A program made the translations under genes and the position numbers. 64,000 bases of DNA. Source: Bacillus sp. F19 (GTDB taxonomy: Bacteria; Bacillota; Bacilli; Bacillales; Bacillaceae). Positions 1 through 64,000 of this stretch are shown here, piece by piece. The number at the start of each line of letters is the position of its first letter. The stretch's first letter is position 1. The notes under the pieces are model-generated. The model was not told the origin of the DNA. It saw only the letters and a list, made by a program, of their open reading frames with translations, and did not search any database. The DNA lies in contig CP085710.1 of NCBI GenBank assembly GCA_023823795.1, positions 3,994,001 through 4,058,000 on the forward strand, written 5' to 3'.

Positions 1-63
1 TGTATAGTTAGCATTTACAATTATTAAAGTAAAATGTCACCATAATGACGATTTATGTACATA

Positions 64-92
64 ATGATACGATACTATGAAAACGTAAGCAA
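64..92 (-). promoter_or_regulatory. sigma-A promoter with overlapping cre site, probably for ccpA off the left edge
   Basis: On the minus strand TTGCTT (92-87) and TATCAT (69-64) are 17 bases apart. A 15-base match to the catabolite response element consensus WTGNAANCGNWNNCW (ATGAAAACGTAAGCA, 77-91) covers the spacer and -35. In B. subtilis ccpA lies just downstream of aroA in the same direction, which would put its start left of base 1; the gene itself is not visible, so the target is inferred. Confidence 0.55.
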
Positions 93-216
93 ACTATTTA
101 CAGTGTTTTTATCTAAGAAGATCTATTTTGTTCAAGATTGAGCAAACTCAATGATGAATTTCACTGTTTTTAATCTTAAAGAAAATACAGGAAAAGTGCA
201 AGTCAATATCAAAAAG

Positions 217-262
217 GGTGACTCGGGAGATAGAATGTTTACACATTCTACTCTGAGTCACC
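217..262. terminator. Bidirectional terminator after aroA
   Basis: GGTGACTC pairs with GAGTCACC and the inner TAGAATG with CATTCTA. On the minus strand the hairpin runs into CTTTTT, so it ends the aroA transcript and separates it from the promoter to the left. Confidence 0.8.
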
Positions 263-276
263 TGATTTTTGTTTTG

Positions 277-1353
277 TTATGCTTTTACTTTTGTTAATGG
301 TCTAATTTCATTCATGAACTCTGCGAACTGATCGAAATCCATTTGCTGAGCTGAATCAGACAGCGCGACTGCAGGGTCCGGATGGACCTCAGCCATTACC
401 CCGTCTGCACCAATCGCAAGCGCTGCTTTAGCACAAGGAATAAGCAAGTCGCGGCGGCCAGTTGAATGCGTAACATCAACCATTACCGGCAAATGTGTTT
501 CTTGTTTTAGAATCGGCACAGCTGAAATATCAAGTGTATTTCGAGTGGCTGTTTCGTATGTGCGTATACCGCGTTCGCAAAGAATGATTTGATCGTTTCC
601 TTGTGAAATAATGTACTCAGCTGCATTTACAAACTCATCAAGTGTAGCAGCAAGACCGCGTTTTAATAAAACAGGCTTTTTAACCGCACCGGCAGCTTTC
701 AATAATTCGAAGTTTTGCATGTTGCGCGCTCCGATTTGGATAACATCAATGTATTGAATAGCCGTTTCGATGTCCGCAGGATTGACAATTTCGCTGATAA
801 CAGCCATATCATATTCATCTGCAACACGTTTTAAGATTTTTAAGCCTTCAAGACCAAGACCCTGGAAATCATAAGGGCTTGTGCGTGGCTTGAATGCTCC
901 GCCGCGCAATAAGCGGATTCCCTGTTTTTTAGCCTCTTCTGCAACAGCAGCTACCTGCTCGTAGCTTTCAACTGCACAAGGCCCAACAATCAATACTTGG
1001 CTGCCGTCGCCGATTTTGACGCCTTTAACATCAACAATTGTATCTTCAGGCTTCTTTTTGCGTGATACAAGAAGCGCTTTGCGGTGATCGTCTTCCTGAA
1101 GCTCTAAGCTAGCTTTAAAGATTTCTTTAAAAATATGCTGCAATGTGGAGTCTTCGAAAGGTCCATCATTGTTCTCTTTAATTTTATTAAGCATTCTTCG
1201 CTCACGGACGGGATCATATCGATTAACGCCCTGCGCTTCCTTGGCTTTACCTATATCCTGTACTAACTTTCCTCGCTCATTAATCAGCTGTAAAATCTGC
1301 AGATTAATCTCTTCTGCTCTCACTCGCAATGCTTCTAACTCGGCGTTACTCAT
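277..1353 (-). CDS. aroA: Bifunctional chorismate mutase / DAHP synthase
   Basis: First enzyme of the shikimate pathway: condenses phosphoenolpyruvate and erythrose 4-phosphate to DAHP in the cytosol. The 358-residue product has an N-terminal AroQ-type chorismate mutase domain (about 1-90, with [20 protein letters not shown]) that in Bacillus senses chorismate/prephenate for feedback control, followed by a DAHP synthase barrel with the [10 protein letters not shown] motif near residue 125. An upstream in-frame ATG (1362) sits directly on the ribosome site; AAAGGA is 8-9 bases before the ATG at 1353, which matches the B. subtilis start MSN. It is transcribed alone from its own promoter with a leader of about 160 bases. 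Confidence 0.95.
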
Positions 1354-1663
1354 CTCTCTCATCCTTTCGCGTTTTTTAAAATTGAAGAAAATCTTATGAA
1401 AAGCCGAAATCCGGCTTGTACATGCATCCCTTCAAAACTAGTGGTTTAGCGTGATGCAAAGCTGCACCATCTTTCTTAAAAAAAGAAAATATGATACATT
1501 TTCTTTAGTAATTAGTGATAATTATATACAAATTCCTTCGTGTTGTCACGCATTTTTCTTTAACATTTAAACGCTTTTAAGTGATAAAGTGTTTTTGAGT
1601 GATCACAATACTGATTTATCTTGTTTTCCCGAGTTTTATAGTTTAATAAAAGAGGTGCTCATT
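1354..1663. other. Divergent intergenic region with the aroA leader
   Basis: No gene. It holds the aroA promoter, a small hairpin in the aroA leader (AAGCCG/CGGCTT, 1401-1417) and an A/T-rich hairpin (1482-1506) with the arms AAAGAAAAT/ATTTTCTTT. No recognised riboswitch or T-box motif was found. Confidence 0.6.
1521..1549 (-). promoter_or_regulatory. sigma-A promoter of aroA
   Basis: Minus strand GTGACA (1549-1544) is 17 bases from TATAAT (1526-1521), upstream of aroA. It is a near-consensus vegetative promoter. Confidence 0.65.
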
Positions 1664-1936
1664 TTGAGAAAAGATACTTATACATTTGCATCGGATATTG
1701 GCACCCGATCAGTAGTTGGTTTATTATTATCCGAAAAAGGCGGCGCCTTTGAAGTCATTGACACTGTTATTCAGGAACATGGAGAGCGCTCGATGCTTGA
1801 TGGACAGATTCATGATGTCGATGTGACTATTCCATCAGAGGGAAGCAATGAATTCCTCCTGTTAAAAAATGAAAAAGAAACAGCATTTCATGAAGAATTG
1901 CTGCCTGGCGATCGGCTAAGTATTAAATGGTTCTGA
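1664..1936 (+). pseudogene. FtsA-like protein remnant with a likely internal deletion
   Basis: A 90-residue reading frame starting at TTG with AGAGGTG 6 bases upstream; a longer frame back to 1589 has no ribosome site. The first ~45 residues (SDIGTRSVVGLLL, then ERSMLDGQIHDV) look like the N terminus of the roughly 700-residue FtsA/actin-fold proteins found in many Bacillus genomes. The last ~45 (VTIPSEGSNEFLLL to ELLPGDRLSIKWF) look like that family's C-terminal tail. The actin-fold core between them is absent, as if about 600 codons were lost in frame near codon 45. This reading rests on memory of the family; a genuine small protein is the alternative. A dispersed repeat follows 4 bases after the stop. 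Confidence 0.5.
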
Positions 1937-1939
1937 GAA

Positions 1940-2080
1940 AAACGGAACCGACTGCTCAGGCAGATATGGATCCGCCAGAAAAGCCTTTACCGGCGGATCT
2001 TTCTGACCGAGGAGTTAGTAGGTGGACACCAAGAAAAAGAGGAGACGGCTGTCCGCCCTGACAGGCAGATCGTTCTGATC
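1940..2080 (+). repeat. Dispersed intergenic repeat, copy A (with a short second unit)
   Basis: It carries the signature GGAACCGACTG, GGCAGATA, an inverted pair GATCCGCC/GGCGGATC, then TTCTGACCGAGGAGTTAG and AGGTGGA, as in the copy at 37861-37990 (minus strand). A shorter unit follows at 2041-2080 (GGCTGTCCG, GACAGGCAGAT, GTTCTGATC). Confidence 0.7.
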
Positions 2081-2086
2081 AAAATC

Positions 2087-2117
2087 TAAAAAGCCTGCTG
2101 CAAATTTGGCGGGCTTT
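2087..2117. terminator. Bidirectional terminator between the FtsA remnant and the methyltransferase
   Basis: AAAAAGCC and GGCTTTT flank a loop region with a GC/GC inner pair; A-rich on the left and T-rich on the right. Confidence 0.65.
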
Positions 2118-2134
2118 TGTATTTGTATTACCTT

Positions 2135-2746
2135 TTATTTATAATCCAGCCGATAAATCAAAAATCGTTCAGATGGATTCCGGTCATTAAACCCAGGCAG
2201 AACGACTTCTTTTTTTAATTCAAAAGCTGTCTGGTTCTCTAAAAAAAAGAGATACTCATCTGAGCAATAGTACAGGATCAGCTCGATCTCCCGCCTTGCG
2301 TTTTCAACCGACTGCAGGATATTATTTATGACATTCATAAAAATTTCTTTAGAAAAGGGGTTAAAGAAATAAAATCGATTATCTGACGGATCGATTTTAT
2401 ACTCTTCCGCCAAGCAGCAATAAAACTGGATTTGCCCTTTCCTGCTCCTTGCTTTCTTCCAATAACGATCACGATTTTTAATCGCTTCCTGATAGAAAGC
2501 CTTGTCCATTTCGACCCCTTTGACAGTAGCATTGCTTAAATAATGTATATAGAAGTTGGATCTGCCTTTTCCGCATCCAAAATCAACAACATGATCACTG
2601 CTTTTCAGCTCATATTCACGAAATAACCACTCCAGTGCCGCATATGGTGTCGGTTCATAGCGGTGATAATGAAGTGACTTGCCGAACCCTTTCTGGCTGC
2701 CTTCCGTCTTAATATTTAATAATTGATCAAAAGCACGTTCATTCAT
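2135..2746 (-). CDS. Class I SAM-dependent methyltransferase
   Basis: A 203-residue cytosolic protein with a Rossmann methyltransferase core: motif I is VVDFGCGKGRSNFY (about residues 53-66), followed by an acidic strand end GVEMD (about 77-81) expected to bind the SAM ribose, and a motif FYFFNPFS (about 128-135) in the position of motif IV. The substrate cannot be read from the sequence. The start is the ATG with GGAG 7 bases upstream. It lies downstream of ytxJ but a terminator separates them, so it is probably its own unit. It is not part of the B. subtilis ytx order as I remember it. Confidence 0.75.
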   Translation of the reverse strand: MNERAFDQLLNIKTEGSQKGFGKSLHYHRYEPTPYAALEWLFREYELKSSDHVVDFGCGKGRSNFYIHYLSNATVKGVEMDKAFYQEAIKNRDRYWKKARSRKGQIQFYCCLAEEYKIDPSDNRFYFFNPFSKEIFMNVINNILQSVENARREIELILYYCSDEYLFFLENQTAFELKKEVVLPGFNDRNPSERFLIYRLDYK

Positions 2747-2797
2747 TTACTTTCTCCTATTCATGTCCTGAACTCACATTAAAAATAACATAAAAAT

Positions 2798-2823
2798 GGA
2801 ACAGAGCAGTAAAGTCTCTGTCC
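2798..2823 (-). terminator. Terminator after ytxJ
   Basis: GGAACAGAG pairs with CTCTGTCC; on the minus strand the hairpin is followed by ATTTTTATG. Confidence 0.65.
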
Positions 2824-2834
2824 CATCCTCCGCT

Positions 2835-3161
2835 TTATAATACGTTTTTAGTTAACGTTTCCTTTGTAATTTTCCAATGTGACTCGTTCCATGTGACCTG
2901 TTTGTCTTTGAAAAAAAGAGCCTGTGGTGATTCGTGCTTCACACTGTAAGTTTCTGCTATATAATTTGAAAGCGGTCTTGCTTCCTGGACATTCAGGTAA
3001 TAGGCATTAACCGAGTCATGATCTTTCGCAAAAGCTTCGAATTGCTCGTAGGCTGTCTGTGCGATCGGACATGTTAAGCTATTTTTGAAAAATAAAAAGG
3101 ATTCTCCGCTATCAGCGATTTGCTGAAATTCTTCCACTGTATCAATCTTAGTTTTCGGCAT
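2835..3161 (-). CDS. ytxJ: Monothiol bacilliredoxin YtxJ (BrxC)
   Basis: A 108-residue thioredoxin-fold protein. The YtxJ/BrxC family removes bacillithiol from S-bacillithiolated proteins during recovery from oxidative stress. The single active cysteine lies in SLTCPIA (about residues 29-35), a form of the family's TCPI motif. The C-terminal part (SYSVKHESPQALFF region) carries the expected cis-proline strand. The start ATG at 3161 is the first possible one after an in-frame stop; AGGAG is 13 bases upstream, a long spacing. It is the last gene of ytxGHJ, but a strong terminator lies between ytxH and this gene. Confidence 0.85.
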   Translation of the reverse strand: MPKTKIDTVEEFQQIADSGESFLFFKNSLTCPIAQTAYEQFEAFAKDHDSVNAYYLNVQEARPLSNYIAETYSVKHESPQALFFKDKQVTWNESHWKITKETLTKNVL

Positions 3162-3230
3162 CTTGTTTCATTCACTCCTAAATTCAGGTTGGTCTGTTTA
3201 TTGTACATGATTTCATTTGAAAATAAAAAC

Positions 3231-3259
3231 AATCGGCAAAGCGATTAACTTTGCCGATT
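3231..3259 (-). terminator. Terminator between ytxH and ytxJ
   Basis: An 11-bp perfect stem (AATCGGCAAAG/CTTTGCCGATT) with a 7-base loop; on the minus strand GTTTTTATTTTC follows. It should limit read-through from ytxGH into ytxJ. Confidence 0.75.
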
Positions 3260-3266
3260 CATTGTA

Positions 3267-3785
3267 CTATTTTTTTTCTGATAAAGCTTCTTTTGCATCT
3301 TCAATTTCTTTGTTTACTTGCTTTTTTAATTCTTCAGCATGCTGTGTAGAACCAGAAGATGGCTGAATCGTTTCATTAACAGGGCTTTGAACTGAAGAGT
3401 TAAGCTCTGGATCATCACTTGTTGCTTCAGGCGCCAAGTTTAGCTTTACGTCTTCAGGATTGTTTTCAGATTGCTCTTGATTTTGATCTTTAGAGCTTTT
3501 CAAATCACGGACTTTGTTCATGATTTGAGAAGACTGATCTGAAACAACCTGCGTCAGATTAGCTGACTTTTCTTTTGCAAGTGCCGCAAATTCATTGCTT
3601 TTCTCTAAAGCATCATTTGTGATTTTTCCTGTTCTTTCTTTAACAATCACTGCCTGCTCACCAATATTATCACGAAGTTCTTTACCTGATTTAGGTGCAA
3701 GGAATAGTGCAGTAGTTGCCCCTACTATTCCACCAACTAGTGTTCCGATAAGAAAATCTTTACTGTTGATTCCATCTTTACTCAT
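3267..3785 (-). CDS. ytxH: YtxH family general stress protein
   Basis: A 172-residue protein with one N-terminal hydrophobic segment (about residues 11-30, FLIGTLVGGIVGATTALFLA) followed directly by the family signature PKSGKELR, then a long charged, Glu/Lys/Gln-rich tail predicted to be helical or disordered. In B. subtilis ytxGHJ is induced by general stress and starvation; the molecular role of YtxH is unknown. GGGAGG lies 8 bases before the ATG. It lies 50 bases after ytxG and is probably co-transcribed with it. Confidence 0.88.
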   Translation of the reverse strand: MSKDGINSKDFLIGTLVGGIVGATTALFLAPKSGKELRDNIGEQAVIVKERTGKITNDALEKSNEFAALAKEKSANLTQVVSDQSSQIMNKVRDLKSSKDQNQEQSENNPEDVKLNLAPEATSDDPELNSSVQSPVNETIQPSSGSTQHAEELKKQVNKEIEDAKEALSEKK

Positions 3786-3835
3786 GATAAATTCCTCCCT
3801 ATTGCGATTCTTATTTTATATTTTTTAAAACGAAT

Positions 3836-4282
3836 TCATAAACTTGGCTGTTTCTGCTGACGCTCATCTTTCTGCTTTTTCAGCTTCCATTTTCCCCAAA
3901 CGTCCATTGCAACATTGCTCCATTGAACAACCTGGTTGATTTTATCCTGGTTTTTCTCAAGATTTGTACTAACTGATGCTGATACTTTCTGAACAGAATC
4001 ATTGAAATTCTGAAGAGATGAACCAACACCCTGAACCGCGTAGACAACAGTGTTCAGCTTTTCTGATTTTTCCTGAATGTCCTCTGCCAAAGCATTTGTC
4101 TTATGTAGCAGCTGAGTCGTTTCAAGCGTTATTCCCTGGATTTGATTCTCAAGCCCTGCCAGTGTTCCGGCTACATTGTTTAGGGTAGAGGATAGGGATT
4201 TTAACGTTTTAGACAGGTAAACGACCAGTACTGTGAATGCAACTGCAATTAGTGCAACAGCTAAGTATAAAATAATTTCCAA
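3836..4282 (-). CDS. ytxG: YtxG family DUF948 membrane protein
   Basis: A 148-residue protein with one N-terminal membrane segment (about residues 3-22) and a long amphipathic coiled-coil region ([20 protein letters not shown] onward) typical of DUF948, ending in a basic tail ([12 protein letters not shown]). I chose the TTG at 4282 because GGAGG is 8 bases upstream; the longer in-frame TTG at 4297 overlaps that ribosome site. It is first in ytxGHJ and is preceded by sigma-B and sigma-H promoter sequences. Confidence 0.85.
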
Positions 4283-4313
4283 CTTCAGCACCTCCAATAA
4301 GCGATATTAACTG

Positions 4314-4339
4314 TTTCCCGCAAGTATTTAATTATAAAC
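4314..4339 (-). promoter_or_regulatory. sigma-B-type promoter of ytxGHJ
   Basis: Minus strand GTTTAT (4339-4334), 14-base spacer, GGGAAA (4319-4314). This is close to the sigma-B consensus GTTTAA-N13-15-GGGTAT, and the B. subtilis operon is known to be sigma-B dependent. Confidence 0.65.
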
Positions 4340-4363
4340 ATAAAGATTTTTCATAAAGCTAGT

Positions 4364-4390
4364 ATTCTACAAAAAAATTTGGATTCCTTT
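4364..4390 (-). promoter_or_regulatory. sigma-H-type promoter of ytxGHJ
   Basis: Minus strand AAAGGAATC, 11-base spacer, GTAGAAT. This matches RNAGGAWWW-N11-12-RNNGAAT at all but one position. The B. subtilis operon has a sigma-H promoter too. Confidence 0.7.
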
Positions 4391-4496
4391 CCTATTATGG
4401 CCGTGTTTTTAAATTTTCAATAAATATTTTAAATTTTTTTCTGACATCGGTTACAATAGACATGTATTACTTATTCGTATACCGGGAGGAAAAAAA

Positions 4497-5612
4497 GTGA
4501 AAGACCCACGAATTCAAAAGCTCGCAAAGAACCTGATAAATTATTCAGTCAAGCTCCAAAAAGGAGAAAAAGTACTGATTGAAAACTTTGGCCTGCAAAG
4601 AGAATTAGTTACAGCGCTCGTCAATGAAGCATATGCTGCAGGCGGGTATCCATTTGTCTCTCTTAAAGATCAGCAGGTTGACCGCGCTCTCCTGCTCGGA
4701 GGACAGGAGGAACAGTATGGCATGATGGCCGAGTTTGAAGCAAACGTCATGAGCAAAATGGATGCCTATATCGGCCTTCGTTCAGGAGACAATATAAATG
4801 AGCATGCTGATGTGCCTGACGTGCAAATGAAGCTGCACGGCAGAACAATTGGCCAAAAGGTGCATCGTGATATTCGCGTCCCTAAAACAAGATGGGTTGT
4901 TTTGCGTTATCCTAATTCTTCAATGGCTCAGCTTGCTAAGATGAGCACAGAAGCATTTGAAGATTTTTATTTCGATGTGTGCAATCTTGATTATGGAAAA
5001 ATGGATAAAGCTATGGACGCACTTGCTGAATTAATGAACAAAACGGATGAAGTAAGAATTACAGGTCCAGGAACGGATTTGGTTTTCTCGATCAAAGACA
5101 TTCCTGCTGTTAAATGTGCTGGGGAAATGAATATTCCAGACGGTGAGGTTTATACAGCTCCAGTTCGTGATTCTGTCAATGGAACAATTACATACAATAC
5201 TCCGTCCCCATATAACGGCTTTACCTTTGAAAACGTGAAGCTTACGTTTAAAGATGGAAAAATTATTGAGGCTTCTGCAAATGATACAGAACGCATCAAC
5301 AGCATTTTCGATACCGATGAAGGAGCAAGATATATTGGCGAATTTGCAATTGGCGTGAATCCTTACATTCAGCATCCAATGCAGGATATTCTTTTTGATG
5401 AAAAAATCGACGGCAGTTTCCATTTCACTCCTGGACAATGCTATGACGATGCATTTAATGATAACCATTCTAACATTCATTGGGATATGGTAAACATTCA
5501 GCGCCCTGAATATGGAGGCGGAGAAATGTATTTTGACGGCGTCCTAGTCCGTAAAGACGGCCGTTTTGTAATTGAGGAATTAGAAGGATTAAATCCTGAA
5601 AACCTGAAATAA
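4497..5612 (+). CDS. ampS: M29 family aminopeptidase (aminopeptidase T / AmpS)
   Basis: Cytosolic dimetal peptidase releasing N-terminal residues from peptides. The 371-residue product is of usual family length, with the conserved stretches CAGEMNIPDGEV (about 203-214), IGEFAIGVNP (about 280-289) and HSNIHWDMV (about 324-332), which supply Glu, His and Asp metal ligands in the M29 family. The start is a GTG with GGGAGG 6-7 bases upstream. It is transcribed away from ytxG and converges on murC; their shared terminator now contains an insertion sequence. It is not in this position in B. subtilis as I remember it. Confidence 0.88.
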   Translation: MKDPRIQKLAKNLINYSVKLQKGEKVLIENFGLQRELVTALVNEAYAAGGYPFVSLKDQQVDRALLLGGQEEQYGMMAEFEANVMSKMDAYIGLRSGDNINEHADVPDVQMKLHGRTIGQKVHRDIRVPKTRWVVLRYPNSSMAQLAKMSTEAFEDFYFDVCNLDYGKMDKAMDALAELMNKTDEVRITGPGTDLVFSIKDIPAVKCAGEMNIPDGEVYTAPVRDSVNGTITYNTPSPYNGFTFENVKLTFKDGKIIEASANDTERINSIFDTDEGARYIGEFAIGVNPYIQHPMQDILFDEKIDGSFHFTPGQCYDDAFNDNHSNIHWDMVNIQRPEYGGGEMYFDGVLVRKDGRFVIEELEGLNPENLK

Positions 5613-5626
5613 GCATATAAACAAAA

Positions 5627-5650
5627 AAACATGGGCTTTAGCCCATGTTT
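5627..5650. terminator. Left 24-bp target duplication = terminator hairpin between ampS and murC
   Basis: The palindrome core ATGGGCTTTAGCCCAT with AAAC/GTTT extensions abuts the IS left end. The A-tract (5623-5629) is kept on this side, while the T-tract that would have followed is now on the far side of the IS. The matching copy is at 7196-7219 with one mismatch. Confidence 0.85.
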
Positions 5651-5658
5651 CAGACTGT

Positions 5659-5701
5659 CGACAAATCCCCCCTTTTTGGGGGATTTGTCGGCAGTTTTTT
5701 T
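5659..5701 (+). terminator. Terminator-like hairpin at the IS left end
   Basis: A 13-bp stem (CGACAAATCCCCC/GGGGGATTTGTCG) with a short T-rich loop, then GCAG and seven Ts. The T-tract touches the -10-like TATAAT (5703-5708) ahead of the transposase. It would stop host transcription from entering the transposase gene. Confidence 0.75.
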
Positions 5702-5737
5702 ATATAATGAAAATAGAACAATACAGAGGTGATTTGG

Positions 5738-7096
5738 ATGTTGTCTAAAAATAATCAAATGAATCGCGATCAACTAGAAATGATTACACTTGAACAGTTG
5801 GTGCCGGAAGATCACTTAGTCCGTAAAATTGAACAAGCTCTCGATTTTTCTTTCATCTATCCATTAGTAGAGAAAGTCTATTCCGCAGATCGAGGTCGTC
5901 CAAGTATTGATCCGGTCATATTGATTAAAATGACCTTCATCCAATACCTTTTCGGTATTCGATCCATGAGAAGAACCATTGAAGAGATTGAAACCAACTT
6001 AGCCTACCGTTGGTTTTTGGGTTTTGGTTTTCATGACAAGGTGCCCCACTTCTCAACATTCGGTAAAAACTATGAACGGCGCTTTAAGGATACAGATCTG
6101 TTTGAGCAGATATTTTACCGCATCTTAAAAGAGGCGATTGATAAGAAACTGGTCAATGGAGAACAGGTATTTATTGATTCAACTCACGTAAAGGCTAGTG
6201 CTAATAAACGAAAGTATCAGAAAAAAATCGTACGAAAAGAAACGAAATCATATGAGGAAAGGCTCCAAAACGAACTCAATCTAGACCGCGAAGAAAACGG
6301 AAAAAAGCCTTTTCCCCCAGATAAATTTGAACCGGAAGAGAAAGAGATTAAAGAAAGTACGACGGATCCGGAAAGTGGCTATTACGTAAAAGATGAAAGA
6401 ACAAAACAGTTCGCTTACTCATTTCACGCAGCCTCTGACGAAAAAGGATTTGTTCTGGGGACAATCGTTACGCCTGGTAACGTGCACGACAGTGCAATAT
6501 TCGAGCCTCTACTTGATCAAGTAACTGAGCTTCACAAGAAACCTGCTGCTGTTGCTGCCGATGCTGCTTACAAGAACCCTGCTCTTGCTCACTATTTGAA
6601 CGAAAAAGAAATTCGTCCGGTTTTTCCTTATACACGGCCAAAAACAAAAGATGGATTTTTCAAGAAAAGTGATTATGTGTATGACGAACATTTTGATTGT
6701 TACATATGCCCGCACGATCAAGTGCTTCCTTACAGAACTACTACGAAAAAAGGATACAGACAATACTCTTCCGATCCGAAGGTTTGTGAAAATTGCCCAT
6801 TCCTAAGCCAATGTACGGAGAGCCAAAATCATCAGAAATTGATTGAAAGGCATCTCTGGCAAGAATACTTAGATGAAGCTGAACACCTTCGTCATACAGA
6901 AGAGAACAAAACAATTTATGCAAAACGCAAAGAAACGATAGAGCGTGTCTTTGCAGATGCAAAAGAAAAGCATGGTATGCGTTGGACAACGTTGAGAGGA
7001 CTCAAAAAATTGTCCATGCAGGCGATGCTTACTTTTGCTGCCATGAACTTGAAAAAGTTGGCATCCTGGACATGGAAGCCAGCGAAAGCGGTATAA
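5738..7096 (+). CDS. IS1182 family transposase, copy 1
   Basis: A 452-residue DDE transposase. An N-terminal DUF772-type region (RPSIDPVILIKMTFIQYL, about 46-63) is followed by the catalytic core: Asp in FIDSTHVKA (about 146-154), Asp in VAADAAYKN (about 273-281) and Glu in ERVFADAKEKHGMR (about 401-414). A Cys-rich stretch (YICPHD, CENCPFLSQC) lies between them, as usual in this family. The ATG at 5738 is preferred because GAGGTGAT precedes it; the upstream GTG overlaps that site. The frame is intact, so this copy looks functional. Confidence 0.92.
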   Translation: MLSKNNQMNRDQLEMITLEQLVPEDHLVRKIEQALDFSFIYPLVEKVYSADRGRPSIDPVILIKMTFIQYLFGIRSMRRTIEEIETNLAYRWFLGFGFHDKVPHFSTFGKNYERRFKDTDLFEQIFYRILKEAIDKKLVNGEQVFIDSTHVKASANKRKYQKKIVRKETKSYEERLQNELNLDREENGKKPFPPDKFEPEEKEIKESTTDPESGYYVKDERTKQFAYSFHAASDEKGFVLGTIVTPGNVHDSAIFEPLLDQVTELHKKPAAVAADAAYKNPALAHYLNEKEIRPVFPYTRPKTKDGFFKKSDYVYDEHFDCYICPHDQVLPYRTTTKKGYRQYSSDPKVCENCPFLSQCTESQNHQKLIERHLWQEYLDEAEHLRHTEENKTIYAKRKETIERVFADAKEKHGMRWTTLRGLKKLSMQAMLTFAAMNLKKLASWTWKPAKAV

Positions 7097-7151
7097 AAAT
7101 AGTCAACGAATAGGCCTACAAACATCAAATTAGCCCCAGAAATGACAAAAA

Positions 7152-7178
7152 GCATTCGGATAGAGCTCATCCGAATGC
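7152..7178 (+). terminator. Terminator hairpin at the IS right end
   Basis: GCATTCGGAT/ATCCGAATGC with a 7-base loop, then CTTTTG, 56 bases after the transposase stop. It ends the transposase transcript inside the element. Confidence 0.75.
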
Positions 7179-7195
7179 CTTTTGTCTACAAACTG

Positions 7196-7219
7196 AAATA
7201 TGGGCTTTAGCCCATGTTT
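7196..7219. terminator. Right 24-bp target duplication = terminator hairpin downstream of murC
   Basis: Same palindrome as 5627-5650, with T in place of C at its fourth base. The T-tract of the original bidirectional terminator (TTTTTT) is kept on this side, so it terminates transcripts leaving the IS; for murC (minus strand) the hairpin remains but the T-tract is now interrupted. Confidence 0.85.
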
Positions 7220-7220
7220 T

Positions 7221-8519
7221 TTATGCAAGAGCCTTTTCGTAGGCCTGCTGGTATTTTTGAATGTCTCCTGCTCCCATGAAAACGAGAACGCCATTTTCAT
7301 GCTGCTTTAAGACGGCTGTTTCTTCTTCATCAATTAATGATGCACGGTCGATTTTATTTTGAAGATCTTGAATGGACAGTTTTCCAATGTTTTCGCGGGC
7401 AGAGCCAAATATGTCGCAAAGATAGACAGTATCTGCTTTCTGCAGGCTGTCCGCAAATTCCTCTAAAAACGATTGTGTGCGTGTAAAGGTATGCGGCTGG
7501 AAGACCGCAACGATTTCACGGTCCGGATATTTCTGTCTTGCTGCGTCAATTGTTGCTGTGATTTCAGTAGGATGATGCGCATAGTCATCGATCAGAACTT
7601 GATTGCCGATTTTCTTCTCGTTAAAACGGCGCTTTACGCCTTCGAACGTTTGAAGCTGAGCCTGAATCACTTCTGCATCAATCTCTTCATAATGGCAAAG
7701 CGCAATAACAGAAAGTGCGTTCAGTACACTGTGATCGCCAAAAGTCGGAATTTTAAAAGATGCATAAAAAGTGTTTCTGACAAACACATCAAAACTTGTT
7801 CCATCAGTCGCTTTTACAACATTGCGGGCCTGGAAATCATTTTCTTCACTGAAGCCGTAATAAACGACAGGCACATTTGCCTGAATATGCTGAAGATACT
7901 CATCGTCACCGCAGGCAATAATGCCTTTTTTGACTTGCATAGCCATCTCTTGAAATGCTTTGAACACATCATCGATGCTGCTGAAGTAATCCGGATGATC
8001 GAAATCGATATTCGTCATGATCGCATAATCCGGATAATAAGACAAGAAATGTCTGCGATATTCACAAGCTTCAAAAACAAAGTATTCGCTTTGTTCCATG
8101 CCTCTTCCAGTTCCATCTCCAATTAAAAATGAAGTTGGCTTTGCTCCCTGAATGACGTGGGCAAGCAATCCTGTAGTCGAGGTTTTGCCGTGGGCACCTG
8201 TAATGCCGACACTTGTAAACTTCTCCATAAACTCGCCTAAGAACTTATGATAGCGAATCACCTTAAGCCCGAGGCTGTGTGCTTCCTCAATTTCAGGATG
8301 CGAGTCAGGAAACGCATTTCCCGCTATAATAGTTAATCCTTGTTTGATATTGTCTTTTGAAAATGGAAAAAGCGGAATACCGCGCTGTTCTAAAGCTATT
8401 TGAGTGAAAATAGTTTTTTCAATATCAGATCCCTGAACCTCATAGTTCATATCATGCAGAATCTGTGCAAGGGCGCTCATTCCAGTCCCTTTTATTCCAA
8501 CGAAATGGTAAACAGTCAT
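7221..8519 (-). CDS. murC: UDP-N-acetylmuramate--L-alanine ligase
   Basis: Cytosolic ATP-dependent ligase adding L-alanine to UDP-MurNAc in peptidoglycan synthesis. The 432-residue product starts with the UDP-binding Rossmann fold ([13 protein letters not shown], about 5-17). Next come the ATP loop [10 protein letters not shown] (about 106-115) and the central ligase motif [11 protein letters not shown] (about 168-178); the C-terminal domain has YAHHPTEI (about 300) and FQPHTFTRT. The start is the ATG at 8519 with GGAGG 8 bases upstream. It is monocistronic, downstream of sftA on the same strand with its own promoter. Confidence 0.95.
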
Positions 8520-8554
8520 AAATAGAACCTCCAACAAACGTCTATCTGTTTGAC

Positions 8555-8582
8555 ATTATATGATTCTTATCTCAATTTGCAA
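8555..8582 (-). promoter_or_regulatory. sigma-A promoter of murC
   Basis: Minus strand TTGCAA (8582-8577), 16-base spacer, TATAAT (8560-8555), about 35 bases before the start codon. Confidence 0.7.
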
Positions 8583-8876
8583 CTCCAAGTTTAATTAGAA
8601 TGCATAAGATAGCGGATATGTAGTATAGCTTACGATTTAACATTATAGCAGAATGCAATATAGATAACTATAAGAAAAGCGGCTGCTCATGAATGACACA
8701 TAAATCAGACATGTTAGGTTTTTTAAATAAATACATGGCGGGTCAATTTATCCTGCCCAATGCATATTATACGATATCTATGAACTTGGCAAGTGCGGAA
8801 TATAATGTAAATGTTTTCCTGATCCTCTAAACATTACGGGCAGTTGCTTCTGAGTATGTCTTAAATCGAGAAGAAA

Positions 8877-8913
8877 AATTGGGGAAACTGCTTTAAAAGC
8901 AGTTTTCCCAATT
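8877..8913 (-). terminator. Terminator after sftA
   Basis: A 17-bp stem with one mismatch (ends AATT, core GGGG AAACTGC paired to GCAGTTTTCCC); on the minus strand TTTTTCTTCTC follows. Confidence 0.8.
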
Positions 8914-9033
8914 CCTGAAGATAATACCTTCTTCAGACAAATATTTTTGTTTCGAAGAATATTTCCCCTAAACTGTGAGTTCTTCTGTTTATATGATGCT
9001 TGGATATCATCAGCTCTCCAGACCCAGTCTCCA

Positions 9034-11757
9034 TTACATTCCGCTTTCCTGAATGGTTTCAAGGTCCTGCTCAGAAATTAGGACTTCACGGGGTTTACTT
9101 CCTCTTGCTTCTGAAATAATTCCCTGCTTTTCCATCATATCCATAAGTCTTGCTGCACGGTTATAGCCGATTCTGAATCTTCTTTGCAGACTTGATGCAG
9201 ATGCCCCTCCCTGATCAACCACATATTCACACGCTTCAAGCAGCAGTTCATCTTCCTCGCTTTCTATACTGGACTTTTTCATCAATTCTTCCTGCTCAAA
9301 TAAAAAGACCGGCTTCATATGTTTTTTGGCATGGTTAACGACCCGTTCAATTTCTTCATCTGATACAAAATTCCCCTGAATACGGACAGCTTTAGATGTG
9401 CCATTTTCTAAAAAGAGCATATCCCCTTTACCGAGCAATTTTTCTGCTCCGGCTGAGTCAATAATTGTCCGTGAATCAACCTGAGATGATACAGAAAAAG
9501 CAATTCTGGTCGGGATATTTGACTTAATTAATCCAGTTATGACATCAACTGAAGGCCTTTGTGTAGCAACTATTAGATGAATTCCGCACGCTCTTGCTTT
9601 TTGAGCAATGCGGCAGATCGCTTCTTCTACGTCAGCAGGAGCTGCCATCATTAAATCAGCAAGCTCATCAATGACAATGACCAAGTATGGCATATGCTCA
9701 CCGCTATTATGTTTTGCCGCAAGTTCATTATAGCGGGAAATGTCCCTTGCTCCCGCATGAGCAAATAGCTCATATCTTCTTTCCATTTCTTCTACAGCCC
9801 ATTTCAATGCTCCAGTAGCAGCTTTTACATCCGTAATAACCGGACTTACTAGATGAGGAACATTGTGATACGGGGCTAGCTCGACCATTTTTGGGTCAAT
9901 CAGAAGCAGCTTCACTTCATGAGGGGAAGCTTTGTACAGAAGGCTCACCAGGATTGTATTAATACACACGCTTTTACCGGAACCAGTCGCTCCAGCAATT
10001 AGTCCATGCGGCATTTTTTTAAGATCTGTCACAACAGCCTGACCAGAAATATCAAGGCCCAGGGCAGCCGTCAGCGGAGATGGATTATTTCTGAACTCCG
10101 CACTTCTTAAGATTTCTCGCAAATAGACCATTTTGCTGTGTCTGTTCGGAACTTCAATGCCGATTCTGTTCTTGCCGGGTATAGGCGCTTCTATGCGGAT
10201 ATCTTTAGCTGATAAGCTCAGTTTGATATCATCTGTTAAATTTGTAATCTTATTTACTTTCACTCCAGGTTCAGGCTGGACTTCAAGACGTGTCACAGCA
10301 GGCCCCTGTGTAACATGAACAACTCTTGCTTTTACATTGAAGTTTTCAAGCGTCACATTCAGCAATTCTGTTTGTTCTCTAAGCCAATCCACATCATCTA
10401 CATATTCCTTAGGCGGAATGTTCAAAAGCTGCAATGACGGGAAAAGATAGGATGATCCAGAATTCGAAGAGCCTTCTGACTTTTGGATTTTTTGTTTATC
10501 TCTTCCAAACATCATGACATTAAACGGAACGGTTGATCTTGTTGATCGATTTTCTATCACTTTTTCTGCAGGATTTTCATTCGATCTTTCAGTTCTGTTA
10601 ATGGCTGGTTCATCTGTTACACGATTTTCCTCTTCCTTTTCATAATGATGCTTATCAGCAGTGGCCGTATGCAGCTTTAGCTCATCGTCGCTTGCAGTCA
10701 GAACGTCTGGCTCTGGAACTTCTGCATGCTCCTCGTTTGGCGTCCATTCAGTGAGCGTTTGTTTCTCTTCGTTTTCATCAATAAGGCTGAAGTCTTCTTC
10801 TGACTTTACTATAGGCGGATGTGCATATTCAGCCATAACGATTTCTGTTTCCTCAGCCGTTACCGCTACCTCTTTATTTTCATATGGCAGCGTGAGTGTA
10901 TCTTCTGTTATTACATTTACATGTTCAACAGTATCACTGTTGATTTCTTCATGATCTTCATCAGATGCAAAGGAAAGAAATGGGGTTTCCTTTTCTTTAT
11001 CCAGACTTTTATCTGGAATAATTGATTTTTGCAAGCTGTTTTCTGGAATGATTTCAGATACAGAATCCGCGGCTTCCGTTTTTAAAATGGCTGGATCATC
11101 TTTTTCCAGCTTTTCATGCAGGGCTGCTGCCGGAATTCTCACGTCTTGGATTTCCCTCATTCTCGCAGCTTCTCTTTTCAGGAGCTCAGCACGTTTATGT
11201 TCATTTAACTTTGACAGAACGGATTCAGTAGATTGAGCGGCTTGCTGAAAGCTTTTAAATAAACTTGAACCCGGCTCGCTGCCAGTTTGATTTGCTTCAT
11301 CTCTTGGACTAATTCGATACTCTAATGGTTCTTGATTGTCTCTAGGCCTGAAGCCGTAAATAGGCGAAGGAATCTCTGTTGGATGAAAAGGCCTCTTTGA
11401 ATCTGTATTTGTCTTTATTCTGGCTGCTTTTCCCGGCATATGCCCTGTGCTGCTAAGTTTTTGAGGTTTCGTTCTTTCGATCTTTGCACTTGCTGAACTT
11501 TTCCTTCTAGGTTCTGAACGAGTTTTTTGATTATCAGGAATCATCGGAAATTTGAAGTTTCCTTTAGGATATTGATAGGCTACTTTTGTTTCTACATTTT
11601 TCACATTCGAAGTTTGAGTTTTGGGCGGTACTGGTGCTCTATGTACAGGTTGCTGCTGTTCTGGAATTTGCCTTTTTTCAGCTGCTGCTTGTTCTAATTG
11701 CTTATCTGTCTCTGTTTCACCGGCGAAATAATTGATCATTTTTGAAAACCAACTCAT
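9034..11757 (-). CDS. sftA: SftA, soluble FtsK/SpoIIIE-type DNA translocase
   Basis: A 907-residue ATPase that in B. subtilis (YtpT) moves chromosomal DNA away from the closing division septum. The first ~430 residues are charged, low-complexity linker without membrane segments, which separates it from membrane-bound SpoIIIE. The motor follows, with Walker A GATGSGKSVCINT (about 590-602), Walker B LVIVIDELADLM and ATQRPSVDVITG. A C-terminal winged-helix gamma domain (ACEYVVDQGGASASSLQRRF region) is expected to read polar DNA motifs. The ATG at 11757 (MSWFSKM) is preferred over the GTG at 11766. It is monocistronic: terminators lie on both sides. Confidence 0.93.
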   Translation of the reverse strand: MSWFSKMINYFAGETETDKQLEQAAAEKRQIPEQQQPVHRAPVPPKTQTSNVKNVETKVAYQYPKGNFKFPMIPDNQKTRSEPRRKSSASAKIERTKPQKLSSTGHMPGKAARIKTNTDSKRPFHPTEIPSPIYGFRPRDNQEPLEYRISPRDEANQTGSEPGSSLFKSFQQAAQSTESVLSKLNEHKRAELLKREAARMREIQDVRIPAAALHEKLEKDDPAILKTEAADSVSEIIPENSLQKSIIPDKSLDKEKETPFLSFASDEDHEEINSDTVEHVNVITEDTLTLPYENKEVAVTAEETEIVMAEYAHPPIVKSEEDFSLIDENEEKQTLTEWTPNEEHAEVPEPDVLTASDDELKLHTATADKHHYEKEEENRVTDEPAINRTERSNENPAEKVIENRSTRSTVPFNVMMFGRDKQKIQKSEGSSNSGSSYLFPSLQLLNIPPKEYVDDVDWLREQTELLNVTLENFNVKARVVHVTQGPAVTRLEVQPEPGVKVNKITNLTDDIKLSLSAKDIRIEAPIPGKNRIGIEVPNRHSKMVYLREILRSAEFRNNPSPLTAALGLDISGQAVVTDLKKMPHGLIAGATGSGKSVCINTILVSLLYKASPHEVKLLLIDPKMVELAPYHNVPHLVSPVITDVKAATGALKWAVEEMERRYELFAHAGARDISRYNELAAKHNSGEHMPYLVIVIDELADLMMAAPADVEEAICRIAQKARACGIHLIVATQRPSVDVITGLIKSNIPTRIAFSVSSQVDSRTIIDSAGAEKLLGKGDMLFLENGTSKAVRIQGNFVSDEEIERVVNHAKKHMKPVFLFEQEELMKKSSIESEEDELLLEACEYVVDQGGASASSLQRRFRIGYNRAARLMDMMEKQGIISEARGSKPREVLISEQDLETIQESGM

Positions 11758-11820
11758 AAAAACCACTCTTTCAAAGGTTTCTTCTTAATTACTATTCTAT
11801 TGTAACAGTTAATCCTATCT

Positions 11821-11876
11821 TTTAAAGATGAAAAAAGCCACTAGAAAATTTCCTAGTGGCTTTTTTCATCTTTAAA
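11821..11876. terminator. Very long perfect terminator after ytpR
   Basis: Two 24-base arms are perfectly complementary around an 8-base loop; each arm contains GAAAAAAGCCACTAG or its complement. It works in either direction and separates ytpQ-ytpR from sftA. Confidence 0.9.
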
Positions 11877-11915
11877 TAGATTGTTCGATTTAGACAATAG
11901 GTTTATGGGAGTCCA

Positions 11916-12530
11916 TTATTTTTTAAAAAAATCTGTGCCGATTTCATAATGATCATCTAAAACTAAAATTCCTTTTTCCTGAGGAGCATCGGGAAGATTT
12001 AATTCCTTCGCAGAGCAGATCATGCCGCTTGATGCAACACCTCTGAGCTCAGCATCTTTTATCACAAGGCCGCTTGGCATAACTGCTCCGGCTTTAGCAA
12101 CAACAACCTTTTGTCCGCTGTCTACATTAGGTGCACCGCACACGATTTGAAGTTTTTCACTGCCTGTATTAACTTGACATACGCTTAATTTATCGGCATT
12201 TGGATGTTTTTCTTTTGTTTCTACGAACCCAACTACAAATTTGGGTGATAGATCAGCTTGCAGCTGTTCCTCAAATCCATTTTGATTAAGGCATTCATTC
12301 AATTTGCTGAGCAGATTCTCAGTCAATTCAATAACCCCGGCGCTGCTCTCAATTTCAAGATAAGAAGATGCGTTAAAAAGATTGAATCCGGCCGTTTCGC
12401 CTGAGGCACTGCTGTAAATTCGCACTGCATCTCCCTTTTTTACAAACGCTCTGTCTTCTGGCGGCAATTCAGCCGCTGAAATCATCAGTGTATCGCCTAC
12501 ACCTTCTTTGTTATAAAATACGCGCATCAT
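11916..12530 (-). CDS. ytpR: YtpR family tRNA-binding protein
   Basis: A 204-residue protein: an N-terminal DUF4479-type domain (about 1-90), then an EMAP-II/tRNA-binding OB fold (about 95-200) with the motifs [31 protein letters not shown] and [14 protein letters not shown]. The same fold is found in the N terminus of PheT and in MetG extensions. The binding partner and role of YtpR are not known. Its ATG overlaps the stop of ytpQ (ATGA), so the two are translationally coupled. AAGGTAAA precedes the start. Confidence 0.9.
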
Positions 12531-13348
12531 TGTTTACCTTCCTCTTCCTTTTTTGCCCGATTCTTTGCAAGAATAAATATAGGTTCCAGCTCATTGTTTT
12601 CATACAGAAAAGATAGAGCTGTAATTGGGACCCTGCCGCTTGCAAAAAAGCTCATGGCCATCTGGCCTAAAATATCGTAACCTGTATCATTTCGGATGTC
12701 TGCGATAATCAGAACATCCTGATGCGGTACTGCAATGGCCATCGCACCCTGCATTTTTTCATGGAAAGAATCAAGGATGGTGTCATTAAGCAGACGGCTT
12801 GCATCATAGCCATCATTGGCATTTAAAAAGTAAAAAACATTTCCTGCAGCATGATCTTCTTTTACACTTGTTTGCAGGGACCTGAGATTGAACCTTGCCA
12901 TTTCTTTAATTTTGCTGAACGTCCAGTTCTCTCTTTCCATCATTTTCATATCGATCAAACGATAGGAATTCCCAAGATCAAGCGCATAATAGATTCTCGT
13001 TTCAGCTGTATGTTTTTCGTGTATCAGCAAAACGCCATCAGAGGATTCGACTGGAAAAGATGTTGATCTGATAACCGGGAAAATCCCTTTTTCTTTGCCT
13101 GTCAGTTCCTGTTCCTCATTCATAACTGTCAAAGCTTCCTCGATGTAATAAACCAATTCATCAACAGCCGCATCTTTTTTCTCTTCCCATTTTGCAATAA
13201 TGCCAGGCAGAGATATCGTGATGCCTTTTTTAGTAGCATCATCTTCAACACGCAATTGATCCTTTTCTCTATCAAAATGGCTCGTCCAGTCTTTATGTTT
13301 TAAGCGCTCCTTGATTGTCTCCGCCATTTTCCTTGAAGTCATTTTCAT
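12527..13348 (-). CDS. ytpQ: YtpQ, DUF1444 family protein
   Basis: A 273-residue cytosolic protein of the DUF1444 family, conserved in Bacillales between ytpP and ytpR. It has no signal peptide, membrane segment or recognisable catalytic motif; it is rich in charged residues with an alternating alpha/beta pattern. GGGAG lies 10 bases before the ATG at 13348; a second in-frame ATG follows at 13342. It lies 34 bases after ytpP and overlaps ytpR by 4 bases, so ytpP-ytpQ-ytpR is probably one operon. Function is unknown. Confidence 0.88.
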
Positions 13349-13382
13349 GAATCATTCCGCTCCCTACCGGTTAGTAACTGTT

Positions 13383-13700
13383 TTATGATGATAATCCGTC
13401 TATAAATTCCTGAATCTGCTCTTTCGTTTTACGGTCTTTGTTCACATAACGGCCACTTTCCTGTCCGTTGTGGAATCCGACAAAACTAGGAATTCCGAAT
13501 ACATTTAATTCAGCACATAGATCGATAAATTCGTCCCTGTCTACATAATAAAATGTGAATTTGTTATTTTCAGCCTGCAGTTCCGGCAGAAACGGGTCAA
13601 TAAAACGGCAATCAGGACACCAGTCAGCTGAAAACATAAGAATCACGTTTTCTTTTTGAATTACCTCGTTATAATGAGCCATTGATTGTAATTTTTCCAT
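13383..13700 (-). CDS. ytpP: Thioredoxin-like protein YtpP
   Basis: A 105-residue thioredoxin-fold protein with redox motif WCPDC (about residues 29-33), cis-proline in FGIPSFV (about 76-82) and the usual thioredoxin length. It probably reduces disulfides in the cytosol; the partner is unknown. The start is the ATG at 13700 with GGAGG 8 bases upstream, 39 bases inside the longest frame. It is first of ytpP-ytpQ-ytpR. Confidence 0.9.
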   Translation of the reverse strand: MEKLQSMAHYNEVIQKENVILMFSADWCPDCRFIDPFLPELQAENNKFTFYYVDRDEFIDLCAELNVFGIPSFVGFHNGQESGRYVNKDRKTKEQIQEFIDGLSS

Positions 13701-13803
13701 TGTTAAAACCTCCAATAATATCATTTCCAATTTGTGCATTCATCATATCGCATCATACCAAAAGTATCCTTGAGTTACCAATAGTTTAGCCTTCAGTAAA
13801 AAA

Positions 13804-13834
13804 AATCCCCTTTGCAGAGCAAAGGGGGATTTCT
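13804..13834 (-). terminator. Terminator after the lipoprotein gene
   Basis: ATCCCCTTTGC pairs with GCAAAGGGGGAT around AGA; on the minus strand a run of eight Ts follows. Confidence 0.8.
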
Positions 13835-13838
13835 ATTA

Positions 13839-14339
13839 TTAATAGTTGACAGAAGACACAATTTCCATCATTTGTTCGGCTGTATCTGCAACACTGCGGC
13901 CGTCTGTTTGCGTTGTCATTTTAACTCCGCCGATTCCCGCCGAAACCTCATACTCATCCTCTTCAAGTTTATCCACAAGTACGTATCCGAATCGATCTTT
14001 ATCCTTAAAGGTTTCTTCTACTATTGGATCATTATATTGCTCAAGCAGCGAATCATAAAAAACGGTACTGTCCTCTTTTTCTTTATCATTTACAAATAGT
14101 ATAAATTGCTCATCCTCCCGTTTGAAAATCAAGTTATTATTTTTTGCAGATGCGACTTTATAGCCTTCCGGCAAATGATATTTAAAAGACCCGCTCTCTT
14201 CATTGGCAGCAGCCGGCTTGCTTGTAAAAGTCTTTTTTGTCTGATCTATCGTTGCAGTTTGCATTTCTTCTTCATTTATTGAACAGGCTAATAAGGAAAA
14301 AAGAAAAGCAAAGATCATGACTGCTAGAATTTTCTTCAA
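13839..14339 (-). CDS. Putative lipoprotein of unknown function
   Basis: A 166-residue exported protein: MKKILAVMIFAFLFSLLACS is a lipoprotein signal peptide with lipobox LLAC (Cys19), so it should be lipid-anchored outside the membrane. The mature part starts with a flexible acidic stretch and continues as one compact domain (KYHLPEGYKV to MMEIVSSVNY). I do not recognise the family. The start codon is TTG, chosen because AAGGAGGG is 6 bases upstream and the signal peptide begins there. It is monocistronic with a terminator at its end. Confidence 0.8.
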   Translation of the reverse strand: MKKILAVMIFAFLFSLLACSINEEEMQTATIDQTKKTFTSKPAAANEESGSFKYHLPEGYKVASAKNNNLIFKREDEQFILFVNDKEKEDSTVFYDSLLEQYNDPIVEETFKDKDRFGYVLVDKLEEDEYEVSAGIGGVKMTTQTDGRSVADTAEQMMEIVSSVNY

Positions 14340-14476
14340 GAAAAACCCTCCTTATTCAATAGGAAAATAAGACCCTTTTCTATAATAACTCTTTCATTTT
14401 AGACTTGACAAGAGAGCTTTGTTTTATGAAAAGAAAAACAGGGTAATGAATTTTTAAAAAAGAGGTGAACTTTTAA

Positions 14477-14917
14477 GTGAATATAAATGTTTACTTGGCA
14501 GGAGAAATACATAGTAATTGGAGAAACGAAGTAAAAAAGAAGGCCCAAAATCTCCCGGTAACTTTTACAGGACCAATGGAAAACCATGATCGGTCTGATT
14601 TTATTGGAGAAGAAATATTAGGTTCACAGCCAAATGCTATTTTAAAAGACGAAGCTGCATCCAGAATTAATAATTTCAGAACAAAAGTTTTGATGGATAA
14701 AGCGGATATTGTAATGGCTTTATTTGGAGAAAAATATAAACAGTGGAATACTGCAATGGATGCAACAAGTGCATTATCCAGCAAAAAACCGTTAATTATC
14801 ATAAGACCGGTGAACCTGCATCACCCGCTTAAAGAACTTTCTTCCAAAGCTGATGTAACGGTAGAAACAATTGATCAGGCCATTGCAGTGTTATCCTATC
14901 TTTTTGAACAAGAGTAG
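14477..14917 (+). CDS. ytoQ: YtoQ family protein
   Basis: A 146-residue cytosolic protein. The N terminus (VYLAGEIHSNWR) and the aspartate-rich middle (DKADIVMALFGEKYKQWNTAMD, about 74-95) resemble nucleoside 2-deoxyribosyltransferase folds, where such a motif binds the sugar. The reaction of YtoQ is not known. Start GTG with GAGGTG 9 bases upstream. It converges on the DUF84 gene, 4 bases apart, sharing the hairpin at 14911-14938. Confidence 0.82.
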   Translation: MNINVYLAGEIHSNWRNEVKKKAQNLPVTFTGPMENHDRSDFIGEEILGSQPNAILKDEAASRINNFRTKVLMDKADIVMALFGEKYKQWNTAMDATSALSSKKPLIIIRPVNLHHPLKELSSKADVTVETIDQAIAVLSYLFEQE

Positions 14918-14938
14918 CGGCCTATCTGCCGCTGCTCT
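14911..14938 (+). terminator. Terminator at the end of ytoQ
   Basis: AGAG-AGCGGC pairs with GCCGCT-CTCT around CTATCT; five Ts follow. It overlaps the last codons of both convergent genes. Confidence 0.75.
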
Positions 14939-15449
14939 TTTTATGCATGTAAAAATATTGGCCAAATAACAGCTTAGAAATGTGAGTAAACATTTCTTTC
15001 CGATTCACCATGCCATTTGTAAATATCCCGATTGCCCCTTCATTATGACTGACATTATATTGATTCGCATATTGATCCATGACGATTCCAAGCTCAACGC
15101 CCGACTTCACCTTCTTACCAACCTCATCAGGCAGAAGGATTCTGGCGCCGCCTGCAATAATTGGTCTGATATCGCCTCCTGCAACGGCTCCCCAATTGCA
15201 TAAATAAAAACCTTGATTTGTCTCAATGATACCTCCTTCAAGACCTATGCCAAGATCAGCCTGCTCCATTTCCCTGGCATTTTCTGCACGGTTAATGGCG
15301 CCTTGTATGGTTTCCTCATCTGAAAACGGCTGGTCAGATACTCCAGATGGAACTTTGACACTTTTGAATGTAAATTGCTCAAAATCAGATAGAGATGCCT
15401 TTACCGCATTAACTTTGGCCGGATTTAAGGTTCCAATAGCTATTTTCAT
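14922..15449 (-). CDS. DUF84 / YjjX-like inosine/xanthosine triphosphatase
   Basis: A 175-residue member of the DUF84 family (E. coli YjjX), which hydrolyses non-canonical purine triphosphates (ITP, XTP) and so cleans the nucleotide pool. Seen: N-terminal IAIGTLNPAKVNAVKASL (nucleotide-binding start), SDQPFSDEETIQGAINRA (about 37-54), GIGLEGGI (about 67-74) and the C-terminal SHNEGAIGIFTNG. AAGGAG is 9-10 bases before the ATG. It is monocistronic; a dispersed repeat lies upstream. Confidence 0.85.
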   Translation of the reverse strand: MKIAIGTLNPAKVNAVKASLSDFEQFTFKSVKVPSGVSDQPFSDEETIQGAINRAENAREMEQADLGIGLEGGIIETNQGFYLCNWGAVAGGDIRPIIAGGARILLPDEVGKKVKSGVELGIVMDQYANQYNVSHNEGAIGIFTNGMVNRKEMFTHISKLLFGQYFYMHKKSSGR

Positions 15450-15470
15450 CTATTTCTTTCTCCTTTATAT

Positions 15471-15580
15471 AAAGAAAAGCGCAAGCGCACGTTTAGCTCG
15501 GGCATGACAGATAAGAAACCGGCTGACTTTTTTGTGAGATTTTGTTCTGGCCGGGGAGGGCGATTCCGCTTGTCATCATT
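15471..15580 (+). repeat. Dispersed intergenic repeat, copy C
   Basis: AAGCGCAAGCGC, then GTTTAGCTCGGG, GACAGATAAGAA, and TTTTGTTCTGGCCGGGGAG. It follows the layout of copies A and B (GACTGTTCAGCTCCG, GGCAGATAAGAA, TTTGTTCTGACCGAGGAG) with more divergence. Confidence 0.6.
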
Positions 15581-15615
15581 GCGCAAAATTTTATACTTTC
15601 TTATCTCTTAAAAAA

Positions 15616-15637
15616 GGAAACCACCTCAGTGATTTCC
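15616..15637 (-). terminator. Terminator after ytoP
   Basis: GGAAACCAC/GTGATTTCC with a 4-base loop; on the minus strand TTTTTT follows. Confidence 0.7.
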
Positions 15638-15648
15638 GCTTCTTAACT

Positions 15649-16722
15649 TTATGAATTCTGCTTTATTGTATCCAATGTCGTTTGATCACAAGCTTTTACA
15701 AGCGAGACAATTAATTCTTTTGCAGCAGCATAGTCGTCAATATGGACAATAGAAGCTGCTGTATGAATATAACGCGAGCAGATGCCAATAACTGCAGAAG
15801 GAACACCATCATTTGAAGTATGAACACGACCTGCATCTGTTCCGCCTTGTGACACGAAATACTGATAAGGAATATTGTTTGATTCTGCCGTGTCTAAAAC
15901 AAATTCCCTCATTCCTCTATGTGTCACCATTGTACGGTCTAAAATACGGAGCAGGGCGCCTTTGCCCAGCTGGCCGAATTCATGCTTCGCTCCGCTCATA
16001 TCATTGGCAGGACTCGCATCAAGAGCAAAGAACAAATCAGGCTGAATCATATTGGCAGCGGTTTGTGCTCCTCTAAGCCCTACCTCTTCCTGTACGGTTG
16101 CACCAGAATAAAGAGTACTTGGAAGTGTTTCGTTTTTCAGCTCTTTTAACAATTCAATCGACAATCCGCATCCATAACGGTTATCCCATGCCTTAGCCAT
16201 AATCTTTTTAGGATTGGCCATTGGAGTAAATGGACAAACAGGAAGAATTTGCTGTCCTGGCTTAATGCCCAGTTCTGCTGCATCTTCATCTGAATCCGCT
16301 CCAATATCAACAAGCATATTTTTAATCTGCATCGGTTTGTTCCGCTGATCTTCACTTAATAAATGAGGTGGAATCGATCCGATTACTCCGGGAATCGCCC
16401 CTTGATCTGTTATGATCTCAACGCGCTGTGCAAGAAGCACCTGGCTCCACCAGCCTCCAAGCGTCTGGAACCTTATCATTCCGTTTTTCGTTACACCCGT
16501 TACCATGAACCCTACTTCATCCATGTGCCCTGCAACCATAATCTTGGGACCTTCTGATTGACCGTGCATCACCCCAAAAATACTGCCTAACCGATCTTGA
16601 ACAATCTCATCTGAGTACTTGCTGAGCTCTGAACGCATGAATTTACGCACGGCATGCTCGTTACCCGGTGCACCCGGAAGCTCCGTCAATGTCTTAAAAA
16701 GCTCTAACGTCTCTTGGTTCAT
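15649..16722 (-). CDS. ytoP: M42 family aminopeptidase YtoP
   Basis: A 357-residue tetrahedral (TET) type metallo-aminopeptidase, probably glutamyl/acidic-residue specific, acting on cytosolic peptides. Metal and catalytic motifs of M42 are complete: AGHMDEVGF (about 64-72), AWDNRYGCG (about 178-186), [10 protein letters not shown] (about 213-222, with the catalytic Glu), ALDASP (about 235-240) and CSRYIHT (about 316-322). AAGGGG precedes the ATG by about 9 bases. It is monocistronic. Confidence 0.92.
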
Positions 16723-17092
16723 CCATCATATCCCCTTTACGTATGTATTCTTTTATTTTACAGAAAGTTATCCTTTCGTGCTACTAAATAAAAGCAAACC
16801 GGCTGTTCAGACCCGACAGGCAGATTAGGACATATCAACCAACTTTCAGGATTTATCAGCCAAAATCAGAAATAAAACTACCTGCATTGGAATTTTATCA
16901 GCGTGTATTTTATCCACCTGTTTTTCATTTTATTAACCAAACCATTCTGATAGCCCTGCCAAGAAAAGTTCCGGTAAAGATAGCAGGCTTTCCAAACAAA
17001 TTCTGCTTCTTAAAAAGACATAACCACACTTAACAAGAAAAGGAATCTTCTGTATACTTAAATCAATGTGTTAAGGATGGAGGAGATCGTTT
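16723..17092. other. Divergent intergenic region ytoP / ytzB with repeat debris
   Basis: It contains a short piece of the dispersed repeat (16794-16830: ACCGGCTGTTCAGACCC, GACAGGCAGATTAGG), then decayed TTTATCAGC units (16850-16945), then the ytzB promoter. No gene. Confidence 0.65.
17030..17058 (+). promoter_or_regulatory. sigma-A promoter of ytzB
   Basis: TTAACA (17030-17035), 17-base spacer, TATACT (17053-17058), 34 bases before the ytzB start. Confidence 0.75.
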
Positions 17093-17404
17093 ATGAATTG
17101 CAGAAAAGCATTCATTGGTATTGGAATTGGCCTGGCTGCTGCATACATATTTAAGGATCAATTAAAGCCGGCATATATTACTTCTGAAAAAGCTCTAACT
17201 GTTGTGAAAAATGCATTTAAGGAAAAAGGTCCAATCAATGGATCATGGATTTATACAATCCGCGAGTCCTATACCGATTCTGGAGAGACATACAGTATTT
17301 ACAAAGCGGGAATTACCAGAACGGCTGACTCTGAGCTCGAACAATATGAAGCTTTTGTAGATGCAAAAAGCGGGAATATCCTTCACGTAGAACAAATTGC
17401 ATAA
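17093..17404 (+). CDS. ytzB: YtzB, PepSY-domain small protein
   Basis: A 103-residue protein with a weak N-terminal hydrophobic segment (IGIGIGLAAAYIF, about 8-20), which may anchor or export it. A PepSY-type domain follows (AYITSEKALTVVKNAF to VDAKSGNILHVEQ), a fold common in inhibitors and sensors of extracellular proteases. GGAGG lies 9-10 bases before the ATG. It is monocistronic and converges on ytnP with a shared terminator. Confidence 0.85.
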   Translation: MNCRKAFIGIGIGLAAAYIFKDQLKPAYITSEKALTVVKNAFKEKGPINGSWIYTIRESYTDSGETYSIYKAGITRTADSELEQYEAFVDAKSGNILHVEQIA

Positions 17405-17440
17405 GCCATAACATAAAAAACCAGACTGAACATGCATAAT

Positions 17441-17466
17441 GGCATGGAGACACTGTTCTCCATGCC
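17441..17466. terminator. Bidirectional terminator between ytzB and ytnP
   Basis: A 10-bp perfect stem GGCATGGAGA/TCTCCATGCC with a 6-base loop and ATTTTTTT on the right. Confidence 0.85.
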
Positions 17467-17472
17467 ATTTTT

Positions 17473-18321
17473 TTATTCTGGTCGATTTCTTTTCACATTA
17501 TCGATGATTTCTTTTTTTTCATTGAATTTGATTGCCCGGTAAAAAGAATCATGATAAAAAGACAGCCAAGTCTGTTTTTCATTGGCAAACCCGAGCCATT
17601 TTTGCTTCTGCTGTATTGAATTCATTGGATAATCATCGTATGCAAGCACCCATAAAGGATTGCTGTGGGCATGCGTCGGCATGAGGTCTGCCATATGAAG
17701 AATCATTTCTCCATTATCTTCTATTTTAACAATGCTGTGACCGTCACTATGGCCGCCAGTGTGAATCATTTCAATGCCTGGCACTGGTTCTGTTTTTCCT
17801 TCAAAAGGAACGACTTGTTTTTCGATTGCCAGCCAATTATCTTTCCAGTATGTATTGGCTGAACGAATATTAGGTTCTCTCATTTCATTCCATTCAATAG
17901 ATGAAGTAATGATTTTTGCATGTGGAAATACAGACACAAGTTCATCATTTTCAAGCTTTGTCAGACCGGAAACATGATCGAAATGCAAATGCGTCATCAG
18001 GACATAATCAATATCTTCAGCTTTCAGACCCAATTCATTTAATGAAGCGATTACATTTGATTCGGCTGTCACACCAAAATTCCGCTTTTGCTTATCGGTA
18101 AGTCTTCCTGAGCCAATGCCGCTGTCAATCAGCAAATGGATGCCCTCTTTTTGAACAAGGATTGGATCTGTGCGAAGCTCAATCTGATTGAGCTCATTAA
18201 CAGGATATTTTTTTGACCAGAGCGGTTTTGGAACGACCCCAAACATTGCGCCTCCATCAAGATAAGTTACCCCGCCGTCAAGCCATGTTAACGTTGTTTG
18301 ACCTATTTTTAAAGTTTCCAT
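17473..18321 (-). CDS. ytnP: Metallo-beta-lactamase fold hydrolase YtnP
   Basis: A 282-residue cytosolic MBL-fold enzyme. The zinc motif [10 protein letters not shown] (about 110-119), a later TGGHSDGHS (about 187-195) with a metal His, and Asp in HMADLM (about 209-214) complete the site. YtnP of B. subtilis is a lactonase reported to quench streptomycete signalling; the same role here is inferred. GGAGGGG is 5 bases before the ATG. It converges on ytzB. Confidence 0.92.
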
Positions 18322-18352
18322 ATTATCCCCTCCGTTTCCATCATAACAAAAA

Positions 18353-18376
18353 AACCCGCGTCCGTGGACATGGGTT
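18353..18376 (-). terminator. Terminator after trmB
   Basis: AACCC-GTCC pairs with GGAC-GGGTT; the minus strand continues with seven Ts. The right arm overlaps the trmB stop codon region. Confidence 0.75.
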
Positions 18377-19019
18377 ACTTTTTTATATATTTCACTTCAG
18401 AGCGATAAATTCTTTGCCCTTTTTGTGAAAATTTTTCTTCATATTCCGTCATGATGTTGCCTTCATACTCACTATTGTGCAAATCTAAGCTTACATATGT
18501 TAAGAGCAGTCCATAGGCTGAGAAGCTTTGAAGTGAATACTCGAACAATCCCTGATTATCTGTTTTAAAATGAATTTCACCTTCATCAACCAAGATATCT
18601 TCATATCTCTTAAGAAATGCCTTAAAGGTTAATCTCCGTTTTTCGTGTCTCGTCTTCGGCCATGGATCAGAGAAATTCAAATAAACTCTCTCAATTTCGC
18701 CCTTGGCAAAAATGTCAGTCAGATCCTCTGCATTCTCATTGAGGAGCAGAATGTTTGTTCGTTCTGCCTGGGCTGCTCTTTGAAGAGCACCAACAATGAC
18801 ACTTTCAGACAATTCAATCCCAATATAATTAATGTTTGGGTTAGCGCTAGACATTCCAACAACAAATTGCCCTTTTCCTGTCCCTACCTCAATATGGATC
18901 GGGTTATCATTCCCAAAAAGTTCATTCCATTTTCCTTTATACTCTTTAGGATTCTGAATCACAATATTTGAATGCCCGGCAATGAAATCATTGGCCCACG
19001 GCTTATTCCGCAATCGCAT
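18375..19019 (-). CDS. trmB: tRNA (guanine-N7-)-methyltransferase
   Basis: Methylates G46 in the tRNA variable loop, using SAM. The 214-residue product has SAM motif [11 protein letters not shown] (about 45-55), IGIELSESV (about 67-75) and the TrmB signature [16 protein letters not shown] (about 115-130). The ATG at 19019 (MRLRNKPWA) is chosen: AGAGGTG is 6 bases upstream and the family starts here; the extra 25 residues of the longest frame are not conserved. Confidence 0.95.
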
Positions 19020-19117
19020 GATGCACACCTCTATCGATTTAATGTCGCCATAAAAGATATCATGAAATGGGTGGGTGCGCAAGAGAAATTCCATGTTAAA
19101 ATCTGTATTTTATAATA

Positions 19118-19207
19118 GGTTTTATCAGCGCAAACCTGAGTTCTATCAGCATAAATCTAAGGTTTATCCGTGTAAATCAAGGTTTTATAAGCGTAGGCAA
19201 AATCAAA
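19118..19207 (+). repeat. Degenerate TTTATCAGC tandem array (about four 21-bp units)
   Basis: Units begin GGTTTTATCAGCGCAA, GTTCTATCAGCATAA, GGTTTATCCGTGTAA and GGTTTTATAAGCGTAG, spaced 20-22 bases. Related fragments occur at about 16850-16945, 32240-32290, 41590-41640 and 43120-43210. Confidence 0.6.
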
Positions 19208-19237
19208 AGCAAATAGCTGAGCGGATTTAACTGCAAC

Positions 19238-19275
19238 AAAAAATGACCAGGCCCTGCTTGGATCTGGTCATTTTT
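19238..19275. terminator. Bidirectional terminator upstream of ytzH
   Basis: A 12-bp perfect stem AAAAATGACCAG/CTGGTCATTTTT with a 13-base loop. No + strand gene precedes it; its likely use is to end the minus-strand ytmP transcript after it has crossed ytzH. Confidence 0.65.
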
Positions 19276-19339
19276 ATTCAGAATGAAATGGCTTCTTCCT
19301 GCACAAGTTAAGACAAGAATCTGTAAAGGAGTGCTTGCC

Positions 19340-19618
19340 ATGCCGCTGGAATATCAGCATCAAGTTGAATTATTAAAGGATATATTGACAGAACATCAAA
19401 GTGACTGCTGCGGAACAGTTGCAGAATGTGAACAACTGGAGCGTGTCATCAAATCACTGATGGTGAATACAAACATTCATCAGGATTTAAAAAACGTACT
19501 GCAAAATATTTATTCTTACAGTCAGGATGGAAAAAATTCTTCAGAACTGAATTCATATATAACATCTCAGCAAAATGTTCTTACACAATGGATTGATGAT
19601 ATTGATTCATTTTCTTAA
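19340..19618 (+). CDS. ytzH: YtzH-like protein
   Basis: A 92-residue helical cytosolic protein of the YtzH family, found beside ytmP in Bacillus. It has the CysCys pair DCCGTVAECEQ (about 21-31), with no known function. The ATG at 19340 has AAAGGAG 8 bases upstream; the longest frame starts 19 codons earlier without a ribosome site. Its 3' end overlaps that of ytmP by 4 bases with no terminator between them. Confidence 0.88.
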   Translation: MPLEYQHQVELLKDILTEHQSDCCGTVAECEQLERVIKSLMVNTNIHQDLKNVLQNIYSYSQDGKNSSELNSYITSQQNVLTQWIDDIDSFS

Positions 19619-20421
19619 TTTAACTTAGAAATCATTTGACGCAGGTAGTTATGCCATTCATTTGTTTCCTTTTCATTGTGTTTTGCGCGATACCAAAGGG
19701 TATAAGTAATCGTTTGCGCAAGCACATACCAGAACATTCTCCCAAGAAGCTGATCGGTCAAGTTCAGGCCATATGTAGAAAGCCAGCTTTCCCAGTCTTT
19801 TTCGTCGATATACCAGTATAAAAGCATGCCGATATCAATTGCTGGATCTGCAATTAAGGCCCCGTCCCAGTCAATCAGATATAGCTGTTCATCATTGGAT
19901 AACAGCCAATTATTATGATTCACATCACAATGACAGACAACTTTATCATCACAATCCACATATGGAAGATTGGATTCAAGATAATGAATAGCCTGCATGA
20001 CTTCTGGGAGATAAAAGTTTTCGAACTCAACCGTTTGCTTTAAATCCTCTAAAATAATTGAAGGAGTAAGCGGTTGTTTTCCCAGACGTTTCAGCATATC
20101 CAGCAGTTCCTTGGAATGATGGATTTTATGCAGCAGTTCCGCTACATTTTCACCTTTCATATCACTTGGCTTCAGTTCACGTCCGCTTAGCCAGTGCTGT
20201 GCTGTAATAACATCGCCATTTTCCAGCCTTTTTGTCCATACCAGCTTAGGAACAATTCCTTCAGCAGACAGAACGGCCAAGAATGGAGAACTATTTCGTT
20301 TTAAGAACAATTTTTGCCCTTCTCGCTGTGCAAAATATGCATCGCCTGTTGCTCCGCCAGCAGGAGATAGCTCCCACTCGCTTCCTAGTAGTTGTTCCAA
20401 CCAGTTCACCTTCAATTTCAA
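19615..20421 (-). CDS. ytmP: Phosphotransferase (APH/choline kinase fold) YtmP
   Basis: A 268-residue kinase-like protein. The N-lobe (PAGGATGDAYFAQREGQKLFLKRNSSPF, about 20-47) contains the ATP-binding lysine; the catalytic loop is VVCHCDVNHNNWLL (about 161-174) and the metal motif LIDWDGALIADPAIDIG (about 182-198). The substrate is unknown. The start is uncertain: a TTG at 20421 with a poor ribosome site opens the frame and no better in-frame start was seen. Its transcript probably runs antisense through ytzH. Confidence 0.88.
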   Translation of the reverse strand: MKLKVNWLEQLLGSEWELSPAGGATGDAYFAQREGQKLFLKRNSSPFLAVLSAEGIVPKLVWTKRLENGDVITAQHWLSGRELKPSDMKGENVAELLHKIHHSKELLDMLKRLGKQPLTPSIILEDLKQTVEFENFYLPEVMQAIHYLESNLPYVDCDDKVVCHCDVNHNNWLLSNDEQLYLIDWDGALIADPAIDIGMLLYWYIDEKDWESWLSTYGLNLTDQLLGRMFWYVLAQTITYTLWYRAKHNEKETNEWHNYLRQMISKLN

Positions 20422-20636
20422 CCCAACATTTCATTTATAAGTTTGGAATAGGGAAAGCATCAGGGCACACGCGAACATGATCGAATAAAGTGTACAGCCT
20501 GTTTCCTTCACCTTATATATTTTTCATTAAGTCAATTAAAAAAGACAGCTATTCTAAGATGAAAAATCTGTTACAGATAGCTATCCTTTTAAATTTTATC
20601 GTTTCCAAGCAATTTTAGTCAAGAAAAACCGAAAAC

Positions 20637-22775
20637 CTACTTTTGGAATAAGACAAAAGTCCCTATTTCTTTCACCTCAAATGATTCGCTTACATGCTTG
20701 GCTGAGTTTACTTCTCTCTGAAAAATGAATGGACTTGAGGCAAGTTCCCATTCACCTTTCCAGGGCAGAGGTATAACCTTGCCATTTCGATGACTGCAAT
20801 GAATAACCGCAATCTTTCTCCATGGCCCATACGCACCTACATCGTTTAAGCAGTACGCGAAAATGCCATCCCCATTCATAAATATCTGATAATGTCTGCT
20901 TATTTCTTGTGAGGACCTTAGCCTGAATGCTCCATGAGACTTCCTCAGAGAAATAAGATGCTGAATATATCTGACATCATTTGCATATTGCTCTCTTTCA
21001 TTCCAGTTTAGCTGATTGATCTCATCAGGTGAGTTATAGCTGTTCTCCACGCCTTGTTTTGTTCGGTAAAACTCCTGCCCGCTATGCAGAAATGGAATTC
21101 CCTGTGCAAGAATGACCATACCCGCAGCAAGCTTCTGCCTAAACCGTTTATATTCAACTGGCTCATTTGGAAGACACAAATTCATCTTATCCCATAGCGT
21201 ATGATTATCATGCGATTCTACATAATTGATGGATTGTGCAGGACTTGTGAAATGTGCAATAGAACCGCTCATGATTTTTGCAAGCATTTCCGGATTTCCA
21301 GAGTTGCCAAGAATAAATCCTTTGTCCAACACTTCAAACGTGCTTCCTTTAATATTGTCTCTGAACTGATCGTTGAAAAATGCGATGCCAGGCATTTTAC
21401 CCGCATTTGCAATGATGGCTTTTTCTTCATATGGAAGCGGGGTAAGCAAATCCCAGCCTTCTCCTAAAATAAGAATATCAGGTTTTAACCGCTTACAAAT
21501 ATCGTTCACCTTATTCATTGTGTGAATATCCAATATCCCCATTAAATCAAAGCGAAAACCGTCAACATCATATTCCTTCAGCCAAAAAGTGATTGAATCT
21601 ACAATAAACTTGCTGGCCATTTTCATTTCTGAAGCAAAATCATTGCCTACTCCAGTACCATTTGAAGGAAGCCCATTCTGGTCATGACGAAAGAAATATC
21701 CCGGAACAATTTTTTCAAAAGAGGAATTTTCTCTGATGTAAACATGATTGTAAACCACATCCATAATGACTCTTATGCCGTTTGCATGAATAGCCTTGAT
21801 GGCTGTTTTTAATTCCTTTATTCTTGTATATGGATTTTCCGGGTCAGATGAGTAGCTGCCTTCTGGAGCATTAAAATGAAGCGGGTTGTATCCCCAATTG
21901 TAATGCTCCAGAACATTCTGCTCATTGACTCCTTCAAAATCGTTGAAAGGGAGCAATTCCAAATGGGTAATGCCAAGTTCTTTCAGATAGGATATGCCTG
22001 ATGTCATTCCCATCCCTGTTTTTGTGTCAGTTTCTGTGAATGCTGCATATTTGCCTTTTTGGTTAATACCGCTGTTTGGATGGATGGTAAAATCACGTAT
22101 ATGCGCTTCATAGATAATGGCATCCGTTAATTGAGCAAGAGGAGCTGGTTTTCGTTTCTCTACCACTGTTTGACCAAAATCTGCGATGACTCCATAAACG
22201 CCATTCATGGATACGGCTTTTGCATATGGATCAACCGCTTCATTCCAAATTAAATTAACACACACGAGATAAGTGTAGAAAACGCTGTCAAAATTACCCT
22301 TCAGTTCGATTGCCCAAATTCCGCTGTCATCTCGCTTTAGTGGAAGAGTTTCCTCCCGATGATCGCTTGGAAACAGTAATTTCACCCGTACACCTGTCGC
22401 AGTCGGAGCCCATAACTTCATTGTTACAGAGTCTTTGCTGAAACGGACCCCAAGGTCATCCCCTTCATAATAAAAGTGGTCATCAAATTCATCCGTCCGA
22501 ATAACTGCACCGATTTGCAGATCTGTTTTATTATCTAGTTCATCACATATTTCACACAATTTTCCAAATGGTTTTATGGATGAATCCAGTCTGCATTGAT
22601 ATTTAACTCTGTTTTCAATATCCTGCTGACGCTCACATTGCAGCTTCAGCCGGGTTTCGCCATCCAAAAGAAAAAATGTTTTATTGTCAGAGGACTGCAT
22701 GTCTTTTGGGATAAGGATTGTAATTAAGTCCATTTCATCAAGGTATGCATGATATGCACGTTGTACCGATAACAT
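20637..22775 (-). CDS. amyX: Type I pullulanase
   Basis: Cleaves alpha-1,6 branch links in pullulan, glycogen and limit dextrins. The 712-residue product has no signal peptide, so it acts in the cytosol, as AmyX of B. subtilis does. A CBM48-type beta domain (about 105-190) precedes the GH13 barrel with the pullulanase signature YNWGYNP (about 293-299). The nucleophile Asp is in VDGFRFDLMGI (about 404-414), the acid/base Glu in LILGEGWDL (about 433-441) and the third Asp in ESHDNHTLW. The ATG at 22775 is preferred (AGGTGA upstream). Confidence 0.93.
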   Translation of the reverse strand: MLSVQRAYHAYLDEMDLITILIPKDMQSSDNKTFFLLDGETRLKLQCERQQDIENRVKYQCRLDSSIKPFGKLCEICDELDNKTDLQIGAVIRTDEFDDHFYYEGDDLGVRFSKDSVTMKLWAPTATGVRVKLLFPSDHREETLPLKRDDSGIWAIELKGNFDSVFYTYLVCVNLIWNEAVDPYAKAVSMNGVYGVIADFGQTVVEKRKPAPLAQLTDAIIYEAHIRDFTIHPNSGINQKGKYAAFTETDTKTGMGMTSGISYLKELGITHLELLPFNDFEGVNEQNVLEHYNWGYNPLHFNAPEGSYSSDPENPYTRIKELKTAIKAIHANGIRVIMDVVYNHVYIRENSSFEKIVPGYFFRHDQNGLPSNGTGVGNDFASEMKMASKFIVDSITFWLKEYDVDGFRFDLMGILDIHTMNKVNDICKRLKPDILILGEGWDLLTPLPYEEKAIIANAGKMPGIAFFNDQFRDNIKGSTFEVLDKGFILGNSGNPEMLAKIMSGSIAHFTSPAQSINYVESHDNHTLWDKMNLCLPNEPVEYKRFRQKLAAGMVILAQGIPFLHSGQEFYRTKQGVENSYNSPDEINQLNWNEREQYANDVRYIQHLISLRKSHGAFRLRSSQEISRHYQIFMNGDGIFAYCLNDVGAYGPWRKIAVIHCSHRNGKVIPLPWKGEWELASSPFIFQREVNSAKHVSESFEVKEIGTFVLFQK

Positions 22776-22794
22776 TTTAGTCACCTGCCTGCAA

Positions 22795-22836
22795 AAGTTG
22801 TTTCATCACATCAGTATACCCATTGAGAAACAACTT
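22795..22836 (-). terminator. Possible terminator after ytlR
   Basis: A 10-bp stem AAGTTGTTTC/GAAACAACTT with a long 22-base loop; TTTTGC follows on the minus strand. Weak. Confidence 0.4.
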
Positions 22837-22846
22837 GATATTAGAT

Positions 22847-23767
22847 TCACGTATAATACTTTATGCTTTTAGGTCTCAATGTGACTGTGACCGGTGTTTC
22901 CCCTATGTATTCTCCATCCGCATGAAGCATGAGCGGAGCAGCTGCAGCAATTTTTATTTCCTTTCCCGTGAACGTATGAACTTCTTTCAGCCGTGTATGC
23001 TTCCCAGCAAAAACCAGTCCAAAGAGCAGAAGCAGCTTTAATCTTCATAAATCATGCACAACGATGAGGTCAAGTACACCATCATCCGGTTTTGCAGCTG
23101 GAGAAATTCTCATGCCTCCCCCATAAAATGGGTGGTTGCATACTGCCGCAAGCCAGACATTTTCAAACACGTGATCCGTTTCATCAACAGTCAATGTGAC
23201 GGTACTTGGCTGATAATTCATAAGCCCTTTCAGCAGGGCCGCTATATAAATTAAAGAACCTGCCCGTAATTTATTCATTAGTTTCTTCACTTCCATTTCG
23301 TTTGAAAGCTTCGCAACATATGCATCAAACCCTGCACCAATACTGTTTACAAAGAAACGGTTCACTTGGCCTGTATGATATTGACCTAGGTCAAATGTTT
23401 TTACTTGCCTTTTTAACCCGCGGAAAATTGATGAAGCTTCTTTAGAAGAATGGCCATACCCTCTCTTAAAGTCATTACCGGATCCAGCTGGAATAAACCC
23501 TATCTGCACATGATTAAATTCACTCATCCCATTTACGATTTCATGAATCGTGCCGTCTCCGCCGATTCCAATAACCGTCTTCAAGTGATAATCCTGAATC
23601 GTCGCTATTTGCCTGGCCAGAATTTCTGCATGACCTGAATAGTCAGTTAAAAAAGAACGATAGTCTATAGATTTAAGCTCGAGTTCAGCTTTTACCTTTT
23701 TCCAAACACGTAATGATCTGCCATTCCCGGCAAGGGGGTTAATGATAAAGTATATGCTGTTCTTCAT
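22847..23767 (-). pseudogene. ytlR: YtlR, diacylglycerol/lipid kinase family, interrupted by one in-frame TGA
   Basis: Lipid kinase of the DagK/YegS catalytic fold, expected to phosphorylate a membrane diacylglycerol or sphingoid-like lipid. Start ATG 23767 (MKNSIYFIINPLAGNG) has GGAG upstream. The kinase motif GIGGDGTIHEIVNGM and GFIPAGSGNDF are intact. A TGA at 23045-23047 follows IVVHDL at about residue 240. The same frame then runs 65 more codons that are plainly family sequence (RLKLLLLFGLVFAGKHTRL, ending LHADGEYIGETPVTVTLRP) to a TGA at 22847. A single base change in a Ser or Trp codon explains it. The C-terminal substrate half is lost unless the stop is read through or is a sequencing error. 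Confidence 0.85.
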
Positions 23768-23891
23768 CCTAATCTCCATTATCTTCAGCGATTTCATGAA
23801 TATCTGTAGATATTCCCAGTCTAGTAAAATTATAGCTTTTTTTAGTGAAACTGTATGTACGAATCTATAAAAAAATACGCCTGCCGGCGCA

Positions 23892-24830
23892 TTAATCGTT
23901 TCTGCAAAAAGAGTCAATCAAGCATTGGGACAAAAGTATCTCAGCAGCCTTCAGCTGTTCATGCTTAATTGGCGTTGTGGAATTTCTGTAAAATTGGAAC
24001 CATCCGCTGAAATTCCTTTTATCTACAAGTGTTAAATCATATGGTGCCTGGGGAAACTCGATGAATCCGCTTTTGTACAGCAGTACCTTTTTCACTTCCA
24101 GATCGATCTTGCTTTCTCTTAGTAATTGCTTAACAATTGTTCCTGTTCGATTCAAACTGATTAAAGGAGAAAGCTGTTTTTTTTCATGATCTCCCGGATT
24201 CACTGTCCAGAAGCGTTCACTTGTGCCTTCAATAACGTCGTGCTGTCCCCCTTCGAGATAATGGATACATACGATTTCTCCAGGACTGATTAATATCGGA
24301 TCAAGCCCAATGGACGTATTTTTTATTTTGAAAACAGGATTATACATAATGAGATGCTGATCAGGCAATTTTTGAAGAAGTTCAAGCAATCTCTCATTTT
24401 CATAAAAAGAAGCATCTGCATATGATTTTTCACGAATGGTAGACGTGGCCCATTTCATTTGGAACTGAAAGATGTGATTCATAAATTTCGCTTTTAATTC
24501 ATCCAATGATTGCGGAACGGAGTGAAAGATGAATTCCATTGTGTCTGCTTGTTTCTCAGCAGCTGGAATGTTCAAATCGCATGAAACAATTTCTTCTTTT
24601 TTCCTTAATATATTACGGACCTTTCTGAGAAATTTTTTTTCCTCTTTCCCCTCTTCCCCATCCATTGTCTCTGTATGAGGTCTTACAAATTGCTGAAACT
24701 CATTATTTTCATAAGCAAGCTTGATCATTTGCCATTGCTGTTTCTTTAAACGCAGAAATTGGCTTTGGTAGCGGTATAAATCCATCTCGTACCTTGAAAT
24801 GCAAGAATGGATCTTGATTAGTTGAGCCAA
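23892..24830 (-). CDS. ytlQ: YtlQ-like protein of unknown function
   Basis: A 312-residue soluble protein in the position of B. subtilis ytlQ, upstream of ytlR. The N-terminal half is rich in charged helices (ILRKKEEIVSCDLNIP region); the C-terminal half contains DPILISPGEIVCIHYLEGG (about 177-195), reminiscent of a nuclease-related (NERD-like) core, but catalytic residues cannot be assigned with confidence. The start is TTG with AAGGAG 10 bases upstream. It lies 14 bases after the LrgB-like gene and is probably in the same transcript. Confidence 0.7.
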   Translation of the reverse strand: MAQLIKIHSCISRYEMDLYRYQSQFLRLKKQQWQMIKLAYENNEFQQFVRPHTETMDGEEGKEEKKFLRKVRNILRKKEEIVSCDLNIPAAEKQADTMEFIFHSVPQSLDELKAKFMNHIFQFQMKWATSTIREKSYADASFYENERLLELLQKLPDQHLIMYNPVFKIKNTSIGLDPILISPGEIVCIHYLEGGQHDVIEGTSERFWTVNPGDHEKKQLSPLISLNRTGTIVKQLLRESKIDLEVKKVLLYKSGFIEFPQAPYDLTLVDKRNFSGWFQFYRNSTTPIKHEQLKAAEILLSQCLIDSFCRND

Positions 24831-24844
24831 TTTTTTTCAACTCC

Positions 24845-25534
24845 TTATAGGATGCTTAAAATAAATGGTGCGAGCAGCGGACAAATTATCGCTGTAAAGA
24901 TGGCGCATAAAGTCATCGAAATCGAACTGATGGCTCCTTCAAGCTCACCCAGCTCCAGTGCTCTTGCCGTACCTGTGCCATGCGATGCTGCACCAAGTCC
25001 AATCCCTTTTGCTACTGAATGATGAATGCCCAAAAGCTGCAGCAAAGACGGTCCAAACATTGCGCCTGAAACACCTGCAATGACGACATAGATTGCAGCA
25101 AGCGCCGGTATACCGCCCATCATGTCTGCGATATCCATTGCAATTGGATTTGTCACTGATTTAGGGGCAAGAGACAAAATCAGCTCCTCATCCACATGAA
25201 AAAGCCCTGCAAGAAGTGTTCCGCTGCCTATGCCAATGATGCTTCCTGCAAAAACACTTGCTAGAATAGTAAAGGCATATTTTTTCAGAATACGGCGGCT
25301 TTCATATAAAGGATAGGCCAAAGCCACAACCGCAGGTCCAAGCAGCCGATCAATCCAGATTCCGCCTTTCAAGTATTCTGAATAAGTCGTTCCAGTGCTC
25401 AATAAAAGAAGAATGATTAAAAAAGTGCATGTCGCTATAGGCACAAGAATAGGCAGGGGATATTTTTTATAGAGCTGCCTCATGGCAGCATATATGACAA
25501 TCGTTAACACTATGTAAAGGACAGCTGAAAACAT
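24845..25534 (-). CDS. LrgB/CidB family membrane protein
   Basis: A 229-residue polytopic protein with about seven hydrophobic segments and the family signatures LAPKSVTNPIAMDIA (about 121-135) and GLGAASHGTGTARALELGE (about 176-194). LrgB-type proteins work with LrgA-type partners; in B. subtilis one such pair (PftAB) carries pyruvate and another is linked to murein hydrolase control. Which applies here cannot be told from sequence. It overlaps the LrgA-like gene by one base. Confidence 0.88.
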   Translation of the reverse strand: MFSAVLYIVLTIVIYAAMRQLYKKYPLPILVPIATCTFLIILLLLSTGTTYSEYLKGGIWIDRLLGPAVVALAYPLYESRRILKKYAFTILASVFAGSIIGIGSGTLLAGLFHVDEELILSLAPKSVTNPIAMDIADMMGGIPALAAIYVVIAGVSGAMFGPSLLQLLGIHHSVAKGIGLGAASHGTGTARALELGELEGAISSISMTLCAIFTAIICPLLAPFILSIL

Positions 25535-25914
25535 TAAACTTCTCCGCTTTTTTCGGAAGCTTCCGTTCTCATGGTGAGCCGCTGACCTATTGCAGCGGAC
25601 GAAATCATAACCACGGCCGTGCTGAAAAGAGCGACAAGCGCACTTACGATTCCTTTACCGCTGAACAGATCAAAATGATCGATTAAACCGACTGTGGCCG
25701 GTATAAAAAGCAGTGATAAATGACTTAACAGCATAGAACTTCCTTCTTTTAACATCGGGAGCCTGATCATTTTTAAAGAAAGGCAGAAAAACAGCAGAAA
25801 CATTCCGATAATGCTTCCGGGCATAGATAGCTGCAAATGCCGCTGTATAAAAACTCCGGCCAGGTAAAAAAGATATAAACAAGCAATTTGAATTAATATT
25901 TTCATCCATTTCAT
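25534..25914 (-). CDS. LrgA/CidA family holin-like protein
   Basis: A 126-residue protein with four predicted membrane helices and the family core LSMPGSIIGMFLLFFCL (about 28-44) and FIPATVGLIDH (about 70-80). It is the partner of the LrgB-like protein encoded next. The ATG at 25914 (MKWMKILIQ) is chosen: AGGGAT is upstream and the 15 extra residues of the longest frame precede the first helix without a ribosome site. Confidence 0.88.
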   Translation of the reverse strand: MKWMKILIQIACLYLFYLAGVFIQRHLQLSMPGSIIGMFLLFFCLSLKMIRLPMLKEGSSMLLSHLSLLFIPATVGLIDHFDLFSGKGIVSALVALFSTAVVMISSAAIGQRLTMRTEASEKSGEV

Positions 25915-25966
25915 AGTTATCCCTGCTTTGCATTTGTTGTTACACAGGATGACAGGCAAATCTTTT

Positions 25967-26521
25967 TCAGCGCAGCATCACGTTGTGTATGGAATGGTAT
26001 TTAGGATTTTTATCAAGCTTTGTCTCAAAGAGATCCACACTAGTCACGGTAAAACTCATTTGTTCAGGTGAAGCTATCCGCTGATTTAAGAAATTTTCTT
26101 CTGAGATCCAATTCTTTGCGACGGTAACATGCGGAGTAAACGGGCGCGCATCCAGTTTGAAATCAGCATGTTTGCAAATCTGATAAACCTGGCTCCTGAG
26201 CTCTGCAAGCTTTTTTGAATCCTCTGTTCCCAGCCAGAAAATCCTTGGTGACTGCGGTCTCCCGAACGTCTGGAATGTGGTTGTCTGCAATTGGAAGGCA
26301 TGATTATTTACAAGGGTCTTCTCAAGATCATGTTTCACCTGCTCTAATTGATTTTCTGATTGTGGATGTCCTAAAAATGCCAGAGTAAGATGATAATCAA
26401 GCGGATGCACCCAAGTTTTAAAATGTTTTTCTTCCCTTAAAGAAGACGCTTGATTATAAATGGATTTTGCCAATTCTTCAGGAAGTGATATACCTATAAA
26501 AAAGTGTTTCAAAGCTGTCAT
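25967..26521 (-). CDS. thpR: RNA 2',3'-cyclic phosphodiesterase (2H superfamily)
   Basis: A 184-residue cytosolic enzyme of the LigT/ThpR type, opening 2',3'-cyclic phosphate ends of RNA (ytlP in B. subtilis). The two catalytic HxTx motifs are HLTLAFLG (about 43-50) and HVTVAKN (about 130-136). The ATG at 26521 (MTALKHFFIG) has GGAG 6-7 bases upstream and is preferred over an ATG 18 bases earlier. It lies 52 bases before the lrgAB-like pair on the same strand. Confidence 0.9.
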   Translation of the reverse strand: MTALKHFFIGISLPEELAKSIYNQASSLREEKHFKTWVHPLDYHLTLAFLGHPQSENQLEQVKHDLEKTLVNNHAFQLQTTTFQTFGRPQSPRIFWLGTEDSKKLAELRSQVYQICKHADFKLDARPFTPHVTVAKNWISEENFLNQRIASPEQMSFTVTSVDLFETKLDKNPKYHSIHNVMLR

Positions 26522-26764
26522 GTCAGTCTCCTTATTCACATTGAAGGCTGTTTATGCTATTGATCATAATGCCCTGCAGCCAACATTTGATTTTTTTCTG
26601 CCGAAATAAAACATCTTTCAACTTTTTTTTATAGTTTATCCACAAACGAGAAAAATCCCTTTCGTTTTCATCTTATCAAAGGTACAGGCAAGAATATAAT
26701 CATGCGCATTGGATGGCTGCCGAAAAAATATATGCTATCATATCAAATAAAGGAGCTGATATAA

Positions 26765-27697
26765 ATGCGTGTAGTTGAAAATATAGCAGATTTAATTGGC
26801 GATACTCCCTTGGTAAAATTAAATCGGCTGAATCCTGAAAACGGAGCGGACGTCTATTTGAAGCTTGAATTTTTCAATCCAAGCGGAAGTGTAAAGGACA
26901 GAGCTGCATTAAATATGATTCTAGAGGCTGAAAAACAGGGCCTTTTAAATAAGAATTCCACCATTATTGAGCCGACTTCAGGCAATACTGGCATTGGGCT
27001 TGCAATGAACGCTGCTGCAAGAGGCTATAAAGCCATACTCGTTATGCCTGACACGATGACACAGGAACGAATCAATCTATTGAAAGCATATGGCGCTAAA
27101 GTCGTGCTGACTCCTGGCGATGAGAAAATGACTGGTGCCATCAATAAAGCGAATGAACTTGCAAAAGAAATCCCGGGCAGCTTTGTTCCTATGCAGTTTG
27201 ATAATGAAGCAAACTCAGATGCACACCGCAAATCAACCGCCATTGAAATCATTTCTGCAATGGACGGGCTTGGCAAAAAACTGTCTGCATTTGTGGCAAC
27301 TGCCGGTACAGGCGGAACGATTACAGGAACTGGCGAAAGGCTGAAAGAGCATTATCCTGATTTAACGGTTCACGTTGTTGAGCCTGCAGGATCTCCTGTC
27401 CTGTCTGGCGGTAAGCCAGGCAAGCATAAGCTTGTAGGCACAAGTCCCGGATTCATACCTGACATTCTGAATCAGAACGTCTATAATGAAATATTCAAAA
27501 TCAAAGACGAACAAGCTTACGACATTACCCGCCGTCTTTCTGCCGAAGAAGGCATATTAGTCGGCCCATCATCTGGTGCCGCCTGCTTTGCTGCACTGGA
27601 AGTAGCGAAACGCCTGACTCCTGATGATGTTGTCGTGTGCATCGCCTGCGACACAGGTGAACGCTATTTATCAAGTGATTTATTTCTCCAGGAATAA
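26765..27697 (+). CDS. ytkP: Cysteine synthase (O-acetylserine sulfhydrylase) family, YtkP
   Basis: PLP enzyme making cysteine from O-acetylserine and sulfide. The 310-residue product has the PLP lysine in NPSGSVKDRAAL (about 38-49), the substrate loop EPTSGNTGIGLA (about 68-79) and the phosphate-binding TAGTGGTITGTGE (about 178-190). The C-terminal GPSSGAACFAA is also intact. AAAGGAG is 9 bases before the ATG. It is divergent from thpR, monocistronic, and followed by a dispersed repeat. It is a second-type CysK paralogue in B. subtilis, so the main housekeeping enzyme may be elsewhere. Confidence 0.92.
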   Translation: MRVVENIADLIGDTPLVKLNRLNPENGADVYLKLEFFNPSGSVKDRAALNMILEAEKQGLLNKNSTIIEPTSGNTGIGLAMNAAARGYKAILVMPDTMTQERINLLKAYGAKVVLTPGDEKMTGAINKANELAKEIPGSFVPMQFDNEANSDAHRKSTAIEIISAMDGLGKKLSAFVATAGTGGTITGTGERLKEHYPDLTVHVVEPAGSPVLSGGKPGKHKLVGTSPGFIPDILNQNVYNEIFKIKDEQAYDITRRLSAEEGILVGPSSGAACFAALEVAKRLTPDDVVVCIACDTGERYLSSDLFLQE

Positions 27698-27708
27698 GAA
27701 CAAAAACG

Positions 27709-27771
27709 CAGGCGCCAAGGCCCGCTCCGATAGGCAGATTCGTTCTGACCGAGGATCTAGGCGCCGGGCTT
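27709..27771 (+). repeat. Dispersed intergenic repeat, short copy E
   Basis: AGGCGCC boxes at 27710-27716 and 27759-27765 flank CCGATAGGCAGATT and CGTTCTGACCGAGGA, the same core as copies A and B. AAGGCCCG and CGGGCTT make an outer stem, so it may also end the ytkP transcript. Confidence 0.65.
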
Positions 27772-27852
27772 GACGTAAATACATTTATTTCAGTATCCAC
27801 AACCGTTTGACTTTTATAATTTACTAAGCAACAGAAAGGAGCTGCCCGGCAC

Positions 27853-29031
27853 TTATTCCGGAGCAGCTTTTCTCATTCTTATATTCATAATCGCTAATAC
27901 AGCTAACGCGACCGTTGAAAGAATACCAAAAAACAAATAGACATATAGGATAGAAAAACCTTCGAGGATTAAACCTCCGAAAAATGTGCAAAACCAGTTT
28001 CCGAGACCATTCCCTACTGATGAATAGAGGGAAATGGCTGTCGCCCCTACAGAAATCGGCGCGAGCTCTCTAACATATTGAAGGGCTGCAGGAATAAACA
28101 GGCCTACAGACAATCCTTGAGCGATGGTTGTAAAATAAACAACTCCAAGCGGAGGCTCAAAGAAGTACAGAAACCATCTCAGGCTGGAAATAAAAGTTGC
28201 CATCATAAGAATATTCATCATCCCAAGTCTGCTGATCCAGCTGCTTGCGAATTTCATAAAAGGCGCCTCACTGCCTGCTGCAAGAAGAAAGGCTATGCCT
28301 ATCCCTGTCAGTCCCCCGCCAAGCTCTGCCACAAAAATTCCAAAGTAAATATTGTTTGCTAAGATTGGTCCCAGCACAAGAAAAGCAACAAATAAAAACA
28401 AGAAATACCTTGGGACATTAGCAAGCTCTTTTATTCCTTCCCTGATGCTGATTTGCATTGTTTTCGTTTCATTCGGAAGCTGATAGGCGAAAAACACAGC
28501 AATAAATAAAATAAGGGCAAACGCATAGAAAATCATACTTAATGAAAAAAGCTCTGAAAGCTGTCCTACAGCCATAACGGCGACCGCAAATCCAACCGCA
28601 CCCCACAGACGGATCGAACCGTACTCTGTTTTTGTTTTTTGAACGTAATTCATTGAGATGCTGTCTGATAATGGAATGAGCGCACTCTGTACAATCGCAA
28701 GGAGCGAAGCAATGGCAATCAGCCAAATATATGTATCTATCATTGAAAAAACAAGTCCAAAAATCCCTGCAAGCGTCAGCGCAATCGTTAATAAAACAGT
28801 CGGTTTTTGTGTCATGTCACTCAAAATCCCCCACAGAGGCTGAATCAAAATCATTACAACCGGACTGATGCTCATGATCATTCCTATTTGACTTCCAGAA
28901 AGCCCGACACTGTCTTTCAGATACACAGGAAGCAGCGGAAATAGCGAACCGAAAGCAAAAAAAACTAAAAAATAAAAAGAATAAAAGTGAACTCTAGTTG
29001 TACGATGCTCACTTTGCAATGAATATTCCAA
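27853..29031 (-). CDS. MFS transporter (MFS_1-like)
   Basis: A 392-residue membrane protein with 12 predicted helices. The N-terminal half has FFAFGSLFPLLPVYL (about 24-38) and the loop 2-3 motif GILSDMTQKP (about 68-77); the sequence type resembles the LacY/nucleoside-symporter branch (YwbF-like) rather than drug exporters. The substrate is unknown. The start is TTG at 29031 with AGAAGG 8 bases upstream. It is monocistronic and convergent with ytkP. Confidence 0.82.
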   Translation of the reverse strand: MEYSLQSEHRTTRVHFYSFYFLVFFAFGSLFPLLPVYLKDSVGLSGSQIGMIMSISPVVMILIQPLWGILSDMTQKPTVLLTIALTLAGIFGLVFSMIDTYIWLIAIASLLAIVQSALIPLSDSISMNYVQKTKTEYGSIRLWGAVGFAVAVMAVGQLSELFSLSMIFYAFALILFIAVFFAYQLPNETKTMQISIREGIKELANVPRYFLFLFVAFLVLGPILANNIYFGIFVAELGGGLTGIGIAFLLAAGSEAPFMKFASSWISRLGMMNILMMATFISSLRWFLYFFEPPLGVVYFTTIAQGLSVGLFIPAALQYVRELAPISVGATAISLYSSVGNGLGNWFCTFFGGLILEGFSILYVYLFFGILSTVALAVLAIMNIRMRKAAPE

Positions 29032-29164
29032 AACAACAGCCTTCTTTCTTTAAGGTTCTTTTCTAACTTTCAAATTTAAACAAGAGAAGAACACATAACC
29101 CTTTTTAAATACGAAATTGATATTCGGGGAGCAGCCTTCTTAAAAAGCAAAACTCCCAGAAAAA

Positions 29165-29188
29165 CCGCCCTCCGGTAACAGAGAGCGG
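29165..29188 (-). terminator. Terminator after pepV
   Basis: CCGC-CTC pairs with GAG-GCGG; the minus strand continues GGTTTTTC. Confidence 0.7.
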
Positions 29189-29238
29189 CCAAAAAGCTTC
29201 TTCACTCATCCTACCACAACAGGCGGAATTCGTTAACA

Positions 29239-30633
29239 TTATTTTGCCAATTCATAAATGGCTTGTGCATAAATGGCGGTAGCTTTAAGCAAATCGTCAA
29301 TGATGACATATTCATCTTTTTGATGAGCAACATCAGGTCTTCCCGGAAACATCGGGCCAAACGCCACACCAGCCTTCAGAGAACGTGCATAGGTTCCGCC
29401 ACCTATAGCTATTAATTCAGCACGCTCCCCTGTTTGTTCTTCATACACTTTTTTAAGTGTTTGAATTAATTCATGCTCTGCATCAACATAATGAGGCTTT
29501 GAATCACTTAGAGATGCTAACTGAAATTCGGTAATGGATTTCAATCCTTCGGAAATCCGCTCAACATCACCAGTTACAGGGTAGCGGATATTCACACCAA
29601 GCTCTCCTGATTTTTCACTATCATAAGAAATGATGCCAAGGTTCACAGTAAGCGGGCCGCTCACTTCATCTTCACATTGAATGCCAAGTTTCTCACCGCT
29701 CGTGTCATTGCTGAAGAAGGCAACAATTTGTCTGATAAATCGTTTCCCGTTATGATCCAATTCTTCATCTGCAAGGAAAAGGGAAAGGAGCAGACCGGCA
29801 TTCTTGCCTGTGTGCGGCAAACTTCCATGTGCCGAAACACCCTCAGCTTTAAGTGTAAGCACTCCATTTTCTTCAGAAGCACTGCCTGTTATATCATATT
29901 GGTTTAAATATTTGTTATATTTTTCTGTAAGCCCCTGTGCATCATCAGACTGAATTAGAGCTTCAGCATGATCAGGAACCATGTTGAAGCGCCTTCCTGA
30001 TTGAAAAGAAAGCAGTTTTGTCCCGCTTTTGCTGCTTAGTGCTTTATCAAAGAAATATGTAAGCTTTGCATCGATGATTCCTTTTTCAGCATTGATAATC
30101 GGAAAATCTGCATCAGGTGCAAAACCGAGTGCAGGCATTTCTTCATGTTTAAAATAGTGGTCCACACATCCCCAGTCACTTTCTTCATCTGTTCCAAGAA
30201 TCATGCGGACTCTTTTGTTCAATGGCAATCCGAGGTCTTTTACGATTTTCATTGCATAATATGCAGCCATTGTAGGACCCTTATCATCAATGGCTCCGCG
30301 TGCAAAGATTTTTCCGTCTCTTATTTCCGCCCCAAAAGGATTACTGCTCCAGCCGTCACCCTCCGGCACAACATCAACGTGACACAGAATTCCGACGATA
30401 TCTTCCCCTTGTCCCATTTCCAGGTGACCGGCATAGCCCTCGAGATTTTTTGAAATAAATCCGTCTTTTTCTCCCTTTTCAAGCATGTGAGTCAGAGCTT
30501 CATTAATTCCTTTTCCAAATGGAGAGCCTGCCTTGACTGTTTTTTTATCAAGCAAGCTTTTAATGCGCAAAAATTCTTGAGTGTCTTTAATGAAATCTTC
30601 TTTCCTGCTTAAAACTTCCTGCATCCAATCCAT
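29239..30633 (-). CDS. pepV: Dipeptidase PepV (YtjP)
   Basis: M20 family zinc dipeptidase of the cytosol, hydrolysing dipeptides with broad specificity. The 464-residue product has zinc motifs CHVDVVPEGDGW (about 83-94), GAIDDKGPTMA (about 112-122) and GTDEESDWGC (about 147-156, with the catalytic Glu). The lid domain contains GVSAHGSLPHTGKNAG, and the C-terminal His is in RPDVAHQKDEY. The ATG at 30633 has AAGGGG 7 bases upstream and is chosen over an ATG 18 bases earlier. Confidence 0.93.
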   Translation of the reverse strand: MDWMQEVLSRKEDFIKDTQEFLRIKSLLDKKTVKAGSPFGKGINEALTHMLEKGEKDGFISKNLEGYAGHLEMGQGEDIVGILCHVDVVPEGDGWSSNPFGAEIRDGKIFARGAIDDKGPTMAAYYAMKIVKDLGLPLNKRVRMILGTDEESDWGCVDHYFKHEEMPALGFAPDADFPIINAEKGIIDAKLTYFFDKALSSKSGTKLLSFQSGRRFNMVPDHAEALIQSDDAQGLTEKYNKYLNQYDITGSASEENGVLTLKAEGVSAHGSLPHTGKNAGLLLSLFLADEELDHNGKRFIRQIVAFFSNDTSGEKLGIQCEDEVSGPLTVNLGIISYDSEKSGELGVNIRYPVTGDVERISEGLKSITEFQLASLSDSKPHYVDAEHELIQTLKKVYEEQTGERAELIAIGGGTYARSLKAGVAFGPMFPGRPDVAHQKDEYVIIDDLLKATAIYAQAIYELAK

Positions 30634-30750
30634 CTTTAAACCCCTTTTCATATTTATTTCAATAGGTCCTTACCTAGTAAGATACCAAAGGATGCGGACA
30701 TAAGAAAGCTTGGACAGAAGAAACTAAAATGGATACAAAATGAAAATCCC

Positions 30751-30804
30751 TTGCATTTTACCTAAAAAACGAATATTATTATAAATGTTTTGTGAAAATG
30801 TTCG
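30751..30804 (+). promoter_or_regulatory. pbuO promoter with possible PurR boxes
   Basis: TTGCAT (30751-30756), 17-base spacer, TATTAT (30774-30779). Around it lie CGAA (30770-30773) and an inverted TTCG (30801-30804) in AAAAACGAATATT and AATGTTCGTTAAT, resembling PurBox halves. Their spacing is two to three bases longer than the usual PurR pair, so the operator is tentative. pbuO is in the PurR regulon of B. subtilis. Confidence 0.5.
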
Positions 30805-30820
30805 TTAATTGGAGGCTCTC

Positions 30821-32122
30821 ATGTTTAAATTAAAAGAAAATCAAACGACTGTGCGAACAGAAATGCTGGCAGGACTTACAACGTTTTTAACTATGGTTTA
30901 CATTGTCGTCGTTAATCCTATTATCCTTGCAGACGCAGGTGTTCCTTTTGACCAGGTGTTTACAGCAACCATTATCGCCGCTATTGTCGGTACATTGTGG
31001 ATGGCGCTTGCAGCGAACTATCCAATTGCAATTGCTCCTGGTATGGGATTGAATGCATATTTTGCTTATTCAGTTGTCGGTGGTCATCAAGTCAGCTATC
31101 AGATTGCATTTGCATCCGTATTTGTAGCGGGTATTCTTTTTCTGATCTTATCTTTAACTCCGTTCCGCGAAAAATTGATTGAAGCGATTCCGGCTAATTT
31201 AAAATATGGCATTACAGCAGGAATCGGTCTTTTTATAGCCTTTATCGGCCTGCGTTTAACTGGAATTGTAACGGATCATCCGGAAAACCTTGTAACGCTT
31301 GGAGATTTGACTTCTCCTCCTGTCATCCTCGCACTTGTTGGACTTGCTGTTACGCTTGTATTAATGAGCTTAAATGTACATGGCGCCCTCTTTTTCGGGA
31401 TGATCATTACTGGTATTATTGCATTCTTTACTGGGGAACTTTCTTTTAAAGAAGGATTCGTTTCCATGCCGAGCCTGCCGGAAGGATTTATCATCTTAAA
31501 TCCTGTTGAAGCAATCGGGCAAGTGATTCAGCATGGCCTTTATGGCGTTGTATTCTCTTTCCTGCTTGTTACTATCTTTGATACAACTGGAACAATGATT
31601 GGGGTAGCTCAGCAAGCAGGTCTAATGAAAGGCAATGAACTGCCAAACGCCCGCAAAGCCCTATTGGCTGATTCTGCTGCAACGACAGTTGGGGCGATGT
31701 TCGGAACAAGTCCTACAACGGCTTACATTGAATCTTCTGCGGGGGTTGCTGCAGGAGGACGTACTGGACTTACGACTTTAACTGTCGCTGTACTATTTGG
31801 TTTAACTGCTTTCTTCAGTCCGCTTGTCGGCGCTGTCTCTGGAATTGCTGCCATCACGGCACCTGCATTAATTATTGTCGGAAGCTTAATGATGGGCAAC
31901 ATTGCAAAAATTAACTGGAATGAAATTGATGAAGCATTCCCTGCGTTTCTTGTCATTATCAGCATGCCTCTTACATCAAGCATTGCAACGGGCATTGCAC
32001 TTGGATTCATTTCATACCCTCTTATGAAAATTGCAAAAGGGAAATGGAAAGAAGTTCATCTGTTTGTTTACATTTTCGCTGTTTTATTCTTTATACAGTT
32101 GGTTTTCCTGGGCGGGCATTAA
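30821..32122 (+). CDS. pbuO: Guanine/hypoxanthine permease PbuO (NCS2 family)
   Basis: A 433-residue purine base transporter of the AzgA-like NCS2 branch, with about 12-14 membrane spans. Characteristic stretches are GLTTFLTMVYIVVVNP (about 21-36), AIAPGMGLNAYFAY (about 70-83), FDTTGTMIGVAQQAGL (about 250-265) and GTSPTTAYIESSAGVAAGGR (about 292-311). It is nearly colinear with B. subtilis PbuO. The ATG at 30821 has GGAGG 5 bases upstream. It is followed by a strong terminator. Confidence 0.93.
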   Translation: MFKLKENQTTVRTEMLAGLTTFLTMVYIVVVNPIILADAGVPFDQVFTATIIAAIVGTLWMALAANYPIAIAPGMGLNAYFAYSVVGGHQVSYQIAFASVFVAGILFLILSLTPFREKLIEAIPANLKYGITAGIGLFIAFIGLRLTGIVTDHPENLVTLGDLTSPPVILALVGLAVTLVLMSLNVHGALFFGMIITGIIAFFTGELSFKEGFVSMPSLPEGFIILNPVEAIGQVIQHGLYGVVFSFLLVTIFDTTGTMIGVAQQAGLMKGNELPNARKALLADSAATTVGAMFGTSPTTAYIESSAGVAAGGRTGLTTLTVAVLFGLTAFFSPLVGAVSGIAAITAPALIIVGSLMMGNIAKINWNEIDEAFPAFLVIISMPLTSSIATGIALGFISYPLMKIAKGKWKEVHLFVYIFAVLFFIQLVFLGGH

Positions 32123-32155
32123 TAGTTTTTTGCGCAGGAAGTGAAAGAGGCTCAC

Positions 32156-32186
32156 CCAAAAGTCGTGGACTTTTGGTTTTTTTTTA
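32156..32186 (+). terminator. Terminator after pbuO
   Basis: CCAAAAGTC/GACTTTTGG with a 3-base loop, then a run of nine or more Ts. Confidence 0.9.
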
Positions 32187-32343
32187 TTGGAGTTTTACTG
32201 AATAAAAAATTTGATTTCTTCCGAGCCCAATCTGAAACAGCAATTTTATCAGTCAAAAAATGAATTGATACAGCCGAATTTTGAAAACTTTCGGCCTATT
32301 AAGGATTTTTTTAACGGTTAGAAAATTATTTCATAAAATGCCT

Positions 32344-32375
32344 AAAAGCATCCATACTAAAGATGGATGCTTTTT
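32344..32375. terminator. Second hairpin terminator
   Basis: AAAAGCATCCAT/ATGGATGCTTTTT with a 7-base loop, about 160 bases after the pbuO terminator. Confidence 0.75.
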
Positions 32376-32640
32376 CATATAAAAACACAAAAATGTCATA
32401 CTATTCAGAATTAACTACATATAGTAAAATATGATATATAAGTTTTAATTTTATGTAATTAGATTAAAACTATGTAAAATTTTTGTTAATTCGAGTATTT
32501 TACTAGTATGAAGCTGTCGAAATCGTGTAAAATATTGATGTAGCGTTCATTAGATAAATAAGAACAGTAACATCTGCAGTAGGGGACATCGTAGGTTGTA
32601 GTAGGCTATGCCGTACGATCAAATGATAAGGAGTGGTTTT

Positions 32641-32865
32641 TTGAAACCTTCAACAAACCGTATGCTAACTCGTATCAAATCTGTCTACATGTTTATCCAT
32701 GAAAGAGGTACTGTGACAACTCAGCAGCTTGTCGACGAATTTGGTATTACACCACGAACCATTCAAAGAGATTTAAATGTGTTAGCGTATAATGACCTGG
32801 TTCGGAGCCCAAGCAGAGGCAAATGGACAATTACACAAAAGAAGGTTAGAAAAATGTCTTCTTAA
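32641..32865 (+). CDS. ytzE: YtzE, DeoR-type HTH protein
   Basis: A 74-residue protein that is essentially only a DeoR-family winged helix-turn-helix (GTVTTQQLVDEFGITPRTIQ RDLNVL region, about 23-48), with no sugar-phosphate-binding domain. It is therefore a small DNA-binding protein, role unknown. The start is TTG at 32641 with AAGGAG 7 bases upstream, giving MKPSTNRMLTRIKSVYMFI as in B. subtilis; the longer frame back to 32608 has no ribosome site. It is convergent with rsuA over a shared terminator. Confidence 0.9.
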   Translation: MKPSTNRMLTRIKSVYMFIHERGTVTTQQLVDEFGITPRTIQRDLNVLAYNDLVRSPSRGKWTITQKKVRKMSS

Positions 32866-32910
32866 AAAGAGACTGAACAATGGAAAATCGAAACGTTTTG
32901 TATACATAAG

Positions 32911-32939
32911 AAAACCAGCCAAATAAGGTGGCTGGTTTT
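32911..32939. terminator. Bidirectional terminator between ytzE and rsuA
   Basis: AAAACCAGCC/GGCTGGTTTT stem with T-tract to the right and A-tract to the left. Confidence 0.85.
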
Positions 32940-32973
32940 TTTTCTGCTGATTTAACGTTATCGGAATGTATTT

Positions 32974-33699
32974 TTATAATTCAACCGCTTTAGCATACTG
33001 CAATGCTTCCACTTCTTCTTCTGTAAGCTCGCGGTACTCGCCTAACTCCAGGCTTTCATCAAGCAATAGCGGGCCCATGCTGATTCTTTTTAAATAGGTT
33101 ACTTTTTTCCCGACAGCCTCAAACATTCGTTTCACCTGATGAAACTTGCCTTCTGTGATGGTAATGTGAATTTCCGACTGCTCGTCTGCAGAAAGAATCA
33201 CAAGAGATGCCGGCTTTGTAACATATCCATCATCAAGCTCTACACCTTGTTTAAAAGCCGCAGCGTCCTCCTCAGTTACTTTTCCAAGGATTGATGCATA
33301 ATACGTTTTCGGTACATGCTTTTTAGGAGACAGCAGCTGATGTGACAGCTGGCCATCATTTGTAAGCAGAAGAAGCCCCTCTGTATCTTTATCAAGACGC
33401 CCAACAGGAAACGGCTTGTAAACGGCGTCTTCCATTTCCAGCAAGTCAATAACGGTTTCCTGCACAGAATCCTCTGTGGCCGAGAGATAGCCCCCTGGTT
33501 TATTCAGCATTAAATAAATATGCTCCTTATAATCCACCGTCTCCCCATGCACGGTTATCCTTTGTTCAGCAGGATCAACATGTGTCTTGGCATCTTTAAT
33601 AGTGACTCCATCCGCTTTTACGGCACCTGTCTTTAAAAGCTGTTTTACTTCTTTTCGGCTGCCATAGCCAATGTTTGATAATAATTTATCTATTCTCAT
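32974..33699 (-). CDS. rsuA: Pseudouridine synthase (RsuA/RluB family)
   Basis: A 241-residue enzyme isomerising a specific uridine, probably in 16S rRNA (U516 for RsuA). An N-terminal S4 RNA-binding domain (MRIDKLLSNIGYGSRKEV, about 1-60) is followed by the catalytic domain with the Asp in GRLDKDTEGLLLLTNDG (about 99-115) and KVTYLKRISMGP. The ATG at 33699 is taken from homology, with AGGAG 10 bases upstream; a TTG at 33705 is also possible. It lies 37 bases after ytgP on the same strand. Confidence 0.92.
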   Translation of the reverse strand: MRIDKLLSNIGYGSRKEVKQLLKTGAVKADGVTIKDAKTHVDPAEQRITVHGETVDYKEHIYLMLNKPGGYLSATEDSVQETVIDLLEMEDAVYKPFPVGRLDKDTEGLLLLTNDGQLSHQLLSPKKHVPKTYYASILGKVTEEDAAAFKQGVELDDGYVTKPASLVILSADEQSEIHITITEGKFHQVKRMFEAVGKKVTYLKRISMGPLLLDESLELGEYRELTEEEVEALQYAKAVEL

Positions 33700-33726
33700 A
33701 AACAATCTGCTCCTGACCTATTAAAA

Positions 33727-33754
33727 AGGAAGGCTCTTATTCAGCAGCCTTCCT
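33727..33754 (-). terminator. Terminator overlapping the end of ytgP
   Basis: AGGAAGGCT/AGCCTTCCT; TTTTTAA follows on the minus strand. It may reduce read-through into rsuA. Confidence 0.65.
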
Positions 33755-35359
33755 CTTTCGATTTAAAAATGAAAAACGATTTCCGAACAGCTTTTCAAGC
33801 AAATGAGACCGGTAGGCAATGTATAAATAAGCACCTGCTCCAAGACCTATCGATATGATTAAAATAATCGTTGACGGAATCTTCCCATCTGAATAATCAA
33901 TAAAAATAGACAACACGGACTGCGACACAGAAACGATCATTGCCATAAAGGCTGTCAGTATTCCAATGAAAACGGTTCTTTTAAAAAGAAGCCTGAAGGA
34001 ATACTTGGCATGACGGTGAATCATGGCAAAGCTGTAAATGATTGAAGCTCCAAAGCCAAGGGCAGTGGCCATGATCGAGCCAAGTCCCTGAAACATCACA
34101 ATCAAAGGCGCGTTAACAGCCATCTTAATGATTAATCCTAAGGCCAGTGAGATAACAGCAAGCTTTTGTTTGTTGATTCCTTGTAAAACAGCTGCAGTCA
34201 CCGTGAAGAATGAAAACAGAATCGCGACTGGCGCAAACCATCTTAACAGCTCTGCACCTGCAGGGTTATCGTTGTAAAAAAGCATATATGCAGGTTCTGC
34301 AAGCACAGCCAGTCCTACAACAGCAGGCAATACTAAGAAAATGATAATCTGAAATGCCTGATCGATCTGCCGGGTCAACAACGGCATGTTTTTATCTACG
34401 AATGACTTAGTAATAGTAGGTACAAGTGTTAAACCAAACGCCGTTGCCAGTGATACTGGAATCATGACAAGCTTTGGCAGATATAACGTGACAATTGAGA
34501 AGATATTCGCCGAAATATCTGCAAAACCGGCTGATGTCATGGCTCTATTAAAAGTATTTGTGTCTACATAACCGTATAATGGAATCGCTAATCCAACGAA
34601 TACGAATGGACCTGCATACGAGAAAAGCTCTTTGAACATTCCGCCTGTTGTAATATCACTGACAGGCACCAGATTCTCTCTCATAGCTTCAAGCGTATGC
34701 TTTCGTCTTTGCCAGTAAATGAAAAGGACAAGCAATCCACCTATTGCCCCGACAAAGGCGGCAAACGTTGCAAACCCTACTGCCGTTACAAGACTTCCAT
34801 TAAAAACCTTCAATACGAGATAAGCGGCTATCAGCAAAAAAGCAATTCTGACTATTTGTTCAATCACCTGAGAAACAGCAGTAGGCCCCATTGACTGATG
34901 GCCTTGGAAAAAACCGCGTATTAAGCTCATGATTGGAACAACAATCAAAGCAAGACTGACCATCCGAATAACTAAAACCACGTCATCAACCGTAGTATTT
35001 CCAAGTTCTTGTTGTCCCAATGCACTTTCAGCAAAAAAAGGAGCCAAGAAATAAAGAATGGCAAACGCTATAAAACCAGTTCCAAACATGACGAATATAC
35101 CGACTCTGAACATTTTCCTGCTCGTTGCATAATCACCGATGGAATTATATTTTGATACAAATTTTGAAACCGCCTGAGGAAACCCCATTGTGGCAATCCC
35201 CAGAAATACCGCATATTGGGCATATCCATACTGATAAAGTGCCCCCCCGTCTTCACCGATCAGGGCAAAGAATGGAATGACATAAATCATCCCTAATATT
35301 CTAGAAATATATGTGCCTAGCGTTAATACTAACGTCCCTCTTAACAATTTATTCGACAT
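33737..35359 (-). CDS. ytgP: YtgP, lipid II flippase of the MurJ/SpoVB family
   Basis: A 540-residue polytopic membrane protein of the MOP superfamily with about 14 helices, beginning LLRGTLVLTLGTYISRILGM. In B. subtilis YtgP is the MurJ-type flippase moving lipid II across the membrane for peptidoglycan assembly. Typical stretches are GFPQAVSKFVSKY, SLIRGFFQGHQSMGPTAVSQ (about 161-180) and AVLQGINKQKLA. GGTGATT precedes the ATG. It is transcribed from its own promoter, divergent from ytfP. Confidence 0.9.
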   Translation of the reverse strand: MSNKLLRGTLVLTLGTYISRILGMIYVIPFFALIGEDGGALYQYGYAQYAVFLGIATMGFPQAVSKFVSKYNSIGDYATSRKMFRVGIFVMFGTGFIAFAILYFLAPFFAESALGQQELGNTTVDDVVLVIRMVSLALIVVPIMSLIRGFFQGHQSMGPTAVSQVIEQIVRIAFLLIAAYLVLKVFNGSLVTAVGFATFAAFVGAIGGLLVLFIYWQRRKHTLEAMRENLVPVSDITTGGMFKELFSYAGPFVFVGLAIPLYGYVDTNTFNRAMTSAGFADISANIFSIVTLYLPKLVMIPVSLATAFGLTLVPTITKSFVDKNMPLLTRQIDQAFQIIIFLVLPAVVGLAVLAEPAYMLFYNDNPAGAELLRWFAPVAILFSFFTVTAAVLQGINKQKLAVISLALGLIIKMAVNAPLIVMFQGLGSIMATALGFGASIIYSFAMIHRHAKYSFRLLFKRTVFIGILTAFMAMIVSVSQSVLSIFIDYSDGKIPSTIILIISIGLGAGAYLYIAYRSHLLEKLFGNRFSFLNRKRKAAE

Positions 35360-35400
35360 TTATGAAATCACCAATTTCTCTCTGAAGATTCAACTTTTCT

Positions 35401-35428
35401 ATTTTAACACAATAAACACCCATAACAA
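35401..35428 (-). promoter_or_regulatory. sigma-A promoter of ytgP
   Basis: Minus strand TTGTTA (35428-35423), 16-base spacer, TAAAAT (35406-35401). Confidence 0.6.
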
Positions 35429-35470
35429 TAATGTTTGTACACAGCTTATCAGATTATAAAAAGGCCGTAT

Positions 35471-35498
35471 TTTGATTTCTTCCAGTTTCAGCTATAAT
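35471..35498 (+). promoter_or_regulatory. sigma-A promoter of ytfP
   Basis: TTTGAT (35471-35476), 16-base spacer, TATAAT (35493-35498). Confidence 0.6.
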
Positions 35499-35541
35499 AG
35501 GTTAGAAAATCAGGTTTCCTGAAAGAAAAGGTTGTGAGCAA

Positions 35542-36819
35542 ATGAAATATGATGTGGTTATTATCGGAGGCGGCCCTTCTGGTTTAATGGCGGCAATTGC
35601 TGCCGGAGAACAAGGCTCAAATGTACTCCTGCTTGATAAAGGAAATAAACTCGGAAGAAAACTCGCGATTTCCGGCGGCGGCCGCTGCAATGTAACGAAC
35701 CGTCTGCCGATCGATGAAATTGTAAAGCATATCCCGGGAAATGGACGATTTTTATATAGCGCTTTTTCAGAATTCAGCAATGAAGATATCATTCGCTTTT
35801 TTGAAAACCTTGGCATACAGCTGAAAGAAGAAGATCACGGAAGGATGTTTCCTGTATCAGATAAGGCTCAGTCTGTTGTAGATGCCTTACTGGATCAGCT
35901 GAAAAAACTCCATGTGACAATAAGGACAAATGAACCTGTTGAAACCGTAGATTTTATAGAAGGCAAAGCCGCGGGAGTTCTTTTAAAGAACGGAGAGTAC
36001 ATCAGCACAAATGCTGTAGTTATTGCAGTCGGCGGTAAAAGTGTTCCCCACACAGGAAGCACGGGTGACGGCTATGCTTGGGCTGAAAAAGCCGGCCATA
36101 CCATTACAGAGCTCTTTCCTACAGAAGTTCCGATTACTTCAAATGAACCATTCATTCAGGAAAAAACATTGCAGGGTCTGTCGCTCAGGAATGTTGCATT
36201 AAGTGTCCTGAATCCGAAAGGAAAAGTCATAAAGACTCACCAAATGGACATGATTTTCACCCACTTCGGCATATCAGGCCCAGCTGTCCTGCGCTGCAGT
36301 CAGTATGTTGTAAAAGCAATGAAAAAGTTCAAAACAACTTCCATTCCAATGAGCATCGATTCTTTTCCTGATCAAAATGCAAAGGAATTATTCCAGCAAA
36401 CGGTTAAGCTGTTGAAAGCAGAACCTAAAAAGGCCGTTAAAAATGTATTAAAAGGATTTCTTTCTGAACGATATCTTCACTTTTTATTAGAGCGGAACGG
36501 AATTGACCAGCAGGTGACGTTTGCGAACTTATCTATGGAGAAATTGCGCGGATTTGTCAGAGACTGCAAGCAGTTTCAGTTCAACGTGCATGGAACACTG
36601 TCCATCGACAAAGCATTTGTAACAGGCGGAGGTGTATCCGTAAAAGAAATACACCCTAAACAAATGGCTTCCAAATTGATGAACGGTCTCTACTTTTGCG
36701 GAGAGATTCTTGATATTCATGGATATACCGGAGGATACAACATAACGTCTGCGCTTGTTACAGGCAGACTCGCAGGCAAAAATGCCGCAGAATATGTAAA
36801 GGAAGCGGCTATCTTATAG
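35542..36819 (+). CDS. ytfP: NAD(P)/FAD-dependent oxidoreductase YtfP (HI0933/YhiN family)
   Basis: A 425-residue flavoprotein. It has the N-terminal FAD dinucleotide fold ([18 protein letters not shown], about 5-22), the family signature [14 protein letters not shown] (about 42-55), a central beta domain, and a C-terminal FAD contact [15 protein letters not shown] (about 390-404). The substrate is unknown. AAGG precedes the ATG at a long spacing. The terminator overlaps its last codons. Confidence 0.9.
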
Positions 36820-36827
36820 CTGCTTCC
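36801..36827. terminator. Bidirectional terminator at the end of ytfP
   Basis: GGAAGCGGCTA/TAGCTGCTTCC around TCTTA, then six Ts. It also serves the cse60 gene coming from the right. Confidence 0.8.
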
Positions 36828-36832
36828 TTTTT

Positions 36833-37015
36833 TCAGGTTCTGTATAAGACTAGCGCTGAAAAACAATAAAGCTGCTCGCCATCTTCATTGCAGGCAGCTG
36901 CCACGTTGTACTTTATATCCACAAGCTGTTCGTCTGAAATGGATTTTAAAAAGTGGTTGATTTCACTTTCCAGATCTTTTTCATGCTCCTTATCAAAAAC
37001 GGCTACCTTGTACAT
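36833..37015 (-). CDS. Cse60/YteV family sporulation protein
   Basis: A 60-residue protein (KVAVFDKEHEKDLESEIN, then SDEQLVDIKYNVAAA and ALVLYRT) matching my recollection of the Cse60 family (YteV in B. subtilis), which is expressed in the mother cell under sigma-E. The role is unknown. Its ATG directly follows the stop of the upstream gene (TAAATG), so translation is probably coupled. It shares the ytfP terminator. Confidence 0.82.
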   Translation of the reverse strand: MYKVAVFDKEHEKDLESEINHFLKSISDEQLVDIKYNVAAACNEDGEQLYCFSALVLYRT

Positions 37016-37255
37016 TTAACACCATCCCATATCATACCCTTCTGCATATTGCTGCTGAAGCTCACAATTCCGTTCATAAATCCGGTAAAACCTGTCCCCT
37101 TCTACAACAAATCCGCTTTCTAATTCATATTCCCGTCCCTCAGAAGTTATGACAAGCTTTCCGATATATTCCTTCCCAATGTACAATTCCATGAAATCCC
37201 CATGGAGCCTTGCAATCACCCGTTCCGTTACTTCAAGCTTGTGATATTCAGACAT
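37016..37255 (-). CDS. Small conserved protein (DUF2553-like)
   Basis: A 79-residue soluble protein made mainly of short beta strands (HGDFMELYIGKEYIGKLVIT, FVVEGDRFYRIYE), with a Gln/Tyr-rich end. I believe it belongs to the DUF2553 group of Bacillus proteins, but this is from memory. AAGGAGGG is 7 bases before the ATG. It forms a two-gene unit with cse60, which suggests, weakly, expression in sporulation. Confidence 0.7.
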   Translation of the reverse strand: MSEYHKLEVTERVIARLHGDFMELYIGKEYIGKLVITSEGREYELESGFVVEGDRFYRIYERNCELQQQYAEGYDMGWC

Positions 37256-37394
37256 ATCACATCCCTCCTTATTTTATTGTATTTTGAGAGGCTTAGGATT
37301 ATGATAGCGTTTTCATTAAAGGGTTATATTTATTGCTCCTTAAACCGGGGTCGAACTATCCTGCGCTCAAAAAATGCCAAGACCTCATAAAAAA

Positions 37395-37415
37395 ATCCCT
37401 GTTCTAAACAGGGAT
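37395..37415 (-). terminator. Terminator after ytwF
   Basis: ATCCCTGT/ACAGGGAT; the minus strand continues with seven Ts. Confidence 0.8.
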
Positions 37416-37421
37416 CCAATC

Positions 37422-37736
37422 TTAAGCTAATTCACTTTTGCGTTTTGTATCGCCTTTCCAGTCAAGCATGCCGCCGGCCATATTTGTGACATTATATCCT
37501 TGGTCCTGAAGGTATGCGCAGACATTTCCGCTGCGTCCGCCTGAGCGGCAGATGATAATATATTCATTATCTTTATCAAAAGCATCGAGTTTTTCTGGGA
37601 TTTCTCCCATTCGAATGTGTTTCGCTTCTGGTATCATGCCTTCTTCTACTTCATCATCCTCGCGAACATCTACAAGATTCAATGTTTCGCCGCTTTTAAG
37701 TTTCTTATGTAATTCTTCTGTCGTAATTTCTTTCAT
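37422..37736 (-). CDS. ytwF: Rhodanese-like sulfurtransferase YtwF
   Basis: A single rhodanese domain of 104 residues. The active-site loop is IICRSGGRSGN (about 61-71) with the persulfide-carrying Cys; NLVDVREDDEVEEGMIPEA (about 20-38) is the usual CH2A-type motif. It moves sulfane sulfur between thiol partners in the cytosol; the partner is unknown. AAAGGGTG precedes the ATG. It is downstream of leuS but separated from it by a repeat that folds as a hairpin. Confidence 0.9.
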   Translation of the reverse strand: MKEITTEELHKKLKSGETLNLVDVREDDEVEEGMIPEAKHIRMGEIPEKLDAFDKDNEYIIICRSGGRSGNVCAYLQDQGYNVTNMAGGMLDWKGDTKRKSELA

Positions 37737-37860
37737 TTAGATTACACCCTTTCACTAGCAGATGAGTTTATTATACCAAAGCAGACTGTGCTCATACCAG
37801 TTAAAGACATCTATGCGCGAGAACAGAAAAAGAAGAGGAGCTTTATCAGCACCTGCTTCT

Positions 37861-37990
37861 GCTCTTCTTATTGTCCAGCTCCACCTCCTAACTCCTCGGT
37901 CAGAACAAATTCGCCGAAAAAGTCAAACCCGGACTTTTCCGGCGAATTCTTATCTGCCTCTCGGAGCTGAACAGTCGGTTCCGCTTTTCC
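37861..37990 (-). repeat. Dispersed intergenic repeat, copy B (fullest copy)
   Basis: Read on the minus strand: AAGCGGAACCGACTGTTCAG, CTCCGAGAGGCAGATAAGAA, a hairpin with AATTCGCCG/CGGCGAATT arms (37908-37948), TTTGTTCTGACCGAGGAG, GGAGGTGGAGCTGGACAAT. Outer CAGCTCC/GGAGCTG boxes can also pair, so the unit folds as one structure. Confidence 0.75.
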
Positions 37991-37992
37991 TA

Positions 37993-40407
37993 TTAGTTTG
38001 CTACAATGTTTACTAGCTTTCCTGGCACCGCAATAATTTTACGGACCGTTTTCCCGTCTACTTGTTCTTTAACTGTGGCATCAGACAGGGCAATTTCCTG
38101 CATTTCTTCGCGTGTTGCATCTTTTGGAACATTTAATTTTGCTTTTAATTTGCCGTTGACCTGAACGACAATTTCAACTTCATCTTCAACTAATTTGCCT
38201 TCGTCATAAGCGGGCCATGTTTCATAAGAAACGGTTCCTTCATGTCCAAGCTTTTCCCATAGTTCCTCAGCAAGATGCGGAGCAACTGGAGACAATAATT
38301 TCACAAACCCTTCCATGTAGGCTTTTGGAAGTACTGTCGCTTTGTATGCATCGTTAATGAAGACCATCAATTGAGAAATGGCTGTGTTAAAGCGCAAGCC
38401 TTCGTAGTCTTCAGTTACTTTTTTAACCGTTTGATGATAGACACGCTCTAAGCTGTCAGACATTTCATCTGTAATTTTAGGACTTAATGCCCCGTTGTCT
38501 TCAACGAATAGACGCCATACACGGTCCAAGAAACGGCGAGCTCCGTCCAATCCTTTTTCAGACCATGCAATTGAGGCTTCAAGCGGACCCATGAACATTT
38601 CGTATAAACGCAGAGTATCCGCTCCGTGACTTGCTACGATGTCATCCGGATTAACGACGTTCCCTTTAGATTTACTCATTTTTTCATTGTTTTCACCAAG
38701 AATCATTCCCTGGTTAAACAATTTTTGGAATGGCTCTTTTGTCGGCACAATTCCAAGGTCGAATAAAACCTTATGCCAAAATCTTGCGTACAGTAAGTGA
38801 AGAACAGCATGCTCGGCTCCGCCGATATACGTATCAACAGGAAGCCACTCTTTTATTTTTTCAGGGTCAGCAAGATGCTCTGAATTCTTTGGATCAATGT
38901 AGCGCAAGTAGTACCAGCAGCTGCCGGCCCATTGTGGCATTGTATTTGTTTCGCGTCTTCCTTTTTTTCCAGTTTCAGGATCTGTCACATTCACCCATTC
39001 TTCAATCACGGCAAGCGGTGATTCACCTGTACCGGATGGACGAATTTCTGTTGTTTTCGGCAATGTTAACGGAAGCTGATCTTCTGGCACAGCAGACATT
39101 GTGCCGTCTTCCCAATGAATGATCGGGATTGGCTCACCCCAGTAGCGCTGACGGGAAAATAACCAGTCTCGAAGACGATACGTAATTTTCTTTTCGCCTT
39201 TTTGATTTGTTTCAAGCCAGTTAATCATGTTTTCTATGCCGTCCTGTTTATTCAAGCCATTTAGGAAATCAGAGTTTACATGAAGTCCATCGCCAGTGTA
39301 AGGTTCTTCCTCAACATTTCCGCCTTCTACTACTTCTTTAATAGGAAGGCCGAATGTTTTTGCAAACTCATAGTCTCTCTCATCATGAGCCGGAACTGCC
39401 ATAATAGCTCCTGTTCCATAGCTGACTAAAACATAATCGGCAATCCAGATTGGCATTTTCTCGCCATTTGCCGGATTTATTGCATAGGCTCCTGTAAATA
39501 CACCCGTTTTTTCTTTAGCTAAATCTGTTCGTTCTAGATCACTTTTGCTTTTCACTTTATCGATATAAGCTGCAACGGCTTCTTTTTGATCGGCAGTTGT
39601 AATTTCTTTAATAAGCGCATGCTCAGGTGCAAGTACTGCATAAGTAGCTCCGAACAGCGTATCGGGACGAGTAGTGAAGACAGTAAACGATTCATCATGA
39701 CCGTCGATGACAAAATGAACGTGAGCACCTTCTGAGCGGCCAATCCAATTGCGCTGCATTTCTTTAATGCTCTCAGGCCAATCCACTTCATCTAAGTCTT
39801 CAATTAATCTGTCAGCATAAGCTGTAATTTTAAGCATCCATTGCTTCATTGGGCGGCGCTCAACAGGGTGTCCCCCGCGTTCACTTTTGCCATCAATAAT
39901 TTCTTCGTTTGCCAAAACTGTTCCAAGTGCAGGACACCAGTTTACTGCCACTTCATCTACGTATGCCAAACCTTTTTTATATAATTGAAGGAAGATCCAT
40001 TGTGTCCATTTGTAATACTCAGGATCTGTTGTATTGATTTCACGGTCCCAGTCATATGAAAAGCCAAGGCTCTGAATTTGACGGCGGAACGTATCAATAT
40101 TTTTTGCTGTAAATTCAGCAGGATCATTACCTGTGTCGAGTGCGTACTGCTCAGCTGGAAGACCGAATGCATCCCAGCCCATCGGATGAAGAACATTGAA
40201 CCCCTGCATCCGTTTAACACGGGACAAAATATCAGTTGCCGTGAAGCCTTCAGGGTGGCCAACGTGCAAGCCTGCACCTGATGGATATGGAAACATATCA
40301 AGGGCGTAAAATTTCGGTTTACCTTTGTCCTCTGTTGTTTTAAACGTTTTATTTTCAAGCCAGTAATTCTGCCATTTTTTCTCAACTTTCTCGTGCTTAA
40401 AACTCAT
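37993..40407 (-). CDS. leuS: Leucyl-tRNA synthetase
   Basis: An 804-residue class I synthetase charging tRNA-Leu. The HIGH-type signature is HVGHPEG in [17 protein letters not shown] (about 38-54); the CP1 editing domain has [12 protein letters not shown] (about 246-257), and [10 protein letters not shown] (about 578-587) is the KMSKS loop. The C-terminal anticodon and tRNA-binding domains are complete. GAGGAGG is 6-7 bases before the ATG. Expression is controlled by the T-box leader upstream. Confidence 0.97.
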
Positions 40408-40495
40408 ATAAATCCTCCTCAGATTGGTGCGTTGCTCTTCGCTTTTAGTATTCAGTCTGAACGGCTGTCCCCCAGATTAAACCGCACAATAGAAA

Positions 40496-40740
40496 AAACC
40501 TCTCATCCCAATAAGGGACGAGAGGTTTCATTTCCCGCGGTACCACCCAATTTAGCGCCAACAATCAGGCACTCACTTAAGCATCCGTAACGTGGATCAC
40601 GACAGACATTACTGTGCAGAAGTTCTGCAGTTCACGTCTGTAACTCAAAGGTGAGTTCACAGGCAATGGATGATTGACTCGCACCTTCCGTCAATTCTCT
40701 GAGCATCTTAAGTCTGTTACTATTCCTTATCACCGTTCAT
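40496..40740 (-). promoter_or_regulatory. Leucine T-box riboswitch
   Basis: On the minus strand: a stem I region with specifier codon CTC (Leu) in the context GATGCTCAGAGAATTG (about 40697-40712), and the T-box GGGTGGTACCGCGG (about 40535-40548). A terminator (40496-40528) with arms AAACCTCTC and GAGAGGTTT follows, with a T-tract. Uncharged tRNA-Leu stabilises the antiterminator and lets leuS be read. Confidence 0.95.
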
Positions 40741-40910
40741 ATCGTATACATTTATATATTGTATTTTATAGAAATTGTTTCTGTGATGCAAGTTGTTAAA
40801 TGAAGAAAAATCGGAAATCGGATGATTGGCGGCAGATATGTTCATTTTCTGCGAAATGAGAAGTGTTAGGTTTTGAGAGATTAAGAAGTGAGTTTGCTGT
40901 CATCAGGAGA

Positions 40911-41234
40911 TTATTTTGCTTGACGCTCATTGTCTTTTTCTGGCTGTACTGTGTTGTCCTGCTGCTGTCTGACAAAGTCAAAACTCCTTAATACCGCTTC
41001 CCCGCTGTAACCAGCGATAATAGAAAGCACGACAAGCTGAAATGAGGATGAGGGTTCTGTCGATAAAACAAGCAGGATAGAAGCTGTTATCCCCATTGCG
41101 ATATCTTCCCAGAATCCTAAGTAGATAAATCGTTTTGTCATTCTTGGTTTTTCGATCCTTCCTTTCTTTTTGACATGTCCAAGTAAACCCATTAACCCCC
41201 CAATCAATGACGCCACAACTACTGTCTGCAGCAT
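40911..41234 (-). CDS. ytvB: YtvB, DUF4257 family membrane protein
   Basis: A 107-residue protein with two or three hydrophobic segments (VVVASLIGGLMGLLGHV, about 4-20; GITASILLVLS, about 48-58; FQLVVLSIIAGYSG, about 65-78) and a charged Gln-rich cytosolic tail. It resembles B. subtilis YtvB, also upstream of leuS. Function is unknown. AAGGTGAT precedes the ATG. Confidence 0.8.
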   Translation of the reverse strand: MLQTVVVASLIGGLMGLLGHVKKKGRIEKPRMTKRFIYLGFWEDIAMGITASILLVLSTEPSSSFQLVVLSIIAGYSGEAVLRSFDFVRQQQDNTVQPEKDNERQAK

Positions 41235-41331
41235 ATGATCACCTTCCTAAAGCCGTAATAATTTCGGCACGCGACTTCAGGTACAAGATATTTAAGCTTC
41301 TCTTTGCTTGTACAGGTTTATGAAAAAATAG

Positions 41332-41378
41332 AAGCTTGTTTTACTTCCATTATATGTGAATGGAGGTTAAACAAGCTT
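41332..41378 (-). terminator. Large hairpin with T-tract on the minus strand
   Basis: Two 20-base arms (ends AAGCTTGTTT) pair at 18 positions with one more wobble, around a 7-base loop. The minus strand continues CTATTTTTTC. No gene ending here is known, so it could end a non-coding transcript or be the leader attenuator of ytvB. Confidence 0.5.
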
Positions 41379-41682
41379 GATTAAATAGAAGGAATTTTCA
41401 GGAAACTATTTATCGTACTTTTTCACTAGACCGAACGTTTTTTCGGTTTTCCACCTATGTGATAAGTACCATTCATTACGGCACCGTGCAGCTTCCTGAA
41501 TTTTCAAACGGCAAATATGTAAATCTATAAGCTTCTGACCCTCCAAAACCAGAGCATACTCAGCATTTTCAGACACTCGCCGCACTTTTTCAGCAATGAA
41601 AATTTATCAGCTTCTTTTAGTGAATTCTGATTTTGTTTGGGCACAATTCAAAGATTCAATTGGTACTCGCGCCGAAATAAAA

Positions 41683-41704
41683 AAGCGAGAATTCATTCCC
41701 GCTT
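41683..41704 (-). terminator. Terminator after yttB
   Basis: AAGCG-GAAT/ATTC-CGCTT with one mismatch; the minus strand continues TTTTTATTTC. Confidence 0.7.
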
Positions 41705-41718
41705 CACCTTTGGTTATG

Positions 41719-42909
41719 TTAGGAGGTCAAAACTGCCTCTCCCAGTTTTTTACTCTTTAATTTTTTGTCATAGATTGATGTTGTAAACATTGCAAGAACC
41801 AGCAAGCCAATTAATACTATGAAAAGCATGTTCATTCCGTTCAGATCTACCAGCACACCCCCAAGCAGCGGACCAATCATTCTTCCGCCTGTGGCCGTAC
41901 TGTTGACGAATCCCTGATAAAAACCTTCCCTTCCTTTAGGCGCAAGGTCATTCGCTATCGTTGGAACTGCTGGCCACACAAGCATTTCACCAACGGTCAA
42001 AATAATCATCGCTGCCATAAATCCGGTGAACTCTTCGGCAAATGAAACCACTGCAAAGGAAACGATAAAAATGACGAATCCTATCATCATCTGTTTTTTT
42101 ATGGATTCAGCAAAATACTTAACAAGGGTATTCACTAAAGGCTGGGCAAACACAATTAATGCACCATTTACAGTCCATATTAAGCTGTATTGGGTAAGAG
42201 GGATGCCAAGTTCCTGAGTATGTGCAGCAATGGTGGATTGCCACTGTACGTATGCGACCCAACCCAGCAAATAGCCTGAGCAAAGAATGCTGAGTGCGGT
42301 AAATTTATCATTGTTTTTTACTTTGGATGACTGCTGCAAAATGGACGTTTGTACAGCTGGACGCGCTGCTATATTTCGATATCCGAAGAATGCAACAAAG
42401 AAAAAAACAGCATACAAGGCTGCATTGGCAATGAAGATATATTGAAATGAATACCCCGCAATTAATCCTCCAAGAGCTGCTCCGACAGCGACACCTGCAT
42501 TTTGAGAGACATAGATGGCATTAAAAGCCTTCCTTCCGCCCTCTGGCCAAACCGTTCCCGCCAGTGCATACATTGACGGAAATACGATTCCGGATCCAAA
42601 ACCTACCAGCGTCAAAAATAAGATATATGAAGGCCATCCATCAAAAAACACAAGACCTGAAATAGCAGCAAACGTAAGAATAATTCCGCTTAAGATTGAA
42701 CGGTACCCGCCGTAGCGGTCAAATAAAACACCGCCAATCAAATTTCCTGCCACACTCGCAGCCGAGTTTAACATCAGAACCACTCCGGCAACGGTTAATG
42801 ATTTGCCAAGATGATCATGAATGTAAATCGTATTTAATGGCCATAGAAACGATGATCCCGTTACATTGACCAGCATGCCAATAATCAATAGCCATAAAGA
42901 ACGCGGCAT
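41719..42909 (-). CDS. yttB: MFS exporter YttB
   Basis: A 396-residue membrane protein with 12 predicted helices. It has the MFS loop motif GGVLFDRYGG (about 62-71) and a helix-5 antiporter-type stretch SQNAGVAVGAALGGLIAG (about 137-154), so drug:proton export is likely but the substrate is unknown. The ATG at 42909 (MPRSLWLLI) has GAAGGAGG 7 bases upstream; the 12-residue extension of the longest frame lies over that site. The leader carries an attenuator-like hairpin. Confidence 0.85.
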   Translation of the reverse strand: MPRSLWLLIIGMLVNVTGSSFLWPLNTIYIHDHLGKSLTVAGVVLMLNSAASVAGNLIGGVLFDRYGGYRSILSGIILTFAAISGLVFFDGWPSYILFLTLVGFGSGIVFPSMYALAGTVWPEGGRKAFNAIYVSQNAGVAVGAALGGLIAGYSFQYIFIANAALYAVFFFVAFFGYRNIAARPAVQTSILQQSSKVKNNDKFTALSILCSGYLLGWVAYVQWQSTIAAHTQELGIPLTQYSLIWTVNGALIVFAQPLVNTLVKYFAESIKKQMMIGFVIFIVSFAVVSFAEEFTGFMAAMIILTVGEMLVWPAVPTIANDLAPKGREGFYQGFVNSTATGGRMIGPLLGGVLVDLNGMNMLFIVLIGLLVLAMFTTSIYDKKLKSKKLGEAVLTS

Positions 42910-42941
42910 GATAAAACCTCCTTCAAAAAACTCACAAAAAA

Positions 42942-42970
42942 GCACGAAAGCATCGCTATGCCTTCGCGTC
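42942..42970 (-). promoter_or_regulatory. Attenuator-like hairpin in the yttB leader
   Basis: GCACGAAAGCAT pairs with ATGCCTTCGCGT (10 of 12 bases) around a 4-base loop; on the minus strand six Ts follow. It lies between the yttB promoter and its ribosome site, so it would stop transcription before the gene. Confidence 0.6.
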
Positions 42971-42990
42971 TTTTTCTAATCCACCTGAAG

Positions 42991-43019
42991 ATTGTAGTCC
43001 TTTTTTAGAGAGATTGCAA
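42991..43019 (-). promoter_or_regulatory. sigma-A promoter of yttB
   Basis: Minus strand TTGCAA (43019-43014), 17-base spacer, TACAAT (42996-42991). Confidence 0.7.
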
Positions 43020-43629
43020 TAAAGAAATCCGGAACACCGACAGACAGCTGTTCCGAAGTTTCGCATTTAGACGGTATCGTTAATTCACTAGCTAAAAAGG
43101 ACCTTTTCCCAGCGGAATTTCAGCTTTTTTCAGCCGTTTTAGGACTTTACTTAGTTTTTGCTTTTTTTGATTTATCCGTTGCTTTGTTTAATTATTCGCT
43201 TTTTTCAAGTATCAGCTACACGCTATTCCAAGTACCCAAAACAGCAAATTGGGGCACTCTATTCAGGAAAAACACTATTCCAGGTACCCAAAACAGCTAA
43301 TTGAGGTACTCCATTTGGCAAATGCGCTATTCCAGGTACCCAAAACAGCAAATTGGGGCACTCGATTTGGTAAAAACACTATTCCAGGTACCCAAAACAG
43401 CAAATTGGGGCACTCGATTTGGCAAAAACACTATTCCAGGTACCCAAAACAGCAAATTGGGGTACTCAATTTGGCAAAAATGCTATTCCAAGTACCCAAA
43501 ACAGCAAATTGGGGCACTCCATTCAGGAAAAACACTATTCCAGGTACCCAAAACAGCAAATTGGGGCACTCTATCCTGCCACTTTATTCACTTATTAGAT
43601 TCGGCTGCACCTCCTTTAATGCGGGGACT
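43020..43629. other. Repeat-filled intergenic region between the ytr operon and yttB
   Basis: From left to right: a CGGAACA/TGTTCCG hairpin (about 43030-43056), decayed TTTATC/CAGC fragments (43110-43215), then the 52-bp tandem array. Open frames across the array (43249-43689, 43301-43633) only repeat the array and have no ribosome site. Confidence 0.7.
43223..43573. repeat. 52-bp tandem repeat array, 6.75 units
   Basis: Units start at 43223, 43275, 43327, 43379, 43431, 43483 and 43535, each exactly 52 bases apart. The invariant half runs CTATTCCAGGTACCCAAAAC then AGCAAATTGGGGCACTC. The other half has two forms, ATTCAGGAAAAACA (units 1 and 6) and ATTTGGCAAAAACA-like (units 2-5). CCCAA and TTGGG within each unit can pair. 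Confidence 0.95.
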
Positions 43630-44034
43630 TTAAAAGCTATACAATTTTTCTTCCACCTTGAATGTAATAACCCCTCGGCTGTCTGCTGATTTTGCGGTAA
43701 TTTTTGCAGAACCCTTGTACCCTTTTTCAAAGTAGCCGAATATCATTTCCTGTCTCAGCTTACCGTTTCGATCTGTGTAAACAAGCTGCATGAAGCTTTC
43801 ATTGAAATCCTCATCAGGAAAAATCGTAATCTCATACTCCTCATTCGGTTTCAGTGCCGGTATGCGTATTTTTTTCTCATTATAATAATAAGTGATTTCC
43901 AAACCGCTGATTTCTTGTTCAGTCAAATTTTCAACGGAGATTTTCATTCCGCTGATGAACACATTTTTAATAGGCAAAATAAATAAGAGCATTAAGATAA
44001 ACGCAATCAGCAAATTTTGAACCCACTTCTTCAT
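43630..44034 (-). CDS. Small membrane-anchored protein, last gene of the ytr operon
   Basis: A 134-residue protein with one N-terminal membrane segment (LLIAFILMLLFILPI, about 8-22) and an outside domain of beta-rich character (EQEISGLEITYYYNEKKIRI, AKITAKSADSRGVITFKVEE). I do not recognise the family. GAGGAGG is 6 bases before the ATG, and the gene begins 48 bases after ytrF, so it is probably part of that operon and may act with the exporter. B. subtilis has no equivalent in its ytr operon that I know. Confidence 0.75.
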   Translation of the reverse strand: MKKWVQNLLIAFILMLLFILPIKNVFISGMKISVENLTEQEISGLEITYYYNEKKIRIPALKPNEEYEITIFPDEDFNESFMQLVYTDRNGKLRQEMIFGYFEKGYKGSAKITAKSADSRGVITFKVEEKLYSF

Positions 44035-44082
44035 CTCAATCCTCCTCTCCCCAAAAAAGCAGGGAAATTCTGCCTGATCCTC

Positions 44083-45417
44083 CTATAGTTCACGTCTCAG
44101 TGCTGAAAGCACATTAATTTTAGTTGCTTTCACCGCAGGCATAAAGCCTGAGATGACCGCGACTCCCACGCTGATGCCGCTTGCAATCAGCACAAGGCTA
44201 AGCGGAATAGAAGAGAAAGTGAAATCTACTCCCTCCATGCTTCCTTCCGAGACCGCCTCCAGGATGCGAGGGATTGCGAAGTTGGCAGCAAAACTGATTA
44301 CGTACGCAATCGCGACACCAAGCAAGGCGCCAAGTATGCCGATAAATGCACTTTCAAGCAGAAAAATTCTTCTTATCATTCCCGGCTGCGCGCCAATGGC
44401 TTTCATGATTCCGATTTCCTGCGTTCGTTCTGTCACCGCCATTGTCATCGTATTAAAAATTCCGATTGAGGCGATAAGAACTGCTACTGTTCCGATAAAT
44501 ATCAGCCCGGCTTTAAACGCATTAAAGAATAAGTTGAGGTTATCGAGTTCTTCCGTGACGGAATACACAAGATAGCCTTTTTCTTTTAAACCGTCTGTCA
44601 CTTCTTTTACTTGCTCAATACCTGTTGTGTAAACATATATCTCCGAATACTCTGGTTCTTCAAATTCCTCTGCTCCATCTGCTTTTTCAGCAAAAGCCCT
44701 CATCTCGCTTTTCCACTTTTCGCTGATGTAAATATTGGAGTCCTCCATAAAATCTCTTGCCGGCGCTTCTGCTACGCCTGCTATTTTAAACGTCCAGCTT
44801 TTTGTTTCCAATTTATCTTCTACTTGTTCTGTCATCGAAAACACAATCTCTTTTCCAATGAGGTCACCTTTAAATCCTTCTGGTGCTTCTTGTTTCGACT
44901 CAGGATTCTCATTTCTTTTTTCCAGTTGCTTTCTCTCAGCTTCCGTTAAAAGGGATTTTCCAAAATGATAGCCTACAATGATTTCTCTATCGCTTTTGGG
45001 AGCATTTCCAGACACAAGTTTCGTATTTCCCTTCAGCTCCTGCTCCATATTCGTAAGAACGGGACCCGCAAAGGCAGACGTCCGGTCCGAAAGTTTGACT
45101 TCTGTTTGGGCAGTCTGGGATACTCCTGATCTTCTTACGACTGCTGCCACATGTTTAGTATTTTCAAGCTCCTTAATCTGCTCTTTTGTTGCTTGTTCAA
45201 CTTGACCGTCTGTTTCTTTTCCGCTGATTTGAATTTCATTTAGCTTCTGTGCGCTTAATAACTCCTCTTGCATGCTTTTTTGCATGCCGAATCCAACAGA
45301 TGCGAGGACAATTAAAAAGGCGCAGCCTATCGTTGTAGCAAGAACGGTCATGAATATCCGCATCCGATTTTTTTTCATATTGCGTTTCACCAGGTTAAGC
45401 TGATCTTTAAATTTCAA
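44083..45417 (-). CDS. ytrF: ABC transporter permease YtrF (MacB/FtsX type)
   Basis: A 444-residue permease: an N-terminal helix (RIFMTVLATTIGCAFLIVLASVGFGM, about 20-45), a large extracellular domain (about 50-290), then three helices at the C end (AGLIFIGTVAVLIASIGIFNT, GILGALLGVAIAYVI, LVLIASGISVGVAVISGFMP). It pairs with the YtrE ATPase; such modules handle peptides or envelope signals rather than small-molecule import. The start is TTG at 45417, overlapping ytrE by 11 bases, with AGAGG 8 bases upstream. Confidence 0.9.
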   Translation of the reverse strand: MKFKDQLNLVKRNMKKNRMRIFMTVLATTIGCAFLIVLASVGFGMQKSMQEELLSAQKLNEIQISGKETDGQVEQATKEQIKELENTKHVAAVVRRSGVSQTAQTEVKLSDRTSAFAGPVLTNMEQELKGNTKLVSGNAPKSDREIIVGYHFGKSLLTEAERKQLEKRNENPESKQEAPEGFKGDLIGKEIVFSMTEQVEDKLETKSWTFKIAGVAEAPARDFMEDSNIYISEKWKSEMRAFAEKADGAEEFEEPEYSEIYVYTTGIEQVKEVTDGLKEKGYLVYSVTEELDNLNLFFNAFKAGLIFIGTVAVLIASIGIFNTMTMAVTERTQEIGIMKAIGAQPGMIRRIFLLESAFIGILGALLGVAIAYVISFAANFAIPRILEAVSEGSMEGVDFTFSSIPLSLVLIASGISVGVAVISGFMPAVKATKINVLSALRREL

Positions 45418-46105
45418 GAGGAACGCCTCTTTCCTTTAACACGCCATCTTGTAGGATAAACTTGCGGTCACTGTATTCTGCGACCTCTTCATCATGAGTA
45501 ATAATGAAGAAGGTGATTCCCTTTTCAGTGTTCAATTCTTTTATCAAATCAAGAATCTCTTTCTCTGTTTCAGAATCCAGGCTCCCTGTAGGCTCATCAG
45601 CAAGGATAATTTCCGGATTAGTAATCAGGGCTCGTCCAATTCCGACACGCTGCTGCTGCCCTCCGGAAAGCTCATTCGGATAATGGGTGAAGTGATTTTC
45701 CAATCCGATTCGGTACAGCATTTCAGTAACGAGTGTTTTCCGTTCAGATGATGGAATCCCTTTAAGAGTTAAAGGAAGTTCAATATTTTCAAATGTAGTA
45801 AGGCTTGGTATCAGCTGAAAGCTTTGAAAGATAAACCCGAATGTATTCAAACGAAATTCAGCCCACTCTTTTTCATTAAATTCAGTAACCTCCGTCCCGC
45901 CGACAATAATCTTTCCTGCTGTGGGAGGGATATAGCCTGAAATCAAGTTCAGCAAGGTCGATTTTCCGGAACCGCTTCTGCCGACAATCGAAACAATTTC
46001 CCCTTTTTTCACTTCCAGCGATATATCTTTCAGTACAGGAATTTCTTTTTCACTGCCTTTTTTCCCAACCTTAAAGGAGTGATTTAAATGTTCTGCCTTA
46101 ATCAT
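45407..46105 (-). CDS. ytrE: ABC transporter ATPase YtrE
   Basis: A 232-residue MacB-type ATPase with Walker A GRSGSGKST (about 42-50), signature LSGGQQQRVGIGRAL (about 144-158) and Walker B IILADEPTGSLDS (about 164-176). It energises YtrF. It starts 12 bases after the ytrC-like gene and overlaps ytrF. Confidence 0.93.
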   Translation of the reverse strand: MIKAEHLNHSFKVGKKGSEKEIPVLKDISLEVKKGEIVSIVGRSGSGKSTLLNLISGYIPPTAGKIIVGGTEVTEFNEKEWAEFRLNTFGFIFQSFQLIPSLTTFENIELPLTLKGIPSSERKTLVTEMLYRIGLENHFTHYPNELSGGQQQRVGIGRALITNPEIILADEPTGSLDSETEKEILDLIKELNTEKGITFFIITHDEEVAEYSDRKFILQDGVLKERGVPLEI

Positions 46106-46117
46106 TCGTTCCCTCTC

Positions 46118-47104
46118 CTATGACTGCTTTGGTTTTTTATAGATTAAATAATAGCCGAGTAATATACTTATGACTGCCCCGATTAAAGCTCCAATTATAT
46201 AGCCTGAGAAATTTCCGCTGGAACCATAACCGATTGAACTGAAACCCAGGACACCCAGCAGAATGACAATCATTTGAACCGGTAAATTCAGCTGATTCCA
46301 TAAAAAGAAATTGCCGTTTCGCTCATTTGGATGCTTGATGAATGAAAAATGGCCAATGAGATAGAAAAGAATGGCCATACTGCCAGGAATCAAGAAATAG
46401 TATCTGTATTCGTAAGGGATATCCTGAAAAATCGTTCCTCCGAAAAATTGGAGAGCCGGAGTAAGTAAATACCCTGCATCATACCACTTTTCCATTTCCA
46501 CATAGGTCTCATTGCTGAATGCCTGTACATTCTTTGTAATGACAAGTGTAAACAGCAGCGGAAGAACTGAAGCACTGATTGCTGTAAGCCCCTGTGCAAA
46601 TGGAGTTCCGGTAAGTGCTCCGGCAGACAAGGTTAGCGTATAAAACATTGTAAGGGATGAAAAGTAGATAAAATAATAATTGAACAGCGGCTGTGATACA
46701 GCTATATCATGCCATTCAATGTAGCTGCCTGAAAGAATTAACGAAATGAGGGTTGAAAATAAGATCATTCCAAAAGCTAAAATCCATTTTACGAAGAATA
46801 TTTGTGATCTCGTATATGGCAGGGCTAGAGTAAAATCCATGATTCCCTTTGCCCGTTCCGTTCCCATTTGGTTAATAGCAATAAAAAAGACAAACAATGA
46901 GCTAATGAAAAGAAGCGGATCTGCACCAAATTGAAAAACAAACGGCTCTGGCGTGTAACCAGGGTTATTTTTTACAAATTCCATATGACTTGAATACTGG
47001 GACCAAACCGCAAATGGCCCTGCAAACGAGTTAAAAATTAATAAGAAGAGAAACAGCGATCTTACTTGCTTAAACTCTTTTTCAAAAAGACCTCCTCCTA
47101 CCAT
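46118..47104 (-). CDS. ytrC: ABC-2 type permease (YtrC/YtrD-like)
   Basis: A 328-residue protein with an N-terminal helix, a cluster of further helices (LFISSLFVFFIAINQMG, MILFSTLISLILSGSYI, and a C-terminal set ending ILLGYYLIYKK); about six spans in all. B. subtilis has two paralogous permeases, YtrC and YtrD, between YtrB and YtrE; only one is present here. The symbol is by size and position and could equally be ytrD. GGAGGG is 8 bases before the ATG, which overlaps the ytrB stop by 7 bases. Confidence 0.82.
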   Translation of the reverse strand: MVGGGLFEKEFKQVRSLFLFLLIFNSFAGPFAVWSQYSSHMEFVKNNPGYTPEPFVFQFGADPLLFISSLFVFFIAINQMGTERAKGIMDFTLALPYTRSQIFFVKWILAFGMILFSTLISLILSGSYIEWHDIAVSQPLFNYYFIYFSSLTMFYTLTLSAGALTGTPFAQGLTAISASVLPLLFTLVITKNVQAFSNETYVEMEKWYDAGYLLTPALQFFGGTIFQDIPYEYRYYFLIPGSMAILFYLIGHFSFIKHPNERNGNFFLWNQLNLPVQMIVILLGVLGFSSIGYGSSGNFSGYIIGALIGAVISILLGYYLIYKKPKQS

Positions 47105-47976
47105 CTTCGCTTCCCTCCAAACTTAGCGATAAATACTTCTTCTAAATTAACCGGGAGCTGATTCCACACTTTCGGCTTTAACGATTTCAGCCAATCCTGG
47201 TTCTCTTTGTCATCACATTTTAAGAGAAGTGTGTAGAATACACCTGCGTAATCCAAAATGGAGATATTTCGTTCTCTGATTATAAGATGAACATCTTCTT
47301 CGAATACGGCCTGAATTTTCATGTAATCTTCTTTTACAGAGTCCATATCCATCACATTTGTAAGCGATTCTCCCTCCAAAAAACCGATCCGGCTGCAGAT
47401 TCGCTCAATATCTTCTAAGCGATGTGATGTGATAAGAATCGCTGTTTCTCTTTCTGCGACCTCGTCGATCATCAGCTGAAGGAGGTCATGACGGGTGACA
47501 GCATCAATGCCATCTGTAGGCTCATCAAGCAGAATCACTGCAGGACGGGTGGCAAATGCAAGGATCAGGGACAGCTGTTTTTTCAAACCAGTTGATAATT
47601 CACGATATTTTTTTGTTTCCGGTATTCCGTATCTGTTGATTAATTCATTTGAGTAAGTCACATCAAAATCTGGATAGAGCGGCTTAAGTATCCGCACTAG
47701 TTCTCTGTATGTGTATCTGTCATAAAAAGGATTCTGAACAGACACGTAAATCACCTTCCGTTTAACAAGAGGATTTTCTTTAATGGAGACCCCCTCAAAC
47801 AAAACCTCTCCTTCATCCGGCAAAATAATCTGCTGAATTAACCGTAAGATCGTGGTTTTTCCAGAGCCATTCCGGCCAAGTAATCCAAAGATTTCTCCTT
47901 TTTCAAGCTTCAGGGAGATGGAATCAAGAACTTTTTCTCCATCAAGCTTTTTCGAAAGATTCTTCAGTTCAATCAT
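47098..47976 (-). CDS. ytrB: ABC transporter ATPase YtrB
   Basis: A 292-residue ATPase with Walker A GLLGRNGSGKTT (about 30-41), a divergent signature in ELSTGLKKQLSL (about 130-141), Walker B VILLDEPTDGIDA (about 149-161) and the switch His in LITSHRLEDI. It drives the ytrC-like permease. The ATG at 47976 (MIELKNLS) has AGAGGTGG about 5 bases upstream; it overlaps the ytrA stop by 8 bases. Confidence 0.93.
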   Translation of the reverse strand: MIELKNLSKKLDGEKVLDSISLKLEKGEIFGLLGRNGSGKTTILRLIQQIILPDEGEVLFEGVSIKENPLVKRKVIYVSVQNPFYDRYTYRELVRILKPLYPDFDVTYSNELINRYGIPETKKYRELSTGLKKQLSLILAFATRPAVILLDEPTDGIDAVTRHDLLQLMIDEVAERETAILITSHRLEDIERICSRIGFLEGESLTNVMDMDSVKEDYMKIQAVFEEDVHLIIRERNISILDYAGVFYTLLLKCDDKENQDWLKSLKPKVWNQLPVNLEEVFIAKFGGKRRW

Positions 47977-48358
47977 TTCTTCCACCTCTCATTTCCTCAC
48001 TGATTTCCTCAATCCATTTATGGATAATTTCAATGTCTACACCTGCATAAACAGCGTCTACAATGAGCGGTTTCAACTGTTCTTTAATCATCTCCATCTT
48101 CCCCTGATCCAGTGTTATTTGGGCATTCTCCGATACAAACGTTCCTCTGCCCCTCAAAGTTTCAATAATGCCTCCCCGTTCTAATTCTTTATAGGCTTTG
48201 CTGACTGTATTTGGATTTGCAATAATCATCGTTGAGAGCTCTCTGACAGACGGCAGCTTTTCTCCGGGCTTTAATACTCCCTTTAAACAAAGCTCTTTTA
48301 TTTGCTGTATGATTTGCTCATAAATCGCGGTTGAACTGCGCGGATCAATTTGAATCAT
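47969..48358 (-). CDS. ytrA: GntR family repressor YtrA
   Basis: A 129-residue regulator: an N-terminal GntR winged helix (TAIYEQIIQQIKELCLKGVL, then KLPSVRELSTMIIANPNTVSKAYKELERGGII) and a short C-terminal helical dimer region, the YtrA subfamily layout. In B. subtilis YtrA represses the ytr operon until cells meet lipid II-binding antibiotics. It is first in the operon and probably binds the inverted repeat at 48403-48439. AAGGGAG precedes the ATG. Confidence 0.93.
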   Translation of the reverse strand: MIQIDPRSSTAIYEQIIQQIKELCLKGVLKPGEKLPSVRELSTMIIANPNTVSKAYKELERGGIIETLRGRGTFVSENAQITLDQGKMEMIKEQLKPLIVDAVYAGVDIEIIHKWIEEISEEMRGGRND

Positions 48359-48402
48359 CGGTCTCCCTTCTTTCTTTAACCGAGATATGTACTGTCTCTG
48401 TC

Positions 48403-48439
48403 GTATTGTGCGTACTAGTTAATATAGTACACATAATAC
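48403..48439. promoter_or_regulatory. Probable YtrA operator
   Basis: Two 15-base arms, GTATTGTGCGTACTA (48403-48417) and TAGTACACATAATAC (48425-48439), match at 13 of 15 positions around a 7-base centre. The right arm overlaps the -10 region and the palindrome covers the transcription start, as expected for a GntR-type autorepressor. Confidence 0.75.
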
Positions 48440-48466
48440 AATATATTTTTTTACATACATTGTCAA
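48438..48466 (-). promoter_or_regulatory. sigma-A promoter of the ytr operon
   Basis: Minus strand TTGACA (48466-48461), 17-base spacer, TATTGT (48443-48438). Confidence 0.75.
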
Positions 48467-48482
48467 TTGGTTTTTATAAAAT

Positions 48483-48511
48483 AAAACTGCCTCCATAACG
48501 GAAGCAGTTTT
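48483..48511 (-). terminator. Terminator after the 53-residue gene
   Basis: AAAACTGC-TCC pairs with GGA-GCAGTTTT; ATTTTAT follows on the minus strand. Confidence 0.7.
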
Positions 48512-48516
48512 CAAGC

Positions 48517-48678
48517 TTATTCTGAACGCTGTTTTGATTTTACAGACTGACCGTGCTGCTCATACTTTTTTTTAGATTGCTTAACAGGATCAAAGTCTTT
48601 TCCAAATTCTACATCCTGATTATTAGAGCCGTTTCTTGTTTTTTGTTCAGGGTTATTCTGTTTTGAACGTTTTTTCAT
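48517..48678 (-). CDS. Small hydrophilic protein, 53 residues
   Basis: Begins MKKRSKQNNPEQKTRN, continues NQDVEFGKDFDPVKQSKKKY and ends KSKQRSE. It is basic, without hydrophobic core, and rich in Lys, Gln, Asn and Ser, the composition of many small spore-associated Bacillus proteins; I do not recognise the family. GGAGG is 8 bases before the ATG, and a terminator follows the stop by 5 bases, so it is a real gene. It starts 13 bases after the end of ytzC and is probably co-transcribed with it. Confidence 0.75.
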   Translation of the reverse strand: MKKRSKQNNPEQKTRNGSNNQDVEFGKDFDPVKQSKKKYEQHGQSVKSKQRSE

Positions 48679-48690
48679 CTGACAGGCCTC

Positions 48691-48954
48691 CTAATGATCC
48701 AGTAAAATCATTTCATTTTGAAGCTGCTGAAGCTGAAGTCGCATTCTGTAAAGCTGTTCTTTTTGCTGATCGTTGGCGCTTAATGTCAAGGAATTGCACT
48801 CATTTACTGCATCTTCAAGCATTTGCTGAGCTTTTGTATACTCTGTGTCATTGTAATGCTCCTGCTTAGATCCTTCAGCGTATTGATTTCTGGCATAGTC
48901 ATACGAATTTGAGCATCGGTCGAGACATTCAGTTACGGATTGTCTTGTTGCCAT
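48691..48954 (-). CDS. ytzC: YtzC, DUF2524 family protein
   Basis: An 87-residue all-helical protein with heptad-like pattern in its C-terminal half (QKEQLYRMRLQLQQLQNEMIL, about 63-83) suggesting a coiled coil. It matches my memory of B. subtilis YtzC, of unknown function. A G-rich ribosome site (GGGGG) is 8 bases before the ATG. It is divergent from ytqA. Confidence 0.82.
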   Translation of the reverse strand: MATRQSVTECLDRCSNSYDYARNQYAEGSKQEHYNDTEYTKAQQMLEDAVNECNSLTLSANDQQKEQLYRMRLQLQQLQNEMILLDH

Positions 48955-49133
48955 TTTGCAAACCCCCTATAAGTAAATGAAGCATTTCACTTCATTACGT
49001 ATAGTTTGCACAACTTCAGAATTCAAATTACGGGAAAACAATTGGAAAAAGCTTTTCAGGTGTTTGTCATCTAGGCAAACACCATGATAAAATGCTCTGA
49101 TGGCTATTTACGAATTAAGGAGGTTTTTCTAGT

Positions 49134-50099
49134 TTGAAGCAGATTAACCCTTTTCCATATGCATCAGATGAAAAAAGGTATCATACATGGAATTATCATT
49201 TAAGAAATCACTTTGGACATAAAGTGTTTAAGGTAGCATTAGACGGAGGATTTGACTGCCCCAATCGCGACGGTACAGCAGCATTTGGCGGCTGCACATT
49301 TTGCAGTGCAGCCGGTTCCGGAGATTTTGCGGGAAACCGCGCAGAGGATCTTGTTACTCAATTCAATCAAATAAAGGAAAAAATGCACGAAAAGTGGAAA
49401 AACGGAAAGTACATGGCCTATTTTCAAGCGTACACAAATACTCATGCACCTGTTGAGGTCCTCCGTGAGAAATTTGAGTCTGTTCTAAAATTGGATGGAG
49501 TTGTCGGGCTATCTATTGCCACAAGGCCTGACTGCCTGCCCGATGATGTTGTTGAGTATTTGGCCGAATTGAACGAAAGAACGTACCTGTGGGTGGAACT
49601 TGGGCTTCAGACTGTGCATGAGCGGACATCTTTGCTTATAAATCGTGCCCATGACTATGAGTGCTATCAAATAGGCGTTGAGAAGCTGCGAAAGCATAAC
49701 ATTCGTGTTTGCTCCCATATTATTAACGGACTTCCGCTTGAATCAAATGAAATGATGATGGACACAGCCCGTGCTGTGTCAAAGCTCGATGTTCAGGGCA
49801 TTAAAATCCATCTTCTTCATTTACTAAAAGGGACTCCCATGGTAAAGCAGTATGAAAAAGGCAAGCTGGAATTTTTAACAAAAGAAGACTATGTAAGCTT
49901 AGTATGCGACCAGCTTGAAATTCTGCCTCCGGATATGATCGTTCACCGGATTACAGGAGATGGGCCGATTGATTTAATGATTGGCCCAATGTGGAGTGTG
50001 AATAAATGGGATGTTCTCAACTCAATTGATGCAGAACTTAAGAACCGCGGCAGTTCTCAGGGAAAATATTTTCAGAAAGAACAGGTAATCGCAGAATGA
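49134..50099 (+). CDS. ytqA: Radical SAM protein YtqA (TIGR01212 family)
   Basis: A 321-residue radical SAM enzyme. The cluster motif is CPNRDGTAAFGGCTFC (about residues 42-57), a long CX3-type variant of the family with Cys at each end and the last CxxC; SIATRPDCLPDDVVEYL (about 126-142) is also characteristic. It is paired with mnmM, and the family has been linked to the Gram-positive pathway that makes 5-methylaminomethyl-2-thiouridine in tRNA wobble positions. Start TTG with AAGGAGG about 10 bases upstream. It overlaps mnmM by 4 bases. Confidence 0.88.
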   Translation: MKQINPFPYASDEKRYHTWNYHLRNHFGHKVFKVALDGGFDCPNRDGTAAFGGCTFCSAAGSGDFAGNRAEDLVTQFNQIKEKMHEKWKNGKYMAYFQAYTNTHAPVEVLREKFESVLKLDGVVGLSIATRPDCLPDDVVEYLAELNERTYLWVELGLQTVHERTSLLINRAHDYECYQIGVEKLRKHNIRVCSHIINGLPLESNEMMMDTARAVSKLDVQGIKIHLLHLLKGTPMVKQYEKGKLEFLTKEDYVSLVCDQLEILPPDMIVHRITGDGPIDLMIGPMWSVNKWDVLNSIDAELKNRGSSQGKYFQKEQVIAE

Positions 50100-50674
50100 A
50101 ATTAGAACGGGTGCTTCCTTTTGCAAAATCCATCTTAGCAAGGACTGTTACTCAAGGTGACATTGCAATAGACGCAACAATAGGAAACGGACATGACACG
50201 GTCTATCTAGCAGAGCTTGTCGGAGACAGCGGACATGTTTATGGATTTGATATCCAAGAGGATGCAATAAATGCTACATCATCAAGACTGTCCGATCACT
50301 CTATTACAGACCGTGTGACACTATTAAAAGAAAGCCATGAACATGCAGCTGACTGCTTGCCGAAGAGTATCTCTGGACGGGTAGCTTCAGCTATCTTTAA
50401 TCTGGGCTATTTGCCTGGCGGCGATAAAGAAATCGTCACAAAGCCAGAGTCGACCATTCAGGCAATTGAACAGCTCTTTTCCTTGATGAAGCAGGGAGGA
50501 GTCATCATTCTTGTTATTTATCACGGACATCCTGGCGGAAAAATTGAACGTGATGCTATTTTGGAATATGCCTGTCAGCTGGATCAAAAAAAGGCGCACG
50601 TTCTGCAGTATCAATTTCTTAATCAGAAGAACAGTGCTCCATTTATTATTGCAATTGAAAAAATGCAGGCATAG
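50096..50674 (+). CDS. mnmM: tRNA 5-(aminomethyl)uridine methyltransferase MnmM (YtqB)
   Basis: A 192-residue class I methyltransferase with SAM motif AIDATIGNGHDTVYLAELVG (about 22-41) and GFDIQEDAI (about 50-58), and catalytic-site stretch FNLGYLPGGDKEIVTKPEST (about 101-120). YtqB-type enzymes add the methyl group to nm5U34 in tRNA, giving mnm5U, the step done by MnmC in E. coli. It is translationally coupled to ytqA (ATGA). The terminator after it has been split by an insertion sequence. Confidence 0.9.
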   Translation: MKLERVLPFAKSILARTVTQGDIAIDATIGNGHDTVYLAELVGDSGHVYGFDIQEDAINATSSRLSDHSITDRVTLLKESHEHAADCLPKSISGRVASAIFNLGYLPGGDKEIVTKPESTIQAIEQLFSLMKQGGVIILVIYHGHPGGKIERDAILEYACQLDQKKAHVLQYQFLNQKNSAPFIIAIEKMQA

Positions 50675-50678
50675 AAAG

Positions 50679-50702
50679 AGACCGGGAGTAAGATCCCGGT
50701 CT
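50679..50702. terminator. Left 24-bp target duplication = terminator hairpin between mnmM and ytpB
   Basis: The palindrome CCGGGAGTAAGATCCCGG with AGA/TCT extensions abuts the IS left end; identical to 52248-52271. Confidence 0.9.
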
Positions 50703-52247
50703 CAGACTGTCGACAAATCCCCCCTTTTTGGGGGATTTGTCGGCAGTTTTTTTATATAATGAAAATAGAACAATACAGAGGTGATTTGGATGTTGTCTAA
50801 AAATAATCAAATGAATCGCGATCAACTAGAAATGATTACACTTGAACAGTTGGTGCCGGAAGATCACTTAGTCCGTAAAATTGAACAAGCTCTCGATTTT
50901 TCTTTCATCTATCCATTAGTAGAGAAAGTCTATTCCGCAGATCGAGGTCGTCCAAGTATTGATCCGGTCATATTGATTAAAATGACCTTCATCCAATACC
51001 TTTTCGGTATTCGATCCATGAGAAGAACCATTGAAGAGATTGAAACCAACTTAGCCTACCGTTGGTTTTTGGGTTTTGGTTTTCATGACAAGGTGCCCCA
51101 CTTCTCAACATTCGGTAAAAACTATGAACGGCGCTTTAAGGATACAGATCTGTTTGAGCAGATATTTTACCGCATCTTAAAAGAGGCGATTGATAAGAAA
51201 CTGGTCAATGGAGAACAGGTATTTATTGATTCAACTCACGTAAAGGCTAGTGCTAATAAACGAAAGTATCAGAAAAAGATCGTACGAAAAGAAACGAAAT
51301 CATATGAGGAAAGGCTCCAAAACGAACTCAATCTAGACCGCGAAGAAAACGGAAAAAAGCCTTTTCCCCCAGATAAATTTGAACCGGAAGAGAAAGTGAT
51401 TAAAGAAAGTACGACGGATCCGGAAAGTGGCTATTACGTAAAAGATGAAAGAACAAAACAGTTCGCTTACTCATTTCACACAGCCTCTGACGAAAAAGGA
51501 TTTGTTCTGGGGACAATCGTTACGCCTGGTAACGTGCACGACAGTGCAATATTCGAGCCTCTACTTGATCAAGTAACTGAGCTTCACAAGAAACCTGTTG
51601 CTGTTGCTGCCGATGCTGCTTACAAGAACCCTGCTCTTGCTCACTATTTGAACGAAAAAGAAATTCGTCCGGTTTTTCCTTATACACGGCCAAAAACAAA
51701 AGATGGATTTTTCAAGAAAAGTGATTATGTGTATGACGAACATTTTGATTGTTACATATGCCCGCACGATCAAGTGCTTCCTTACAGAACTACTACGAAA
51801 AAAGGATACAGACAATACTCTTCCGATCCGAAGGTTTGTGAAAATTGCCCATTCCTAAGCCAATGTACGGAGAGCCAAAATCATCAGAAATTGATTGAAA
51901 GGCATCTCTGGCAAGAATACTTAGATGAAGCTGAACACCTTCGTCATACAGAAGAGAACAAAACAATTTATGCAAAACGCAAAGAAACGATAGAGCGTGT
52001 CTTTGCAGATGCAAAAGAAAAGCATGGTATGCGTTGGACAACGTTGAGAGGACTCAAAAAATTGTCCATGCAGGCGATGCTTACTTTTGCTGCCATGAAC
52101 TTGAAAAAGTTGGCATCCTGGACATGGAAGCCAGCGAAAGCGGTATAAAAATAGTCAACGAATAGGCCTACAAACATCAAATTAGCCCCAGAAATGACAA
52201 AAAGCATTCGGATAGAGTTCATCCGAATGCCTTTTGTCTACAATCTG
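50703..52247 (+). mobile_element. IS1182-type insertion sequence, copy 2 (1545 bp)
   Basis: Same ends, length, orientation and internal hairpins (left 50711-50753, right 52204-52230) as copy 1. The right-end base triplet before CTG differs (AAT here, AAA in copy 1). The flanking 24-bp direct repeats are identical, consistent with a recent insertion. Confidence 0.95.
50790..52148 (+). CDS. IS1182 family transposase, copy 2
   Basis: A 452-residue intact DDE transposase, differing from copy 1 at three residues seen by eye: Val for Glu in EEKVIKE, Thr for Ala in YSFHTASD, and Val for Ala in KKPVAVAAD. Catalytic motifs and start choice are as for copy 1 (GAGGTGAT before the ATG at 50790). Confidence 0.92.
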   Translation: MLSKNNQMNRDQLEMITLEQLVPEDHLVRKIEQALDFSFIYPLVEKVYSADRGRPSIDPVILIKMTFIQYLFGIRSMRRTIEEIETNLAYRWFLGFGFHDKVPHFSTFGKNYERRFKDTDLFEQIFYRILKEAIDKKLVNGEQVFIDSTHVKASANKRKYQKKIVRKETKSYEERLQNELNLDREENGKKPFPPDKFEPEEKVIKESTTDPESGYYVKDERTKQFAYSFHTASDEKGFVLGTIVTPGNVHDSAIFEPLLDQVTELHKKPVAVAADAAYKNPALAHYLNEKEIRPVFPYTRPKTKDGFFKKSDYVYDEHFDCYICPHDQVLPYRTTTKKGYRQYSSDPKVCENCPFLSQCTESQNHQKLIERHLWQEYLDEAEHLRHTEENKTIYAKRKETIERVFADAKEKHGMRWTTLRGLKKLSMQAMLTFAAMNLKKLASWTWKPAKAV

Positions 52248-52271
52248 AGACCGGGAGTAAGATCCCGGTCT
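52248..52271. terminator. Right 24-bp target duplication = terminator hairpin downstream of ytpB
   Basis: Exact copy of 50679-50702, followed by TTTTTAAG, so it still ends + strand transcription leaving the IS. It lies 3 bases from the ytpB stop codon. Confidence 0.9.
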
Positions 52272-52273
52272 TT

Positions 52274-53356
52274 TTAAGAGCTTCTTGAGGCAGCAAGCTT
52301 CTGAATAGCACGGTATGCCCTCCCATTCCAGTAAAAGAACGAAGACGTTTTTCCGCCTAGTTTGATTAAATGTCTGGCAAGCTTTCCGAGATCTTTTCTT
52401 GAGGTTACTTTCTCGTCGGATAAATAAACGCCAAGCAGTCCTCTATGAATGAGTTTATGAAAGTTTTCATGAGGGATTCCGCTGAGGTTGGATTCAGCCT
52501 GCAGGACGAAATGCTCAAGCCTCTTCATCATTTCCTTCTCGGTCTCATAGTAATTGCAGAAATTCAAATCTCCGCCAATTCGATCTTCTTCTTGATCAAT
52601 TAAATAGTCGAGCAGAATATGCAGGCCTTGAACGTATGGAAAATAGCTTTCACGGATCCGGAAGGCTTCCCTTTCGTTGAAGTCCTCTCTGAATGCGTAA
52701 GAGACCAGACAAAAAATGCCTAAAGTAGACCCCGCGCACGCAGAGAATTCATACCACTGCATATCCGGCAATCCATGTTTGTTTTTTTCAAACCATGTTT
52801 CAAGCCTCGGAATGCGCTCATCTATTTTTACATGCTTATGTACTTGTAAATCACAGTAATAACACGACAATTCGAGTAAATGTTCTGCAATTAGAGGGTA
52901 GTTGCCGAGTCTGCTTAATATATTTTGGCATGTAGATACGAGAGCGTGCAAGTATCCGCCGTCATTTTGATCTGTCCGGTAAGAATAATAATTTTTCAGC
53001 GGTGCTCCTGCACTCAGAGCATCATTCATTGCTTGGTGCAGCATCGCGAAATCCAATGGATCAAGTGATGTACTTCGATCACATAAATTATCAAGATAAT
53101 CACTTATCGTCTGATAAGCGACAATAAATTCAATGCATTCATGCTTGTTAGCTTCTGACAAAAGCGCAAAAATCCCTCCGCCCTCACAGTGGAAGGATTT
53201 ACCATTTATACTTGACAGCGCCTGATTTCTAAGCTCTGCGTTTGGAATCTGATTGGCTTTTTCTCTCCATTTATCCAGATGGACATGCACAACCGGAAAA
53301 ATATCTTTATAAATTTTCGCCATTAATCGCAGCGGATGCTGCGGAATTGCCGTCAA
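52274..53356 (-). CDS. ytpB: Tetraprenyl-beta-curcumene synthase YtpB
   Basis: A 360-residue DUF2600 terpene cyclase that converts tetraprenyl diphosphate to tetraprenyl-beta-curcumene, a precursor of sesquarterpenes (baciterpenols) in Bacillus. The acidic metal motif is SDYLDNLCDR (about 85-94). The start is best placed at the TTG at 53356 (MTAIPQHPLRLM), matching B. subtilis, with AGAGGTGAT just upstream; the GTG at 53365 overlaps that site. It lies 19 bases after ytpA and forms an operon with it. Confidence 0.9.
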   Translation of the reverse strand: MTAIPQHPLRLMAKIYKDIFPVVHVHLDKWREKANQIPNAELRNQALSSINGKSFHCEGGGIFALLSEANKHECIEFIVAYQTISDYLDNLCDRSTSLDPLDFAMLHQAMNDALSAGAPLKNYYSYRTDQNDGGYLHALVSTCQNILSRLGNYPLIAEHLLELSCYYCDLQVHKHVKIDERIPRLETWFEKNKHGLPDMQWYEFSACAGSTLGIFCLVSYAFREDFNEREAFRIRESYFPYVQGLHILLDYLIDQEEDRIGGDLNFCNYYETEKEMMKRLEHFVLQAESNLSGIPHENFHKLIHRGLLGVYLSDEKVTSRKDLGKLARHLIKLGGKTSSFFYWNGRAYRAIQKLAASRSS

Positions 53357-53375
53357 TAAGATCACCTCTTTATAA

Positions 53376-54164
53376 TCAGCTCTCTAAATGCGCATCGACA
53401 AACGTTTGAGCGTACTTGAATACTTGATCCCGCTCAGGCTCATTAAAGATTTCATGATAGAAGCCTTTCCACTCTTTAAAAGCTTTTTCTGACAGAGCAG
53501 CGCGGTTGAACCAAGTTTTAACAGCAGAGCTGTCCACAACTTTATCATCACCGCCCTGCATGACAAGCAGCGGCAAATCAGGAAACTTCTTCACGTTTAT
53601 ATGCGCCTGCTCAATTGCTTTAATTAATTCACGATACCATCTTATCGACACTTTTGTCACATAAAGTGTGTCATTCTCATCTGCATCTCTCACTTCTTTG
53701 TTTCTTGTAGCTATGCTGACAGATAAGCCGGAATCAACTCTCAAGGCAGGTGCAATGATGTTTAAAGGCTTAGAAATCAGCTCCATTGCTTTGCTTGGCT
53801 TATACACGAGCCCAAGACATGGAGAAGATAAAATAACACCGTTAATATGCTGGTGCTTTTCCTGCATTGCCCGAATAACAATCAGGCCGCCCATGCTGTG
53901 GCCTAAGAGGAAAAGCGGCAGACCAAGCTTACGGGCTTCGTCCACCCATACATTAAATTCGATAATATACTCATCAAATGATAAGATATGGCCGCGTCTT
54001 CTTGTCGATGTACCCTGCCCCGGCAGATCCCCCATAATGACATGGTACCCGGAGCACTTCCACATTTCAACGAGCCAGCGGTAACGTCCGTGATGCTCTG
54101 CTGCACCATGGACAATCACAATAACACCCTTAGGATTTGAATCTTCACATTCCCATTTCCACAT
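53376..54164 (-). CDS. ytpA: Alpha/beta hydrolase YtpA (lysophospholipase / monoacylglycerol lipase type)
   Basis: A 262-residue serine hydrolase: VIVHGAAEHHGRYRWL (about 16-31, oxyanion region), nucleophile elbow GHSMGG (about 88-93), Asp in QGGDDKVVD (about 205-213) and His in YHEIFNEPERD. B. subtilis YtpA is a lysophospholipase linked to the phospholipid antibiotic bacilysocin. The ATG at 54164 (MWKWE) is chosen by homology; a GTG at 54176 overlaps the ribosome site. First gene of the ytpA-ytpB unit. Confidence 0.9.
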   Translation of the reverse strand: MWKWECEDSNPKGVIVIVHGAAEHHGRYRWLVEMWKCSGYHVIMGDLPGQGTSTRRRGHILSFDEYIIEFNVWVDEARKLGLPLFLLGHSMGGLIVIRAMQEKHQHINGVILSSPCLGLVYKPSKAMELISKPLNIIAPALRVDSGLSVSIATRNKEVRDADENDTLYVTKVSIRWYRELIKAIEQAHINVKKFPDLPLLVMQGGDDKVVDSSAVKTWFNRAALSEKAFKEWKGFYHEIFNEPERDQVFKYAQTFVDAHLES

Positions 54165-54257
54165 GATCTTGTTCACACCTTTCTTTTAAAAAATTAAGTT
54201 TTAGTTTGCTATAATAACGATGCATACATCTTACCTATATAAAGGAGATTGAAACTT

Positions 54258-54779
54258 ATGATATACCCTTATAAAGAAAGCTTTCCGCAAATTTCAAATT
54301 CGGCATTCATCGCAAACTCCGCTGTAGTTACCGGTGACGTCATAATAGGTGATGAATCAAGCATTTGGTTTCATACGGTGATAAGAGGCGATGTTTCGCC
54401 GACAATTATAGGCAGCAGGGTTAATATACAGGATCAGTGCTGCCTCCATCAAAGCCCTGATGCGCCTCTAATTATTGAAGATGAGGTGACAGTCGGCCAT
54501 CAGGTTATTTTACATAGTTCGATCATTAGAAAGCAATCATTGATCGGGATGGGTTCCATTATACTCGATGGGGCCGAAATAGGCGAAGGTGCTTTCATTG
54601 GGGCCGGCAGCTTAGTCCCTCAGGGAAAAAAGATTCCCCCAAATACACTTGCATTCGGCAGACCTGCAAAAGTAGTCCGCGAATTAAATGAGGAAGATCG
54701 AATAGACATGGAACGCATTCGCCGCGAGTATGCTGAAAAAGGTCAATATTATAAAAAGATCCAGGAAGACCAAGAATAA
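54258..54779 (+). CDS. ytoA: Gamma-carbonic anhydrase family protein YtoA
   Basis: A 173-residue left-handed beta-helix trimer protein made of hexapeptide repeats (VVTGDVIIGDESSIWFHTVI onward). The three metal His of the family fit LHQSP (about 68), GHQVILH (about 85 and 90). It may hydrate CO2 or act as an acyltransferase-like scaffold; activity is not proven for YtoA. The ATG at 54258 has AAAGGAG about 9 bases upstream. It is monocistronic and divergent from ytpA. Confidence 0.9.
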   Translation: MIYPYKESFPQISNSAFIANSAVVTGDVIIGDESSIWFHTVIRGDVSPTIIGSRVNIQDQCCLHQSPDAPLIIEDEVTVGHQVILHSSIIRKQSLIGMGSIILDGAEIGEGAFIGAGSLVPQGKKIPPNTLAFGRPAKVVRELNEEDRIDMERIRREYAEKGQYYKKIQEDQE

Positions 54780-54840
54780 AATTTTCTCTCTCTTCATATA
54801 AGTTAACACCGGGAAAAGGGTGATTTCACCTTGCTGACTT

Positions 54841-54882
54841 TCCGTGAAATTGCTCTCTTCTGCGGTTTCACGGATTTTTTTT
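54841..54882 (+). terminator. Terminator after ytoA
   Basis: TCCGTGAAA/TTTCACGGA with a 16-base loop, then eight Ts. A small GGTGA/TCACC palindrome (54819-54830) lies between it and ytoA. Confidence 0.75.
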
Positions 54883-55028
54883 ACCTTTCTTCGGCTGCAG
54901 ATTCACCCCATGATTTCCCGCTTCATTTTGTAAATTATTTACTTGTAAATTTTACAATTCCTTATTATTTGCTAAATATTTTTGTTTTACAATGTGGTTA
55001 AACAGTGTTGAAAAGGAGCATCCGATTG

Positions 55029-55583
55029 ATGACCAAACTAATGGAAAACATGTACGATTTCGAATGCAGATTGTTCCGCAGTGTAAACCGTCATTTCGAC
55101 CGGAAATTTATGAATTGCTTTTTCAGAAGCATTACACATGCAGGCGGAGCTACCTTCACGATTTCAATTTGCCTTCTGCTTATTCTAATGACAGGCGGCG
55201 AAACACGCATGGCGGCAATCGCAAGTGCCGCAGCCTTACTCATCAGCCATCTGCCGGTAGCATTTGTCAAAAAACGCTATCCGAGAAAACGCCCTTATCT
55301 TGCTTTATTGGAAACAAAGGTTACGGCTAATCCGTTAGAAGATCATTCTTTTCCATCAGGACACACAACAGCCATTTTTTCAGTCATTATTCCATTTATA
55401 TTAATCCTTCCACAGACAGCCATCCTGCTTCTTCCGCTCGGAATCAGCATTGGGGTGTCTAGAATGTATCTCGGCCTGCACTATCCCTCTGATGTACTGG
55501 CGGGATGTTTACTCGGCACTACCGGAGGCATGACTTGTTTTCTTCTTATAAATAAATATTTCGGAGCTTCTCTAATTCTCTAA
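55029..55583 (+). CDS. PAP2 family membrane phosphatase
   Basis: A 184-residue membrane protein with about five helices carrying the complete PAP2 signature: KKRYPRKRPYL (about 82-92), PSGHTTA (about 110-116, with the proton-donor His) and SRMYLGLHYPSDVLAG (about 145-160, with the nucleophile His). It probably dephosphorylates an isoprenoid or lipid pyrophosphate on the outer membrane face (undecaprenyl-PP is a candidate). AAGGAG is 10 bases before the ATG at 55029; a TTG at 55026 fits too. It is not at this place in B. subtilis. Confidence 0.85.
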   Translation: MTKLMENMYDFECRLFRSVNRHFDRKFMNCFFRSITHAGGATFTISICLLLILMTGGETRMAAIASAAALLISHLPVAFVKKRYPRKRPYLALLETKVTANPLEDHSFPSGHTTAIFSVIIPFILILPQTAILLLPLGISIGVSRMYLGLHYPSDVLAGCLLGTTGGMTCFLLINKYFGASLIL

Positions 55584-55643
55584 TTTCCGTTTCTGAACTT
55601 GAAATAAACTCAGGCTGCTGTAACTGATTTATGGAGGGATAAG

Positions 55644-56786
55644 ATGAAAATTGCGATATTCACAGACACATTTGCACCGGATGTAAATGGTGTTGCGAGA
55701 ACGTTAAAACGTCTTACCGATTATTTAGAAAGCAAAGGCCATGAATATAAAGTTTTTGCCCCCGAAAGCACAAAAGAATCTCTTTTTTCAAGTCATATTC
55801 ACAGGTTTGCGAGCTCTTCTTTTTATTTATATCCAGAGTGCAGACTTGCTTGGCCGAACATGCTGCAAGTAAAGTCAGAGCTCATCAGATTTAAGCCTGA
55901 TATTATTCATGTGGCCACTCCTTTTAACATTGGTCTATGCGGACTGCATTATGCCAAAAAATTAAATATCCCCATAGTCGGTTCTTATCATACTGACTTT
56001 GATCAATATTTACAGTTTTATGATCTGCACTTGTTCTCAAAGCTCTTGTGGAAATATATGCTTTGGTTCCACAGGCCTTTACAGAAAATCTTTGTCCCCT
56101 CCGAAGAAACCAAACAGCAGGTTCTAAATCAGGGATTTGAAAATGTTCATATCTGGTCAAGAGGCGTAGACTGCCAATTGTTTCATCCCAACTATTTGCG
56201 CAAAGAAATCATCCAGGAATATCAAATAAAAGAAAAATTCATTTTATCTTATGTCGGCAGACTTGCCCCGGAAAAAGATGTTGAGACATTAATGAAGATC
56301 TCTCATCAGCTACCTGAACACTTAAGAAGCAAAGTGCACTTTTTAATTGTGGGAGACGGACCTTCTAAAGAAGAAATGATGAAAGAATCACCGGATAATA
56401 TGACCTTTGCAGGCTATGCAAGCGGTGAAAAGCTGGCGAAAATATATTCAGGTTCAGATCTCTTCATATTTCCCTCACCGACTGAAACCTTTGGAAACGT
56501 TGTTCTTGAATCACTTGCTGCCGGAACTCCTGTTATAGGGGCAAATTCCGGCGGGGTTAAAAATATTATTCAGCAAGGAAAAACCGGCTATTTATGTGAA
56601 ACAGGATCGGCTGCCGAGTTTATAAGTGCCATTGACACCCTTTTGCAAAATGATGCCTTGAGGTATCAAATGGGAATGAGTGCCCGTGCTTATGCCCTCA
56701 GCCAAACTTGGGACAGCATTTTTGAAGGTTTACTGAATGCCTACAGCGAGGTACTGGATCAGCGTGAATTCATTCGTTATGCATAA
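55644..56786 (+). CDS. GT4 family glycosyltransferase
   Basis: A 380-residue retaining GT-B glycosyltransferase. N-terminal domain: IAIFTDTFAPDVNGVARTL (about 3-21). C-terminal nucleotide-sugar domain: YVGRLAPEKDVETLM (about 203-217) and the EX7E motif in SPTETFGNVVLESLAAGTPV (about 276-295). It resembles the mannosyl/glucosyl-diacylglycerol transferase group (MgtA/SQD2-like), so a membrane glycolipid is a plausible product, unproven. GGAGGG is 5 bases before the ATG. It lies 60 bases after the PAP2 gene on the same strand, and the pair may form an envelope-lipid unit. Confidence 0.85.
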   Translation: MKIAIFTDTFAPDVNGVARTLKRLTDYLESKGHEYKVFAPESTKESLFSSHIHRFASSSFYLYPECRLAWPNMLQVKSELIRFKPDIIHVATPFNIGLCGLHYAKKLNIPIVGSYHTDFDQYLQFYDLHLFSKLLWKYMLWFHRPLQKIFVPSEETKQQVLNQGFENVHIWSRGVDCQLFHPNYLRKEIIQEYQIKEKFILSYVGRLAPEKDVETLMKISHQLPEHLRSKVHFLIVGDGPSKEEMMKESPDNMTFAGYASGEKLAKIYSGSDLFIFPSPTETFGNVVLESLAAGTPVIGANSGGVKNIIQQGKTGYLCETGSAAEFISAIDTLLQNDALRYQMGMSARAYALSQTWDSIFEGLLNAYSEVLDQREFIRYA

Positions 56787-56846
56787 GATAACCGCCCCAT
56801 TCACGCAAGTAATTCAATCAGACTTAAACAATTTTGCAAGTAAAAA

Positions 56847-56872
56847 AGCTTGCAAAGACGTCTCTGCAAGCT
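56847..56872 (-). terminator. Terminator after asnB
   Basis: AGCTTGCA/TGCAAGCT with a 10-base loop; TTTTTACTTG follows on the minus strand. Confidence 0.75.
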
Positions 56873-56897
56873 GCCTCTTCGCGCAAGAGGCTTTTTT
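56873..56897 (+). terminator. Terminator after the glycosyltransferase gene
   Basis: GCCTCTT/AAGAGGC with a 5-base loop, then six Ts; it ends on the asnB stop codon. Confidence 0.8.
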
Positions 56898-58785
56898 AAG
56901 TTGCGGCCAATTGCGCAGCATCATCAAAATGGCAGACATTTTCGATAAACACTTGGTGCCAAATCATAAACGTTAAGACGGTCCATATCTTCCTGCTGTG
57001 ATCTGCCTCTCCCATACAATGCTGATCTAATAATAGTGCGGCATACGATTTATTAATTAGATCTCCCGTCCCGCTCTCCCATATGATCGCTTTTGCCCAG
57101 TCATACATCTCATTTTTCAGCCAATTCCGTATCGGAACAGGGAAACCCAGTTTTTTTCGATTTAGAACGTGCGGCGGTACAAGATCCCGGACAGCCTGGC
57201 GAAGCAGATATTTCGTTTCGCCGTGTTTGATTTTTAACTCATGCGGAATGGTTGAAGCAATTTTAAAAACTTCTTTATCCAGAAATGGCACCCTTAGTTC
57301 CAATGAATGCGCCATCGTCATTTTATCTGCTTTCACAAGAATATCCCCTTTGAGCCAGGTCATCACGTCAATATATTGCATTTTTGAGATGCTGTCTAAA
57401 TGACTGACATCTTCATAAAGGCTCCCTGTTACATCAGTTGGATCAAAATGAACGTCTGCAGAAAGCAATTCATGTTTTTCGGCAGTTGAAAAGATGTTGG
57501 CATTTCCAATATACCGATCTTCTAAAAGGGTTGTCCCCCTCTCAATAAAGCTTTTCCCTTTCATTCCTTCAGGAAAAACAGCAGCCAGCTGTTTTAATCT
57601 TTGCTTAAAGCTATGAGGAAGATGACCAAAGACAGATAGATCTTGAGGTTCTTTGTAAATGTTATAGCCTGCAAAAAGCTCATCTGCTCCTTCCCCCGAT
57701 AAAACGACTTTCACCTGCTGGCTTGCCTCACGTGCAATAAAATAAAGAGGAATAGAAGCAGGATCTGCCACTGGATCATCCATATGCCAAATGATTTTTG
57801 GAAGCTCCTTCATAAATTCCTTATGGTCAACGATATAGGAAAAATTCTCAACACCAAGCGCATTCGCTGTTTCTTTTGCTACATCGATTTCGCTGTAGCC
57901 TTCTTGCATAAAGCCGACAGAAAAGGTTTTAAGTGAAGGATGAAATTGCTTTGCAATGGATGCAATAATACTAGAATCCACTCCCCCTGACAGAAAAGAT
58001 CCAACAGGCACATCGCTTCGCATATGGACTTTGACCGAATCAATTAAAGCCTCCTGAATTTTTTCTTTGAGCCTGGTTTCGTCAGCTGGACGCACAGGCG
58101 CAAGTTTCGGTTTCCAGTACCTTGTAAGCTGTAATGCCTCTCCTGTTTTTTTTGTAAAGAAATAGCCTGGAGGCACTTTCTTAATATGCTTATGCATCGT
58201 GCCCGGATCAGGTACATATTGAAATGAGAGATAGTGCTCAAAGGACTCTTCATTAATAAGGGGGGTTGGAAGATAATCCGTTAAGCTCTTAAGCTCCGAA
58301 GCAAAAAGATTCATTTCCCCGTTTTCTATGTAATATAGAGGCTTTATTCCAAAGTGATCTCTCGCACCGAATAAAAAGTGTTCCTGTCTGTCCCAAATCA
58401 GAAATGAAAACATTCCTCTTAAAAGTTGAAGCGTATCCTGGCCATAAATGCAAAAAAGCGCAACAATCACTTCTGTATCCGTATCCGTTTTCAACTTATA
58501 TCCATGGGAAAAAATGATTTCTCTGAGCTCAATATAGTTATAAATTTCACCGTTAAACACAATGTAATAGCGGTCATCAGATCCATAAGCCATAGGCTGG
58601 TGTCCGCTTTTAACATCAATAATGCTTAACCGCTGAAAGGCCAGAAGAACCTGCTCATCTTGATAAATTCCGCTGTCATCAGGACCTCTGTGTTCTATTT
58701 TTTTGCTGGCCTTCTCAATGAATGTATTGAATAAAAGATTTCCTGCTTGTATACGATAATCAATAATTCCAACAAATCCGCACAT
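56896..58785 (-). CDS. asnB: Asparagine synthetase (glutamine-hydrolysing)
   Basis: Makes asparagine from aspartate, glutamine and ATP. The 629-residue product begins MCGFVGIIDY; Cys2 becomes the N-terminal nucleophile of the class II glutaminase domain, whose loop HRGPDDSG is at about 38-45. The synthetase domain has the PP-loop FLSGGVDSSI (about 264-273) and SGEGADELFAGY. The ATG at 58785 is fixed by the need for Cys2 and by GGAGG 8 bases upstream. It is next to metK as in B. subtilis. Confidence 0.95.
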   Translation of the reverse strand: MCGFVGIIDYRIQAGNLLFNTFIEKASKKIEHRGPDDSGIYQDEQVLLAFQRLSIIDVKSGHQPMAYGSDDRYYIVFNGEIYNYIELREIIFSHGYKLKTDTDTEVIVALFCIYGQDTLQLLRGMFSFLIWDRQEHFLFGARDHFGIKPLYYIENGEMNLFASELKSLTDYLPTPLINEESFEHYLSFQYVPDPGTMHKHIKKVPPGYFFTKKTGEALQLTRYWKPKLAPVRPADETRLKEKIQEALIDSVKVHMRSDVPVGSFLSGGVDSSIIASIAKQFHPSLKTFSVGFMQEGYSEIDVAKETANALGVENFSYIVDHKEFMKELPKIIWHMDDPVADPASIPLYFIAREASQQVKVVLSGEGADELFAGYNIYKEPQDLSVFGHLPHSFKQRLKQLAAVFPEGMKGKSFIERGTTLLEDRYIGNANIFSTAEKHELLSADVHFDPTDVTGSLYEDVSHLDSISKMQYIDVMTWLKGDILVKADKMTMAHSLELRVPFLDKEVFKIASTIPHELKIKHGETKYLLRQAVRDLVPPHVLNRKKLGFPVPIRNWLKNEMYDWAKAIIWESGTGDLINKSYAALLLDQHCMGEADHSRKIWTVLTFMIWHQVFIENVCHFDDAAQLAAT

Positions 58786-58890
58786 CCTATTCGCCTCCAA
58801 AATTGTCTTTCCGCTTATAAAACGAAGACTAGGAAGGGATTGTTACATATTTTTACAAAATAAAACAAAAATTTCAATATTTTTGACAAA

Positions 58891-58933
58891 AAAAAGGATG
58901 AGAACTGCATACAGCAGTATTCTCATCCTTTTT
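58891..58933 (-). terminator. Terminator after metK
   Basis: AAAAGGATGAGAA/TTCTCATCCTTTT with a 16-base inner part that can also pair (CTG/CAG); the minus strand continues with Ts. Confidence 0.85.
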
Positions 58934-58939
58934 CACTTA

Positions 58940-60142
58940 TTATCGGTTTAATGCCTGCTCTTTAAGAGCTTCTGCTTTATCTGTTCTTTCCCATGGAAGG
59001 TCAAGATCATTACGGCCGAAGTGTCCGTAAGCAGCTGTTTGTTTGTAAATTGGACGGCGTAGATTCAGCATATTGATGATTCCTGCCGGACGAAGGTCAA
59101 AGTTAGCACGAACAACATCAACTAACACATCTTCCTTCACTTTCCCTGTTTCAAATGTATCGATTGCGATTGATACCGGCTGAGCCACACCAATTGCGTA
59201 TGCAAGCTGAACTTCACATTTATCAGCAAGGCCAGCTGCTACAATGTTCTTAGCTACATAGCGTGCTGCATAAGCTGCAGATCGGTCAACTTTTGTTGGA
59301 TCTTTACCAGAGAATGCACCGCCTCCGTGACGAGCATATCCTCCGTAAGTATCAACGATGATTTTACGGCCTGTTAAGCCTGCATCGCCCTGCGGTCCGC
59401 CGATTACGAAACGGCCAGTCGGGTTGATGAAGTATTTTGTATCTTCATCAATTAATTCTTTCGGTACTACCGGGTTAATAACATGCTCTTTTACGTTGCG
59501 CTGAATTTGCTCCAATGAAATTTCAGGGTGATGCTGAGTGGAAATAACAATTGTATCAATGCGAACAGGCTTGTCATTTTCATCATACTCAACTGTTACT
59601 TGAGTTTTGCCGTCAGGACGAAGGTACGGAAGAATTTCTTCTTTGCGGACTTCCGTTAAACGGCGTGCAAGTTTGTGGGCAAGTGAGATCGGCAGCGGCA
59701 TTAATTCTTTCGTTTCGTTATTGGCAAAACCGAACATTAATCCTTGGTCACCTGCACCAATAGCTTCAATCTGCTCATCTGTCATTTTTCCTTCACGTGC
59801 TTCAAGCGCCTGATCAACACCCATCGCGATATCTGCTGACTGCTCATCAATTGAAGTAAGTACTGCACATGTTTCTGCATCAAAACCATATTTTGCACGA
59901 GTGTAGCCAATTTCTTTAACCGTTTCGCGAACGATTTTTGGAATGTCTACATAAGTAGAAGTTGTAATTTCACCAGCAACCAGAACAAGACCTGTTGTAA
60001 CAGATGTTTCACAAGCTACACGGGCATTAGCATCTTTTTCTAGGATTGCATCTAAAATCGAGTCAGAAATTTGGTCACAAATTTTATCAGGATGACCTTC
60101 AGTTACAGACTCTGAAGTAAACAGACGACGTTGTTTAGTCAT
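58940..60142 (-). CDS. metK: S-adenosylmethionine synthetase
   Basis: Makes SAM from methionine and ATP. The 400-residue product has [17 protein letters not shown] (about 10-26), the active-site [10 protein letters not shown] (about 119-128) and the phosphate loop [19 protein letters not shown] (about 262-280). The ATG at 60142 ([11 protein letters not shown]) has GAGGAGG 9 bases upstream; the 14-residue extension of the longest frame is not conserved. It is controlled by the SAM-I riboswitch upstream. Confidence 0.97.
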
Positions 60143-60275
60143 TAAAGTTTTCCTCCTCAAAAGGTTAGATGATACGGAACTCATTCCCTTTCATATTTTG
60201 ACCATTCGGCAAAATATTTCAGTTGGCATGTTTTAGGAGTATCCACGAGTACTTTCAGGCAAAATATATTTGAAA

Positions 60276-60465
60276 TAAAAAATCCTTTCCCGCGAGGAAA
60301 GGTTATTTACTAAAATCGTAGCCTTTCGCTCTTATCGATCAAGGGCTTTCGCCTTGCATCAGGTTAGCACCTTTGCTCGCAAAAATTCACGAATGAATTT
60401 TCAAGATAAAGCAGGTTGCTGGGTTTCATTGGGCCTGTCCCTCCACCAGCTCGGGATAAGAGAAT
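60276..60465 (-). promoter_or_regulatory. SAM-I (S-box) riboswitch of metK
   Basis: On the minus strand the conserved start CTCTTATCCCGAGC is followed by GGTGGAGGGACAGGCC, AATGAAACCCAGCAACC and AAGGTGCTAA. A terminator (60284-60302, CCTTTCC/GGAAAGG with a T-tract) closes it. SAM binding favours that terminator. Confidence 0.95.
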
Positions 60466-60479
60466 CCGTTCAAGGACAT

Positions 60480-60509
60480 ATAATATCGTATATTTCCTTC
60501 AGGTGTCAA
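60480..60509 (-). promoter_or_regulatory. sigma-A promoter of metK
   Basis: Minus strand TTGACA (60509-60504), 18-base spacer, TATTAT (60485-60480), 15 bases ahead of the riboswitch. Confidence 0.8.
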
Positions 60510-60694
60510 CAAAAAATGACAAGGTTTTCGCATAAGATTTTTTGGTCCCTTTATATATGTTTCCACAAAATGCCGAAATAAAAACACTTCCTATTATATA
60601 TGTATCATTTTTATCAAAAACGTTTCTTAAACCGTTCCATTTCATCAATTTGTACGTAGAATAAGTTAAATAGTATAGACTATTTATTTTAATG

Positions 60695-60703
60695 TGTTAT
60701 ACT
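60695..60703 (+). promoter_or_regulatory. Extended -10 promoter of pckA
   Basis: TGTTATACT (TGn plus TATACT at 60698-60703) with no good -35. B. subtilis pckA is repressed by CcpN on glycolytic carbon; no CcpN site was identified here with confidence. Confidence 0.5.
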
Positions 60704-60771
60704 AATCGAGAAGAGTCACTTAACATACAGTTAAAATAATAATTGAAATATAGGTAAAGGATGGGTATGAG

Positions 60772-62361
60772 ATGAATTCAATCGAAATTACTAATGAGCT
60801 TGATGTTTTACTTAAAGGGGAAAATGCATTTCATAACTTATCAGTTCCCGTTCTTGTAGAGAAAGTATTAGAGCGCAATGAAGGTGCATTAACTTCAACG
60901 GGAGCAGTCCGTGCAACAACTGGCACTTACACAGGACGTTCACCTAAAGATAAATTTATTGTAAATGAAAATTCAACAAAAGACAAAATTGAGTGGGGTG
61001 CTGTTAATCAGCCTTTCTCTGAAACGGCATTTGAAAAATTGTACTTAAAAGTACTTTCATACTTAAAAGACCGCAATGAGCTCTTTGTTTTCAAAGGCTT
61101 TGCCGGAGCTGACGCAAAATACCGCCTGCCGATTCAGGTTGTAAATGAATTCGCCTGGCATAACCTTTTTGCACAGCAATTATTTATTCAGCCAGAGAGC
61201 GCTGATGAGCTGATTCAGCATGATAATCCATTCACGATCGTATCCGCACCAAACTTTAAAGCAGATCCGTCAGTAGATGGAACAAATTCTGAAACTTTTA
61301 TCATCATTTCTTTTGAGAAAAGAACGATCTTAATCGGAGGTACGGAATATGCAGGAGAAATGAAAAAATCCATTTTCTCTGTCATGAACTACCTGCTTCC
61401 TGAAAGCGGTATCCTGCCGATGCACTGCTCTGCAAATGTTGGCCAGGAAGGCGATGTTGCCCTTTTCTTCGGTCTGTCGGGAACAGGAAAAACAACCCTG
61501 TCTGCTGATCCTAAGCGCAAATTAATCGGCGATGATGAGCACGGATGGTCAAATGCCGGTGTTTTTAATATCGAAGGAGGCTGTTATGCCAAGTGCATCA
61601 ACCTCTCACGTGAAAAAGAACCTCAAATTTTTGATGCGATAAGATTCGGGTCAGTGCTTGAAAATGTAGTGCTTGATGATGACACAAGAATTGCTGACTA
61701 TGACGATACCTTCTTTACTGAAAATACAAGAGCGGCCTATCCCCTTGATGCAATGGATAACATTGTGAAGCCTAGTATTGCAGGCCACCCGCATACGATT
61801 GTCTTTTTAACTGCTGACGCATTTGGAGTTCTTCCTCCTATCAGCAAATTAACAAAAGAACAGGCCATGTACCACTTCTTAAGCGGCTACACAAGCAAGC
61901 TTGCCGGAACAGAGCGAGGCATTACATCACCTCAGGCTACATTCTCTACGTGCTTTGGCTCGCCTTTCCTGCCGCTTCCTGCTACTGTTTATGCAGAGAT
62001 GCTCGGGCGGAAAATTGATGAGCATCAGGCAAATGTATTCTTAGTCAACACAGGCTGGACTGGAGGAGAATACGGAACCGGCAAGCGCATGAAACTGAAA
62101 TATACCCGTGCAATGGTTCTATCCGCTCTTGAAGGCGAATTAGACAACGTGGAAACTGTTACAGATGAAAACTTCGGACTGAAAATTCCAATTCACGTGC
62201 CTGGTGTGCCGGATGAAGTGCTGCAGCCAGTTAAAACTTGGGACAGCGTAGATGCGTATAATGAAAAAGCAAAAGAGCTAGCAGACAAGTTCAAACAGAA
62301 TTTCAAAAAGTTCAAGCATGTTTCAGAAGAGATTGAAACTCTTGGGGGACCAACAGTATAA
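60772..62361 (+). CDS. pckA: Phosphoenolpyruvate carboxykinase (ATP)
   Basis: Gluconeogenic enzyme turning oxaloacetate and ATP into phosphoenolpyruvate. The 529-residue product has [16 protein letters not shown] (about 47-62, oxaloacetate Arg), the kinase loop [15 protein letters not shown] (about 234-248) and the metal-binding GDDEHGWS (about 255-262); [15 protein letters not shown] (about 427-441) is also conserved. AGGATG lies upstream of the ATG. It is divergent from metK and followed by a strong terminator. Confidence 0.97.
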
Positions 62362-62368
62362 GCATTCC

Positions 62369-62403
62369 AAAGCTATGCCACACACTCTGGCATAGCTTTT
62401 TTT
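62369..62403 (+). terminator. Terminator after pckA
   Basis: AAAGCTATGCCA/TGGCATAGCTTT with a 7-base loop and a T-tract. Confidence 0.9.
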
Positions 62404-62534
62404 GATTTATCGCAGCTGGCTTGATAAATGGAAAAGAACTCAGACTGAATCCGGTCTGAACGTTTTTCCTTTTTTGAGATAGATCCATATGATAAAATTG
62501 TATAAAAAAGTAAATCAATCATTTCTTTAAGGGG

Positions 62535-62765
62535 ATGATGTTTTTTTGTGAATTCAGTCCGTTTGGCAGCATCAATCAAAAAGGCATCTGCACGATTTGC
62601 AACCGGTTTGAAGAAGTTGGGATGTTTACTGCAGAAATTAAAGGAAACGAACCTGGAACTTTCATTAAACGCGGCAATTATATTTGCCAGGACCCTCATA
62701 CGTGCAATCAGAATATCACTTCATTGACGAAGTTAAATGATTTTCTGGCCTGGATGAAAAAATAG
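62535..62765 (+). CDS. Stand-alone FusB-type treble-clef zinc finger protein
   Basis: A 76-residue protein. CTICNRFEEVGMF (about residues 20-32) and NYICQDPHTCNQNIT (about 53-67) give a CxxC plus Cx5C metal site, followed by LNDFLAWMKK. This is the layout of the C-terminal zinc finger of the FusB/FBP elongation factor G-binding proteins, which free EF-G from the ribosome and confer fusidic acid tolerance. The ~140-residue helical N-terminal domain of FusB is missing and no trace lies upstream. AAGGGG sits only 0-3 bases before ATG 62535/62538, so the exact start is unsure. Fourteen bases separate it from the downstream gene. Confidence 0.72.
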   Translation: MMFFCEFSPFGSINQKGICTICNRFEEVGMFTAEIKGNEPGTFIKRGNYICQDPHTCNQNITSLTKLNDFLAWMKK

Positions 62766-62788
62766 CTCTTATAACCTAGGTGATCGGA

Positions 62789-63580
62789 ATGGATGGGGAA
62801 AAAAGAATGAATGAACTCAATGGATTATTCCGAAAACGAATCGGCTTTCCTGAATACGCAAAAATCACTTTTCAAGATTTGGACGAAGTTCTTGAAAAAA
62901 CGGCGAAGGCCATTCCATTTGAAAACTTATGCATCATAGATAACAAGACTTTAGAGATCAGCAAAGAGAACTTAATCTCTAAAGTGCTGATCAGGAAACA
63001 AGGCGGTCTTTGTTATGAGCTGAATCCCCTTTTCTATTTTTTCCTGATGGAAAACGATTTTCCTGCAAAATTGGTCCAAGGGATTGTTTATGATCATGCT
63101 GCAAAAGACTGGAGCAGAACCGGCAATACCCACGCAGCCATCCTCCTTATGGAAAATGAGCAAACCTATCTAATAGATACCGGGTTTGGGGGAAATCTGC
63201 CGCTTAAACCCGTTCCTTTGAATGGTAAAATCATTTCCTCTGAGAGAGGGCAATTCAGAATTACGAAGACTCCTGATCTACAAAAGGATCACTGCCTGGA
63301 AATGAAGCTGAAATATAAAGATAAGGAATGGAAAAAAGGATATGCTTTTGATTCTGAAAGCATTTATATGACTGAACTGAACGAAATTCAAGAAATCATC
63401 CTTGATTCAGCGGAATCACCTTTTAATAAAAATCGCTTGCTGACCAGATTTACTGAAAATGGAAACATCACATTGACAGACACATCCTTTACACAGTCTG
63501 TGAATGGTGAAGTGAAGAAAGAATCAATAGACAAAGCTAATTTTGAATCACTTGCTGAGAAATATTTTAACATGAAGTAA
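62789..63580 (+). CDS. Arylamine N-acetyltransferase
   Basis: A 263-residue NAT family enzyme transferring acetyl from acetyl-CoA to aromatic amines or similar. The triad is complete: Cys in KQGGLCYELNPLF (about 69-81), His in NTHAAILL (about 112-119) and Asp in YLIDTGFGG (about 127-135). The usual Arg-Gly-Gly before the Cys is Gln-Gly-Gly here. Start: ATG 62789 with AGGTGATC upstream; ATG 62807 is the alternative. It is probably co-transcribed with the zinc finger gene. Confidence 0.88.
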   Translation: MDGEKRMNELNGLFRKRIGFPEYAKITFQDLDEVLEKTAKAIPFENLCIIDNKTLEISKENLISKVLIRKQGGLCYELNPLFYFFLMENDFPAKLVQGIVYDHAAKDWSRTGNTHAAILLMENEQTYLIDTGFGGNLPLKPVPLNGKIISSERGQFRITKTPDLQKDHCLEMKLKYKDKEWKKGYAFDSESIYMTELNEIQEIILDSAESPFNKNRLLTRFTENGNITLTDTSFTQSVNGEVKKESIDKANFESLAEKYFNMK

Positions 63581-63585
63581 AACGC

Positions 63586-63613
63586 AAAAAAGCTGCCCGC
63601 CGGCAGCTTTTTT
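63586..63613. terminator. Bidirectional terminator between the NAT gene and ytmB
   Basis: AAAAAAGCTGCC/GGCAGCTTTTTT with a 4-base loop. Confidence 0.9.
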
Positions 63614-63623
63614 CGTATGAATG

Positions 63624-63866
63624 TTAATTTGTAGATTTCAGCGCAATCAGCTGGTAAGTCAAAATGGTTTTAGAATCAGAGAGCTCAAGTTTTTTAATCA
63701 GAGCCTGTCCGCTTACTTCCCCTTCTTTTGTTTTTCTGACTTCAACGGGAATCTCCAGCGGATAAATGCGATAGCCCTCTTTTTCGAGAGAAAAAAGATT
63801 CTCTTCTAATCGGTTTTCTCTCCCTTTTGTCACGATCATCGTGTTCAATTCTAAAGGCATACCCAT
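63624..63866 (-). CDS. ytmB: YtmB, DUF2584 family protein
   Basis: An 80-residue soluble beta-rich protein (MGMPLELNTMIVTKGRENRL to KTILTYQLIALKSTN) nearly colinear with B. subtilis YtmB. Function is unknown. The ATG at 63866 has GGAG 8 bases upstream; the longest frame adds 27 unconserved residues. Confidence 0.92.
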   Translation of the reverse strand: MGMPLELNTMIVTKGRENRLEENLFSLEKEGYRIYPLEIPVEVRKTKEGEVSGQALIKKLELSDSKTILTYQLIALKSTN

Positions 63867-63994
63867 CTTAATCACTCCTTTTTCATATAACGTTATTTTA
63901 ACATATTTATTTAGCCCGATTCCTGATTTTATTGCTTTTTCATCCAAGAAGTCAGCTCTCTTACTACTTTTCGGTTAACTGCAGGAGGAAAATA

Positions 63995-64000
63995 ATGCGT
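63995..64000 (+). CDS. Start of a gene cut by the window end
   Basis: ATGCGT with a perfect AGGAGG (63983-63988) 6 bases upstream. Only two codons are visible. In B. subtilis ytmA (an alpha/beta hydrolase gene) follows ytmB, but identity cannot be judged here. Confidence 0.55.

Follow-up and report, generated by a model that had tools for sequence, protein, structure and literature searches.

Insertion of an IS1182-family element at terminator hairpins, with duplication of the whole hairpin

Two copies of one insertion sequence lie in the stretch of Bacillus sp. F19 DNA analysed here (the window: 64,000 nucleotides of contig CP085710.1), each between two copies of a short hairpin. What marks such a target, its sequence or its folded form, and how does a whole hairpin come to be duplicated? 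A preliminary description of the window had favoured the form. The features concerned are the following, in window coordinates:

5627..5650, no strand: left copy of the hairpin at element copy 1, 24 bp
5651..7195, + strand: element copy 1, an IS1182-family insertion sequence
7196..7219, no strand: right copy of the hairpin at element copy 1, with a one-base difference from 5627..5650
50679..50702, no strand: left copy of the duplicated terminator hairpin of copy 2, 24 bp; a single matching hairpin lies at the empty site in genome G006
50703..52247, + strand: element copy 2, an IS1182-family insertion sequence of 1,545 bp, ends CAG...CTG
50704..50749, + strand: left-end hairpin of element copy 2, stem from nucleotide 2, then a T run (fold, and covariation in 21 chosen left ends)
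50790..52148, + strand: transposase gene of copy 2, intact, with DUF772 and DDE domains
52204..52230, + strand: right-end hairpin of element copy 2 (fold)
52248..52271, no strand: right copy of the duplicated terminator hairpin of copy 2, 24 bp

The direct repeats around copy 2 are 24 bp long without a mismatch and form a hairpin with 9-bp arms and a 6-nt loop; the exact hairpin duplication reported at 50679..52271 was thus confirmed, with an IS1182-family element between the repeats. The transposase passes the NCBIfam model of that family (NF033551, 483.8 bits for a cut-off of 270), and PF05598, PF13751 and PF01609, that is the DUF772 and DDE transposase domains, all score above cut-off. Terminal inverted repeats, another feature of the IS1182 family, are present as CAGACTGTCGACAAA at the left end and, read as the reverse complement, CAGATTGTAGACAAA at the right end. 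As first described, the hairpin lies between convergent genes, one for a PF06962 methylase (end at 50674) and one for a DUF2600 protein (end at 52274), which we take to be mnmM and ytpB. The primary sequences of the two window hairpins are indeed unrelated; exactness, however, does not extend to copy 1, whose repeats differ at one base. Elsewhere in the window, tandem repeats with a 52-bp spacing occupy 43168-43635.

A DNA search of the assembly returned 17 matches, made up of 13 full copies, the two halves of a split copy (L014 and L015) and a further disrupted copy in two pieces (L016 and L017). The full copies match at 99-100% identity, and the survey that the preliminary description had proposed finds every one of them in a duplicated whole hairpin, 12 of the 13 repeat pairs being exact. 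The duplications measure 19, 20, 24, 24, 24, 24, 25, 26, 26, 27, 28, 28 and 29 bp; this range rejects a fixed 24-bp duplication, and the equal length at the two window copies, although real, is a coincidence. The duplications made by DDE transposases usually have a single length, given by how far apart the two active sites lie; with this element the length varies with the hairpin, pointing to a target that is folded. The outer ends of both halves of the split copy carry the same hairpin in the printed flanks. In a protein search of the genome, only the two window copies gave an end-to-end match without a stop or frame change; L013 keeps a 458-codon open frame, but its middle part matches in another frame.

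Two disrupted copies are interrupted by other DNA. The halves of the split copy are about 37 kb apart (L172, L173; G000:C1:2736500-2776300), and the insert includes, as judged by eye from translations, arsenic-pump-like genes and, close to one end, a gene resembling that of a tyrosine recombinase. In a third disrupted copy (L171 1770-3540; G000:C1, about 4250270-4252040), the element's own left-end hairpin is broken by a cassette of about 1.7 kb, in which a 403-codon gene, UDP-sugar pyrophosphorylase-like by eye, lies between inverted ends holding GGGGCCACTATGG. This insertion shows a 13-nt palindromic overlap, and the 13-mer is present five times in the genome.

Sister genomes were used to see the sites without the element. 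G006 and G001, with 98% and 95% identity over a 1,500-base flank, contain no full element (one 49-nt match in G006, one 352-nt match at 84% in G001). The loci were placed by one query of thirteen joined flanks, which gave 26 comparisons; 24 spanned the site, the exceptions being L013 in G006 and L004 in G001, the latter with an eroded hairpin. For each of the 13 sites, one sister genome or both have a single hairpin and no element. At seven of them (L001, L004, L006, L007, L008, L010 and L011) this hairpin is letter-identical to the duplication, and at the other six it differs by a few bases. Since a single hairpin stands at the empty sites, the flanking hairpins are duplications of a pre-existing terminator; that they belong to the element is ruled out by the matching hairpin at 13 of 13 loci.

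The analysis was extended by a scan of genome contigs, in which the best 80 of 526 relatives were kept (72-78% identity, many from a few genomes), making 93 loci with the 13 own copies. A locus counted as a site when direct repeats of 15 nt or more were anchored at the ends of the element, and 67 of these best 80 relatives showed a hairpin duplication, each of another sequence. The resulting 80 sites (13 own and 67 related) have repeats of 19-35 nt, all different in sequence and 78 of them exact. The 13 loci left out lacked an end, ran into a contig edge or had unequal flanks; all have a hairpin at one end or both, as scanned by eye in the printed flanks and unscored. At least seven symmetric pairs were found in 80/80 sites against 1,646 of 16,000 control windows, and at least six contiguous outer pairs in 66/80 against 64 of 16,000. 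Chance is excluded by this last comparison together with the existence of the sites, empty, in sister genomes. In 76 of the 80 sites the centre of the repeat coincides with the hairpin dyad. These sequence comparisons give good support to insertion guided by structure, in which the whole hairpin is duplicated.

The inner pairs 5-8 show hardly any preference for particular letters (1.8-2.0 bits), but 75-79 of the 80 sites pair there, where shuffling gives 20-24. Near-random letters that still pair indicate that structure marks the target, and a sequence-specific site was rejected on this ground, there being no stem consensus and 80 different repeats. At the foot of the hairpin the picture is different: the first base of the duplication is A in 69/80 sites, the base outside it is A in 66/80, and A/T tracts flank at least one side in 78/80, two sites having no tract on either side. 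We compared tracts between targets and background hairpins for perfect stems of at least 8 pairs, which leaves 67 targets (13 of the 80 have no such stem) and 64 background hairpins. Tracts on both sides occur in 26/67 targets against 6/64 background hairpins, and no tract in 8/67 against 41/64. This enrichment, with the A at the foot, reveals a sequence, or terminator, component at the hairpin foot, which counts against a view based on extrusion only. The site alignments give strong support to a hairpin structure marking the target, with A/T preferred next to its foot. The initial claim of hairpin form without sequence thus holds for the 13 own copies, for 67 of the best 80 of 526 relatives and for the pairing at near-random letters, but it has to make room for the preference at the foot.

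Where the strands are cut can be approached from the same alignment. The pairing requirement begins sharply at position 2, one nucleotide inside the duplication: among rows other than A:T, 21/23 pair at position 2, 2/17 at position 1 and 4/22 just outside. The simplest reading is that each strand would be cut one nucleotide beyond the stem that is needed. The slight surplus of pairs just outside the cut (62 against 56.2 expected) counts against a strict rule, and 22 distant sites covary at position 1 too (20 against 13.6), so that the one-nucleotide offset may not hold family-wide. A cut exactly at the end of pairing was considered and dropped, since 62/80 sites have at least one further Watson-Crick pair outside. 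The spread of the cut position is smallest when measured from the first G:C pair (SD 1.10, 79 sites), compared with 1.79 from the dyad and 2.58 from the stem end.

The equal orientation of the two window copies relative to the + strand gene had been put forward as a shared property, but it is not general. The T-tract side is divided 31 to 31, with 18 ties, over the 80 sites, and 6 of the 13 own copies are co-directional with the replication fork (dnaA at C1:22, chromosome position 22); neither measure showed an orientation bias. Most sites are intergenic, with neighbours convergent in 33, in the two tandem orders in 24 and 15 (p 0.20), divergent in four and otherwise placed in four, one of which lies within an open frame. 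A rule of orientation or fork direction was rejected on these counts.

The element also carries hairpins of its own. In the own copies the left end is a C, followed by a stem from nucleotide 2 and, after it, a T run. Twenty-one left ends were chosen out of 38 distinct ones; their 18-pair stem pairs in 93.1% of cells, six pairs change on both sides, and none of 500 shuffles reached any of five measures of covariation. Of the 80 sites, 78 have a hairpin at the left end of the element and 79 at its right end. The T run beside the chosen left hairpin passes the cut-off in 31/80, and the term terminator-like is therefore firm for the left end of the own copies, not for all.

How might such an element duplicate a hairpin? 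We think it probable that this IS1182-family DDE element targets a DNA hairpin, usually an intrinsic terminator, and that attack at the foot of a cruciform followed by gap repair duplicates the hairpin entirely. The target palindrome would extrude as a cruciform, the likeliest physical target, and the two 3' ends of the element would then attack each strand at the 5' foot of the hairpin, roughly one nucleotide beyond its stem. Repair of the gaps would copy the whole stem-loop on both sides, which would make the duplication as long as the hairpin. A cut of the same geometry is probable for the left-end hairpin, with its stem from nucleotide 2; extrusion, this chemistry and a single activity acting on both hairpins are what we infer.

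The site could also be opened by transcription, through the nascent terminator hairpin or a paused polymerase with its RNA-DNA hybrid, rather than by spontaneous extrusion. The A/T tracts on at least one side of 78/80 sites, the higher frequency of A/T-flanked hairpins in targets than in background, and the excess of convergent (33/80) over divergent (4/80) neighbours all fit this explanation. On the other hand, the repeat is symmetric about the dyad in 76/80 sites, two sites have no A/T tract on either side and the T-tract side is evenly split, though the near-symmetric element ends would mask a strand preference. We regard opening by transcription as rather unlikely, although transcription may have a role. 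That the transposase reads two inverted A/T-rich half-sites at the foot, the stem being incidental because terminators have stems, is very improbable in our opinion: the A at the first base (69/80) and outside it (66/80) speaks for it, but the half-sites are 19-35 bp apart, at odd and even spacings, so that the hairpin and not one fixed spacing sets the length. Moreover, background stems occur apart from tracts (41/64), yet 0/80 sites are without a stem.

Random insertion, with selection keeping harmless sites such as terminators, would account for the mostly intergenic positions, and hairpins belonging to the element would be in line with the strong left-end hairpin and T run of the own copies. 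We give these ideas practically no credit: the matching hairpin at the empty sites of 13/13 loci refutes them, the hairpins differ among copies of a 99-100% identical element, and selection cannot centre a repeat on a dyad. The preferred reading remains attack at the foot of an extruded hairpin.

More distant relatives show a second mode of insertion. Among 40 loci at 25-67% identity, 22 are hairpin duplications, three have hairpins at both ends without a repeat, six have a hairpin at one end, six have 7-bp repeats, one (L144) lacks a hairpin but has an 8-bp repeat, and two are unclassed. L162, L163 and L165-L167 were classed as 7-bp loop sites from their repeats, their score of a hairpin at one end arising because the loop arms were counted. 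Twenty further loci comprise 14 hairpin duplications of 17-29 nt, the weakest being L229 with a 6-bp stem, two with 7-bp repeats, two without a repeat and two (L222 and L236) kept unclassed because the end is ambiguous or misplaced. Insertion into a target lacking a palindrome, which if frequent would have spoken against a structural target, was thus seen at L144 but is rare. In G398, L220 and L221 have no repeat at their ends and have perhaps recombined with each other or with other copies.

The arms on either side of all eight 7-bp repeats (G291, G144 and G398) pair outward, which places the repeat in a hairpin loop. The three elements form one clade (100/100), joined to hairpin-duplicating elements with support 93/88 in a tree whose long branches make deeper joins unsure. 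They thus share homologous transposases and hairpin sites with the copy 2 element, but differ from it by a fixed 7-bp loop duplication and by left ends whose folds are weak (-3.2 to -8.9 kcal/mol) and have no end stem. Those hairpin-duplicating elements that were folded, one locus from each of 16 genomes (10 + 6), all have a left-end stem, not always from nucleotide 2 (it lies further in for L138 and L151). Tentatively, the transposase may be a structure-specific hairpin cutter that cuts its own end and the target about 1 nt 5' of the stem foot and joins like to like; loss of the end hairpin in one lineage would have moved the cut to the loop and fixed the duplication at 7 bp. We consider this possible but doubtful, since the loss of the end stem with the 7-bp mode is a single evolutionary contrast and suggestive only. 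Three of the five sites in G291 (L163, L165 and L167) have a similar AT-rich palindromic motif and similar surroundings, perhaps a dispersed repeat serving as target.

Hairpin targeting has precedents in this family. IS1272, another member of the IS1182 family, inserts at hairpins that have no sequence consensus and deletes or replaces them (Furi 2016, PMC4923244; Wan 2017, PMC5678879); three IS1272 copies with non-hairpin targets and three with unknown targets also appear in Wan 2017 (PMC5678879). A 2015 review, as cited in PMC4923244 and PMC5678879, states that some members target palindromes, as does our element, and a 2025 paper (PMC12056078) says that transposases related to IS1182 may or may not produce a duplication and that either a sequence or a structure may be recognised. 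The preliminary description would have yielded to prior documentation of a simple sequence-specific site; what is in print is palindrome or hairpin targeting by family members (PMC4923244, PMC5678879). IS1272 and TnSha1, placed in the IS1182 family by those papers, resemble the copy 2 element in their hairpin targets, often terminators, without a common sequence, but their hairpin is partly deleted or replaced and no target is duplicated (PMC4923244, PMC5678879). Our element likewise uses hairpin targets without consensus (80 sites), but it duplicates the whole hairpin at 13/13 own copies, single at the empty sites. A limited literature search found no paper describing whole-hairpin duplication beyond a pathway drawn by Wan (PMC5678879), in which two drawings correspond to the two modes seen here, whole hairpin and 7-bp loop. 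Because hairpin targeting by the IS1182 family is already known, what is new is the demonstration itself, together with the geometry of the cut and the connection to the element's own hairpins. ISfinder presumably lists long duplications for the family, and curators may have noted whole-hairpin duplication. Group IIC introns insert at terminators and use reverse transcriptase, and IS200/IS605 elements use hairpins at their own ends with HUH chemistry; our element, in contrast, has a DDE transposase. Fork-tied orientation, the defining feature of single-strand transposition of the IS200/IS605 type, is not seen in it (6/13 co-directional).

Duplications as long as the hairpin offer a handle, readable from sequence, for asking whether extrusion of short palindromes takes place in living cells. 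The results also suggest that the element may multiply in terminators with little harm, as a hairpin stays on both sides and the element has end hairpins of its own. Finally, the occurrence of foot and loop modes within one family provides natural material for finding the part of the protein that sets the cut.
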